Positions 1 to 64,000 of a DNA stretch of 64,000 nt are shown here, piece after piece (position 1 is the stretch's first letter; every line of letters starts with the position of its first letter). Both the position numbers and the translations under genes were made by a program. Source of the DNA: Anadara kagoshimensis (lineage: Eukaryota; Mollusca; Bivalvia; Arcoida; Arcidae); assembly GCA_021292105.1 (NCBI GenBank), contig CM037869.1, forward strand, positions 43,679,990 to 43,743,989. The letters are read 5' to 3'. Below the pieces are notes generated by a model, which searched no databases, had not been told where the DNA came from, and saw nothing but the letters and a program-made list of their open reading frames with translations.

Positions 1-1336
1 ACCCCCCTAGCAACTTCGTTGCATGCATCATCATGACTCCATAAAGACCTTGACAGGTATGATAAAGTGGCAATGTCTAGCTCTATTTTAAACATTGGAC
101 ACATCTCTTGCTAAGAAACTTTGTCTGAGGGAGCCTCAACAGGGAAGGAAAGTCCAAATGTCTAAAAAATGCACTTCCTCAAAATCACAGAGTGTCCTGG
201 CTGATGATCCAACCAGGCCATTCTGGGTGGAAAAAATGCCACCACAAGGCTATAATATGATAGTAAATCAATCATAGCTTCTTTATATGCAATGTTACAA
301 CTAGCTCAGTCAGACACTACATGTATCCTCCATTGTTTTTGAAATCTCCTGCATTTAAATCTGTGAATTTTTTGTTGGGTCCGAATATGACACTACAACG
401 AGTTAAGCACTGCTTCATCACTTGCATTGACTTGACAATGCTAGCTCTTTAAAAATGTGCATGTGCTTGATCATTATCCTGATACTAAAGGAAAATGGAA
501 TGAATTGATGGAATTGTTTTATCCATTACTGTGTGGGACTCCTCTGAAGCATTAAACGCACAAGTAGATAAAATTGTTACCATGTGATGGCTGTTAAAAC
601 AATTATTAATTTCTAATGATGGTGTTGTTACTGGCATCTGTGGTTGCTAATCAGCTCTTTATCCCTCTTGCTGCAAAATTAATTTTCAACGCAACGTTAG
701 CAGCGCCAAATTGAAGTTCAAAATGCGAAATGATATGACGTCATCAATAGAATATGACGTCAGATGTGCTTGTAGTCATATGACATCATTAGTTAATTGT
801 AGATTATAATCTCAATAGTCAGTATTTTACATTTTTGTTTACTTTTCAAAATAATTTGAGTATCTCTTAGTATTTTAGACAAAAGTTGTCAATTTATTGA
901 AAGGACTTAAGTGTCCGTAATGGCAGGCTGTCGGTAGAGTTCACATATGTCCGTTTGGCAGCAAGAGGGTTAAAGGCGTCCATGGAGCTTGCAGCAACAA
1001 GGGTTTATAGAAGTCAATTCCAGAATGATATGCCGGCTATAAAAAAAAAAAAGAACCCATAACCCTCCAGATCTGGATCTAGAGTCTGAAGCTATACCAT
1101 ACTTTGACATACAGTAAAAACCTCTATTAATTATCACTGTTTGTTCAGTCCAATTTTATTGTTATAAACAAGTTTGGTGATAAATTAAGGGAGGATAATA
1201 AAGAAGAAATTGAAGAAAATAGACTTTTGGGACTTCAAAAATACTAGTACTATGGCAATATTAGAGGTGGAATAGTTAACTGTTAGCATTTTTGAGGTTT
1301 TACTTTGTCTTATTTTTGTTGTTAACTTTTATTTAG
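1..1336. other. Non-coding sequence upstream of the first visible MCMBP exon
   Basis: No exon matching the MCMBP N-terminus was recognised here. The first visible exon starts inside a codon, so a preceding coding exon must exist and is probably left of the window. The stretch is AT-rich. It holds two CRE-type palindromes TGACGTCA near 736 and 756. A truncated copy (about 1112-1275) of the element that starts TACAGTAAAACCT is also present; fuller copies lie near 16255 and 47184. Confidence 0.5.
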
Positions 1337-4300
1337 ATCAACATGGAACCGTAGATCATGAGTTGGTAAAAGATTACTTCAAGAGTCGTACAGAGACCAA
1401 AAATGCAATGTCATGGGTAAGTCTGCATAGATTTGTGTTGTTGGAAGTAATAATATTTATCAATTTGTCTAATTTTTAGAGCCTCACTAGTTTGGTGGTC
1501 TAAAGAGTTTGGTTATAGATCTAAGTTCAAATCTTGTTCAGATAGTGATGAATTGAACACCCAGAAGGATAACAATCATCAATTTAGTTAGCCGATTTGA
1601 TAATCGACAATTCATGTGTGTTGCCTAAAAAGTGATCATTTAGTAGATCTATCGATTAACAGAAAGCTATCACATATTGATGAAGCATGCTGTGTCCTAA
1701 AGCTGATAAGGATATATCAATACAAGTTATATTGCAATACAGTTTAGTACAGGGGTTCAAAATTCCCTGGGTCCGAGGTCCAGGACCTATTGATTTTACC
1801 TTGGGACCATTAATATTTAAATTGTAAAAGTCCGCTGAACCTGCCATTTTTACCAGAATAATTCTACTTTTTCAATATAATTACATAATTGGACATGGAT
1901 CTTTCAATGTTGATATTGGACTTTTAAAAACTTTATGTGGGACCTGCCAAAAATAAAGGCAAAAGGTCCTGGACCTTCCATTACAAAACATAATTTTTAA
2001 CCCCTGTTAGTAATTATGGAGAATATTTCAATACAATTTTTGGCATTTTATTACGCCTTATCACTATAATTTGATACTTGTATGATCATAGTTTTGTAGT
2101 GATAATTTACCTGCTGTTCATTCTAACTTTTAGATACCAAGTCTCAACAGTAGTCCGTTACACAGCCTACGACCCAACTCGGTGGTCCGTTATCGATGTA
2201 TGATACAGGACATGTATGATCCAGAATTCTATCTGGGCATTTACGAAGTTAAAGACGTCGGTACCCAGGCATCCAGTCTGCGATCCGGAAAGTACAAAGA
2301 CATCGCAGAATGTTCTGTAAGTATAGCTTAACAAATGCACAAATTTGTTGCCATGATATTCACTAGCATTGTAAGTAGGTCATTGTTTGATTACCAACCT
2401 GGTTAGACCCATTCCGTGAAAGTGGTTGGTCACTTCTTCAGATAAAACCTAAAAACTGTTGTCATGGTACAGGGTTCTTGCGTAGCCATGTTTTGGATCA
2501 ATATTCACAATTAAAATCTTAATCTTGTGGTTGATTTAAAAAAATAATAATGATAATAATATTTGACTATAAAAATGGTAAGATTAATAAAATAATAATA
2601 AATAAATCTGAAAAAATAATGTTTTCATCTGTTTTAGAGTTGTGTAACAATAATGGCATTTCATTTTCATAGTGTTGAGCATTACACTGCTGATTGTCTC
2701 AAAAACAAAGCCTTGGCTCAATCAAGGCAGTCCTATCATCCTATGATTGGTTGTGTACTTCATTTCAATTACATGTACTACAATGGCTGAAATTTTTGCA
2801 AGTGTACCAACTGTCTCCTTGGTGAAAAATATATTGGACCAGAGATCTTTGTTTCTAAATTATGTTTAAATGAATAGAATGAAATGGTAGAACAGTACAT
2901 TAATCAAATAATTCTGGTACAGAAATAATTCTAAATTACAGAACCATCAAGAAATCGACCCGGAATCGACAAAGAATGTCACCATGGACAGACAGACACT
3001 GTACTGTATACCAGTACCAGGGGAGGCAACTTGGGTGAAAGAAATATCCTTTAAAAATTTAATGCAGTATTCACTATGACTTAGAGTGGTTACCCTATTA
3101 TGCCAAACTTCTTGTGCTATTTTAAGTGGTTTTAAAATCTAATATTCCTTAAGCATGCCCAGAAACCTATACCTAAAATACCTGTTTACAGTTCTAAGTT
3201 TTCATTTGAAAATTCATCACCTAAACTGAACAAAAAGATGTATAATGAAAAAAAACTAGTTCAGTGATAAAATATATTGATAGACATTTTGTTTTTGGTG
3301 AATATTCACCTCATCTGTGAGGGACTCGCTACCTGAGTGGTCTAAAGACGTAAGTGCACAATTATGGATCACAATACTTATCATGCCCTAGGTTCACATC
3401 CCACTTGGAACAGATCATAGTGTGAAAAAGTTAGCCAGTTCACTTGCCATTAGTTTTCTCCAGGCACTCCAGTTTCCTCCACCATCCATGAACTGAGCAC
3501 CTGTTACATGCACATAAAAGAATTTTCACTGGGGCATAAATCAGGTTACCAACACTTCACCATCCCAGAACTGGCTACCTCCATCATCTATGAACTGAGC
3601 ACCTGGTACATACATAAAAGAAATTTCACTGGGGCATAAAGCAGGTTACCAACACTTTACCATCCCAGAACTGGCCACCTCCATCATCTGTGAACTGAGA
3701 ACCTGGTACATACACTTAAAAGAATTTTCACGGGGGCAAAAAGCAGGTTACCAACACTTCACCATCCCAGAACTGGCCACATCAATGTAAGTGAAAAATC
3801 TTGACTGGGTGTGTCCCACTCCACTCTGCTTCCTGCTGTAAGTGAGGTTATGGGTTTTGAAGTCGTTCATATATAATTTTCCTTAGTGGGTAATTAACGG
3901 ATTCTCGGATACCGCTGGACAAAAAGCCCAACCATCAACATCACATACCCCTGTTAGATGTAAAAGAAGCTTGGAGGAAGATGACGTCACTGAAGAGGGC
4001 GAGACTAAAGATGTTACCATGGAAACCAATTCTTCCGAGACTTCAGATAATGTTAAAAGAACACGCACAGATCAGAGTGCAGGTATGAACAACAAAATAA
4101 AAACAGGATTGTGTATTCAACTGAATACACATTTTTCAAAATATTTTTAGAACAGGCTCTGGGTAGGTTGAAAATGAACAAAATAGTGTAGACAAAACAT
4201 TTTAACATCACATCAACAAACTTTCAGCTATTCTTGACAAGAGAAAGTTTATTAATCTCTTAATCCGAGAACAATTTCATGTATAGGTGAGATATACAAT

Positions 4301-7300
4301 TGTGTTTTATGGTCTGCCTTGAATTAGTGTGCACTCGTCACAACTTTTAAGTCATTAGGCTACAGATAAGTACACCACTCCCCCAGTCACATGATACTGA
4401 CATTTGCAAAAAGAGAAAATAGACTTGACTTACTTGAAATAAGAACTCATTATGTATACAAATAACTTGAATACAATTCTACTGGCCTTTTTAAGAAGGT
4501 TTCCCTTATATATGGGTGACCTTTAAGGCAGCTTGGATTGTAATTTAGAAAACATTTTACATTGTAGAATCAGCAACACCAGTTACCCTAGATTTGAATT
4601 TCCCATTACCATCAGAAACTGGAATATCCTGTTTAGTAAAGGTGAGAGTTTATGAGAATGTATCTTAAGTGGAAACTAATGCTTATAATTATTTGTAGAG
4701 AAGTTATCTTCCTGTACCAGCCAAATGAATAGTTAAAGTAATCAGGGATTTATCAAGGGCCTATTTAGGGCCGAAATTCTGCCCCATTCCCAATGGAAAA
4801 GACACAGATTTTTTCCCAAAATTGGCTGAGAAAATTCCCAATTAGAAAATCAGATACATAACTGAAGTCTGGCCATAAATGTGGCTGCTTTTCTCAATCT
4901 TCAATCAACTCAATACACTAAAAGCATTAGATTTAATCATTAATGACATCATATATGATGTCAAAGTTTTCCCAAAATGAGCAAGAAGTTGATAGTTTTT
5001 CCCAATTTTTAGTCTAGAGCCTTTTCCCAAAAGACCCCGATAAATCCCTGGTAATACTGATGAAGATTTAGACAATAATTGACTTACCTTGAGACCACTA
5101 CAGTGGCCCAGTTAGTAGAGTACTCATTCCTAATGTAAGGTCATGCCTGACCAAGAGTTGAAAATACAATAAAACCTGTCTATAAAGGACACCCAAGGGA
5201 ACCAGTAAAAGTGGCCTTTGTGGGCAGGTGACCTTTATATACAGGTTCAAATAATATGAATAAAGAACAATTGGGATACAATATTCTACTGGCCTTTATA
5301 AGCAGGTGGTCCTCATATAGAGGTGGCTTTTAAGGCAGATTAGACTGTAGATAGTTTGTATTGATGACTTTTTTTGTACAAAATACTTGGCATTTAGAAA
5401 TAAAAGTCTCCAAATCCTTTATCAGAGGCTTTAAAAACGATGCCCTGTTGCACATTGCCCTGAGCTCAAGCTCACGGCAAATATCATTTTTTATGTCACT
5501 TCACCTATAGCTGGTGACCAGATGATATAAGTGTTAATATTCTTGACTGGAACATTAACCACCGTTCAATATTATGAATGTTTTGGATATAAATCTTTTA
5601 AAACCTGATTTTTTTTTTCTTTCAGATATACGATAACTTGGATGGTTACCAAGTCAACGATGTAGTAGAATTTATAGGAGTATTGTCTGTAGATCCGGCA
5701 TTAGCACAGCACACTGACAATAAGTAGGTACTCAATGAGAGTTCAGTGTATTTTCTCTGGTCTAGATTTCACCGTTTTATTTTTGCCCAAAATTTATAAA
5801 ATACAAGTAGAACTAAAACAAAAAAATTAAATGACTGTACACAGGGTTCGCACAGATCTGGAAAAGTCATTAAGATTTCTATATAGTCATTGACAAGTCA
5901 TGGAATTTAATCTTGTGATTTCTAGAACAAATAAAAGCATATAGAATTCTAAAACATGTCAACTGACCATTATCTTTTCGGAAAAAAATCAGGAATTTTT
6001 CTGTTACACACAAAACTAGATTCATTGTATTTACCGTTTTCTATTTGCTCTGGTAGTTATATTAAGAGTTTTCTCCCTTGGTATGTGTCATATACAAAAC
6101 ACTCTGTCAACTTTCGACAGGAAACCTGTTTAAATTTAAGTTTCATTATGTAAGCTACAATAGTCATGGAAATTTTGTAAACTATCTGGAAAAGTCGGGG
6201 AAAAAATCAGGGAATTTTGTCACAAGTTTTCTGTACTAACCCTGTGTACAATCTCTGTACATATTGTACGACATCCGTTCACCTATACTTTGCACTTGGG
6301 ATTATCGCGCATCTCGCCTTCTAGGTGTGAATCCTACTTTGGCAGTTTGTGTGTGAAAGAATTTGTCAGTTTGCTTGTCAAAATTGGTTCATTTTCTTTT
6401 GGCACTAGAGCTTTTTGCCATTTTGAAATTCAGATAGAAGTTGAAAAATCTTGACTTTGACATGAAACACCCTTACTCGGATATATCCCAGAAATGACCA
6501 CCTCGGCATTCCCTTCACCATTTCAATGACATGCATATTAGAAATGTTATCCAGGTTGTTTAGTATAGACACTATATATATGGTGATAGGACTTTAATAG
6601 ACAAGGTAATGTATGTCAAATAACTGGAAAAATGAAGATATCGAGTATTAGAATCTTCCACCGAACTAGAAATTAGTCATTTAGATGATTGACGGATCGC
6701 CAGCCACGCCCAGTGTTTCGACAAAGGCCCGGCATGCTTGAATGACACACAATAAGAATTAAAACTCAGTCTGAATTGTTCCGTTTAATGACGTCACTGA
6801 CACTAGAACATCATTAGTTGCCATGGTGCTGCTTTGGTATCATGATGGCGGCCAGTGTCGGAACATAAAAGGAGTGGCCGGCGATATGTAAATTGAGTAC
6901 ATAGAAACAATTAATTAGTGTCTGGAGCTTGTACTGTCTTTTGGACGATACATACAGCTAAACCTTGCTATAATACCAAAATTTGACTGAACAAATGGTA
7001 GCAATGAATCAAGGTTTTACTCATATCGCTGCCATAATACTTGAACATTGTTTTATTCAGACCAGATGGGTTACAAAGCAGTATAGAGGGATATGAAGAG
7101 GAACCGATGGAGGAAAGAAATGCACATGCCCCGCCTCCATCACTGGTTCCTAGGCTACATGCCATCCTCGCTAACAAACTGCCACATGTTAACCCATATA
7201 TACCGATCGACACTGAACATGCAGACTTCAAAGCAGGTAATTATATCAAATCTGGTATTATTTTGTGGATCTTGTTTTATTTAAGAAAATGTCAAACTTA

Positions 7301-10300
7301 ATAGTGCCAAAAATATCATTTACTCCAGTGTATAATATAGTGTAGTGTGATTAATTTCATTTATTTTAAGGCCTAAAAAAATTGTTTGGTTCGGGTCAGC
7401 TGACCCTACCTGCAAATTTGGCCCGACCCTGATGTTTTTTTTTTTGTTGTCTGACCCTTTCTGTTTGAGAAACATTTGATCTGTATCTGTAAAACTTTTT
7501 GAGAGCCTTGATAAGCCTAGGCTTGCAATATCCTTGTGTCAACAATTTATTTGTAAGCAGCTTGCTTTGTTGTTTAAAGAGATATTTATATATATATATT
7601 TATATAAAACCCTACCTACTCTACCTAGATTTTTTTTACCTCACCAGAACAAAACTGTTTTTAGGCCTAAAACAGTTTGCACAAGATCTGATTACATGGC
7701 AAAGTGCCGAGTAGGTCTCAATCTTGTTGATAGTTTATGATTGTAATGGGATTTGATGATGCAAGTTTTTTCAACAGTTCCTTGGTTCAGTTAAATTTCA
7801 TTAATGTTATTATCCTCCACTCTTTTCAAGGAATAGGAATATACATGTTTATAAAATTCAAATTTCCATCTTTCTGTCTGTGGGTTTAGCCAACTTTATT
7901 CTTGAAAGCTATGAATCACTATTTCACATTTCTTTTGGCATTTTGTTAAATATTAATTTGTTGTTCATTTCGTATAAATAAAAGTATTTATTTTGCATTT
8001 CAGCCTTAAGTCAGCTACAGGCAGAAGTTAACACATTACGGTCACAGATTACATCACTGCTGAAACATGTGGTATTGGGGGATACTTTAGCTGCTGAATA
8101 TTTATTTTGTCATTTAATATCAACCATGTAGGTATTAATGTATAATTTAATTGGTTTTGATAGTTATATAGTTGTTTCATATTCCTCAAAATGTTGCAAA
8201 TATGAATTCTGTCAGAATCTGAGAAACATTTTAAGATAGCTGTTGAAATAACTTTATTGTTCTATACGATGCATGGTTATCCTAAAGAAAGGTTGGGCTG
8301 AGTATTCTAAAGAGCCTGTCGCAGCAAAGGTTCAAATCCAGTTCAGGTAGAACCCAATGAGAGAGTTTTAGTTTGCATGCAGAAGGTCAGTGGTTTTCTG
8401 TAGGTACTTTGGTTTCCCCTTCACCATCCTAGAGCTGATCATCGCTATATAAGTGAAACAATCTTTACTATCTTTAGTAAGTGGGAGATTGTGGGTTTGA
8501 ACCCAGGCCAGGTCTGTAAACTTGCAAGCACTTAGCATAATAAAATGAAAGTCATGGTTCTTTCGGATGGGAACCTAAAATAAACGAGGTCCCATGTCAC
8601 GGTGGGCTTGGCATGCTACAGAACCCTGCTGTATAATGCCATCAGCGCAACACATAGGCAAAGTTTTTGCACTTACCTATAGCTGTCAACGTCTCGATAG
8701 AAGAGAAATATTGTTGACTGGGACCTTAAACACCATTACTCAACTCAACTCAACTCTACTATCATTAATACTGCATTGAACAACATTTTAAAATCAAGCC
8801 AGGGATTTATCAGGGTCCTTTGGGAAAAGGCCCTAAATTAAAAGTTGGGAAAAACTATCAACTGTTTGCTCATTTTGGGAAAACTTCAACATCATTTTTG
8901 ATGCCATTAATGATTAAATCTAATGCTGAAGGTGCTCAGCAATGTCATGGACACCAAGATTAGAAACAAATTTTACAAAGCCTTCAAAATTACACAAAAT
9001 TTACTTTCATTTTCGTTTAAAAACACAACAATTTTCTAATTGGGAATTTTCTCAGCCGATTTTGGGGAAAAATCAACATTTTTACCATTGGAAATGGGGC
9101 CGAATTTCGGCCCTAAATAGATCCTTGATAAATCCCTGCAAGCATATCATACTTGTACCTAAAACATCAATATAGCAGATAGTGAAAGAATTGAAAATTT
9201 AATATTGGTTAATTTTTCGGGAGAAGCCTCATTTCATTTCAAGTTATAGTATATTCTTCTGACTGTTGCCTGGTGTCTTGAAAAACACATCCAACAAGCA
9301 GGTTGCAGTGGGCTCCATTGACCAGAAAAGAATGTCACAAGACATAACAGATGCCAAATATGATAAGGAGAAGTGTGTCTGATTGTTTTAAAAGCCGTGG
9401 AATGACAAATTTCCATGGGTCGTCTATGATGCGGATAATGCGAAAGTGTATTACTGTATTGTAAATACTGCCGAAAATACCCTCTAACTACCAATAGAAA
9501 TGATGCAAATTGATTTGTGTCTTCTTTAATTCTGCCGTTAATCAAACTCATGACTTGATAAAAAAAAGAAAAATTGCGGACGACTTTTGATGTTCTGCAT
9601 CAAAAGTCCTGGGCTTCAGCTCAACTGAAAAAAATTTCAACCCCTGGATGTAAAACTTTTCATGTGAAACAATCTTTTTCTATTTGTATTTATCAGATAT
9701 GGAAGAGCAGATGTGATGCCTCTGGGAAAGTTTTCTGTAAATTTAACACAGTGTCCATCATCCAAGGAATATGTAGATTTGTTGTACAAGTTTATATCAA
9801 CAATCGTTACCAAGGTAACATCAGCAATTTAAAGACTTTAGATATCTTGGCCAGAATATTTACTATTTGTTTTAACCTACAAAGTTATCAATGTTGTTCA
9901 GGAAATTTTAGTCGTCATATTAGGAAATTATTGTAAGGCATATGTATGAAATCTGCGAAGCGGTAATTTTAATTTATTTTGAAGGGTATAATAACGTATT
10001 TTGGTGAAATATTCATGACTGGGATGTGAAACCCTTGTCTGTCAATCATGTGTTTATTTGGAAGAGTATAATCCAATGTTGTTTATTATATCTTTTGTAA
10101 ATTTCTCGAAATTTGATTGGTTAATAAGCAATCTAGTAAATTTTAATGTTACCCTTGGATTTCACAAAATCTTACATCACAGGGTGACATTACCTGGGCG
10201 GTTGACATTATAAAAAATGTCATATGCACAGAAAAACTGTATATGCCGGTTCCAACACATTCGTCTTCTAAATCGGTAAAACGCTTTTCTAAAGTAATGT

Positions 10301-11791
10301 AAAATGTGATTAATGTTACAAGTGTCTCACAAATTGCTTAAAGACGACAGCTGACCGTCATGATTTTCACTTCAGTATACTTTGGTTGAACAGTATAATA
10401 AACATCAACAACCGGTGTAATAAAATAAATATTACATTTTCTCATAGGGTGACAGTCCATATATTGTCACTCCTCAAAATTCATTGTCATGAACATGGTA
10501 AAAATTTTATTTATAGCTTGTGACATCTCAAAACCCCATTCAATAAATCAATTTTGTACTTTATTTCAGAGTCATCTTTTACCCCTGACAATAGATAACA
10601 TGAACACAATGAAGTTAACTCCTCGGAAAGATTATACAGCAAATAGATTAAAAACAGGCTTACTTCAGCTGAGTGGTGACACATCACTGGTGGTAGACGA
10701 AACAGTGTTGGAGCCAGGACAACTAGATGCTAATGGTATTTACAGGGTTCCCAGAGTCTTGAAAAGTGCTTGAAAAATGAGCCCTGACTGGAAAAGTCCT
10801 TGAAAATGAGTAACAACAAGCAGGTCCTTAAAAGTCTGGAATTGTGTCAGTCTGTCTTGAAAAGGCCTGGAATTTTGAACTAATCAACCTGAGTTCAGAA
10901 CTGTGTAATATCGTTCTTTGTTGGAGAAATAAAAAGTAAATGAATTTTTGAACACAGGAACACTTAAAATGCAAAAGTACTTTTTAAAAGTACCATATTT
11001 ATCAGTCAGGGTCTCGGTGGCCGAGTGGTCCAAGTGTGCACATAAGGATCTAGGGACCTCTAACCACTTAGGTGTGAATTCCACTGGGGTGGATCAAAAT
11101 GGGAGGTTAGTCAGTAATCTCGGAAAGCTTGCTGAAGATCAGGACCCGGTTGTTCGAAGCTTGATTAGTTTAATCACTGATTAACACAAATTCAAAAAGT
11201 CAATAAAAAACAAAATAACATGATCAAATTGATAGTTTTATAATTAAATGGTTTAGTATGATTGAATTCTATTCACTTTCAACATTTTCAACGTAAATTT
11301 CACATCAAATCTGAAATAATGCAAAATTCCAATTTTGACTAATCAATTGATTAAACTAATCAAGCTTCGAAGAACTGGCCCCAGTTGTTGCTTTCAAGTA
11401 CTCTAGTTTTCTCTACAAACCATGAACTGATCACCTCTTTGTAAGTGAATTAATCTGGACTAGGGAGAAAGCTATCATCCATGAACTGACCACCTCTATT
11501 TAAGCGAAATAATCTGGACTAGGGCATTAGACTTCATTACCCACTCCACTGACTCATCAAAAAATCTTGTTCACATTTTGTAAAGCTTAAATTTCAAATT
11601 TTACAGGTGTCAGGAATATCACTTCACTGGGTAACTTAATTAGTTGGCAGAAAGTGGAATATGATTTTAGTTTCCATAATTTAGTTATCCACTCTAATGT
11701 GTCGGTACTTATCTTATCAGAAGCTAAATCCATTTTACCTGTAAGTATAGTGTGAATGTGTGTGTGGACATTCTGAATACTAGTGCTTGTA

Positions 11792-11835
<44 letters not shown>

Positions 11836-12221
11836 GTGTATGTGTGTGAGAGGCCACAGTGGCTTAATGGAAAAGACAGTCTTCAAATCAAGGGTTTCTC
11901 ACTGCTGTGAGTTCGAGTCCCGCTCAGACCACATGTGGGAAATGGAATTTTCCTTGCTGTTGGCCTTTACTGGATCACTTGGTATCAGTATTATGGACTG
12001 GGGGAATGGTAGACTTGTCTGCAGCGTACAAACTCTGTTAGCTAGCACGTTAAAGTCGCTCTGAGTGCATGCTCTACAAAGCAGACCATACAACACACTC
12101 GCACTTCTCATGCATACACGAAATTGTTCATAGATTAATCCATAGAGATTAATAAAATAGTTCTCGTCGCAAACAGCTGAAAAATTGCTGATGCGACATT
12201 AAGCAATATTCAACCTACTAA

Positions 12222-12272
<51 letters not shown>

Positions 12273-15200
12273 ATTCTTCCCCACTATTCCAGAACTGATT
12301 GCCTCGATATTGATTTAATCTTGACTTGGATGTAAAACACCATTGCTCAACTTTATTCCACATTTCAGAAATGATGGCTTAGAATATTAAGATATAAGTG
12401 AATGATTTGTGCCTAAGGAGAATACAGCATTACTTCCTCTCTTTGCATTCACAATTGACGTATTGCCGACCACGTCCACGATGTTACGACACTGGCCGTC
12501 ATAGCAGTACCAAAGCAGCGTCAAGGCAACTAATGACGTTCTTGTGTCAGTGACGTCATTAAACGGCACAATTCAGACTGAGTTTTCATTCCTTTTGCAT
12601 CCAATTCAACATGCCGGGCCTTTGTCGGAACATTGTGGGCGTGGCAGGCGATCCGTCAATTTAATATGAATGTGAAACATAATCACTGGGAAAATAATTT
12701 GAAATTTCTTGTATTCAAGTTAAAATTGTGTGTACGTGTATACTTCTCGTTTGTTATTTACACATGTAGTTTGTTTTGTTTTTAGAGTGACTGTTTGGTC
12801 CCCTTGGTTCCTATGACAGTACCGGACAGTTTTACAGAACACTTTATGATGTTAGATTCTACCCTGACACCAGAATTGTTAAATAAGATCAGAGTGTATA
12901 TAAGTCTAGCCAAACTTCTAGATTACACAATGTCAGAAGAGATGCAGAAGGTTTGTTGTACTTTGTATTATTAGACCTCATTAAAACAATACGATACTAT
13001 CTGTAATTTGATTGGATTGTTGGATCGTGTAATCGGGTGGAGAAAACACTGTGTATCCTTCTGATATCATATCCCACCTCTTCAGAACACACCATGATGT
13101 CACAATATGATGTCATCAATGGCGGTCACGACGTTCTAGCATTTGCCTCCTATGAGTTCCGATAGGAGAAAAAGCAATGAAGGACTGATGTTTTAACCTT
13201 CCAGGCTGTATTTTTAAAATATCTTTTCTTTCTTTCTGTCTTTCTTATTACCATGGTTATTTTTCGGTATAATAAACAATTTATTGCCTTTGTATGAGGG
13301 AAATATGAACATTTGTTCACCTGCAACAAGTCACTTTTCTCTCGGGCTTCGCTCTCGGGGAAATATGACTTGTTGCGAGTGAACAAATGTTCATATCTCC
13401 CTCACTAAAAGGCAATAAATGTATAATATATCAATCTAATATTGAACAAGTGATAGGGAACTTGATGACAAATTCGTGCAAAGTGCATGCTTACAAATTA
13501 CAGCATGCCTCTCTGGATAGGTTGGAATCCCCTTTGGGTCAATTTAGCATTACAAAGTATGTTGGTTTATGGACCATGGCAGGTTCAAACCCCACTTGAG
13601 CAGATACTCGAAACATAAAGTGAGAAAGGATTTGAAATTATTTCAGGCATTATCAATCCTGCAAATGACCCATAGATCAAATTACCAACTTGGTACTTTT
13701 TCCATTTGGTACTATTTTATGCTGTCTTCTTAATTTCTCCCCAAGATAACTTCCTTCTTTTTAATTCTAGACCACTGCAGTAGCTCGGTTGGTAGAGTGC
13801 TCGCTCTGTAAGTGGAAGGTCGTGGGTTCAATCATTGGTGGGGTCTGACCCAAGACTTGATAGTGGGTAGTGACTGTTCTTTTGCCAAGCAATCAACATT
13901 ACGAATTGAAAATCATGGTTCTCTCGGATAGGAACTTAAAATAAACAAGGTCCGTGTCACGGTGGGCTTGGTATGATAAAGAACCCTGTTGTATAATGCC
14001 ATCAGCGCAACACATGGGCAAAATTTCTGCACTTTCGCCTATAGCTCTTGATGTCTTGATATAAATGAAATATTCTTGATGGGACGTTAAACACCATTAC
14101 TCAACTTAACTCCATTCTTAAAGCTTGCCATATCATATTGTTTGGCAGTTTTCCGAGGGTTATGCCAATCCAGTAAATGATTGTGTTTAAACATTAACAT
14201 GACTACATGTATAAATAGTTTTCTGTGTTTTGTAGGGTATACAAGAAGATTTTGTAGATGCTCGTAAAGATGATCCCAAAAATATGACCATACAGGACTT
14301 CCAAATGCTTCTTAATCTTGTCAGGTAAAGTTATAAATGATATGTACAATAACAATTAAGACATTTTGTTCATGGTATTTCAAGGGGTAATGCAAGATAG
14401 TGTGGCGTGTGCCAAATTCCAAGTGCCTTTGCACTTCATTTTGAATTTGGCACACGCCACACTATCTTGCATTACCCCTTTAAATACCATTAACAGAAAT
14501 GTCATTTCTTTCCTTTAATAAATATTTTGTACCTTGGTGCTAGGGTTTTTAGCCATGTTAAATCGGCATGTCTCATGTGACCACGTGACCCCCTGTGTGG
14601 GACATGACGTAATATTGCAGGGAAAATTGATACACATCAAGGGTCATGATCCCAATTGTCTTTCATGGAAATTGCAATCAATTGCTTCTGCATGTTTCAT
14701 CGAAGAGAGATACATATTATAAATATATTGGTTTAAAAAGGTGTTGTGATCCCTATGAGTAGTTAAACCCATATAAGTTTAGAATGTGATATCTAAACTG
14801 ACTCTACTTGAATAAAACCTGTAGATGATGGCATCCTGATATAAGTGAAAAATTCTTGACTGGGATGTAAAACCCCATTCTGTATAAATTACAACTTGTT
14901 TAATTTGGGCCTTAGTGGCCATGTGGTGGTTGGTTGCTTACTAATCATAGTGTCTCTCATAACTTGGGTTCAGATCCTACTCTTGAAATATTCTAGTGCC
15001 AGGAATTTTACATATCGCTTGCCATTGGTTGTTCTGTTGTTTTTTTTGCACACTATTCCTAAATTTACTACATAGATATCATATAATGTAATTGACGTAT
15101 CGCCAGCCATGCCTTTTATGTTCCAACACTGGTCGCCATCACAGTATCAAAGTAGCGTCATGGCAACTAATGATGTATAAGTGTCAGTGACGTCATTAAG

Positions 15201-16207
15201 TGACACAATTCAGGCCAAGTTTTCATTCTTTTTGTGTGTTATTCAAGCATGCCGGGCCTTTGTCGGAACATTGTAGGCATGGCCAGCGATCCGTCAATTT
15301 AAAATCTTGTCTGGGTATAAATACCATTATTATACCTCACATATATTAAAACACTTTTCATTGGATATTTTCCAATCACATGACATGTAATAAATGAGAT
15401 GTTTCCCACAGAATCGCTGTCAGCGTGTGGCAACCTCTCACAGCCATGAGATAACCTTTTGCCAGCCATGTGATAATACTATTATCAACCGGTGATAACC
15501 CGGTACAAGGGAAATAACTCGTACAACAGAACTGTGTTGTCATTTGGTAAACAATAACAATGGCGGCCAGTCGTTTTTTGCAGTTCGTCGGAAGCGGACT
15601 TGGAATTAATTATGTATGATAAAGATGCAAAAATATATTAAGGGTCACCTAAGCTTCAGTGAAAATACTGGAAATGTATTTGATGGAAACAGAAAGAGAG
15701 GTAAACCTAGATCTTACTCCCAAAAGACCCACGCACAGCTACTGTGGAATCTTCGTATACAGGCGAGCGTAAATGGATGGTTGAAAGTGTAAACTGGTAG
15801 CGTTTAATTTAATTTAAAATTTAAATATTGTTTGTGTCATTTTACATGGTAAGCTTTGTTTCGGTATAATAAATAATAATTGCCCTCTAGGTATGTGGAC
15901 ATCCAGAATTGTCACCCTTCAGAAGGGTTTTCACCCTCGGGCGATGCCCTCGGGTGACAACCCTTCTGTCGGGTGACAATTCTGGATGTCCACATACCTA
16001 GAGGGCAATTATTGTATATTACTTTGTGTTTAAAGTTTGAAATAACACGTAAATTGTGTATTTCTTATGCATTTCAGACTGTTGTCACTAACACATTTAC
16101 AGACTTCACCTACTGAGATGTTTTGGAGAAGAGCCAAATCTATGGAAGGACAAAGAAAACAAAGAATTCTACAGCAACAACAACAACAGAATACTTCTAG
16201 ATCTTAA
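1337..16207 (+). CDS. MCMBP: MCM complex-binding protein, 14 coding exons (N-terminus missing)
   Basis: MCMBP binds MCM2-7 in place of MCM2 and supports assembly or unloading of the replicative helicase in the nucleus. Coding exons: 1337-1416, 2134-2316, 2942-3043, 3899-4082, 4568-4641, 5626-5723, 7061-7236, 8004-8127, 9697-9814, 10570-10735, 11607-11740, 12786-12950, 14236-14324, 16078-16207. All phases join without a frameshift, giving 606 residues before TAA; the human protein is about 642. Conserved blocks visible in order are a [17 protein letters not shown] segment in exon 2, [11 protein letters not shown] in exon 3, DLNFPLP in exon 5, [13 protein letters not shown] in exon 7, [10 protein letters not shown] in exon 8, PLGKFSVNL in exon 9, KDYTANRL and [11 protein letters not shown] in exon 10, and a Gln-rich C-terminus. 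All introns look GT-AG except the third, which is AT-AC. The exon boundaries were placed by eye from splice consensus and conservation. Confidence 0.96.
1750..2006. mobile_element. MITE, CAGGGGTT termini, 6-bp TSD
   Basis: A 257-bp element with 15-bp inverted ends (CAGGGGTTCAAAATT against a right end that reverse-complements to CAGGGGTTAAAAATT). It is flanked by the exact direct repeat TTAGTA at 1744-1749 and 2007-2012. Subterminal AGGTCCAGGACCT and AGGTCCTGGACCT blocks are themselves palindromic. Related copies lie near 40292, 42990 and 57685. It sits in the first MCMBP intron of the window. Confidence 0.85.
3044..3898 (+). other. U12-type AT-AC intron of MCMBP
   Basis: The intron begins ATATCCTTT at 3044, a perfect match to the minor-spliceosome 5' splice site. 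It ends AC at 3898, with a branch-site-like TTTTCCTTAG at 3877-3886, 12-13 bases from the end. Using these borders keeps the frame and the conserved TWVKE. The spacing to the conserved PSTS block is then 11 residues, as in the vertebrate protein from memory. The GT-AG alternative (GTGAAAG donor with the AG at 3885-3886) would delete the conserved VKE. The intron also contains a SINE with about three ~104-bp tandem copies. Confidence 0.85.
3324..3860 (+). mobile_element. tRNA(Leu/Ser)-like SINE with internal tandem repeats
   Basis: The head resembles a class II tRNA (GCTACCTGAGTGGTCTAAAG, then a B-box-like GGTTCACATCCC). The body continues into the shared segment about 'ccaccatccatgaactgagcacc'-type sequence. 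That body segment is repeated about three times with a ~104-bp period (3470-3790). It lies wholly inside the U12 intron. Relatives occur at 10998, 14905, 27795 and 47385. Confidence 0.65.
4468..4550. repeat. Fragment of the ACAGTAAAACCTG MITE family
   Basis: This matches the right half of the fuller copies at 5165 and 43258 ('ctactggcctttttaag', then a GTGACCTTTAAGGCAG-like end). It ends just upstream of MCMBP exon 5. Confidence 0.6.
4743..5050. mobile_element. MITE, CAGGGATTTATC termini, 5-bp TSD
   Basis: A 308-bp element with inverted ends CAGGGATTTATC and GATAAATCCCTG. It is flanked by direct repeats GTAAT at 4738-4742 and 5051-5055. A second copy in the opposite orientation lies at 8800-9138, also with a 5-bp duplication. 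Intron 5 of the visible MCMBP gene. Confidence 0.88.
5165..5349. mobile_element. Tc1/mariner-like MITE (ACAGTAAAACCTGTCTATAA family)
   Basis: The ends read TACAATAAAACCTG and a degenerate inverse ending ACTGTA. The internal text about 'ctttataagcaggtg' matches copies at 30553, 43258 and 61994. A TA target is plausible, but I did not assign a clear duplication. Confidence 0.7.
5842..6244. mobile_element. Element with CAGGGTT termini and 6-bp TSD
   Basis: A 403-bp element starting CAGGGTTCGCACAG; its right end reverse-complements to CAGGGTTAGTACAG. It is flanked by TGTACA on both sides (5836-5841 and 6245-6250). The interior carries 'ggaaaagtc' motifs. A partial relative starts at 10743, just inside MCMBP intron 10. 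No coding capacity is seen. Confidence 0.8.
6688..6895. mobile_element. CRE-bearing MITE, copy 1 (ATTGACGGATCGCCAGCCA ends)
   Basis: A roughly 208-bp element with inverted ends ATTGACGGATCGCCAGCC and GGCCGGCGATATGTAAAT (degenerate). The interior holds GCCCGGCATGCTT, TGACGTCA and GATGGCGGCCAGTG. Three other copies are at 12454, 15091 and 17461. Located in MCMBP intron 6. Confidence 0.8.
7368..7680. repeat. Putative small element with TAGGCCTAAAA-like ends
   Basis: The left end AAGGCCTAAAAAAATTG and the right end TTTTTAGGCCTAAAACAG look like imperfect inverted repeats around about 300 bp. No second copy is visible in the window, so this is weak. Intron 7 of MCMBP. Confidence 0.35.
8475..8765 (+). 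mobile_element. SINE, 5'-damaged copy of the main tRNA-headed family
   Basis: It retains the B-box-like GTGGGTTTGAACCC and the characteristic body (GGTTCTTTCGGATGGGAAC, GTATAATGCCATCAGCGCAA). The 3' end reads 'ctgggaccttaaacaccattactcaac'-like. The A box is missing. Intron 8 of MCMBP. Confidence 0.85.
8800..9138. mobile_element. MITE, CAGGGATTTATC termini, 5-bp TSD, second copy
   Basis: A 339-bp element with termini CAGGGATTTATC and GATAAATCCCTG. It is flanked by CAAGC at 8795-8799 and 9139-9143. The orientation is opposite to the copy at 4743. It abuts the preceding SINE by about 35 bp. Confidence 0.88.
10020..10480. repeat. Probable member of a hairpin-ended element family in MCMBP introns
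   Basis: It shares a layout with 12960-13440 and 15340-16020: an ATTGGTTAA/CCAAT-like start, and GGGTGACA blocks near the end. The similarity is patchy, and I could not fix borders or duplications. Confidence 0.4.
10998..11560 (+). mobile_element. tRNA(Leu/Ser)-like SINE with tail
   Basis: The head GTCTCGGTGGCCGAGTGGTC is strongly tRNA-Leu/Ser-like, followed by AGGTGTGAATTCCACTGG. The body contains an inverted pair around 'agcttgattagtttaatca' and 'gattaaactaatcaagctt' (about 11156 and 11350). That pair may be another element nested within it. The tail resembles that of the 3324 SINE. Confidence 0.6.
11741..11840. repeat. (TG)/(CT) microsatellite next to an MCMBP splice donor
   Basis: The donor GTAAGT at 11741 is followed within about 15 bases by a TG-rich run, and at 11793-11836 by a (CT)n tract. 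It contributes no coding sequence. Confidence 0.85.
11851..12215 (+). mobile_element. Second tRNA-related SINE family
   Basis: It has a tRNA-like promoter: GGCCACAGTGGCTTAATGG (A box region) and GTGAGTTCGAGTCCC (B box). It is followed by a body unlike the main SINE family and ends just before a (GT)n run at about 12223-12269. Only one copy is visible in the window. Confidence 0.6.
12454..12660. mobile_element. CRE-bearing MITE, copy 2
   Basis: The ends are ATTGACGTATTGCC and GGCGATCCGTCAAT. The interior carries GTGACGTCATTAA and GCCGGGCCTTTGTCGGAACA. Its orientation is opposite to copy 1. Located in MCMBP intron 11. Confidence 0.85.
12960..13440. mobile_element. Element with terminal hairpin (TTCGGTATAATAAA end)
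   Basis: The right part (13256-13432) is a long imperfect palindrome. GGTATAATAAACAATTTATTGCC and GAACATTTGTTCAC pair with later GTGAACAAATGTTC and GGCAATAAAT. The spacer contains CTCGGGCTTCGCTCTCGG. The left part holds 'aatggcggtcacg' and TGATGTCATCA. It is similar in plan to 15340-16020. Confidence 0.6.
13772..14112 (+). mobile_element. tRNA-headed SINE, main family
   Basis: A box TAGCTCGGTTGGTAGAGTG and B box GTCGTGGGTTCAATC give a tRNA-like head. Then come the shared body (TATAATGCCATCAGCGCAAC) and the 3' motif 'gggacgttaaacaccattac'. Intron 12 of MCMBP. This family has about ten recognisable copies in the window in both orientations. Confidence 0.92.
14372..14490. repeat. Near-perfect palindrome (hairpin), about 48-nt arms
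   Basis: The left arm starts ATGGTATTTCAAGGGGTAAT and is answered by ATTACCCCTTTAAATACCAT. The core GTGTGGCGTGTGCCAAATTC pairs with GAATTTGGCACACGCCACAC around a loop of about 23 nt. Located in MCMBP intron 13. Confidence 0.92.
14905..15060 (+). repeat. tRNA-like SINE fragment
   Basis: GGGCCTTAGTGGCCATGTGG is followed by TTGGGTTCAGATCC, then a SINE-like tail. It stops before the MITE at 15091. Confidence 0.5.
15091..15298. mobile_element. CRE-bearing MITE, copy 3
   Basis: The best preserved copy: ATTGACGTATCGCCAGCCATGCC-type left end (23 nt) and the matching right end GGCATGGCCAGCGATCCGTC. The interior holds GTGACGTCATTAAG. Same orientation as copy 2. Intron 13 of MCMBP. Confidence 0.88.
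15340..16020. mobile_element. Hairpin-ended element, about 0.7 kb
   Basis: It starts near TTCATTGGATATTTTCCAATCAC and carries AATGGCGGCCAGTCG. It ends in a long palindrome at 15868-16012: TTGCCCTCTAGGTATGTGGA pairs with TCCACATACCTAGAGGGCAA, enclosing inner GGGTGACAA/TTGTCACCC repeats. The flank TTCGGTATAATAAATAA matches the 13256 hairpin. No coding region was seen. Confidence 0.65.
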
Positions 16208-16254
16208 AACGTCAAAAATACAGATAATCATGATGACATTTTATATGTGATATG

Positions 16255-16568
16255 TACAGGAAAACCTCGATTCATCACCACCATTTGTTTAGCCACATTT
16301 TGGTGATATAAGGGGTTTGGTGAAAAATTGAGAAAGGCTTAAGAAGAAGTGGAAGAGTTGGATTATAGGTCTTCAAAATTGTACCATTAAACCTTTATTC
16401 ATAGCCCCTAAAGATATGGAAGAAATGGATTTTAAGACTAAAAATTAAGTGGCAAAGTAAATCAAGTGGCATTATAAAAAGGTTCTGGGATTTTAAGGCT
16501 TAAAAATTGTGTGGCAACAAGCTAGGTTGCAATAATATCGAAGGGCATTGTGAAGAGGTTTTACTGTA
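16255..16568. mobile_element. MITE with TACAGTAAAACCT-type ends
   Basis: The left end TACAGGAAAACCTCGATTCA and the right end AAGAGGTTTTACTGTA form inverted repeats. The interior repeats a 'ggattttaaggcttaaaaattgtgtggcaa'-like phrase. A cleaner relative is at 47184-47374. It starts 48 bases after the MCMBP stop codon. Confidence 0.75.
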
Positions 16569-16908
16569 TAATGTATCTTCACTGTCTTCCAATAATCTGT
16601 GCAGTTAAACCTCTAGTTGGGATGTGCAGTTAAACCTTTATTTGGGATGTTTGGAGCAAAGTGATTTAAAATGCCTGCTTACAGATCACCACCTCTTCTT
16701 GCCAAGGTTGACTCGCTCTTGCGTAAATCCAATGCGAGAAGGTTTGTCAGTTGGCTTGCTGATGATTGGTGGTTTTTCTCTAGACACTATGGTTGGATCC
16801 AACATCTAACTGCCCACCACCTCAAGGAAGTGAAAGAATCTTGACTGTTTAATCATTTTCTTATAGATGAACATTGTATAAGAGAAATTAACTTCTTTTG
16901 CAAAATTG

Positions 16909-16914
16909 AATAAA
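16909..16914 (+). terminator. Candidate polyadenylation signal AATAAA for MCMBP
   Basis: This is the first canonical AATAAA seen after the stop codon, about 700 bases downstream. No transcript evidence is available. Confidence 0.5.
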
Positions 16915-16935
16915 ATGTTGGGACTAGTATTGCCT

Positions 16936-18463
16936 AATGGGGTTCGCCACTGTACCACGTGATCAATACCTCTTAACGTTTGTGTGGAACGTTTTGGAAA
17001 ACGTCAATGTCACAAATTCCCGGAATGACATCGTTTTTATGGGAAAAAGTCATCTTATGTGATTCCATATCCATTGAAAATAAGTGTTCCGCACAAATAT
17101 TAGAGGGTATCAGTGGTACAGGGGTGAACCCCATTGATCATAGGCCAAGAAATAGTAGGAAAATTAATAATTGTTTATATTAAACTTATACTATTACAGA
17201 ACAAATTTCTCTGTTTTGATTTATTTTACTGGCACAAATTATCTTCCTTAACAAGGAAAGGTTCTACTGTACAAGGAGAAATTTTTGGCAATGTATTGGT
17301 ATTCACGCTCGAGTCTCGACAGCGAAAAATGAGTGCATCGCTAAATTCACTACATTTTAAAAAATACACATGGGCTTGTCAACTGCGAAAGTAAGTAGAT
17401 GCAAACAAGTTCCTGAATGTTAAAGTATTGCATGTCAAGAATTAATCTTTTGTCTTAGAAATTGACGGATCACTGGTGAAGGCCTGGCATGCTTTAATTA
17501 GATGCAAAAAGAATGAAAACATTGCCTGAATTGTGCCGTATATTGACATCACTGACACTAGTATGTCATTAGTTGCTGTGATGCTGCTTTAGTACTACGA
17601 TGGGGGCCAGTGTCGGAAGATAATATAGTCATGGCCGGTGATACATCAATTGACTAAAAGCAGAGTAATCTCCCATATTATTAAAAGTTAAAACTTTTGT
17701 ATAAATTTTCGTTAGCTGGTACGAATAATAAAAAAATAGATCTATTGTATGTCAAAAAGTTATCTCCCTTTATCTTCGACATGACCAAAGGCAGAGTATT
17801 CTCCCCTTAAATAACAAGTCAAAAAGTTATCTCCCTTTGTCTTAGACATGACCAAGGGCAGAGTATTCTCCCTTTAAATGACAAGTCAAAAAGTTATCTC
17901 CCTTTGTCTTAGACATGACCAAAGGCAGAGTATTCTCCCCTTAAATGACGAGTTAAATCACTTGGTGTTTGCAATATCATGTTTTAATTCTTACTTTTTT
18001 TTTTAAACCTTAACTATTGTTTTGAAGTAAAAACCCTCAAAATGATGGCTGCCAGGCATCGAATCAAATTAAGATCATAATACCCCCTGCAAACCAAAGT
18101 TTGGGCCTACCCCTATAGGAATTAACCCATCTGTCTGGTTGCCTGTCCCAATATCGTGTCGGCTCCATATCTTCCATGTCTATAATTCTATTTTGATCAA
18201 ACTTGGCACAAATGTAAACCAACATGAGACAATGTGTTGCATTCCAAATGTATGTGCATAAGTCAAAGGTCAAGGTAAGGAAGTCCGGGGTGGCTCTCAA
18301 GTGACAGCTGGGATAGTCATCAGTTTGAACATGTTTAAGGATGATTGAAGAAAAGTCCTTTGTTGTGTAGTGATAAAGCATTGCAGTGTTTTAAATTCTG
18401 TACACCACATGTCTTGAAACACAATTGGTTAATGTGGTATGGATAGCAAAAGCAAAGAAATAA
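16936..18463. other. Intergenic stretch with MITE, tandem repeat and dispersed repeat
   Basis: No host exon was recognised. Inside are CRE-bearing MITE copy 4 (17461-17650) and about three 67-bp tandem units (17751-17950, each with CAAAAAGTTATCTCCCTTTG). At 18068-18410 there is also a dispersed repeat whose 'cccaatatcgtgtcggctccatatcttcc' phrase recurs near 62240 and 63805. Confidence 0.6.
17461..17650. mobile_element. CRE-bearing MITE, copy 4
   Basis: It has the ATTGACGGATCACTGG left end and GGCCGGTGATACATCAAT right end. The central motif is mutated to TGACATCA. Same orientation as copy 1. Confidence 0.75.
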
Positions 18464-18464
18464 T

Positions 18465-18785
18465 CACTGCGGTAGTTCAGTTAGTAGAGTGCTCGCTCTG
18501 TAAGTGGGATGTGGGTTCGAACCCTTACCGGATGTGACCCAAGACTTTAAATTGGGTAGTGACTGTTCTTTCGCCAAGCACTCCGTATTATGAAATGAAA
18601 GTCGCGGTTCTTTCGGATGGGAAACTTAAAATAAACGAGGTCCCGTGGCACAATAAAGAACCCTGTTGTATAATGCCATCAGCGCAACGCAAAGGCAATT
18701 TATGCACCTTCACCATGGTTGGCAACGTCTCGATGTGATTAAAATATTCTTGACCAGCACGTTAAACAGCATCACTTCAACTCGA
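18465..18785 (+). mobile_element. tRNA-headed SINE, main family
   Basis: The head is GCGGTAGTTCAGTTAGTAGAG with B box GTGGGTTCGAACCC. The body contains GTTCTTTCGGATGGG and ATAATGCCATCAGCGCAACG. The 3' end is 'gcacgttaaacagcatcac'-like. Confidence 0.9.
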
Positions 18786-18885
18786 ACGCCGAAACCTGAC
18801 GAATTAAGAGGGAAAGTCGATGATTACCCGAGGCGGTAAGAAAGTGCGTCAACAAAATTGGAGATTTAAAGAATTTGGAACTAAG

Positions 18886-19555
18886 ATACGAGGGGAAATC
18901 AGAAAGTTCATAGAACAGCGTATTCTAAAGTTGGTGACCATCAAGCAATGATGGAAAATCAAAATGTTGAGTTTAGGGCAGTAGTAAAGTTCCTCACAGT
19001 CGAGGGATCAAATTACCAAAGAAATTCGCCGGCGAATGACCGAGGTGTACGGGGACAGTGGTCCTGCCTATTCCACAGTGGCAAAATGGTCAGCTGAATT
19101 AAAGCGTAGGCGCGCCTCACTGAAGGATGACCCACGGTCAGGTCGGCCAGCTGATGCCATCACAAAGGAAATTGTCACGTCTGTGGCGACCCTCATCATG
19201 AATGATCGTCGAATTAGGATTAATGACATGGCTAGGGAGTGTGACATTTCACATGGTTATCCACGAGCATCTTGGGATTTAAAAAGTATCCGCAAGATGG
19301 GTCCCCAGAAACCTTAATGTGCAGGATTGCTTCCAAAGACTCCAGTCAAGTCGGGAGCTTCTTGGCATTTATAATGATAACCCGGAGAGCATACATTTAC
19401 GTTTAGTAACTGGTTATGAAACATGGATTTATCATTGGGACCCAGAAACCAAAAAAGAGTCCACGGAAAGCATAAGTTAACACAACTGGTCGGAAAGCGT
19501 AACATTAATGCCACTCCGCTTAAACAAAACATAAAATTTCACTTAAAAGCCGAGT
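18886..19555 (+). pseudogene. Decayed mariner-family transposase
   Basis: The left end is TA followed by CGAGGGGAAATCAGAAAGTTC, a mariner-like terminal repeat. Coding remnants follow. An N-terminal helix-turn-helix part has NVEFRAVVKFL, then YGDSGPAYSTVAKW and RRRASLKDDPRSGRPADA, the typical mariner linker before the catalytic domain. After a large internal loss, YETWIYHWDPETKKES corresponds to the region around the second catalytic Asp. Several frameshifts and a missing middle make it inactive. I saw no matching right terminal repeat. A host gene is excluded by the transposase motifs. Confidence 0.85.
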
Positions 19556-19644
19556 AAAGCTTCTGTTTTCGTGAGTTTATAAAAGTAAAGACATTTCTTC
19601 AGAGTTTTGAGTAGAAACATAATTTAAATCCAAAACCGTTTTAT

Positions 19645-21690
19645 TAGCTCACCTGACCGAAGGTCATGTGAGCTTATGGCATAGCGCAGCGTGTGTATGT
19701 GCGTGCGTGTGTGCGTGCGTCGTTAACACCTATTTTCGACTTCTCCTCTGAAACTACTGGACAGTTTTTAATGAAACTTTGTCAGAAGTATATATGGGCC
19801 GGTGCAATTCAGATTTGTTCGTGGCATTGCTATGGCTACCATAACTAGGTCAAGGTGACCTAGGGGTGCAAAAATCTTAAAAAATCTTCTTCTCCGAAAG
19901 TACTGATTGGAGAAAAAATCTGATGTGATATTTGGCTTCTCTAGGGTCTGATGTGATATTTGGCTTCTCTAGGGTCTTAAGCCTATAGTTTGTTCATTTT
20001 GTGAAATTCGGATAAAAAATAGGTTACGCGTTTTTGCGTTTAATTTTGAAAAAAATCGTAAAATAGCTTCAAATTGTTATAACTTGACTATTTGACCAGA
20101 TAATGACATGGGTTTTTCAGTTTTGACATCTTCTTGTTAGTATCTTTAAAATGAGGTCAAGGTCAATTGTGAAGGTCGTGACCTAAATTTTTTTTCCCTC
20201 TGATTATAATTATTATCTCGAAAACTATAAACTTTTTGTATAGGCATGTATATTAGAATGTTGTAGGTATCAATACAACGATCATTTTGATGTATAGAAA
20301 AAGGTCATGGGTTCAAAGGTCAAGGTCACAGATGTGAAACAATACTGAAATGGTTAATTATCTCGAAATCTATAAACTTTTTGTATAGGCATGTATATTA
20401 GAATGTTGTAGGTATTGATACAACGATCATTTTGATGTATAGAAAAAGTCATGGGTTCAAAGGTCAAGGTCACTGATGCGAAACAATACCGAAATGGTTA
20501 ATTATCTCGAAAACTATAAACTTTTTGTATAGGCATGTATATTAGAATGTTGTAGGTATTGATACAGCATAGAAAAAGGTCATGGGTTCAAAGGTCAAGG
20601 TCACAGATGCGAAACAATACCGAAATGGTTAATTATCTTGAAAACTATAAACTTTTTGTATAGGCATGTATATTAGAATGTTGTAGGTATTGATACAACA
20701 ATCACTTTGATGTATAGAAAAAGGTCATGGGTTCAAAGGTCAAGGTCACAGATGTGAAACAATACCGAAATGGTTAATTATCTTGAAAACTATAAATTTT
20801 TGTATAGGCTTGTATATTAGAATGGTGTAGGTATCGATACAACGATCATTTTGATTATAGAAAAAGGTCATGGGTTCAAAGGTCAAGGTCACAGATGCAA
20901 AACAATACCGAAATGGTTAATTATCTCGAAAACTATAAACGTTTTGTATAGGCATGTATATTAGAATGTTGTAGGTATCGATACAACGATCATTTTGATT
21001 ATAGAAAAAGGTCATGGGTTCAAAGGTCAAGGTCACAGATGCAAAACAATACCGAAATGGTTAATTATCTCGAAAACTATAAACCTTTTCTATAGGCATG
21101 TATATTAGAATGTTGTAGGTATCGATACAACGATCATTTTGATGTATAGAAAAAGGTCATGGGTTCAAAGGTCAAGGTCACAGATACAAAACAATACCGA
21201 AATGGTTAATTATCTCGAAAACTATAAACTTTTTGTATAGACATGTATATTAGAATGTTGTAGGTATTGATACAACGATCATTTTGATGTATATAAAAAA
21301 GGTTATTGGTTTAAAGGTCAAGGTCACATATGCGAAACAATACCGAAATGTTTTATTATCTCGAAAACTATAAATTTTTTGTACAGGCATGTATATTAGA
21401 ATGTTGTAGGTATCGATACAACGATCATTTTGATGTATAGAAAACGGTCATGGGTTCAAAGGTCAAGATCACAGATGCAAAACAATACTTAAATGGTTAA
21501 TTATCTTGAAAACTATTAACTTTTTGTATAGGCATGTATATTAGAATGTTGTAGGTATTGATACAATGGTTATCATAATGTAAAGAAAAAAGTCATTGGG
21601 GTTTAGTATTTATGTTTTCTTTAAATCTATCAGCTAGCCATTAGTTATCAGGTGAGCGTATCAGGCCCATGGGCCTCTTGTTAAAAATCA
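19645..21690 (+). mobile_element. About 2-kb repeat element with internal tandem array
   Basis: It starts TTAGCTCACCTGACCGAAGG and ends CAGGTGAGCGTATCAGGCCC followed by ATGGGCCTCTTGTT. The 3' end has a GGCCCATGGGCC hairpin a few bases before CTTGTT, a Helitron-like arrangement but without the canonical CTRR. The ends also contain complementary AGCTCACCTG and CAGGTGAGC. The interior is mostly the tandem array described separately. No protein was recognised. Confidence 0.6.
20205..21595. repeat. Tandem array, about ten ~145-bp units with nuclear-receptor half sites
   Basis: Units begin near 20213, 20358, 20503, 20633, 20780, 20925, 21067, 21211, 21356 and 21504 (TTATCTCGAAAACTATAAAC). Most carry GGTTCAAAGGTCAAGGTCAC. 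One unit is short by about 15 bases through an internal deletion. Divergence between units is low. Confidence 0.92.
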
Positions 21691-23720
21691 GCTGCTAAAC
21701 AAAAGCAAAAAAATGCCAAAAATGGAAATGTTAAAGGTACGTGCAAAATATGCAAAAATGCAAAAATATAGTTTTTATATGAGGAAGTTAAATAACATCA
21801 AATATAATGTGACTACTTTTTGCTTTCCGTTAACGTTTCGTTTTTATGAAGTTATATTAAAAATAGTCATCTCTCCTCTTTAACGTAATGCGCAACGACC
21901 AAAAATGTATCATTTTACTCGGACGTAGAATACTCTGACGTAAATGAAATGCGGTGTATCAGGATTACCCCCTTGTTTACGATCATTAAGTATAAATTGT
22001 AGCTAATAAATTGTTCACTGTAATGTTTTGTATTCAGCAATGTATCTGGCCCCGTTTCATAATGATTTCTTAGTTTAAAAGCAAAATTAGGAGATCTTTT
22101 TAGAACTACAAATTTACATTTTGAAAACATTAATTGTCTGAAGCTTGAATAGGTCTTCAAACGGACACCTTAAATATTGTAAAATCAACAAAATTGGTCA
22201 GATTTTAACATTACATGATTTATGTTAATAAAAATAAGTCAACTCAATTAATATTTTATTTACGTCTCACCTTTTAAAACATTTAAAATACATATTACAA
22301 TTATACATTAAAATTGTTATAAAGCCACTCTTAACAGAGTTACGAGAGACGATGTGATTAAAATATACATTTATATTACAATTATTTATATAAAATATCT
22401 CTTCTTATTTCTAAAATTTTAACACAGGTTTTGGCACATAAAAATACTTAATCAGGATCAGAGAATAAAACTTTCATTTTTCTTCATTAGATAAAACCAT
22501 TATAACATTCTGATGCTTTTAAAAATAACATTTTTCTAAAATCTTCGTACAATGGACATGATAAAATAGCGTGTTCTTCTTCCTCAATAAAATCATTACA
22601 ATTAAAAACAGGTTCTATCTGTAACATGAAAATTTTCGTATCTTCCGGTTTCTTACCTTAAAGGGGCAACGTCGCATCTAATTTTTGCAAAAGCGTAAAA
22701 TAAGGATCGCATGTGCAGATTGTAGCATGTACTTGGCAACTAGCCAGAGCAACATTTAATGGTGTCATGTTCTACTTTTGAATTTTTATGAAATAATACA
22801 ATTCAAAAGTAGCACATGACAATGGAAATAAGACTCATACTACTAGTACAAAAATCACTCCCTGTAACCAGGCCTCGGTGACCAATCGGTCTAAACGCCC
22901 ACTTCCGAATCAGGCCGTAGAAAAAGGGAAGGCGGGCAGGGTAGACCTCCCCCTTTTTTTTGCTAAAATTTCATTCAGTTTCCAAGACATGTAATTCATT
23001 AAAAGTCAGTAGATATCTCTGTAAAACGCAGTATAATTAAATATAAATTATTAATTTTATATTGACGATACGGTTTTCTGGAAAATAATTGTTTTTCGTT
23101 TTCGTCTTGTTGTTTATTTAAAATTATGATCTTTCTTCCTATTCACCACATTGTGCAATATTCTTGACTGGGATTTAAAACCCAACATTCAGGATTCAAA
23201 CTGAAAGGGACTGACTAGATGAACATCTCCAATCAAACGCCAGATGATAACCATTTGATTTAATTCGCTTAAATTGGTAGATCTGTTCAGAATTCCATTT
23301 TATAGATCCTTACTTTCTTTGTACTACATAAAGCTGTTCATGTGTTCCCTACTTTCTGTCTTTTTTCATAATTTTTGCGTATTTTAATTTTGGCCCCTCC
23401 ACTATAAAATTTGATGCTACGGGCCTGCGAATCACTGCCTCTAGGTGCCAAGATCCCGCTTAAGTCAGATCTTGTCAAAGTTCGGCGGTTTTCTCAGGGA
23501 ACTCCGGATTTCCTCCACTATTCCAAAACTGGCCGTAAAATACCGTACCTTTTTCAATTCATTAACAATAAAATTTGTCAATCTTTATTGAAATATTATT
23601 ATTCCATATTTGTAAATTATTTTAAGACAAAATACATAATATTATATGTTACAAATGAATTTGAAAAGAAAAAAGAATATACATATGTCATAAAATAATT
23701 CAAATATTTTACAGAATAAA
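21691..23720. other. AT-rich intergenic sequence, no gene recognised
   Basis: It contains a short palindrome at about 22763-22820 (TTCTACTTTTGAATT pairs with AATTCAAAAGTAGCAC). There is a tRNA(Leu)-like fragment at 22868 (GGCCTCGGTGACCAATCGGTC) and a SINE-tail fragment near 23430-23540. The rest shows nothing I can name. Confidence 0.5.
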
Positions 23721-23950
23721 AACATTATTGACCTGTCCGTTTGACCTTTCATTAGGAATATTCATATAGGATGGCCCATCAAATACATAAGTAGCGTAAG
23801 AATTCGCAGTTTATACATCTACACATTGCCCATGATTAGTGTTCACATCAGGTAGACGAAATATACACGTTTGATTCCTATTACTTAAATTACTCGTCCA
23901 TAATGAATATTTAAATCAAAGGTCAAGCGGACAGGTCAATGTTGTTTACC
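23721..23950. mobile_element. MITE, TTGACCTGTCCGTTTGACC ends, copy 1
   Basis: Long inverted ends: TTGACCTGTCCGTTTGACCT plus TTCATTAGGAATATTCAT, answered by ATGAATATTTAAAT and GGTCAAGCGGACAGGTCAAT. The full end in other copies begins TAGGTAAACAACA. Copies 2 and 3 are at 31445 and 59148. Confidence 0.85.
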
Positions 23951-24069
23951 CTATATGATATATCGGTCTAGCAAGATCAATCGTATTGAATATGAAATGC
24001 ATCAATACTTGTGCAACGTCTTAACGGAGATTTTCTATACAGAAACACATGTTACTTCTATGTGTACAG

Positions 24070-24280
24070 TACAGACCGGTCGAAAAAAAGTTTTAACACC
24101 GAGTTCTCGAAAAGGAGTCGAAGCTTAGGCGCCGAGTGGCCGAGATATGGAGAGCTAGAGGCCGAAAAACTGCAGAGAGGTCGATACCAACTGTCGAGAT
24201 ATAGCTAGCGAGGGCGGAGATGAGATACCCAAAATCTATACTAATTCCTAAGCTTATTGTTAAACGTTGGACCGGGCTAT
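24070..24280. mobile_element. MITE with TACAGACCTGTCGAAAGTT ends, degenerate copy
   Basis: The left end is TACAGACCGGTCGAAAAAAAG followed by TTTTAACACCGAG; the right end is TTGTTAAACGTTGGACCGGG. Better copies are at 33770-33977 and 43801-44329. It ends about 165 bases before the start codon of the gene at 24447. Confidence 0.6.
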
Positions 24281-24446
24281 AGTGTATGTTCACACGTCAT
24301 AATTTGAAATATTGATATTTTTGCCACGTAAAGATGGAGCAAATCGGCGATTAGTAAAAACAAAGTGTCAACTTTTTTAGATATATACAAGAGACATTTT
24401 AAGAAAAACACTGGACTTTTTACAAGGAACATTTTTGGGGTTTAGA

Positions 24447-26869
24447 ATGATCAGGCGCAAAAATCCCAGGTCCGACCACAGCCTTGAACTGGGTAATCAT
24501 GGTGATTATAGCAGTTCGTTACCAGTCCGAAAACTGACTTCTATGAAAGTTGTGAAATATTTAATATTGATACTTATTGGAGTTTTAATTCACACCACGT
24601 ACAGGGCGATATTTTATGTAAGTAGATTTTCGGTGGGCTATCGCACCACGCACAAGGTGATATTTTATGCAAGTAAACTTTCGGTGGTTATTACACCACG
24701 TACAGGGCAATATTTTATGTCTGAAGTAGGTTTTCAGTGGTTATCACACCACGTACTGGTCAGTTTTCGTTTAAGTAGATTTTCAGTGGGTTATCGCACC
24801 ACGTACAGGGCGATATTTCGTGTATGAACGAGATTTTCAGTTGGTTATCACATCACGTACAGGGCATTTTTTCATGTAAGTAGATTTGTATTGGTTATCA
24901 AACCACGTACAGGGCGATATTTTATGTAAGTATATTTTCAGTGGGTTATCACACCACGTAAATGGCGATATTTCATGTAAGTAAATTTTCGGTTGGTTAT
25001 CACACCACGTACAGGGCGATATTTCATATTATTAGATTTTCAGTGGTTGTTACACCGTTCAAGACATTGTTCTCATGTAAGGTTATCACACCACGTACAG
25101 GACATTATTTCATGTAAGTATATTTTCAGTGGGTTATCACACCACGTACATGGCGATATTTCATGTAAGTAAATTTTCGGTTGGTTATCACACCACGTAC
25201 AGGGCGATATTTCATATACGTGAGATTTTCAGGTGGTTATCGTACCATTTACAGGGCGATATCCTACGTAAGTAGATCACACCACGTACAGGGCGATATT
25301 TCGTGTCTGAAGTAGATTTTCATTGGTTATTACACCACTTTTGGGACATTGTTCTCATGTAAGGTTGTCACACCACGTACAGGACGATATCCTGTGTAAG
25401 TAGATCACACCACGTACAGGGCGATACCCTATGTAAGTAGATCACACCACGTACAGGGCGATATTTCGTGTCTGAAGTAGATTTTCATTGGTTATTACAC
25501 CACTTTCAGGACATTGTTCTCATGTAAAGTTATCACACCACGTACAGGACGATATCCTGTGTAAGTAGATCACACCACGTACAGGGCGATATTTCGTGTC
25601 TGAAGTAGATTTTCATTAGTTATTACACCACTTTCAGGACATTGTTCTCATGTAAAGTTATCACACCACGTACAGGACGATATTTCATGTAAGTAGATTT
25701 TCGGTTGGTTACCACACAACGGACAGGGCAATATTATACGTTTGGTATATCAAACCAGAGGTTTTTTGGTTTACAAACGTTCCACCAGGGCGATATTTTA
25801 AATCAAATGATTTAATAAATGTAATTTTCATGTTTTATTTATTGTACAAGTAAACGGGGGAACCCTCCCTGCACATTGCCCTGTCTGAGAGCATTTCAAA
25901 TGTAAAAAATAATGTCGCTTCACTTTATGGCTGGCGCCTCTCGATATATAAGTGAAATATTTTTACTTGGACGTAAAATCCTAATCAATCAATCAATAAA
26001 ACAATCGATCGATCAGATGTTCCTAAAATGTGTTTTTTTACCAAGGGTCTAAACTCTCTTTTCTGTCCGATATGACGTTGAGAAACATATAAGCACCGTC
26101 AAAGAGTAACCGACTTAATTAATTTAAATGTTTTGTATTACAGACTGGCGATGACGCCGTTGCTAAATCAAGAGCAAACATAAACGAGGCTGAAAATTTA
26201 CCAGCAGACCAAATAAACCAAGAACAACTCAAAGCTAATGAGCGAATTGATAAACCTCCGGATTTAAACCCTGCTGACGAAAATGGCGTGAACCGGGGTG
26301 AAAATAATGACGCACGGGTCGAAAACCGTGATGAACATAAAATAGCGGAGGATCAGCAAAATGTGGATAGTATCAATAAAGATGAAATACAACAAAGACC
26401 GGTCGAAGACAACAAACAAAATGTAGAAGATTCTTTAGTGGAAATCGCAAAGAACGAAGAAGTGGAGCAAAAACAGGAACAAGTGGAAATTAAGAATAAT
26501 GACGAACAAAATCAAAAGGAAGAATTTGGAAAGAAAATAATTGAAGAAAATAAACATGAAAACATTGGGAAAAATGAAGAGCCAGTTCAAAACATTATTT
26601 ATGAAAATTCCGATAACAATCAGATACTCTCACGCAGAATTGATGACCGCATACCCCAGGAATTCCAAGAATTAATGGAAAAAGTGGAAAAGTTAAAATC
26701 TGCTAATATTGACACCACTCATGGAATGCCTACGTTAGTGACATACGGAAAACATGATAACTTCGACCAAGTCAAACAACTGGCGGGTTCTGTCCAGGAC
26801 TTCTTACCTAATACCATGCTATATGTGTATGATTTGAACATGGAAGAATGGCAAAGGAATACGGTAAAA

Positions 26870-26924
<55 letters not shown>

Positions 26925-27291
26925 ACTAGAAAAACTGTGTGCTTGTACTGTGAGCCACAAGCTCACAAAAAAAAATACCCCCCGCTTCCCCTCACATAAA
27001 ATTTTTAAATAGGAGATGCACATCTACATTATATCACAAGGATTGTGTTAAAGTTTCATGAAAATCCATTAAAGGGTTTAGGAGGAGTTGCGGATAAGAG
27101 ATAGGTACCCTAACGTGTAATGGAAGGACGGACGGACACCCCTATCACTATATACCCCCACTTTTAAGCGGGGGGGGGGGGGAGTATAATAGATAAATAA
27201 ATAATTATGAGAGAGAGAGGGAGAGAGAGAGGTCCAAAAATACTAAACACTATACGTGTATGATTTAATAGGGGCAGCCAAATAAATGCGC

Positions 27292-27322
<31 letters not shown>

Positions 27323-28192
27323 CAGAGAAAGAGTGAAGTGTATGAGTGTTGTTTTCAAGAATTAGGTAAGCGAATTATTTGTCATGGCTGCTGATATTAC
27401 AGGGATCTTAAGATAGATATCAACAAGCACATATTAAATAGGCTGTAGCCGTTTCTCTCGTTCCGAAACTTATTATATTTGTTCAACTGTTTCCAAACAT
27501 TTCCTATTTCCAGATGTGGTTCATTGATTGTTTATATATGCAACCGGGTACATGTGTATGTATGTGCGGATGTGGGATACTTCTGCCATATACCATTTTT
27601 TTAATTTAATCATAAAATACATTCAAAAAATGGTATATGACAATAGACAATATACCATTTTTTGAATGTATTTTATGATTAAATTTAAAAAATGGTATAT
27701 GACACTTCTATCATATGTAGTCGATAATGGTGATGCTTTAGGGCTAGGGTGTTCTACTCAATTCTACATGTACACTTGAAACCTTTGTGACCAATGCTTG
27801 TTTAAATTGCCTCTCACCGCACAGGTTCGAATTCCGCTGGGGGAAAATTAGGTGGAAAAGGTTCAATTCGCTTGCAAAAAGTCGATGGTTTTTTTGGGTA
27901 CTAGGGTTTCCTCCACCATTCCAGAACTGACCGCATCGATGTAATTGAAATACTCCTCACTGGGACGTAAAACGTAATAACCCCACCCCTCTCCACTCAA
28001 ATTATAAAGGCATCCTTTGACTTATAATTCAGTTAAATGCCGATTGTTACGTCAAAGTAATGATGTCATTTATTTTTATTTCAGTTAAAAGCCGCTTGTC
28101 ACGTCAGAGTTAAGCAGTCCAATATACGTATATTTCCTGACTTTATCAGCAATCTAAAAAACTTTCATTGGAGACCGTTGCTTATACAGGTA

Positions 28193-28246
<54 letters not shown>

Positions 28247-30126
28247 AATCAAACAAAAGCATATCGCTCCATGTCCGAATCACAATCCTAAAAGTTAACC
28301 ACAAATCTACATGTACATGTTAAAACCACAATTCCAAAATTCAACCATAAGCACTGATTCATATTCAAACAAATCCCAAAAGTCAACCTTAAACATACAA
28401 GGTATGTGTTCAAATCACAATCCCTAAAGCCTGTCTCACACAGAACACGGTTGGGCACACGGTTCCAATACGGTATACTCGGTTATACACGGGTTGATTG
28501 GTACGAATATTGAGCTCCAACCGTGCCTGGGGATGAGTTGGTACGATTTAGACTCGAATGTATAATTCGTACTTGAACCGTATTGGTCGTATAAAACCGT
28601 GTGTACACTCGTGTGAATCGTACGGTGATCGTGTGACATTCGAGTGGGGTGGATAAGGCCACGGTTGGTTCGGTTGTATGTACGGTTTACACGGGTGGCC
28701 AACCGTATATAAGCCGTGTGTTCTGTGTGAGACAGGCTTAACGTCAAACACCAACATACCAGTCCCAGGTAAAATCACAATCCCAAAAGTCTACCACAAA
28801 TCACAACCAGAAAGACAAAGTACATTTGTAAAAGCTTAAGTTAAACACGCGAACTTCCAGGGAAGTTAGGCCCGGTGCGCCGAAAGGCTAAACACCTTCA
28901 GGCCTCGGTTTCTCAATCATTCCGTAGCTAAGATTTTCCTTAACATACATTTAGCAGATTTTGGTCATATCTTTTTGGAACTACTACTGGTGAAAATTTT
29001 TGTCCAAACTAAATGAAAATGTTTTAATCTAGAAATTATCTTAAAATTGACACCTTAATTCCCGAATATCTTGAAAATTAAGAAAATAAAAAAAGATTTG
29101 AAACTTTGCAAGATTTGGGTTAAGGAAGGAAAATCTTGGCTAAGGAATGATTGTGAAACCGGCGCCTGTCTATATATCTATACCTAATTGCACCGCCACG
29201 TTTAAAAGCTAAATTTAGAATGAAATGCACTTGTAACTTATACCCAGTATCAGGGTCGGATCCAGGATTTGTTGAATCAATTTCCAAGAACCACAACTTA
29301 GGCACTATGAAAAAAGTTTAAGTTGAATTTCAAAAGGCTAAGGGACAATTTCAACTTATGGGGTGCTCTGTATGGAATTCAATTTAGGTACCATGTATAG
29401 CAAAGGGTCAATGGTCTGGTCAAAACACTTTAGTAAGGGCCTAACTATGAAACTAAATATCTAGAAATATTTACTAGTATTTATTTATTTATTTATTAAT
29501 TAGACAATAGTCTTGTAAAATTACTTTTGTTGTGTGCTATTTATGAATATCAATATAGGCCAATTACTTCGAACTATTTATTTATCTATTTTCAGATTGC
29601 TCTAGGTCATTTCCGACACATCTTGTGGTTAGAGCCAGGTATTCGGATAAAAGCCAGCGATAACATGCGGAAACTAATGCAGAGTAAATCCAAGGTGTTA
29701 GTGATCGGACAAAAAGCGATATACGCCACAAGCGCCGTGACAAATTACAGGATGTACAAATACATCCCAACAGACAAAAAGAAAATGCAACTCTCACTGC
29801 ATGTAGTTCCTAAAGCCTTGCTTATCCACAACGAAGACTGGGTTTTTGAAAACTTCCTCCGTGCTTTAGTAGCATGCGCATTGGAGGAGAAGTGCCAGGC
29901 GCCATTAGGTGCTGAGGATACGTGTGTTTTTGACGTCACCGGAACTAAATACGCCTCGTGCCATAAATATGATGAATCATCTTTAAACATTATTTTAAAA
30001 AATTATTTTGATTTTGACATTTCAAAATTTTATGTTCCAAGTCCTTCCTATTTTGCAAATTTCGATCCGGAAAATGAACAAGGAATGAAAATGTGTAGAA
30101 GTCCGGATGATGTCAAGAATTTATAA
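24447..30126 (+). CDS. Predicted type II membrane protein with GT-A/DUF1647-like domain
   Basis: Four coding exons in phase 0 (24447-24617, 26144-26863, 28085-28189, 29596-30126) give about 508 residues. An in-frame TAG at 24378 supports the ATG. Residues 1-34 form a basic, Ser-rich cytoplasmic tail. Residues 35-49 (VVKYLILILIGVLI) form a signal anchor. Residues 58 to about 230 form a Glu/Lys/Asn/Gln-rich, probably extended stem. The C-terminal domain has TLVTYGKHDNF, LYVYDLNMEEW, LKNFHWRPLLIQ, HILWLEPGIRI and a Cys-rich end (CALEEKC, DTCVF, ASCHKY). The order matches, from memory, animal proteins with a DUF1647-like nucleotide-sugar-transferase-type fold, where an acidic motif follows 'LW'. 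Golgi glycosyltransferase activity is inference. The link from exon 1 to exon 2 rests on phase, membrane topology and position. Confidence 0.72.
24592..25735 (+). repeat. Minisatellite copying an exon end plus its splice donor
   Basis: The unit is roughly 36-60 bp: CACACCACGTACAGGGCGAT, then ATTTTATGTAAGTAGATTTT, then CAGTGGTTAT. The first unit contains the last coding codons of exon 1 and the GTAAGT donor at 24618. More than twenty degenerate units follow. By direct reading, eleven carry an exact GTAAGT, counting the true donor. Higher-order units (about 130 bp with 'catgtaaagttatc') appear at 25300-25690. Confidence 0.93.
25736..26143 (+). other. Rest of intron 1
   Basis: AT-rich sequence with a SINE-tail-like fragment near 25855-26000 ('cactttatggctggcgcctctcgatatataagtgaaat'). 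It ends in the acceptor TTTTGTATTACAG before 26144. Confidence 0.6.
26864..26925 (+). repeat. (AAAT)n microsatellite starting at a splice donor
   Basis: The donor GTAAAA at 26864 runs directly into about fourteen AAAT repeats. It is the donor of intron 2 of the membrane-protein gene. Confidence 0.93.
26926..28084 (+). other. Intron 2 remainder with dispersed repeats
   Basis: It holds a dispersed repeat with a poly-G run (27050-27190), (GA)n tracts at 27210-27230 and 27294-27330, and a strong palindrome at 27586-27703. A tRNA-like SINE fragment lies at about 27740-27995 (CAGGTTCGAATTCC, then a 'ccattccagaactgaccg' tail). No exon was recognised. Confidence 0.6.
27586..27703. repeat. Double palindrome built from one 17-bp motif
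   Basis: CATATACCATTTTTT occurs four times in alternating orientation. The outer and inner copies pair over about 50 nt, with TTTAATCATAAAATACATTC in the stem and a loop of only about 7 nt. It looks like a foldback element or a recent inverted duplication. Confidence 0.88.
28190..28246 (+). repeat. (AC)n microsatellite starting at a splice donor
   Basis: The donor GTAAGC at 28190 is followed at once by about 25 AC repeats. It is the donor of intron 3 of the membrane-protein gene. Confidence 0.95.
28428..28738. mobile_element. PIF/Harbinger-like MITE with TAA target duplication
   Basis: A 311-bp element whose ends AGCCTGTCTCACACAGAACA and TGTTCTGTGTGAGACAGGCT are perfect inverted repeats for 20 nt. 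It is flanked by TAA (28425-28427 and 28739-28741), the 3-bp duplication typical of PIF/Harbinger. It interrupts a degenerate tandem repeat with 'cacaatcccaaaagtcaacc'-type units (28261-28430 and 28742-28810). The interior is rich in ACCGT and ACGGT. Confidence 0.88.
28905..29168. mobile_element. MITE with CGGTTTCACAATCATTCC ends, copy 1
   Basis: The left end is CGGTTTCTCAATCATTCCGT then AGCTAAGATTTTCCTTAA. The right end is TTAAGGAAGGAAAATCTTGG then CTAAGGAATGATTGTGAAAC. The inverted ends are about 40 nt. A second full copy is at 47803-48066, and an array of half copies is at 45650-46400. Confidence 0.88.
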
Positions 30127-30552
30127 ATGTTTTAATTTATTTATTGACTGTTCTATGAATATATCCATCCCCGCAAACGAAGTTTTGGGGGTATAGTCCG
30201 TCTGTAATTTCTGGCGGTGTCTTCACACAATAGTTGCTTACATATACAATATAAACGAATCAATTAATATTCATAACCACTGCAGAAACTTCTTCAATAT
30301 CCAGTTTCTGGATCCATGGACCGAAAGTAGCAAGCCCAAACAAGCACCAGATGTTGTTGGTCTAAGTTGGACTGGGGTTACTGTAAGGACCGGATATCGC
30401 AGGTTTCAGTTGAAATATCATCTAAATTAACAAAATCAATTTAAAAATAATAATTAGCACAATTAAAGTAGTAATTTCAATGTCACAGAAAGTTGTAACA
30501 TATGACAATGTTTTTTGCAATGTTCGGAACCGTTAGTACAATGCCACGCAAA
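30127..30552. other. Sequence downstream of the membrane-protein gene
   Basis: Presumed 3' UTR and intergenic DNA. No canonical AATAAA was seen close to the stop. A first AATAAA occurs near 30647 but lies inside a MITE. Nothing else was recognised. Confidence 0.45.
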
Positions 30553-30728
30553 TATTAAACCTGTGTATAAAGGCCGCCCAAGGGAACCAGTAAAGTAGGC
30601 TTTAATGTACATGTGACCTTTATTTACAGGTTTTAAATAATATATGAATAAAAAACAATTGAGATACAATTCTACTGACCTTGATAAGCAGGAAGCCCTT
30701 ATATAGAGACAAGTTGGACTGTATAAGT
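30553..30728. mobile_element. Tc1/mariner-like MITE (ACAGTAAAACCTG family), worn copy
   Basis: It matches copies at 5165 and 43258 across 'ataaaggccgcccaagggaacc' and 'aaaaaacaattgagatac'-type segments. The ends are degraded. Confidence 0.7.
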
Positions 30729-30924
30729 AATTCACAGACGACCAGTTAAAATGATCACCAATCGGTATTATTTTCATGAAACAAATCGCTATATCGAACA
30801 CCATATTTGTGATATTATGAAGTAGGAATCGCAATTTTTGTGATATATGTTTCTATGGTAAAGTTTGTATTTTCTATACAGCTAACATACAGTTTCGTGT
30901 GTCCAGTATTACCTGGGCAATTGA

Positions 30925-31330
30925 CCTTTAATTATACCCCGCAAACTAGTTGGGGGGGGGGGGTATATAGGAATCGCCATGTTTATCTGTCCGTGTAAAA
31001 TCGTGTCCGGGCCATATCTCAGAGTTCTTTTGGCCGACTGTTATGATAGTTGACATGAATAATGTTCATGGTTCAAAGGCGTGTCATGACCTTGAACCAA
31101 GGTCATATCGGAAAGGTCAAAGTCACGGGAAAACATGAAATGTTTGGCTCTCAAGAGACGGTTCTAATTTAGTTTGAATTGTAGACTGTATGATTTAGGA
31201 ATATAGCATGTTTGATTACCAAAAAAACCACTGGTATTATATGGATATATTTGTTCGAATATTCAAAACAAAGGTCAAATGACAAGGTCAAACAAAGGTC
31301 AAATGACAAGGTCAAACTTGACGCACTATA
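30925..31330. repeat. Dispersed repeat beginning with a poly-G tract
   Basis: It has 'taccccgcaaactag', G(13), then 'gtccgggccatatctcag'. It later contains several CAAGGTCA and AAGGTCAAA half sites. Related pieces are near 18068, 27050, 62165 and 63745. Confidence 0.55.
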
Positions 31331-31444
31331 GCCATGTGGTTATATTTGTTTTAGCACGTATGTTAATGTATGATTTTCCTTTACTTGGTTAACATATGGT
31401 ATGCTTTCTTTGTGGTTTAACCAAATACATTATATATATATATA

Positions 31445-31978
31445 TAGGTAAACAACATTGACCTGTCCGTTTGACCTTTCATTAGGAATATTCATATAGG
31501 AGGGTCTACCCAATAAATAGGTAGTGTTAAGATCCAACTTAATATACACAGCAGTGGCGGATTTAGGGGAGGGGTTGCGGGGGTTGCAACCCCCCTTTGA
31601 AAAGAGAGAGTGAGATATTGACTGATTAAAATTATTTTCTTGGCCCCCATCGGGGCTCTGCCCTAGACCCATCGTCTCTGGAAGCTCGCGCCTTCGGCGC
31701 TCGCATTTAGCATTGATATAATTCTCGCCCCTCCCCTCAAAAAATCCTGTATAGATCTCAACTCCCCCTTTTAAAAAATCCTGGATAGTTCTCAACCCCC
31801 CCCCCCCCCCCCTTTCAAAAAATCCTGTATCCGCCCCTGCACAGTACACGGGTGTACTCTATGAGGTGAGTATATCTCGTGGCCGATATATACCTGTGTT
31901 ACTGATACACTAATGTATTTGGTCCCTGATAAATATTTAAATGAAAGGTCAAACGGACAGGTCAAAGTTGTTTACCTA
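31445..31978. mobile_element. MITE, TAGGTAAACAACATTGACC ends, copy 2 (host of a nested insertion)
   Basis: The complete inverted ends start TAGGTAAACAACATTGACCT and close GGTCAAAGTTGTTTACCTA. The flanks are (TA)n microsatellites. The middle is split by the separate element at 31552-31839; removing it restores a size like copies 1 and 3. Confidence 0.88.
31552..31839. mobile_element. Element with CAGTGGCGGAT ends nested in a MITE
   Basis: The ends CAGTGGCGGATTTAGG and CCTGTATCCGCCCCTG are imperfect inverted repeats. It is flanked by CACAG at 31547-31551 and 31840-31844. The interior repeats 'ccctttcaaaaaatcctg'-like text near C-rich runs. A diverged relative is at 32684-32939. Confidence 0.85.
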
Positions 31979-32190
31979 TATATATATATACATGTATATA
32001 TATATATATATATATGATTTACATACCATTTCCAGGTCTACTTAGCATGTGTGATTTCTATACGTTTCCATGTGGATTTTCTTTACGTTTAAGTTTCAAT
32101 TGTTGCCAGATACTAGATTTCTTTATATGAGTGGACTTTGTTGTTGATGAGTTTCATGACATTGACCAACGCTGTCTGTGACAGTATAAG

Positions 32191-32247
<57 letters not shown>

Positions 32248-32250
32248 CTA
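31979..32250. repeat. (TA)n and (AG)n microsatellites
   Basis: A (TA)n tract lies at 31978-32014 and an (AG)n tract at 32197-32246. The AT-rich sequence between them is unassigned. Confidence 0.85.
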
Positions 32251-32397
32251 TATTAAATAATGATTAAATTAATGTTTGTTTAAAATTATGACATAAAATA
32301 AAATAAATACACTTTTCCTTTATCTTCCTTTGTGTTTGAGAACACTTGCTTTAGCATGCTTTCTCGAAATGCAACGTTTCACTAGTTGGATTCGAAC

Positions 32398-32575
32398 CTT
32401 CATCATCATCATCATCTGCTGACAGTCGCGGAGCGACTATGTCTGTTTTCCTGAAATTACTTCACCGCTTGTCTCCATGTGTTCCTATGCTGCGACAGTT
32501 TCGCCCAGGAGTTCAGCTTGGTGTTTCTCTGCTTCACGTTTCTTTTGATGGTATCCTTGAAACTTTAAGGCACTA
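32398..32575 (-). pseudogene. 3' end of a non-LTR retrotransposon with (GAT)n tail
   Basis: Read on the minus strand, about 165 bases of LINE-like 3' sequence (decoding to a Lys/Arg/Trp-rich C-terminal fragment with stops) end in GATGATGATGATGATG. A short tandem-repeat tail is typical of several LINE clades. Heavily 5'-truncated. Confidence 0.55.
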
Positions 32576-32683
32576 AAAAAAACACTGTTAATCGTGTTTC
32601 AACGCTTTAAACATCTAGACTTCCGGAAACGTTACATTGCAATAATGTTTGTTGTACATTTGTCTCTGGTTCGCTGGAGATAT

Positions 32684-32939
32684 CGGTGGCGGATTCAGCG
32701 GGGGGGGGGGGCCTACGCCCCCCTTTATGTCGCTAATAATACATACTATGATACAGGCATTTTGAATGAAAGATTTTTTCCTCTTTGATGCAGCTCAGAT
32801 TGCACCAGAATTCAGGATTTTTGCGCCATTTTTTCAAAATTTTCCGGGGGAGCATGCCCCCGTACCCCCTAGAATGTTGGAGCCTTTGGCTCTCACATTA
32901 TACGCCCCCCCCCTTTCTAAAATTCTGGATCCGCCTCTG
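32684..32939. mobile_element. Diverged CAGTGGCGGAT-type element
   Basis: The ends are CGGTGGCGGATTCAGCG and TTCTGGATCCGCCTCTG, with inner runs of G(12) and C(9). No clear duplication at the borders. Confidence 0.65.
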
Positions 32940-33127
32940 ATCATCATATTGGTGCCTCGTCGTTGAATGTTCCTTGCAACTCTATTTTTATTTCACACGT
33001 GGCGGGTGTTGCTAACAAGAAAAGAGGTGTTTATCCTTCCAGATCACCCGGTCTCACTTTCCTAATGGTTTACGTATTTGACTTAATTTGTCAATTTTCA
33101 AAGTTTTTATGTTGCTTTTGAATATGT

Positions 33128-33250
33128 GTTTTGAACATGGACCTCGATGTTTGCATTTGACTTTTAAGCTTGTGATTTGAACATGGACCTCGATGTTTGC
33201 ATTTGACTTTTGGGATTGTGATTTGAACATGGACAGCTATGTTTGCGTTT
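33128..33250. repeat. Tandem repeat, about 46-bp unit, three copies
   Basis: The unit carries TTGAACATGGACCTCGATGT followed by TTGCATTTGACTTTT. The third copy is diverged. No reading-frame significance seen. Confidence 0.85.
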
Positions 33251-33304
33251 GATTGCAAACAACTTCTGTTTTGTGATAACAAGTGCAACTATTTTCCGAT
33301 CTAA

Positions 33305-33644
33305 CCACTGCGGTAGCTCAGTTGATAGAGTGCTCGCTCTGTCAGTGGAAGGCTGTGGGTTCGAATCCCGGCTGGGTCTGACCCAAGAGTTGAAAATGGA
33401 TAGTGACTGTTCTTTCGCAAAGCACTCGGCATTACGAAATGGAAGTCACGGTTCTTTCGGATGGAAACTGAAATAAACGAGGTCCCATGTCACGGTGGGT
33501 TTGGCACGCTATAGAACCCTGCTGTATAATGCCATCAGCGCAACGCACGCAATTTTTTTGCGATTTCGCCTACAGCTGGCGACGTCTCGATATAAGTGAA
33601 ATTTTCTTGACTGGGACGTTAAACACCATTACTCACTCACTCAC
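33305..33644 (+). mobile_element. tRNA-headed SINE, near-complete copy
   Basis: The head GCGGTAGCTCAGTTGATAGA and B box GTGGGTTCGAATCCC are intact. The body and the tail 'gggacgttaaacaccattac' followed by (TCAC)n are complete, making it a good reference copy for the family. Confidence 0.95.
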
Positions 33645-33769
33645 TATTTCCTGATCTGTATTTAAACTCTATCGTACTTGTTTTAGTGTGCGCTCTCGAT
33701 TCGAACTTTTATGACGGCGAAATATATTGTGGTCTATTTGCAAACATGAAAGACTACAATGAGCACCAG

Positions 33770-33977
33770 TACAGACCTGTCAAAAGTTTAACACTCGCCT
33801 AACGTAGAGGAGTCTAATCTAGCTGCCTTGTGGCTGAAATGGGGATAGCCTGTAACAGAAAAACTGCCATTAGATAGATAGCAATTGCTGAAATGCTGGG
33901 GTGATATGGGTAACAAGATTAGCTGACGATTCGGCACCGATTCGTTACCTAAGTGTTAAACTTTCGACAGGCCTGTA
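33770..33977. mobile_element. MITE with TACAGACCTGTC ends, best copy
   Basis: The left end TACAGACCTGTCAAAAGTTT then AACAC is mirrored by GTGTTAAACTTTCGACAGGC then CTGTA. It is 208 bp, with mariner-like TA borders. The other two copies are at 24070 and 43801. Confidence 0.85.
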
Positions 33978-34124
33978 TTGTATATATACTTCAAATTTTT
34001 GCTGGTATAAGTAAAGATTGGTTAACTAAGAAAACCGGAATGACCATATTTAAAGCAACCGACCTCCAGCAAGCTAATTTACACCGAGTGGGATATGAAC
34101 CTAAATAGGCGTTGACCTTGTTTA

Positions 34125-34290
34125 TAGTTGAGTTGAGCTATGCCATAAATGATGTTCAACGTTCCAGTCAAGAATATTTCACTTATATCGAGACGTCGCA
34201 TCAAACTATCTACTAATCTCATTGAACAGCACTTTCAAGTCTTGGATCAGACCCGGTCGGAGTTCAAACCTCCGAGAGCAACACTATTGC
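34125..34290 (-). repeat. Internally deleted SINE, main family
   Basis: The minus-strand tail (TTCCAGTCAAGAATATTTCA) is joined directly to the head region (AGTCTTGGATCAGACCCGGT). The middle of the SINE is lost. Confidence 0.75.
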
Positions 34291-34399
34291 ATCATTTTGA
34301 GGAATGTCAGTGCAATATGCAGTCAAGCTACAACTATAGTGCTATCAAAATCAAATAAATTAAGATTCTTTCAGAGTACGTTTTTGTTTGTTACTGTAA

Positions 34400-34720
34400 G
34401 AGGAAAGAGAAAAAATGCATTGTCGTGTCGAGGATCGAACCAGGAACCGCCCGCACTGTAGTCGAGTGCTCTACCACTGAGCTACCCAGACCGCTACATT
34501 CCTCCCTTCTTTTTTCGATTCAACTCCCTTGAATCAAAACCACCAGGTTCCACCCTCGGACCAACCTGTTGGTCGGCCACTTCCCAGAGTCGGACGAGCC
34601 CCCAAATGTAACAGGAAAGAGAGGAAATACAGGGTCGGACCGGGAATCGAACCCGGGACCTCCCGCACTATCATGAGGCGAGTGTTCTACCACTGAGCTA
34701 CCCAGGCCGCTACATTACCA
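34400..34720 (-). mobile_element. tRNA-like dimer, two tandem tRNA-like heads
   Basis: On the minus strand two tRNA-like units, each with GGGTAGCTCAGTGGTAGA and a B box (GGTTCGATCC or GGTTCGATTCC), lie about 200 bp apart. They share GTAGCGG upstream and are separated by a GC-richer linker containing GGTCGGCCACTTCC. The 5' and 3' acceptor stems do not pair, so these are SINE heads and not tRNA genes. Confidence 0.65.
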
Positions 34721-36580
34721 TCACTAGTTAAATTATTGGCAACAGGAAAAATAGATAATGCATTATCAATTTTGAAGAGAAATTTAACTTGAATATTGTC
34801 TTATAATACACAACATAAAAGTTTTGTCGCGACATCGATGGTATCTGTTCAGTAATTAAACAGGACTTTGAACACCAGGATAAACCTCTGGACCAAACAC
34901 CTGGGTCCAGACCTATCCCCTGTTTGATGGTTAGTTAATCCAAGAAATTCTTTTCTGAAATACATTTAATTTAAATCATTTAAATTTCACAGACATCAAC
35001 ATTTTTGAGAATTTACATACGAAATCAGAAATATAAATAGATCTACAATGATCATGAAACGTCTTCCGAGTTTAAGCAATATAGCTGGTGACATATCGAT
35101 ATAAGTTGCAAGCCAGCTCGCATGAAAGTGACCAAATCTAGTGATAGGGAATAAAAAAAGCCGGACAAGTCCTTTAGATGCACAGTTTCACTATCATTCC
35201 TAATAAGATTCCCCCGGTTTCATTATGAATCACGAAAATCTGGCAAAATAAAATTCCAAATAATTTTGATCAGCCGCAAGTTAATTTTTTTTTTTGAAAA
35301 TCGCCCCAAGATCAAAACATATATATTTTACATTCATTGAAAACTTTTTTCTCAGTTCCATAAAAGATTGTCAAATATAAGATCCGGTCATTTTGTAAAA
35401 TCCTTCTTTATTTCATATAAAACCATATGATTTAAAATTCTCAAAAAATTATTTCTTGAGCAATTTTTATAAAATTTTCACTGATTAATAAAAAATTAAT
35501 TAGTTTCTTTCAATAATTTTTAAATATATTCCGTCCGTCTTATAACATTCAAGAAAACATAAGGTGGTAAACTTTTAACTGAAATATGAAGCATGATTCA
35601 ATAAAAAATTTGTTCAATTTAAAATGTTTATCTATTAAAAACAACAAAATTCCCGATTTTTAGACGTGACAAACTGTGACTAATTTTACATTTAACAGTG
35701 AAAAATCATGGAAATTGAGAAAGAAATAAATTTTTGAGAATTTTTTAAAAATACATAATTTTATATGAAATAAAGAAGTTCCCTGGAGTGCATTAATTAT
35801 TTAATTAATTATTTGATAAGTATACGCGTCAGAAATATATTATAGTAGATAAGACTTTTAGTATCCTGCTGTTATTACTGAAAAACATCTAAAAATCGTT
35901 TCGTTAAAATATATATTCGTTTCGTTGATATACCCAGGCAACGAGGAATCTGTAAAATTAATTTTGGCTTCCTTAACTTTTTTGACTTCCGGTTATCCAG
36001 GCGGCAAGATTCTGCTTGTTTTGTTTGTTATAAAAAGTTTTCTTTCGCCTATGACACGTGATTGAGACTTATTTAAATCAAGAGAATATATTGAGGTATT
36101 CACAAAAATATATTTAAGGTAGAAAATACCATGGTTTCATTTTCAGATCTTGCGCCAAAGCAAGTTAGTTCTCGAGTTTCGACAGCTCGTGTATCCTGCA
36201 TTCCTTTGGTTTTTTATGGCCCGGGGTTCAATCTGAGAGCCTCAGGGGGGTGGGGGTCTCGCCGTCGACACCACAATAATGATACAGGTCCCAAAATACT
36301 GTGAGTCGGCCAACTTTGATCTATCATTTGAATTTTCAATGTCTTGAGCGTTTTGAAAATTTTGTTCCATCCCCCTTTTCTTTGTCTTACAACTTTACTG
36401 ATAATTTGTAACAAGAGGGAGGAAACACCTGAAAAAATCCACTTCCTCATAGAGTGCCCTAGTTGATGATTAAAAAAACGACTCTCCTAGTTTTGCCACA
36501 AGGCTAAAGATCCAGAACAGAAAGTTCTGACAGTGTGTCAATTATAAATGGTTGGACATAGTCAAAGAGAGAGAAAGAGG
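34721..36580. other. AT-rich intergenic sequence, nothing assigned
   Basis: Very AT-rich with many short A/T runs. The pair 'cctttatttcatataaaaccatat' (35405) and 'aaaaatacataattttatatgaaataaagaag' (35748) suggests a degraded inverted-repeat element of about 370 bp. No gene seen. Confidence 0.45.
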
Positions 36581-36906
36581 AATGGTGTTTAACGTCACAG
36601 TCAAGAATTTTTCACTTATATTGAGATGTTGCCAGGTATAGACAAAGGTGCAGACATTTAGCCTGTACGTTGTGCTGAAAGCAATATACAACAGGCTGAT
36701 TTATTGTGCCAAACCTACCGTGACACAGAAGTTGTTTATTTTAAGTTCACATCCCATAGAACTGACGTTCATTTCGTAATGCCGCATGATTGGCAAAAGA
36801 ACAGTCACTATCCACTTTTAAATCTTGGGTCAGATTGGTAAGGATTTGAACCTATGACCTTCCACTTACAGAGTGAGCACTCTACCAACTTAGCTACAGC
36901 AATGGT
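36581..36906 (-). mobile_element. tRNA-headed SINE, main family
   Basis: A reverse copy. The tail (GGTGTTTAACGTCACAGTCA) comes first and the head, the inverse of TAGCTCAGTTGGTAGAG, near 36885. The body is diverged. Confidence 0.88.
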
Positions 36907-37259
36907 AGACGTGGTGGAGTGATAGTAATGTTTGAAAGATACTGTCACTGGATTCTGAAGTCGGGACTTCGAAATTTTCTGAGATGATAATCTCCTGTCC
37001 ATACTAGAGTTGTAAAATAATCTTTTGGAGGAGCCTCCAAAACCAAGATCCTGTGTCTCTTTGCATGCTAAAAAGTTGGCCACTACAGAAGATGCCTACA
37101 AATTTCTAAAAGCTATTAAAACTGACTGAGTAAAGTTAATAAGTATTCTACTATATATACAACACTACAATACACTACTAGTTCAGCTTTGCTTCATAAT
37201 GGCAACAGGTTTCCCTAGATGACATGTCATAAGCATAGATGTGAATTATCAGCTTCAAT

Positions 37260-38492
37260 GACTTACTTGACTTATTCCTCTTGATTCCCTGGGGAACAAA
37301 GGGTTGCAACAACACCTTTACATCTGACACGGTTTTGGGCTATCTTCAGTTCAGCCCAGGTCTTTCCCGCTGTTTGTGCCTCTGTGTCAATAATCCTGCA
37401 CCAAGTCTGTTTAGGCCGGCCTCTCTTCCTCTTCCCTGAAGGGTTCCAGTCAAGAGCCTGCCTGGTGGCATTTGATGCAGGCTTGCGGAGTGTGTGGCGG
37501 ATCCATCCCCACTTTCGTTTTCTGATTTCAGCCTCGATTGGAATGTGTCTGGTCCTGTCCCATAGTTGTTTGTTTGAGACAACTTCAGGCCATCTGATGT
37601 TAAGGATGTTTCTGAAGCATCTGTTTATAAATGTCTGAAGTTTGTGGGTGTTGGTCTTCGTTACCCTCCAGGTTTCTGAACCATATAGTAGGATCCACTT
37701 GGTGTTGAAGATCCGGATCTTGTTTCTTTTTGAGAGGGCTGTTGATCTCCAGATTGGTCGAAGGGCGTTGAAAGTAAATCTGGCTTTGTTGATGCGGCAC
37801 TTGATGTCTTCGTCTGTACCCCCATCTTTACTGATGACACTGCCCAGGTAAACAAACTTGTCGGCTTCCTTGATGTTTTTCTTGGTGTAGCTGCACTGGG
37901 TCTTCTGTTTGGTTGTTAATCCTCATGACTTCAGTCTTTCTGATGTTGATTTGGAGGCCAGTCTTCATTGCTTTTTCTGCGAGATGGCTTATTTTTTCTT
38001 GGGCATCTTGGTGTCTGTGGTAGATAAGACTTATGTCATCTGCAAAATCAAGGTCTTCCAGCTGCTTGGTAAAAGTCCACTGTATTCCAGTTTTCCTTCC
38101 TGTTGTGGTCTGGCACATTATTCCAGTCAATGACTATAAGGAAGATTGTTGGTGACAACAGGCATCCCTGCCGGACTCCGGTTTGTACAGAGAACGGTTC
38201 TGTCAGCTTCCCATCGTGGATGACTTGGCAAGTGGCATCTTCATACAGTTGTTGGATGATGGTGACAAACTTTGGTGGAAAGCCATAATGGTTCATCAGT
38301 TAACAGATCACATCCCTATCCACACTGTCAAATGCCTTCTGAAAGTCGACAAAGACCGAGTACAGCGGGGCTTGCCACTCCAGGGACTGTTCGATGATGA
38401 TGCGCATGGTGGCAATGTGGTCTGTACATGATCTATCTTGCTGAAAGCCAGCCTGTTCATCTCGGAGTGTCTTGTCCAGTGATGTTTTGTTT
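37260..38492 (-). pseudogene. 5'-truncated non-LTR retrotransposon, reverse transcriptase and 3' end
   Basis: Read from 38492 down to 37260. Reverse-transcriptase blocks appear in order: a segment with DEQAGFQ and SCTDHIATMRIIIEQ; FVDFQKAFDSVDR; GVRQGCLLSPTIF; LEDLDFADDISL (the FADD catalytic box); LQINIRKTEVM; then the C-terminal thumb and tail region. Several frameshifts separate them, so it is inactive. The 3' end on the minus strand is AATAAGTCAAGTAAGTC, a short AAGTC-type tandem tail. Flanking 31-bp direct repeats (37229-37259 and 38493-38523, 2 mismatches) mark it as a single target-primed insertion. The clade was not assigned. Confidence 0.92.
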
Positions 38493-38523
38493 ATAAGCAT
38501 AAATGTGAATTATCAGCTTTAAT

Positions 38524-39013
38524 ACTGAGCTATTAAAATAAATGGATCAATCATTGACAATCAACATCATATATATATTCAGGTACTGTAAACAAACTTA
38601 TATTTGCGGATATTAATTTTCGAGATTCTCTTACCAAAATCATTTTGCGACTATGAACTTCCGTGATATGAACTTCAGCTGCATGTTTGGAATAAATAAA
38701 ACCATTTTCGGAAATAAATTCGCGGCGATTAACTGTCTCGATTCCTTTGACCTCAAGAAACACACGAAAGTTAATCGCATACAAATAAAAGTTGGTTTAC
38801 AGTATTATGTTGAAACACGACTTGTGCCTGGATGCCCCATTAACTTAAGTTCTAGATTTTTTCTTCGCATCGTGAAAATGCAATATTTGTAAATCATATC
38901 GAATAACTGCAATACAGCTCATGGAACTTGTTTAATCAGTATACAGGTCTAAAAACTGGTATCACAAATCCAATAATAAGTAGCATTATACCTAAATTCT
39001 TGTGTTTTGACAG
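38524..39013. other. Non-coding sequence before the PP2A-type exon
   Basis: AT-rich, with a possible element at about 38578-38810 (ACTGTAAACAAACTTATATT; the inverse-like AAGTTGGTTTACAGTATTA near the right end). It leads to the acceptor TTGTGTTTTGACAG at 39000-39013. Confidence 0.45.
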
Positions 39014-39055
39014 GTTATGGCTAACAGTACTGGCACAGCCTAAAACTGTCTCAAG

Positions 39056-39355
39056 ATGACTCTGAAACCTATATTGAAGAGTAAAGTGGACGAGTTGTTT
39101 TTACGATGGCTAAGTGAGCCAGATACACAACAAGTCCTGAAAGAAAATTTACGACAACTTGTTAACGGTGAAGCTTTCACACAACCAAGTCCATCACCCT
39201 CTGGGTCCAGAGGAACTGGGAAATCTCCAAGAGGACGACCCGTTTCCCCTCCATCAGCAAAACTTCCAAGTCCTAGGAGTCCAAGAAGGCCGCTGTCCAG
39301 TAAAAATAACCACAGGGGACATGGAGGGGGAATTAATGGACTAAATGGGTCAAAG
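39056..39355 (+). CDS. PPP2R3B: PP2A regulatory subunit B'' (PR48/PR70 type), first coding exon
   Basis: 100 codons, from ATG to the donor GTAAGA at 39356, phase 0. The N-terminus LKPILKSKVDELFLRWLSEP then DTQQVLKENL closely matches, from memory, the start of vertebrate PR70/PR48, which recruits the PP2A A/C core to substrates such as Cdc6. It is followed by a Ser/Pro/Arg-rich, probably disordered stretch (residues 40-82) with phosphorylation-prone SP sites. The exon begins after an acceptor at 39013, so a non-coding first exon lies upstream. A 9-codon upstream ORF (39017-39043) precedes the start. The EF-hand domains expected of the family are not in this window. The exact paralogue (PPP2R3A or B) is uncertain. 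Confidence 0.82.
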
Positions 39356-40291
39356 GTAAGAAACAATTTACATATTTTCATTGTATCAGAATTAAGTTTG
39401 CATAGATTTTAGCTCAGGCCTTCAAAAAAGTGTTTTCCCTATTCTGAGTGGCCAAATTTTTGTGGTTATGGTAATGGATATATTTGGACAAGCATGGTTA
39501 AAGTTTGCTTCATTGTCTACAATAGTCAAGGGAAAAATATTGTGTACCCTGAAAAAGACACTTAGAAAAATTCTTAGGACTAGTAAGGAATTTAATCTAG
39601 TACTTCTTCCCCATTTGTTTAGGTCTTTCTTTGATGGACTTTGGCTGAGCACCATAAATTGGTGATCACAAGGCCACAGAGCTGGGGAAAGTATGACAGG
39701 GCACCAAAGCCCTCCAATTGGTGGGGGTTTGTGTGGCATCCCCCGAGAAAATTTGTAAATTTAGATGCCTTAACAGCTTAAGGCACAATTTACAATATTA
39801 AGACAGTCAGTATCTGGCCTGTTAATTCAGTAATATGATGATACCCAAACATCTAAAAACTCTTCAGGTTGGCACTGATTATCTACTAGTCTAAAAAATG
39901 TACTTATCACAGAGCTGCCAACTGACTTGCAACCCGCGGGTTCATCCCGCATTTACATGTGAATTCTTACTGACATGCCAAGAAGTTGACTGACCCGCAA
40001 TTAAGCTTACAGTTTGAGGACTTGCAGTATATATTCATTACCACTCCAATCCACATGTAATCACAGTGTTCCGAATCTGAGTGTTGCAACCAGCTTAGCA
40101 GTGTGCGATGCACCTTGGATCTCGGACAGACTCGCAATTGCACAATAGAGTTGGCAGCTCTGTTATCATAAACAAAATCCATGAGTAGATATAAGTCTGA
40201 GGTTTGTTGAGTTTCTTGAATTGATATAGTTCATATTTATAACTTTGGTTTACTAGGACTTTACTGAAATTATGACACAATACTATGTGAA

Positions 40292-40530
40292 TGTTTAAAA
40301 TTCCCCAGGTCGGAGGTCCAGGACCTTTTGATTTTACATTGGGACCTTTGATGTTTAAACTGTAAAAGTCCGATGGACCTGCCATTTTTTAATTACACAT
40401 GAACCCTTCAATGGTGATAATGGACTTTCTACACTTAATTTGGGACTTTCAAAACTTTATGTGGGACCTGCCAAAAATAAAAGCAAAAGGTCTTGGAACT
40501 TCCATTACAAAACATAATTTTGAACTCCTG
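40292..40530. mobile_element. MITE, CAGGGGTT family, worn copy
   Basis: It carries GGTCGGAGGTCCAGGACCTT at the left and AAGGTCTTGGAACTTCCATT then 'acaaaacataattttgaact' at the right. The terminal CAGGGG is degraded. Confidence 0.75.
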
Positions 40531-40611
40531 GTTCCAATGTTAAAAAAATCCATAATTGGTTTTTACAGTAACTATTGAAATTTGTAAAATTAGATCCTAT
40601 TTGGTCATTTA

Positions 40612-40955
40612 CCACTGCTGTAGCTCAGTTGGTAGAATGCTTGCTCCGTAAATCAGAGGACGTAGGTTTGAACCCCAACCGGGTTAGACTTAAGACTTGA
40701 AAGTAGGTAGTGACTGATCTTTAACCAAGCACTCTGCATTTGGAATGTAAGTCATGGTTCTTTTGTAAGACAACTTAAAATAAACAAGGTCCCATGTCAC
40801 GCTAGGTATTGCACGGTAGAGAAACCTCCTGTATAATGCCATCAGGTTAATGCCCAGGCAAAATGTTTGCACCTTTTTCTATAACTGGCTACGTCTTGAT
40901 AACCAAAATATTCTCGACTGGGATGTAAAACACCATAACCAAACTCAACTCAACT
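40612..40955 (+). mobile_element. tRNA-headed SINE, main family
   Basis: CTGTAGCTCAGTTGGTAGAA, B box GTAGGTTTGAACCCC, body and 'gggatgtaaaacaccataac' tail. Confidence 0.92.
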
Positions 40956-41496
40956 ATTTGGACTTTTTTATCATACTGGTATAGATCTTTATACCTCTTT
41001 TAACAATCATGTATATATCTTTTTATAATAGAAAATTGAATTGCACCTGAATAAAGGGAAGTAACTCTTGTGACTTTGTACAGGCCATTTTGAACTGCTT
41101 CAAAGACAACCTTAAGAAAGGGAAGTAACTGTTGTGAATTTGTAATGAAATAGAAATACAGGTTGTCTCCCCTACCAAACTTTGTAAAAAGTGAAATAAT
41201 ATTGGTTGAGACATAAAACCTTATTCACTAATTTGCTCATATTAAGATTATCCATGGTTACCCTTGTATTGTTAGCAATGCTTTAACCAATTGATATGTC
41301 ACCTATAAAACTTGTTTGCTACAATTTGTTCAAATTATTTGTTTATTGATTTTGTAATCAATCAATCCATCAATCAATCAAACAAGACATGGTCATTATA
41401 TAAGTTATTTTTGTAATGAAACTAAACACTGAAACAATCATTTTGATGATAATAATGTAGATACATCAATAATGTCTGATTATACTCCATAAACAT

Positions 41497-41519
41497 GGGG
41501 GGGGGGGGGGGGGGGGGGG
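41497..41519. repeat. Homopolymer run of 23 G
   Basis: Uninterrupted G tract followed by TGGTGCAGTATGTGGGG. Other G runs occur at 27170, 30950 and 59950. Confidence 0.95.
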
Positions 41520-41799
41520 TGGTGCAGTATGTGGGGTGGAGTTATTTTTGGTGAGACTTCAAAATTTTCTGTGATGATTTTCATCTCTTATCCATACTAG
41601 ACCTGTAAAAAGCTGCTTACTTGGTAGTCTTTCAGATGAGACTCGAAACCGAGGTCCCGTGTCTCGGTGCACACTAAAGACACCCCTGTAGATAAAAAAA
41701 GGGTAGTTCACCTGTGGCCACTACTGAGGATGATTACAATTAGAAGTGATTGAAATAGACTGAGCAACATTAACAAAATGACGGCTTATGGATCACAGT

Positions 41800-41985
41800 A
41801 CTCCTCATCTGTCTTATTCGAATCCTCCTATTGGGATAAAGTTTGTCAGTTCCCTGTAATGAGGGTCAGTTGTTTTACTCTACTTACTGCAAATTCTTCC
41901 ACCATCCATGAACTGACTGTCTCGATATATGTGAAAAAATCTTGAGTGGGGCGTAAAACTTCATTACTCAACTCAACTCAACTGA
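41800..41985 (+). repeat. SINE tail fragment
   Basis: It has the 'ccaccatccatgaactgac' motif and a 'ggggcgtaaaacttcattact' end shared with the 3324 and 10998 SINEs. The head is lost. Confidence 0.55.
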
Positions 41986-41994
41986 TTGAATTTA

Positions 41995-42420
41995 CCATAT
42001 TTAGAATTAAAGAAAAAAATTTGTAGCTCGAAAACATTGACTTGGTTTACTTTGCAATGACCAATGTGACTAAGAACAAAGCAAAATGCAAGGTTATGAT
42101 AGAAATAGCCAAAAAAATCTGACGAACACAGAAAAAAGATTATCAGGGTCACTGACTGTAATACTCCTGACTTTGGATGGACACTGAATTTGACATCCAG
42201 CGATGTAGTAATAGCACTACTGGAAGACCCCAAACCATCACACATGGCCAATAAATTTGTATAAATCAAACTGCCAATGTGTTCAAGAACATGACAAAAT
42301 ACAAGTTAAAAATAGAAATAACCAATAAAACTCATGACTGGCTGGACACTAAAGTTGATGTCCAGTGATGTGGTTATAGCCCTTTTAGAGGGCCCAAAAC
42401 CATATCACATGGTAAAGATG
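41995..42420. repeat. Imperfect tandem duplication, about 190 bp unit
   Basis: Two diverged copies, 42055-42250 and 42265-42415. Each has a 'gaaatarccaataaaa'-like segment, then GGACACTRAATTTGAYRTCC, and a 'ccaaaaccat..cacatgg' end. Confidence 0.75.
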
Positions 42421-42989
42421 AAAAACAACCAAGCCAGTCACAATCAATCAAAAAAAAAAAAAAAAAAACCACCAAAAGTCCTAGCAAATTTACTTAAACA
42501 TTTAAACCTTCCACCCAGGGGAAGTGGTTTTTTTTGTTGTATTTTTTCTTTGTTTAATTTAAAACAATACTATTAGCAAGATAATTGAAAAGAAAATCTG
42601 ACCTAGGTCAAGGCGACCTAATTTACAATAAATTCTTTCGACATACATATAAATAAGAGAGATAGGTATCTGTCAAGAAGAAGACAATAAAAATAATAAA
42701 TAGATCATCTGTTTACCTGTCTTAACCAGTAAGGCCAAAAAAAATATATTTGTTTCTACAAACTATCTTAGAAAAATTTGGGTTTGGTAGTTAGGAAATT
42801 GGTTTTATAAAAATATTTTTTTCACAATGACCATATTGTGCAAGGATACCTACTTAAATAAAAATATAACTGCTTGTCAAAATATTGCAGGAATGAAGCT
42901 TAACTATTTTGAGTTGGGGGCCCAACTCACTAAAGAAAAAAGTCACACTAGTAATAAAAAGCTAAAATGTATAAAAAGTGAATTTATGG

Positions 42990-43225
42990 CAAGGGTTCAA
43001 AATTATGTTTTGTAATGGAAGGTCCTGGACCTTTTGCCTTTGTTTTTGGTAGGTTTCACATAAAGTTTTGAAAGAGAAAGTTCCATGTGTAATTATATTA
43101 TTAAGAAAAAGCAGTATAGCAGGTATACTGTAAAAAGCTGAAGATCCATCAGGCTTTAGAGTTCAAGTACCAAGAGTCCAAATGAAAAAGCAGTAGGTCC
43201 CGGACCTCGGATCTGGGGAATTATT
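42990..43225. mobile_element. MITE, CAGGGGTT family, inverted copy
   Basis: It starts AGGGTTCAAAATTATGTTTT and ends GGTCCCGGACCTCGGATCTG, the reverse orientation of the 1750 copy. The interior is similar. Confidence 0.75.
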
Positions 43226-43257
43226 AACCAGTACATGAGCTACTGAATGCTTGCCAA

Positions 43258-43440
43258 TACAGTTAAACCTGTCTATAAAGGCCACCCAAGGGAACCAGTA
43301 AAAGTGGTCTTTATTGGCAGGTGACCCTTATATACAGGTTCAAATAATATGAATAAAAAACAATTGGGATACAAATCTACAGACCTTTATAAACAGGTGG
43401 CCCTGGTATAGAGGTGGCCTTTAAGGCATGTTCGACTGTA
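43258..43440. mobile_element. Tc1/mariner-like MITE, well-preserved copy
   Basis: Ends TACAGTTAAACCTGTCTATA and GGCATGTTCGACTGTA, with the AAGGCCACCCAAGGGAACCA body. It lies immediately after the MITE ending at 43225. Confidence 0.8.
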
Positions 43441-43800
43441 CATTGTATTCTTAATCAAAAACAACCATACAAATACATGTCTGAATCAACAAACCAGAAG
43501 CAAAGTAAAAACTTTATAACTGACAAGTTAGGTTAGACACGTTAACTTCCACCGGAAAGTGAAGCCGGAATAAACTTAAGGGCTTGAATAGAAATTAAAG
43601 GTTTTATGGGTTCGAGGGGAAACTCGCTTATTTTTTGTTGTTGGCCTAAGTAGATCTTAAGTTGGTAATTATTTGTGTAATGTATGGTCATTTAAGTGAC
43701 ACATATCTCTAACTTACTCACTCATGCTGACACAATCAATAAAAATTTCTAAAGTTTTGTTATTTTTAAATTTCAAACAACAAAAGGTAACCACATTCAA

Positions 43801-44329
43801 TACAGCTCTGTTGAAAGTTTAACACCGAGTTATTAAAATTTGTGCCAAATTGACCGGCAGCTTATACCACTGCAGTAGCTCAGTGTTCAGTCTGTAAGTG
43901 AGAGGTCATTGGTTCAAACACTGACCAGGTCTGAGCCAAGACTTAAAAATGGGTAGTGACTGTTCTTTCGCTAAGCAATCGGCATTACAAAATAAAAGTT
44001 ACAGTTTTTTTCAGTTAAATAAGGTCCAGTAGGCAATTGGCACTATAAAGAACTCTGCTGTATGATGTCATCAGCATAACACACAGTAAAAATATCTGCA
44101 CCTTCGCCTATGATGTCTCATGATGTCTCGATATAAGTGAAATATTCTTGACTGGGACGTTAAACACCATTACTCCACTAAACTCATAGCGACCCCTTGT
44201 TAGCCATATTTCGATAACTTTTAAGCAGAAGCAAATGTTTTGTACTGCAGCTTTTGGGTTTACTAGCTTTCATTCAACAGTCAAAATTTTTCTTCGTCAG
44301 CTCAGTGTTAAACTTTTGACAAGCCTGTA
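43801..44329. mobile_element. MITE (TACAG...CTGTA) split by a SINE
   Basis: The left end TACAGCTCTGTTGAAAGTTT then AACACCGAG is mirrored by GTGTTAAACTTTTGACAAGC then CTGTA. The SINE at 43867-44185 lies between. Without it the element is about 210 bp, as at 33770. Confidence 0.82.
43867..44185 (+). mobile_element. tRNA-headed SINE with deleted A box, nested
   Basis: The head reads CACTGCAGTAGCTCAGTGTT with about 14 bases missing. The body and 'gggacgttaaacaccattac' tail are intact. It is inserted in the MITE above. Confidence 0.88.
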
Positions 44330-44555
44330 CCATTGGGAACAATCATTTACAGCAATGAAAATAACCATTCTAAATAAATATATATAATTTAAAAAAAACA
44401 ATATTATTGTAAATAATTTACCTTGGTATATGATATATGTACATAACATCTGGGGGTTTAAAAGCGAAATAATTTGGCAAAATTGGTAAGACCTGCTGTT
44501 ACTTTTAACAATTAAAGGAAATTGACAGTATATATTTCTGAAAGTAAACACTTTT

Positions 44556-44655
44556 GTAAAAAGTGTCCAAGTTTACCACGACCTGATTAAAAAGTGTCCA
44601 AGTTCAGCACGACCTGATTAAAAAGTGTCCAAGTTCAGCACGACCTGATTTACCA
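44556..44655. repeat. Tandem repeat, 32-bp unit, three copies
   Basis: The unit is AAAAAGTGTCCAAGTTCAGC then ACGACCTGATT. The first copy differs slightly. Confidence 0.9.
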
Positions 44656-44758
44656 GACATTGTCAGATAAAAAAAAAGCAACCTCAACCTATTCTATTGT
44701 GGAGTTCATTTAATCAAAATAATATCAGTTCTGGTATGTTTGAAGATTTGAGTAGAGT

Positions 44759-45053
44759 AATGGTGTTTAACATCCCAGTCAAGAATATTTCACTTATATT
44801 GAGATGCCATTTTGCCTGTGCGATGGGCTTAGGACATTATACAGCAGGGTTTTTTTTATCATGCCAAGCCTATTGGGACATGGGACCTCTATTATTTTAA
44901 GTTTTCATCTAAAAGAACAGTGACTTTCGTAATACCGAGTGCTTGACAAAGGAACAGTTACCACCCACTTTCTAGCCCTGGATTAGACCTGGCATTTGAA
45001 CCCATGACCCCCTTACAGAGTGAGCACGCTACCAACTGAGCTACCGCAGTGGT
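44759..45053 (-). mobile_element. tRNA-headed SINE, main family
   Basis: A reverse copy. The tail TGGTGTTTAACATCCCAGTC comes first; the head end ACCAACTGAGCTACCGCAGT closes it. A second SINE-tail fragment in the plus orientation (45060-45205) follows directly. Confidence 0.9.
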
Positions 45054-45649
45054 TTGAGAAAGTTTGTCGGTTGGCTTGCTGAAGGTTGATGGTTTTCTTC
45101 AGGCAGTCTGGTTTTCTCCACCATTTATGAACTAACCATCTTGAAATAACTGAAAGTATATTGACTGAGGATTAAAATTCCATTACTTCACTTCACTCCA
45201 CTCAGAATTTAATGTTGCAGGGATTTCATAATGTTTAGGAATATTTATGACCAGAAGATGGTCAGGTGAAGCTTAACTACTGTCAATGTATTTATTTTCG
45301 TGGTATACTAAATTTTGCTTATTTCTTGGTCGTTTGTTTTGTCCGAAAACTAATACCCAGCAAAATTATAATAATGCTTTTTAAGTTATAGTGCATATTT
45401 CAAAACCGTGAAAATTTAACTACGTGGATTTGTCTCAATATCCCTATACCACGAAAATAAATACACACGAAATTAAATACGTTTATAGTATTTTGAGTTG
45501 GAATAGTGATACATAACTAAAATGTTTAAAAATTTAGGGGGTTGAATCTTATTTTAGGAACCATGACCCTTGTCAATCTTAATCCCTGCCCTATTTATTG
45601 TGTAGTACACAAATTTCTTTTGAAAAAATAAATAAAATTCTAAGTTTGT

Positions 45650-46400
45650 TAACCACAGGCTCTAGTGAATCCTTGCCATCCTGGCCTCAGATTCACAATC
45701 ATTCTGTAACAAAGATTTTCCTTTAATTAAATTGAGCAAATTTTGTCAATCTCTCTTTGAACTATAAATAATTTTTTGTCGCAAAGCAAATTATTAAGAT
45801 TTCAAATTCAAGCCATCCTGGCCTCAGATTTACAAAGATTTTCCTTTAACTTAAACTGAGCAAATTTTGTCAATCTCTTTTGGAGCTACACAATATTTTT
45901 TTTCGCAAAGCAAATTATCAAGATTTCAATTTTTCAATTTTAAGTTAAGAAAAATCTTAGTTAAGAACAGGCTTCATTTTCACAATCATTCCTTAATAAA
46001 GATTTTCCTTAACATAAATTTAGCAAATTTTGTCAATCTCTTTTGGAACTACAAACAATTATTTTTTGGCAAAGCAAATTATCAAAATTTCTAATTTCTA
46101 ATTTTAAGTGAAAGAAAACTTTAGTTAGGAACTGAATCCAGTTTCACAATCATTCCTTAACAAAGAATTTCCTTAACTTAAACTGAGCAAATTTTGTCAA
46201 TCTCTTTTGGAACTACAGATACTTTTTTTTTGCAAAGCAAATTATCAAGCTTACTTAAGATTTGAAATTTTTTTTTCAAAGTAAATTATCAAAATTTTGA
46301 ATTTAAAAAAAAATTAAGTTAAGAACTGGCTTCATTTTCACAATCATTCATTAACAATGATTTTCCTTATAAACTTAAATTTAGCAAATTTTGTCAATTT
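45650..46400. repeat. Direct array of MITE half-ends, about five copies
   Basis: Successive units of 110-190 bp each start with CACAATCATTCCTTAACAAA-like sequence and run through GATTTTCCTTAACTTAAAT and AGCAAATTTTGTCAATCTC. Only the left half of the CGGTTTCACAATCATTCC element is repeated. The right ends are partial (AAGTTAAGAACTGGCTTC). Confidence 0.85.
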
Positions 46401-47183
46401 CTTTTTTTTTTTAAATGACATAGCTGAGGCAGATGTTTTAAACTTAAAATGATCTGAATATTCTGAATATCTTCTTTTTGTAATAATTGTTCTTCAACCA
46501 TCCTTAAATGACCCATGATCTAGGGTAAGAAAGAATTTCTATGCATAATATCCCCGCACTGTATGATGTTGCATAAATAGATGAATAAATCTTGTTTTGG
46601 AATTTCCGGTTTTTATGCTAATTTTCTGCAATATCAAAAGAAAAAAAAAATATCAGAAGAAAAAAATCCCAGTCATTTCCAAAATGCAGATTTCTTTTTT
46701 AAATCGCTGAGAGATTATGTATTTAAAATTTGATGACTGTCTTTTATTTTTAAAAAAAGAGATTGCTTTTATTTTAAAGAAAAAAATGTATGTAAGTGGT
46801 ATAAATTTCAATATCCTCATTTTCTGTGTTGTGTCAAAAGAAAAAAATGCCAGTCATTCTCAAATGCAGATTTTTTTTAAATCGCTAAGGGATTTACTAT
46901 ATATATATAGTGTTTAAAATTTAAAGATTGCATTTTATTTAAATGAAAAATTGAATTGTGTATTCAAAGTTTTCAATATTTTTAAATTACTCTACTCAAC
47001 ACAACTCTTATATTCATTGAAACATATTTAGAGTGAATTACTGGAGTAATGATGTTTTATGTCCCAGTCAAGATTCTTTTACTTATATCGAGGCCATCAG
47101 TTTGTCAATTGTGGAGGAATTAAACCTCAAGTGCTTAAAGAAAACTACCAACTTTCAGCAAATGAATTGACAAACTTTCTTAT

Positions 47184-47374
47184 ACAGTAAAACCTTGATT
47201 CATCGCCACCATTTGTTCAGTCATATTTTGGCATTATAAAGGGGTTTGGCGATAAATTGAGGGAGGCTCATAAAGAAAAACATAAACAAAATGGATTTTG
47301 GGACTTCAAAATAGTGTGGCAATAAGCGAGGTTGCAAAGTTATCGAGGGGCATTATAACAAGGTTTTACTGTAC
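47184..47374. mobile_element. MITE with TACAGTAAAACCTTG ends, best copy
   Basis: The left end TACAGTAAAACCTTGATTCA and the right end AACAAGGTTTTACTGTA are near-perfect inverted repeats. It is 191 bp with TA borders. Relatives are at 1112 and 16255. Confidence 0.85.
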
Positions 47375-47384
47375 ATGCAAGAAT

Positions 47385-47750
47385 CTGCCCCAAGTGGGAT
47401 TCGAACCTAAGCCGGGAGAGGCACTGTTATCTGTAAGCATGAGGTCTGGACCACTTGGCCACTGAAGCTACTGAAAAATTATGTAGAGAAAAATATCCTA
47501 CACATGCTAGAATCTGCCCTGAGTGGGATTTGAACCTATGCAGGGAGAGGCACTGAGATCTGTATGTGTGAGCTTTAGATCACTTGGCCACTGAAGCTAC
47601 TGAAAAATGATGTAGAGAAAAATATCCTACACATGCTAGAATCTGCCCTGAGTGGGATTCGAACCTATGCAGTGAGAGGCACTGTGATCTGTATGAGCTT
47701 TAGATCACTTGGCCACCGAGGTAACTGAAAAATTATGAAGAGAAGAATAT
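47385..47750 (-). repeat. Triple tandem of a tRNA(Leu/Ser)-like SINE head, about 125 bp unit
   Basis: Three consecutive units, each with AGAATCTGCCCTGAGTGGGA then TTCGAACC, and CACTTGGCCACTGAAGC (inverse tRNA A-box region). The units are about 90% alike by eye. Confidence 0.88.
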
Positions 47751-47802
47751 ATTGTAAAAATGATTACAAAGTATGTTCTACTTTTAAACAAAAAATGTAC
47801 AG

Positions 47803-48066
47803 GCCCCGGTTTCACAATCATTCCTTAGCTAAGATTTTCCTTAACTTAAATTTAGCAAATTTTGATATTCTCTTTTGTTTTTGGAACTATTGATGAATAT
47901 TTTTGTCAAAACTAAATGCAAATGTTTTAATCTTGAGGTCATCTTAAAAATAATACCTTAAATTCCTGAATATCTTAAAAATTAACAAAATTATGAAAAT
48001 TTGAAATTTTGCAAGATTTAAGTTAAGGAAAAATCTTAGCTAAGGAATGGTTGTGAAACCAGGGCC
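47803..48066. mobile_element. MITE with CGGTTTCACAATCATTCC ends, copy 2
   Basis: The left end is GGCCCCGGTTTCACAATCAT then TCCTTAGCTAAGATTTTCC. The right end is GGAAAAATCTTAGCTAAGGA then ATGGTTGTGAAACCAGGGCC. The inverted ends are about 45 nt. Confidence 0.92.
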
Positions 48067-48360
48067 AGGCACTAGAAAGTTATGTAAAAAAACATGGTTT
48101 ATGAGTTGAAAATAAATATTTTAAATGGAAAATAATTGTTTTAAATAAAGTAACTTTACATAACGTATCTAGTTTGTGAAATTTAAAATTTGTCCAACAA
48201 AACTTGAAATAAAAGCATGTGCATAGAAAGACAAAAAATAAAAAAAAATATGGAAGTTTTGACTTGTGTGTTTAAATTTAAAGAATGTCGGATATAAACA
48301 TACACCAGTTTGAAACAATAGGTCACATAAATTACTTACATAAGTTTGTTTCTATGAAGA

Positions 48361-48990
48361 TTAGAGAGAGGGAGGATTGGAATGTACATTTTCATTTCCG
48401 AAACCTAGGTTTAATTGTAAAAGGTTAAGAGGGGGGTTTGGGTGTTGGAATGCACTGTATATCGAAACGCAAGGTTGATTGGAAAGGTTAAGAGGGGGTT
48501 GGGGATTGGGGTTGGGGTTTTGGTATTTCTGAAATCTAGGTTTAATTGTAAAGGTTGAGAGGGGGGTTTGAGGGTTGGAATGCATTTCTGAAACCAAGGT
48601 TCAATTGTACAAGGTTGAGAGGGGTTTGAAGGTTGGAATGTATTTCGGATACCTAGGTTTGATTGTAAAGGTTGAAGGGGGGTTGAGGCTTGGAATGCAT
48701 TTGCATTTCAGAAACAACCTTGGTTCAATTGTAAAAAATTGAGAGGGGGGTTTGAGGGTTTGAATGTATTTCAGAAACCTAGGTTTAATTGTAAAAGGTT
48801 GAGAGGGGGGGTTTGAGGGTTTGAATGTATTTCGGAAACCTAGGTTTAATTGTAAAGGTTGAGAGGGGGGTTTTAGGGTTGGAATGTATTTCCAAAACCC
48901 AGGTTTACACATTAAGGTTGATTGGAGGTTTGGAGTTGGAATGTATTTCCCAATTGCAAACCTATGTTTAATCAATAATTGTAAAGATGA
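48361..48990. repeat. G-rich minisatellite, about 60-bp unit, roughly ten copies
   Basis: The unit contains GGTTGAGAGGGGGGTTTGAG, GGTTGGAATG and AACCTAGGTTTAATTGTAAA. The minus strand is C-rich and gives long open frames by periodicity alone. G-run-rich units could form four-stranded structures. Confidence 0.92.
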
Positions 48991-49039
48991 GGAGAGTTCA
49001 GGATGCATATCTCTCAGAACCAATAGTTGCTTGTAATGG

Positions 49040-49860
49040 TTGATTGATACATATCATCATGTCGTAACCCACTTAGATCTATGGGACCAATAGTAACCTA
49101 CTGGTACCGTAACTTAATCTCTGAGGCCCAGAGCTTGTTAGATGCACACCTCTATGATAATCAACATGTCCTATTTCTCTTCAGACCAATAGTACCAAGG
49201 TAACCTACTGGGACCAATCTATAGTTCTGATGGCAAATGTTTGTTTGTAAGAGTTGATTGATACATACCACTATGTTGTAACCCTTCAATACCTATATGT
49301 TTGGGACCAAAATTGCCCCACTGGGCCCAGTGTGTTTTTGTAAAGGTTGGCTGCTCCATTCCATTATGTCGTAAGCTACTACTAGGCCTTTATCTCTTGG
49401 ACCAATAGTAACCCACTGGGTCCTATCTATATCTCTGAGGACCAAGATTGACTATGTCGTAACCTATTAGTACCCCAGTGTGTGTTTATTATGGTTGACT
49501 GATTCACACTACTATGTTGTAAACCACTATAGGACCTATATCTTTGGGGCCACTAGTAACCCACTAGGTCCTATATCTATTTTGACCAAAAGTAGCCCAC
49601 TGTGACCTATCTGTATCTCTGAATACCAAGGTTGACTATGACTATGTCATAACCTACTAGTACCCCAGCTTGTATGTTATGGTTGACTGACCCATACTAC
49701 TATGTCGTAACCTACTAGGACCTATATCAGCTAGGGGCCAATAGTAACCCACTGGGACCTATCTATATCACCTACTAGTACCCCAGCTTGTATGTTATGG
49801 TTGATTGACCCATACTACTATGTCGTAACCTACTAGGACCTATATGAGATTATTACACCT
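49040..49860. repeat. Degenerate higher-order repeat with CTACTAGGACCTATAT phrases
   Basis: Phrases ACTATGTCGTAACCTACTAG, ACCAATAGTAACCCACTGGG and GGTTGACTGACCCATACTAC recur with a 100-130 bp period and much shuffling. It differs from the 48361 array. Confidence 0.8.
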
Positions 49861-50439
49861 ATTGTTTGTCTTACAACTTTAAGCTTTAAAAGAAACATGT
49901 TTATATAAAAGTCCAAACATTTCAAGGTAATCGTAAATCCCTGAATCGGAAGTAACCTAGGCAAGTTCTACTCTCCGTGTGTCATCTTCAGACAATGTAG
50001 ACTTTTAAGAACAGGAATTTTAGTAATTGATAAATATTTCAGTTTTTGGAATTCAAATTCATGTTGGATAATTTTCAGTTCTTTGGTCATGGAATGTATG
50101 GATAACATATTGTTGTAGGAGTCAATTCTGTGTCTATATATAGATAGGTTAAAATTAATTGGTCATAGTTCTTCAAAAGGATATATTACAAAGTTTTAAA
50201 GTTTACAGTTAAAAAGCAAATAAACATTAAAGAGTTTTTCTGTGCTTGCTTAAAAAAACAGTAACATTGAAGAATTGTTCAGTGTTTGTTATGACATAAT
50301 GTTAGAAACAATTGTATATATATATACAAGTAAATATAGTTAACTGTAGTGTGTTGTCTTCAAACAATTTCCTTAAACAAGAAGATTTGTTTTAAAGTAC
50401 GTTTTTCAGTTTAAAAAAGGATTCTTTATCTATGGGGAG

Positions 50440-50670
50440 TTTACAACAGTGTGTCACCCATCATCTGAAAACAATTTTGTGAAGAAGATTTTTTTATATT
50501 TAAGTTTAAGATTATAGTTTCAATTACCGGTAAGTTGCTGTTTTTTAGTTTAAAAAACTAATGTCGGGAAAACTAATGAGTGTGTCACCAATCATCTGAA
50601 GACAATTTTGTAAGATTTTTTTATATAAAGTTAAAGATTAAAGCTACTGGATTTTTTAGTATAAAAACTA
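50440..50670. repeat. Two-copy tandem repeat, about 120 bp
   Basis: GTGTGTCACCCATCATCTGA then AAACAATTTTGT repeats at 50451 and 50580, with flanking 'tttttatataaagttaaagattaaag'-like text. Confidence 0.7.
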
Positions 50671-50854
50671 ATGTAGGGAGTAATTTTAGTACTTGCCTAT
50701 AACCATATGGATATATTATGACCACTTTGTGTATTTGTGTATAAGTAGTATATATACCTATATATGTATATGTACAATAGATGGATTACCGAACAGATTA
50801 CAAAACAGGTCTCATTCATAAAAAACCCTGTGAAGTAGTACATGTTGTATTGTT

Positions 50855-51230
50855 GTACCTGGAGTGATATGGATGAGTTTTAACAGTGACAGTTGTCCAT
50901 GGACTTTAGCTGACTGAGTGTATCTACCATATTTAGGATATTGTGTGACTGATTTTATGGAAAAAGTATAAAAAAGTAAAATTATTTACATCCAATGTTA
51001 TAGTACCATAGCGATATGGATGAGTTTTAACAGTGACAGTTGTCTGCAGATTGTACCTGACTGAATGTATGTAGCATATTTAGGATATTGTGGCTGATTT
51101 TATGGAAAAATTCATAGTAAAATTATTTCTTTGCAAAGTAATAGTATTGTATCAATCTCTATATATGGAGTGATATGGGCAAGTTTTAATAGTGACAGTT
51201 GTTCACAGACTGTAGTATAATTAAATTTGA
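50855..51230. repeat. Three-copy tandem repeat, about 150 bp
   Basis: GATATGGATGAGTTTTAACA then GTGACAGTTGTC occurs at about 50866, 51013 and 51171, with following 'ctgatttatggaaaaa'-like text. Confidence 0.82.
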
Positions 51231-51769
51231 TATGATAAAAATATTTTCATCATCTTGAAAGGAAAAAAGGTTTCACAAAAAACTAGAAATATATACTTAC
51301 TTACAATGTGGTTTTAACAACTTGAATGTATAGGCATTTAAAAATTTAAAAAAGGGATAAAATCTGGACAGTTGGAAATGCGATAGTGTTGTGTTGTGAA
51401 ATAAAGACAATGTAGTTTTAAAAACTTTATTGTCACGCATTTAAAAATTTTTAAAAGGGAGGTTGGATATGTGATAGTTTGCATTTTGGAATTACTTAAT
51501 GAACAAAGTAGATATACACTGTGAAATGAACGAGGTGGATATACATGTATGCAGATTAGGGATTAATGGATTAAGATAAAGGATTAAAGGAGTAGACAAG
51601 ATAATCCATACAGATTAGGAGATCTTAGATTAACGGATCTATGTATTATAATCTAATTACAGATATAATACAAAATTTATGTAACTCGAGCTAAATTATT
51701 CCGATATTAAATATGAATAGAAAAATATATACACACAGTGGTCATATAGTTTTGTAATGTGTGATCAGG

Positions 51770-52160
51770 GATCAGAGTTTTAAATCTTTTGAAAACTTGT
51801 ATCGGACAATATTCGAAATTGAATTTTGGAAGGTTGTTAAAATTGTCACATTTTTTAATTGGAGACCTAAACACTAGAATTTAGAAATTATTATCAGGGA
51901 TTGAAATCGGGAAATGTTTAAGAATGTGTATTGGAAAAGACAATCGGAATTGGAATTTGGAAATTTGTGTTGTGAAATTCGTTAAAAGGAATTTAATTTT
52001 GGAGACTTGCACAGTGGACATATAGTTTAGGAATTTATTAGCAGGGATCAGAGTTTTGAATCATTTGGGAATGTGTATTGGGACAGAAACGGAAATTGAA
52101 ATTTTAAATCTTGTGTTGTGAAATTTTTTCAAAGGAATTAAATTTTGGAGACCTGCATTA
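51770..52160. repeat. Degenerate repeat of about 125 bp
   Basis: Recurrent GGGATCAGAGTTTTAAATC-like, 'gtgtattggaaaagac' and TTTTGGAGACTTGCA phrases, in about three diverged copies. Confidence 0.65.
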
Positions 52161-52639
52161 TGACAGGTTTTATTAGAATTTCCTAGACTTGTGGTTAAGA
52201 ACTTTTTATTTGAATTGAAGTTTGAAAAGTTGTGGTTTTAAATTTTTTTATCAAAATTGTCTTTGTAATAACTAATTTAAAACTTGTGTTAAATTTTAAG
52301 TGACTCATTTCAAAATGAAGATATTGTCACATTAGTTTTGACATTTTAAGAGAGAATTGAACCCCCCTCCCCCCATTGCATAAAAACGTTTTAGTGGAAT
52401 GTGATGTTGATTTGATAAACTTTTTACACAGGTGAAAGTTTACTGGCGATAATTTAGCCAAAGGTAACAAACCTGCAACGAGGTGGAAAAAGTTCATTAG
52501 CTGTTGGCTAGAGGGGGTCGTCATAAGTTTGAGGTGTGTGTCTCTCTGAACTTCTGTCAGTTCAAGATCATAAGTTGGATGTACACATTCTGACATAGGT
52601 GATGATAATTTAGAGGTTTAGACATAGATGGTGATATTT

Positions 52640-52815
52640 ATAAAGTTGGGGACAAAGTGAACATGTTATTCCCATGTTTCGGATGTTGTGAAGCTAAGTG
52701 AAGTTGGGCACAAAGTGAAAATTATCCCTGTGTGGTTTTTTTTACGTTGTGAAGCTTAGTGAAGTTGGGGAAAAAGTAAATTACTCCTGTGTTTTTGATG
52801 TTGTGAAGTTATATG
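52640..52815. repeat. Three-copy tandem repeat, about 62 bp
   Basis: GAAGTTGGGCACAAAGTGAA then 'attatccctgtg' and 'gatgttgtgaagct' recur three times. Confidence 0.8.
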
Positions 52816-53599
52816 ACAAATGTAGTAAAGATATGAAATTTATTATTAACACAAATTTTACAATTTATTCGAGGTTTATTCCATGTGTGTAAAGTGTAAT
52901 TTTATATGGAGAAATAAGGATAAAATTGAAGGATAATTGAACCAATTTTCTCTCGGACCCTGCTAGAATATACATGTGTAACAAAAGCGAAGATTAACTT
53001 AACAATACAGTATATAAACACAGTTACAAGTTGTACTTTTCTTTGAACTGAATTTCAACTCTTAGTTCATTCTTGTCGACGTAAGTTTAGAATTGGGAGT
53101 TTTTTATGTCCAAATTGGATATATCTACTGTACCTAATTTTCTTGGAACAAAATTTAGGCCATCGATTTCGAGGTACAATTCCTGTTCATGAATTTGGAT
53201 TTCTTACAACTGGATTAATTTTGGATAAGTTTTGAAACTGTTATGATTTATCTAAATGTACTACGGAAAAAAAACCCAGATTTTTCCAGAAAGAAAAACA
53301 AAAACTAATTTGTGCCAGAAGAAAGTTTTTCACTCATTTTATGAATGAAACTTTTTTTTATTGTCAGAAAATGAGTTTTTAGGAACTAATTGATAGCCAG
53401 GAACATTGATGGTTTTTTCTCTAACAAGAAGTTTTTAACAAGAGAAAATACACACATTACCTGTTAACTAAGTGACGTGAGTTGATTGATGGGCTGTGTT
53501 TTATGACAGTTTAGGGTCGATAGTGATGGATATATATGACCAGTGATAGAGAATACACATGTATACAGGGTGATTGACAGCACTAATTGTTAATGGACA

Positions 53600-53965
53600 A
53601 ATTATAGACAGGCCCGTAGTATCAAGTTACTTTTTGTATCAGACATAGTGTTGCTGGTTTGCAGTTTATGGATTTTTCCAAATTTTTCAGCCAGGCCTGT
53701 ATCTAGGACATTACTGGTTTGCAATTAGTTGATTTTGAATTATTTTAGGAAGGCCTGTATCAAATTACTGTTTATATATAATATTACTGCTGGTGCTAGT
53801 TTGCAATTTAAGGATTTTCAGTTTTTTTAGTCAGGGCTGTATAGAGATTGCTAGTTTGCAATTTATGCATGTAGTTGTAATTATCTTTTAGTCAGGCCAA
53901 TATCAAGTTACTTTTTAAACAGAACATTACTGATGGTCACTGCTAAGTTTGCAGTTTATGGAATT
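53600..53965. repeat. Degenerate tandem repeat, about 80-90 bp, four to five copies
   Basis: The phrase 'aggcctgtatcaagttac', then 'acattactg', then GGTTTGCAATTTATGGATTT recurs with variation. Confidence 0.78.
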
Positions 53966-54659
53966 CCAATTTTTTCCCCCATATTCCTGGATTTAATGTG
54001 GGTGAAATAGGATGTTAAAGTAATTTTAAAACAATTTAAAAAAATCAAATAATTATCAAGTTTAAAACTGTGTTCATATTCTCTGGATTTTATGAACTTT
54101 GAAATAGGACTTTTAAACAATTTAAAAAAAAATTCAAAATAATTTTTAAATTCAAGAATTGTGGATTGGCTTTTATTTTGACAATTTTGTCAGATTTTCA
54201 GTTCTCTATTTCTGGATTCTATCAAATTTTTATGGGAGATTAAACAACATTTTAACATTCTTTTTTTTTAAAAAACAAATTATTCCAAAAAATTAAGACT
54301 TTTAATATTCAATTAGGACTTTGATCATATGCCCATAAATATAGAAAATTTTTACTCACGGAGCTTAAGGAAATTTGATTTTATTACTTTTTGAAATATA
54401 TCATAAAAATTTAATCTTTATAGAATTATCTAGCAGATCAAGAGAAAATTACATTTGATTACTGTGTTGAAAAACCACAGTGAATTTTCTAACAAATTTG
54501 TTTTTTAAAACTTATATTTAAATACACAAAATTTGATCATTTTTTTTTTACAAAAAGTTTACATAATTTTTAAATTTATATCACAATTTTATCCCATGTT
54601 TTACATATATTAAGAACAGATTTCTGAATCATATTAGATACACTCTTTCATATTTCTCT

Positions 54660-55385
54660 AACAAGTGATTATATCGGTCATCTGTCTGCTGGAGTGGCCA
54701 TTCAATTCACTGGAGTTGTAACTTGGCACCACTGATATTGGTCAGCTCCTTTCAGGATTTGACAAGTAATATTGGTCATCTGTCTGCTGGAGTGGTCATC
54801 TGCCCACTGTGCCTAGAATTGTAACTAAAGGCATTTCTTGGTACCAGTAATATTTTTTAGCTTTTTTCAGGACTGGACAAGTAATAATTTGGCCATTTTC
54901 CTGCTGGAGTTATAACTAAAGTGCATCCTAAGTATCAGTAATATTGGTCAATTGCTATTAGGACTGGACAATTTATATTGGTCAGCTGCCCGATAAAGTT
55001 GTATAAGTTTAAATAAAGTTCTTTCTTCTGTAATATTGGTCAGCTGTTTTCAGGACTGGACAAATTAATATTGGTCAGCTGCCCCGCTGGAGTTATAACA
55101 TAAGTGCTTCCCAGTAATATTGGTCAATTGCTATTAGGACTGGGTGTGTAATATTGGTCAGATGCCCAGTAAAGTTGTATAAGTTTAAATAAAGTTCTTC
55201 CTATTGTAATACTGGTCAGCTGTTTTCAGGACTGGACAATTAATATTGGTCAGCTGCCTGCTGAGGTTATAAATTAAGTGCTTCCCAGTAATATTGGTCA
55301 ATTGCTATTAGAACTGCATGTGTTACATATTGGTCATATGCCCAATAAAGTTGTATAAGTTTAGATAAAGTCCTTTCTACATACA
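54660..55385. repeat. Degenerate tandem repeat containing TAATATTGGTCAGCTG
   Basis: TAATATTGGTCAGCTGCC and TTTTCAGGACTGGACAA alternate about ten times. Longer composite units (about 190 bp) with AAAGTTGTATAAGTTTAAAT appear at 54980, 55150 and 55340. Confidence 0.88.
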
Positions 55386-57325
55386 TTAGGTACTGGTAAT
55401 GTTTTGGAAGTGTGCTACACAGCGGGGGATTATACTTAAACGATAATGATGATGATGAGCGGAACAGCGTAGAGAGATTCTCCCAGAATTCATTATCTCC
55501 TGTGTTTATCTTATCTATGCGGAGAGGGAGAAATAATGCACCTCTCTTAGTCTAGAAATCTCTTCTCTCTCTGTGTCTGTGTGTAGGTGTACAGGATCGA
55601 GATATATACAACATATGAAACTATCTAAAGTCTCAGTAACAACTAAACGTGTACCTCGTCAAAATATCCAATATTTTACAACGTAGTTGAGAAAAAAAAA
55701 AAAAAACTTCAGAAACGGTTTTAAATGTGTATTGAAAATTCTTCAGTTGGATATTTATCAAGTTAGAATTTTGCGCAGTTGGAAAAAAAATTCTATAAAA
55801 AAAAAACCGGTTTGATGGTGTATTGAAAATTCTTCAATTGGATTGGTACCAGTGTATTTATTTATCAACTTTTTTTTATGATTTTTATATGTAAAAAATG
55901 TAGTTCTTTGGTATATCAGTGTTTTTTAAGTTTATCACTGGGTTTCTTTTGTTGCCATGGAAACATTTTTATATACATGTGATTTCCCCATGTACTGGTA
56001 TCCAAGATAAACGATTTTAAAGAAAAAAAAAGTTAGGTTAAAAGGAAGATACACTTATACACCTTGCATTTGCGGATGTTGTTAAGAAACTGATAGTGGA
56101 AATTGGATTATTGGCAAGGAAAATTTTATTTGACAAAATACTGATTTTTGAGTCAAAATCTGGATTAATAGGAAGTACACCTGTATTGTTGTGTGGATGG
56201 TGTTGAAAAGTTTAAAGTGGAAATAAGTTCATTTGTAATTAGAAACTTCTTATTATAGTATGGGAGTTATATGGTAAAAAGATTGGAAGTTATTGAGAAG
56301 AAATCTCAACTATAATTTATCTGGATGATGTTGTAAGAGTCATCTGGTGTAAATCAGGAAACCAGGATTATTGGGAAGAAATTTCAACTATAATTTATGT
56401 GGATGATGTTGTAAGATTCATCTGGTGTTAATCAGTTCATTTCGTTGGGATGTAAAAAATTTACGAAGGTTTTTCTATGATAAATAGACAGAGAAGGGGA
56501 AACTGGGGCTAATACAAAGTAAAAAAAATATGTGGATGAGAACCAGGTTGAGGAATGTTTAATGGTTTGTAGAGAAAACTTGAGTTCCGTAATAACTAGA
56601 AAAATACCTCAATTTGTACCTATATTTTTACGAACGGGAAGCAGGTCTAGAGAATGTTATTATGTTACTATTTATAAGTACTAACTATAGGTACTAGGCA
56701 CTAAGACAGTACTATACTAGTACTATTACATATGTATATAATTGTGTGTACATGTTAAGAGTCCAGATTAAAAAAAATTAGGGAACATAACAAGCACTCT
56801 TAAAAAAAAAACTTCAAAAGGAATTTTTTATTAAACGTTTATTAGAAAAAAGTCACTACCTTAAATTGATCATTAATTATTGGTGGTGAAGTTTAATGTA
56901 TAATAAATAGTCTGTCTGAAGTGGATGTGGATCTTATTACAAATAAAAATTTTAAGACCCTTTGCTTAATGAGGAGACGGATGAAAAAGAGTTGTGATTT
57001 CTATAAATAGATCTGTTATGTAACTATAAATAGAATCAAAGTTTGGTGAGTGGAAATCGTTGCTAAATCATTGGGAGTCGGGATTAATTCATGGAATTTT
57101 TAAAGAGGTGATTTTTTTGCGGAAGTGTTACAAATTGGAAAATTTTTTAAATGAAATATTTATAAAAAAAATTATCTAGGGGATATAAAGTTGTGAATTA
57201 TCAAGTGTTTGGAAATGTTCCTGCTTTAGCGGAAGGAATTTTTTGTGTTGAAATTGTTGTGAATATGGAATGTAATTCTTAATTCTGTTTCATTGGAAGT
57301 ACGGAAACTCAGGGAGAAATTTATT

Positions 57326-57655
57326 ATGCAGAAAAAACATGCAAGTGTTCGATATGTGTATTCACGAGTGTCTGTGTATCACAGTAGCCGTGTGGAACTT
57401 AAATGGCAACGTTCTTTACACCACTGTCCTATATGTAACATAGGGTCGTTATATGGCCCCGGGGTGACCTGTGGTGCCATTCATTATGGAAGATGTACCT
57501 CTGTTACCTTTCCTTTTCAAAGTCCAAAGAATTTCCGAAAGAAACATGGCTATGCAGCAGTAAATATTCCCGTTGCCAAGGTTATACCTACAAGACCCGT
57601 CCAGATTGTAGAACCGGAAATTCAACAGCCGGAACCTAAACCAGATTTTGATAAG
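57326..57655 (+). CDS. Unidentified coding exon, possible alternative first exon of the PP2A B'' gene
   Basis: An open frame from an in-frame TGA at 57260 has its first ATG at 57326 and a good donor, GATAAG followed by GTAGGT, at 57656; it ends in phase 0, giving 110 codons. The sequence is markedly less AT-rich than its surroundings. It encodes a basic N-terminus (MQKKHASVRYVYSRVSVYH), a Cys/His-containing middle (HHCPICNIG, VTCGAIHYGRC) and a Pro/Glu/Gln-rich end (PEIQQPEPKPDFDK). No family was recognised. The frame then runs into a CAGGGGTT-family MITE just past the donor, which supports an exon end here. It could also belong to a separate gene. Confidence 0.55.
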
Positions 57656-57684
57656 GTAGGTTTTGGTACATGCTGTGAGGGCAG

Positions 57685-57905
57685 GGGTTTAAAATTATGT
57701 TTTGTAATGGAAAGTTCAATAAGGTAAGTTTATGCCAGCCTTGTAAGGGCTGGGTTTAATATTGTATTGGAAGGTCCAGGACCTTTTGTCTTTATTATCG
57801 GTCCCACATTATGTTTTGAAAGTTCAGTATCATTATTGAAAGGTCTATGTTAATTGCCTAGATAGCATCCTATGGATATGTCAAACACTGATGGACTTAA
57901 ATCAA
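57685..57905. mobile_element. MITE, CAGGGGTT family, rearranged copy
   Basis: CAGGGGTTTAAAATTATGTT then TTGTAATGGAA appears, and a second partial start follows at 57750 (GGGTTTAATATTGTATTGGA), then AGGTCCAGGACCTTTTGTC. Confidence 0.7.
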
Positions 57906-59147
57906 GTGGTGGACCTTTTAGTTAGACAAGTTTGATACCATCCCATAAACTGAGATGACCTCTGTATAGATAGCCACCACATTAAGTCTGGACATACCTC
58001 AGCTACAACTGACCATTACTAACATAGAGTAACTATTTATGGGTACATAGTAATGAACCATGTAATTTTATTCAAACTAAATTAATTGGTTTTTGATAAG
58101 ATCACATAAATATTGATAGGAATTTATTGAGAGTGAGTGATGTCCTCCCAGGCATAGTGTAAATCATTGTTTTCGTCTTGGGTCTGGTGGTCCAAAGTCT
58201 TGAAATGATGTCCTCCCATTATAGTGTAAATTATTGTCTGGGGTTTAAGGTCTAGTGTTCCAAAAAATTGTTGTCCCAGGTCTGGTATCCTATGGTCTGG
58301 TATTGAAATGCATGTAAATGTAAAGGCTGGTGTCTCAAATCTGTTGTCCTAAATCTATTGCCCTGGGTCTAGTATGCAAACTCTGGGTAAGAGTCCTTTT
58401 TGTATCCCCCACCCATTATAATTTATGTAAATTTTTTGAAAAATCATTTTTCACAGAAATGTTCAAAATAAATTTGTCATTTTTAGACTTTTTTAGGTTA
58501 AAATTAAAATTTTAGTGGAGGGTACAAATAGAACTCTTTCCATTGTCTGTGTATTGATAAGCATGTAAAGTCTATTGGGCCACATCTTCTGTCTTAGGTC
58601 TGGTGTACTCTATGGTTTTGTGTATTGATATACCTGAAAAAAAACTGGTATTCCAGGTCTAGAAGCCCAATTAAGGCCTATGTCCAAAGTTCTTGTTTCC
58701 GAGGTCTGGTATCCCTGTCCAAAACCTGGTGCTCTGGGTCTGATGGCCCAAAGGTTTATATGTATAATAAGAGTCCCAGGGTCTGGTGTATTTATATGCC
58801 TGTAAAATCTGATGTCCTACTCCTGGGTCTTTTGGTCCAAGATCTAATATATTAATATAAAGCTTGTTTGTGAGTCTGTTGTCCCAGTTTGTGTCATAGA
58901 ATTGATATAAGGACTTTAAAATCTAGTAACCCAAGTCTTGTCATAGTTGATGTTTTTGGGTCTAGTGTGAATGTTTCCACATATCCTAGGGTCATCATAT
59001 CTACAAATCAACAAAGGTGCTTATAATACCATACAGTTGATAACACACAAATATTTATGTCAAAACAATGCCTTGTGGCTCATTCTGAATAGAATCAACA
59101 ACAGAAATAATTCTTTCTATTGTCAGACTTCAACAATAATATATATA
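57906..59147. other. Intronic sequence with degenerate GGTCTGGTGTCC phrases
   Basis: From about 58130 to 58960, phrases such as 'gtctggtatccta', 'ggtctagtgt' and 'tgtcctaaatct' recur irregularly, suggesting an old minisatellite. No exon was recognised. Confidence 0.55.
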
Positions 59148-59375
59148 TAGGCAAACAACATTGACCTGTCTGCTTGACCTTTCATTCAAATATTTAATGT
59201 GAACCATTGTATTTATGTATAGGTGGCATAAGTGTTAATTTCATCTATGTATGGGAAAACATTCATTGGTTATGTATTGACTGCGGGTCCTTACACTACC
59301 CATGTATTGGGTGGATTGTCCTATATGAATATTCCTAATGAAAGGTTAAACAGACAGGTCAATGTTGTTTGCCTA
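59148..59375. mobile_element. MITE, TAGGCAAACAACATTGACC ends, copy 3
   Basis: Left end TAGGCAAACAACATTGACCT, right end GGTCAATGTTGTTTGCCTA. 228 bp, uninterrupted. Confidence 0.9.
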
Positions 59376-59454
59376 CACATACAACAATAATTATATATGT
59401 TATGATATACCTAGCATTAAGTTATGTGTATCTCATTCATAATAATTCTAGTGT

Positions 59455-59945
59455 AAGGAGTTCTTAAGTGGGACTGGCCCAGTCTTACTCAAGTTTACCC
59501 CTCAGTGGGGAACTCCCACTGTTTCAGTTGGGAGGGGGAGGGGGGTTGACTTGGTAGCAAAATTTATGAGTATGTCATTCATAATAACTCTAGTGTTACA
59601 TGACTTCTGAAGTGGGACTGGTCCAGTCTTACTCAAGTATAGGCTTCAGTGGGGAACTCCCACGGTTTCAGTTGGGGTGGGGTGGGGAAGGGATTTGATA
59701 GCAAAATTTATGAGTATGTCATTCATAATAACTCTAGTGTAATGACTTCTGAAGTGGGACTGGCCCAGTCTTACTCAAGTATAGGCTTCAGTGGGGAACT
59801 CCCACGGTTCAGTTGGGGTGGGGGTGGGGAAGGGATTTGATAGCAAAATTTATGAGTATGTCATTCATAATAATTCTAGTGTAATGACTTCTTTAGTGGG
59901 ACCGGCCTGGTTCCCTGTTTCACATTGTAGCAAGACTTACTCATG
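59455..59945. repeat. Tandem repeat, about 140 bp, three and a half copies
   Basis: The unit contains GGGACTGGCCCAGTCTTACT, CAGTGGGGAACTCCCAC, GGTTTCAGTTGGGGTGGGG and ATGAGTATGTCATTCATAAT. It ends at a G(15)-type run near 59950. Confidence 0.93.
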
Positions 59946-60109
59946 GGGAAGGGGGGGGGGGGGGGGGTTGAAAAAAAAAATTGGCAGAATGTCTGTGATT
60001 TTCACCTGTCACTCTGGTTTCCTTACAATCTCCATTTGATTGAAAGAATCTTGACTAATGAAGATAAACATCATTTACTCTGCTACTTTCACTTTGATTT
60101 CATTGACTT

Positions 60110-60290
60110 ACTTAAAGAACTCAACATCTTGATGTAAGTGAAAGAATCTTGACTGGTTAGTAAACACTTCATGTGCTTAGTGCACTGCAAAGCACTTCAC
60201 GTATAGCTGATGATATCTAGATATAAGTGAAATATTCTTGACTGGAATGTAAAACACCATTTAATCAACCAATGATTAATTAAATTATTG
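60110..60290 (+). repeat. SINE tail fragments
   Basis: Two successive tail motifs ('gatgtaagtgaaagaatcttgactgg' near 60130 and 'gatataagtgaaatattcttgactgg' near 60220) of different SINE lineages. Confidence 0.6.
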
Positions 60291-60698
60291 CTGTGTTGAT
60301 ATGCAATAGGAACATATAAAGAGATTAATTCCAGGTGGTTAAGGTTCGTGAATGGAGATATTGTCCCATAATCAAAATAATCCTTGATATATTTATATAA
60401 AAAATTTTCTTTGAATATTTTATCTTCTTAAGCCTGTTTATCCTAATTACTGGTATACTGGTGTACTGGTATTTCAAGTGGGGGTGGATTAAAGAAAAAA
60501 TTCAAGATGGAAAAATGAAAAAAAAAAATGTAATCTTATTACCAGTATTAATGATTTGAATTTCGGAAAGATGTTATGTCATATTATTGTGTGAAAAAAT
60601 TAAAAGTGAATTATCATAAATGAAATGAATTATAAATGTATTAAGGAAAGAAATTAAAAAAATTTTTAAAGTTAAAAAAGTATTTTGTTGTTAGAAAT

Positions 60699-61004
60699 GA
60701 GTTGAGTTGAGTAATGGTGTTTAACGTCCTAGTCAAGAATAATTCGCTTGTATCGTGACATTGCCTGCTATGGGTGAAGGTACAGATATTTTGCCTGTGA
60801 GTTGTGGTGATGACATTATACAGCACGGTTAATTGTCATGTTTATTTTAAGTTCCCATTCAAAGGAACCATAACTTTTATTTCATAATGCTGAGTGTTTG
60901 GTGAAAGAAAGTCACTACCCACTTTTTAGTCTTCAGTCAGACCTAGTTGCGGTTCACTTACAGAACAAGCACTCTACCAACTAAACCACTGGTACTGCAG
61001 TGGT
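60699..61004 (-). mobile_element. tRNA-headed SINE, main family
   Basis: A reverse copy. It starts with GAGTTGAGTTGAGTAATGGT (inverse tail) and ends with ACCAACTAAACCACTGG (inverse head). Confidence 0.88.
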
Positions 61005-61059
61005 TAATGATATGTTGAGTTTAATTTTCCAGGGATGTTATGTAAATTGATTGTGAGTT

Positions 61060-61400
61060 GAAGTTAATGGTGTTTTATATGCCAATAAAGATTTTTTTAA
61101 TTATATTGAGACAGTCAGTTCAGGGATGGTGCATAGAGGAAACTGGAGTGACTGGTGAAAAAATCACTGACTTTAAGGAAGTAAATGGACAAGTTTTCTC
61201 ACATTAGGATTTTTTCCGAGTGAGATTTAAACCAACGCAGTTGGAGGTGGTTTGATTTGTAAGGCAATGCTTTGGATAACTTGGTCACCAAGGCCCCATC
61301 ATTTGTCCTGAGTGAGATTTGAACTAGTCAGTGAGAGGTGTGATCTGTAAGGCAGGGCTTTAGACAACTCATCCACCCAAGCTCCATCAAATTACTATGT
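61060..61400 (-). repeat. tRNA(Leu/Ser)-like SINE, reverse, with duplicated head
   Basis: The tail-like 'ttttatatgccaataaagat' is followed by two head units ending CTTGGTCACCAAGGCCCC and CATCCACCCAAGCTCC, as in the 47385 array. Confidence 0.6.
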
Positions 61401-61837
61401 GAATATAAAAAGGGAGTTACCTTAATAGCAATGATTATTGATGTTTGTTAATTTGTCACATTTGAATTTGAATCTAATTACCTGTGTATATAAGTAGGGG
61501 TGGATAAAACAATTTTTTATAGATAGAAAAAAAAAAATGAAAAAAATCTCTTTTTTTATATATGTCAAGTTTGATATCATGATGGCTCTTAAATCAAATT
61601 ATTGTGTAAATGGAAAAAAAAGTTTTTTAAAAGGCAATGATCTATAGTGAAGTTTGTCAATTTGTCAAATTTGAATTTTATACACCGGTATGTTAATACG
61701 TTAAATTATTGGTAATGATCTGTGAAGAATGAATTTAGGGAAGAAATTATTCCAAATATTTTACAGAGCTTTAAGTGAGAAATCAAAGAATGAAATGCCT
61801 AACTAAGGGTGTGAAAAAAACCCTGATTAATTATAGT

Positions 61838-61955
61838 TATCAATATTCACAAAACATTTATATAAGGCCAAACAAATAAATATATGTTCCATGTTTCAGT
61901 CAATATTCACAAAACATTTATGTAAGGCCAAACAAATAAATATGTGGATCATGTT
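61838..61955. repeat. Two-copy tandem repeat, 60 bp
   Basis: TCAATATTCACAAAACATTT then 'atrtaaggccaaacaaataaatat' is present twice. Confidence 0.9.
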
Positions 61956-61993
61956 TACCTCAAAAAAATTTGGTACACATGTATTAATGTACT

Positions 61994-62164
61994 TACAGTC
62001 AAACCTGTATTAAAGGCTACCTCTATATAAGGGCCATATGCTTATAAAGGCCAATAAAATTCTATCCTAAATGCTCTTTATTCATATTTTTACCCTGTAT
62101 ATAAGGGCCACTTGCCTATAAAGGTCCTTTTACTACTTCTTTTGGGAGACCAGGTTTGACTGTA
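61994..62164. mobile_element. Tc1/mariner-like MITE (ACAGTAAAACCTG family)
   Basis: Ends TACAGTCAAACCTGTATTAA and CCAGGTTTGACTGTA. Reverse orientation relative to 43258. Confidence 0.8.
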
Positions 62165-62585
62165 ATTTTAGACCCCATGCACACAAACAGAATTTAGGAG
62201 TTATAGAAATCTCTCTGTCTTTTTAGCCCTTCGTCCCAATATAGTGTCTGGCCCCTATCCTCCATGTCTTTGGATGATTTTGATCAAACATGCCTCAAAT
62301 CAAAACATGAGACAATGTGTGTCATACTAAATTAGGTGCATATTTCAAGGGTAAAAGTCAAATCTTAGAAATAACATTTTAGCAATATTTTTTGCCTTTC
62401 TGCTTTAGTCTAGAAAATTCTTTGGGCATCAGCAATGCAAATTTATATTTTGATATTTTGCAAAGTGAGAGAATTATTACCATAAAAATAATACTGATGA
62501 TACACTGCTTGATCTTTCACTCCTGTTATTTAAAAACTTGAACTTATTTATAACCTTTTTTCCTTGTTGCTGCTCTATGCTTTTT
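62165..62585. other. Dispersed repeat plus unassigned sequence
   Basis: 62165-62400 carries 'gtcccaatatagtgtctggcccctatcctccatg', matching 18068 and 63745. The rest shows nothing. Confidence 0.5.
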
Positions 62586-62592
62586 TATCACA

Positions 62593-62928
62593 TCACTGGG
62601 GTAGCTCAGTTGGTAGAGTGCTCGCTCCGTTATGTGGGAGGATCGTGGATTCGAACCCGGATCGGGTCTGTCTCAAGACTTGAAAGTGGGTATTGACTGT
62701 TCTTTGGCAAAGTTCTTAGCATTACGAAATGAAAGTCATGGTTCTTTCAGATAGGAACTAAAAATAAACAAGGTGCTGTGTCACATGGCATAATAGAAAA
62801 CCCTGCTGTATAATGCCATCAGCGCAATGCACAGGCAAAATTTCTGCACCTTCCCCTATAGTTGGCAACATTTCGATATGTGTGAAATATTCTTGACTGG
62901 GATGCTAAACACCATTACTTAAATCAAG
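62593..62928 (+). mobile_element. tRNA-headed SINE, main family
   Basis: Head GGGGTAGCTCAGTTGGTAGA with B box GTGGATTCGAACCC, typical body, tail 'gggatgctaaacaccattac'. Confidence 0.94.
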
Positions 62929-64000
62929 TCATGCTTTTTAGCAAAAAAGCCCAAGTTGTAAAATCAGAAATCTGGATGAAAATAACTTGTAGGGATAGCT
63001 AAAATACTAAAATAGGGTCAGTTGGAAACCCAGAAACACAACTTTTTTGTTTGGCCTAAATTGTAGACCATCTATTTGTTATACTTGACTGGGGCATAAA
63101 AATCTCATTTAACAAACACACATACTCACTCATTCTCTTTGTAACATGGCATTTATAACTGAACACTAGCCTTGTAATGAATCGCAATGAATTATGAAAA
63201 ATGTAAGAAACAAATATAACAGAGATTTATCTTAATTTCCCCTTTTTGTATAGGATTTTGCTCATTTCAAAGTAAAAAACTGACACCTAATTTATTTAGT
63301 TTTTATTCATACCAAGTGTAGATATTCTTGATAATTGTTTAAAAGAAAAAATTAATTAACACTTGTATAAAATTTCACTTTTTTCAAAACAGGCATTCAT
63401 GTTTAAATCAGCAAATGATTAATCAGTAATACTCGCATTTAAGTGCATTTAGTTTCTTTTTTTTTTTTTTTTTATCTTTTTTTCTTTTTTAGATGATTGA
63501 ATTTTAAAAAAAAATCAGTCTTCCAGCCTTTAAAAAAGATATAAATGAATACATACCGTTAACAGTATATACTCAGCTTTATAGCTCACTTGAGAAAATG
63601 CATTTTATTTGAAATTTGAACTGACTATTTAAAATTTATTTTGCTAGATTTTGCTACCTAGAAGTTCTTGTGTGCAATTAACACTGGGTTTCATTGGCTG
63701 AGTGGCTTGTATATTTCAGCTTATGGGTACTGCCTAGGTCCTATTCCGATTCAGGAAAGCTCTTCATTTGAGAAAGGAGAATGTTGGTCTGTCTGGCCTT
63801 CCATCCCAATATTGTTTCCGCTCCATATCTTCCATGTCTATGGATTGATTTTGATAAAATTTGTAACAATTGCAAACCAACGTGAGGAAATGTGTGAAAA
63901 ACCAAATTGGGGTGTATAGGTCAAAATGTCCATAACCCCGTGATATAACCTATACAGGAGTATATTTCAGTTTCAGTAAATAGTTGAGTAATGGCCATTA
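62929..64000. other. AT-rich intronic or intergenic sequence to the window end
   Basis: No exon recognised. A T(15) run lies near 63458-63473. The dispersed repeat 'tcccaatattgtttccgctccatatcttcc' is at 63745-63960. Confidence 0.5.

Follow-up and report, generated by a model that had tools for sequence, protein, structure and literature searches.

In the human interferon-induced gene IFI6 (6-16, G1P3), multiple splice donors are reported to come from a minisatellite (Turri, Cuin and Porter 1995). Three mRNA species result from splicing that also uses two of the repeat units farther downstream as donors (PMC4526556). In the CBS gene, the variant 844ins68 is a duplication of 68 bp at the junction of intron 7 and exon 8 (PMC2630376), and a new intron of potato RdRp has been attributed to a tandem duplication across an intron-exon boundary (PMC4974935). 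Our literature search for a minisatellite combined with a splice site in a bivalve intron found none. The IFI6 minisatellite unit is said to be 12 bp long, and a 31-bp VNTR of CBS, reportedly the subject of work by Lievers et al. in 2001, is said to lie at an exon-intron border and to have a splice-donor role.

By its predicted anatomy, a minisatellite at the exon 1/intron 1 boundary of an Anadara kagoshimensis gene is a further member of the IFI6 kind. It lies in a 64,000-nucleotide stretch of DNA, hereafter called the window. As in IFI6, units of the minisatellite supply splice donors, here predicted ones. Unlike IFI6, for which transcripts have been reported, the present case is known from sequence alone; its unit measures 51 bp, compared with the short unit of IFI6, and all of its downstream exact donors sit behind an in-frame stop. 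CBS 844ins68 and the 31-bp VNTR resemble it in that a duplicated piece of the gene multiplies splice signals, but 844ins68 is a single duplication with one strongly preferred site, whereas 25 units are present here. The boundary-crossing tandem duplication of potato RdRp likewise copied splice signals (PMC4974935), yet it was one duplication that made a new intron, whereas the copies here lie inside an existing intron.

Gene model and status of exon 1

The gene is predicted on the plus strand, with four exons encoding 508 codons before the stop and GT-AG borders at all three introns:

24447..24617 (+): exon 1, likely coding; 57 codons in phase 0, with a hydrophobic membrane anchor
26144..26863 (+): coding exon 2, between acceptor TTACAG and donor GTAAAA
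28085..28189 (+): coding exon 3
29596..30126 (+): coding exon 4, with the stop

The joined four-exon protein matches Pfam DUF1647 (PF07801) over residues 205-331 with an E value of 1.6e-10 and a score of 41.3 bits, above the curated cut-off of 25.7 bits. Exon 2 alone reaches an E value of only 0.039, and the gain upon joining the exons thus supports the exon 2-3 junction. The product is a predicted DUF1647 membrane protein of 508 amino acids. Since the match spans residues 205-331, the exon 1-2 junction falls outside its scope.

The preliminary description had started coding exon 1 of a membrane-protein gene at 24447, an assignment that the anchor, the phase, and the lack of any other candidate make likely. 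Within 14000-26143, no other frame of 30 or more codons starts with ATG and runs in phase 0 up to a GTRAG, and the hydrophobic segment of exon 1 scores 2.13 on the Kyte-Doolittle scale. Were exon 1 noncoding, the gene would start elsewhere and the array would begin by chance in an unused open frame. Candidates of at least 57 codons are indeed found in 38 of 300 first-order Markov sequences of 12.1 kb. Nevertheless, a hydrophobic membrane segment accompanies such a candidate in just 6 of these 300 simulations, the phase of exon 1 matches that of exon 2, and no methionine precedes the DUF1647 match within exon 2, which requires translation to start farther upstream. A genome search with the whole protein returned nine matches at an E value of 0.001 or below, i.e., one for each of the four exons and five elsewhere (L018 to L022). 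Three of the latter (L019, L020, and L021; 22-23% identity) match DUF1647 and begin with a hydrophobic N-terminal anchor of this type; L018 is a partial frame with 25% identity and no Pfam match at an E value of 0.01. A noncoding exon 1 is therefore highly unlikely in our judgment.

Extent and origin of the minisatellite

The array, its donor copies, and the first stop met on reading through exon 1 are placed as follows:

24590..25735 (+): minisatellite of 25 units, the first 28 nt being the end of exon 1
24618..24623 (+): first GTAAGT copy, the predicted donor of exon 1, in phase 0 with the acceptor that ends at 26143
24669..24674 (+): GCAAGT, a degenerate copy that keeps the frame and as a GC donor would add 17 amino acids
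24726..24731 (+): GTAGGT, likewise degenerate and in frame, which would add 36 amino acids
24825..24827 (+): TGA, the first in-frame stop when exon 1 is read onward
24876..25694 (+): ten other exact GTAAGT, all behind the in-frame stop

TRF reports a 51-bp-period array from 24590 with further overlapping periods up to 25698. Cutting at a conserved anchor resolves 25 units of 37-54 bp, i.e., a 51-bp basic unit with 37-, 38-, and 53-bp variants; the last unit (from 25715) is degenerate, and its end was set arbitrarily. Additional TRF periods of 188 (24893-25238), 165 (25250-25591), and 128 (25404-25698) indicate that blocks were locally reduplicated. The array starts nine or ten codons before the end of the likely exon 1, and the repeat thus crosses the predicted exon-intron boundary with the donor inside the unit, an arrangement of the IFI6 type and in agreement with the preliminary description, which had the unit take in the last exon 1 codons together with their GTAAGT. 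That description also had the array extend through the intron; the repeats do fill the first 1.1 kb of the 1.5-kb intron 1, but they stop near 25735, leaving roughly 400 nt up to the acceptor.

Within the assembly (1,115,223,567 bases in 36 contigs), all 15 matches to a 32-mer pattern with up to three mismatches lie in the array, and the reversed-pattern control found 0. A DNA search with a 102-bp piece likewise placed 12 of 12 matches there, and a second DNA search for the unit placed its single match there; these counts are lower bounds, and the DNA search skips very common words, so that rare or diverged copies may exist elsewhere. The counts do not support an origin of the unit from a dispersed satellite or a mobile element. 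A plasmid search gave no match. Since the unit was found at this place alone in the genome, its simplest origin is a duplication that took place here, across the boundary of exon 1 and intron 1, and the array probably grew locally, with the exon presumably coming first and the array later.

Donor copies and their reading frames

Eleven exact GTAAGT hexamers on the plus strand (24618, 24876, 24926, 24977, 25114, 25165, 25268, 25396, 25433, 25561, and 25689) bear out the number given in the preliminary description. The consensus donor is thus kept in several copies, again as in the IFI6 type, with GTAAGT present in 11 of the 25 units and missing from 14, among them all four nearest the exon. The 4,146-bp locus around the array holds these 11 copies against 2.38 expected on both strands, a number reached by none of 200 shuffles, although the copies are not independent but share one tandem-repeat history. 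Across the whole window, 44 copies against 36.2 expected are not unusual (13 of 100 shuffles reach 44). The window contains 23 arrays with a period of at least 20 bp, covering 10.7% of it, and none of the other 22 carries GTRAGT on either strand.

Register-bound duplexes were used to compute U1 energies, as an unconstrained duplex slides to neighboring sites. The first donor, 24618, reaches -7.0 kcal/mol, as do 1.8% of the 3,815 other plus-strand GTs in the window, and the other ten exact copies lie at -7.0 to -7.3 kcal/mol; the gene's remaining donors are at -5.5 (exon 2) and -11.0 (exon 3). U1 pairing alone therefore does not single out 24618, and real competition from the downstream sites is plausible, as is some leaky use of them. 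To this extent, the string of competing donors proposed earlier finds support, its ten further sites equaling the predicted donor in U1 complementarity.

The proposed extension of the coding exon at every copy does not survive translation. When 13 donors were joined to exons 2-4, 24618, 24669, and 24726 gave proteins of 508, 525, and 544 amino acids, whereas all ten downstream exact GTAAGT led to a stop after 126 codons, and none retained full length. The downstream copies cannot extend the exon because the in-frame TGA at 24825 precedes all ten. Both degenerate copies tested would extend the open frame. That the first units are open is itself unremarkable, since 58% of unit tails stay open in the exon 1 frame after shuffling.

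Cassette microexons running from an acceptor-like TTTTCAG to the next exact GTAAGT were also considered and rejected. There are seven TTTTCAG sites, with pyrimidine tracts that are short by eye, and the resulting pieces measure 138, 89, 35, 35, 70, 35, and 35 nt; six of the seven are not a multiple of three and would shift the frame.

Conservation of the donor hexamer

Conservation was compared within this one array, among copies with a common history, by using all 25 units, 19 units without near-duplicates, and 16 full-length units. Mean pairwise identities in the donor block, before it, and after it were 0.673, 0.775, and 0.787 (25 rows); 0.672, 0.766, and 0.792 (19 rows); and 0.653, 0.868, and 0.817 (16 rows), with some uncertainty in the unit alignment where 53-bp units have extra bases at the donor. 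Two of 45 six-column blocks fall below the donor block in identity. Ranked by intact hexamers, the donor takes a middle place in each set, at 21st, 19th, and 27th of 45. Pointing the other way, its GT alone is well kept (0.847, 0.801, and 0.767); the column preceding GT scores 0.847, 0.801, and 1.0, equal to GT in the first two sets and above it in the third. Selection for the donor string left no sign, since the whole hexamer is favored in none of the three row sets; a hexamer that is conserved no better than its surroundings in the unit argues against such selection and weakly suggests that the donor copies evolve neutrally. Selection against near competitors found no significant support either: the nearest exact competitor lies 258 nt from the first donor, and the probability that the four nearest units lack GTAAGT by chance is 0.094, which is not significant.

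Alternative readings of the donor string

As a feature of the gene, the array is most likely ordinary, and its copying of the donor is most likely a neutral accident rather than a tuned splicing switch. We consider it probable that the minisatellite was born at the exon 1/intron 1 boundary, where about 51 bp would have been tandemly duplicated, locally and repeatedly. The array would then have spread into the intron, its copies drifting neutrally, while the block duplications seen as longer TRF periods multiplied some of them. The abundance of arrays in the window speaks for this reading. Normal splicing would join 24617 to 26144, with the ten downstream GTAAGT as by-products. An mRNA made from a downstream donor would carry a stop at codon 127 and presumably undergo nonsense-mediated decay; occasional downstream use would thus mean a small loss of output and not a set of protein isoforms.

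The same stop could be put to use if U1 were spread over the donor string, so that downstream use fed nonsense-mediated decay and array length set the output of the gene. Such a rheostat would fit ten sites that equal the first donor in U1 complementarity and all lie behind one in-frame stop, and it would have a parallel in the ability of IFI6 repeat units to act as alternative donors (PMC4526556). It seems unlikely to us, however, in view of a donor hexamer kept no better than the remaining unit and of four units adjoining the exon that have lost GTAAGT, leaving the nearest exact competitor at the distance given above, albeit one compatible with chance. We would be surprised if repeat number in fact determined the share of transcripts destroyed through such a poison extension; if it did, unequal exchange would make the array a fast-evolving dial of expression. 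Protein isoforms are expected, if at all, from the first copies, where the donors 24669 (GC) and 24726 may add 17 or 36 stalk residues by the anchor. Both are in frame and retain the full-length protein, but they pair more weakly with U1 (-3.0 and -5.3 versus -7.0 kcal/mol), even if exon 2's own donor is hardly stronger than the second of them, and an open unit tail is unremarkable in this frame. Functional isoforms of this kind are accordingly very improbable.

With the neutral reading preferred, the locus still offers a natural experiment on the spliceosome's choice among many near-equal 5' splice sites, as the first copy adjoins a coding exon and ten equals lie behind a stop codon. Should transcripts use the first donor alone, position and exon context would dominate over U1 pairing.

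Other features of the window

Two further donors of the gene run directly into simple repeats: that of exon 2 (26864-26925) into (AAAT)14.8 at 26867 and that of exon 3 (28190-28245) into (CA)25.5 at 28195. A random base falls within the 8 nt ahead of an array start with a probability of 0.0046, calculated post hoc. Of 206 plus-strand GTAAR sites, 20 are located inside other arrays or immediately ahead of them, roughly the rate for any base (0.117), which counts against a donor-repeat link at exons 2 and 3. A 24-mer joining donor and CA repeat occurs five times genome-wide (backward control, 0), and one permuted donor-CA 24-mer occurs 0 times (backward control, 1).

Other repeats in the window include an array with a 145-bp period and 9.7 copies at 20212-21596 and a segment at 27588-27704 (62-bp period, 1.9 copies) that contains ATATACCATTTTTTGAATG and its reverse complement and looks like a short inverted-repeat element. 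On the minus strand, an open frame at 37275-37922 matches Pfam DUF6451 (E value, 2.1e-11), and looks like the end portion of a LINE-type reverse transcriptase. An open frame at 18988-19314 (+) matches HTH_32 too weakly to pass the cut-off (23.6 versus 33.7 bits) and is, by eye, presumably mariner-like. An exon at 10453-10770 (+) matches the MCM-binding protein family (PF09739) with an E value of 6.9e-25.
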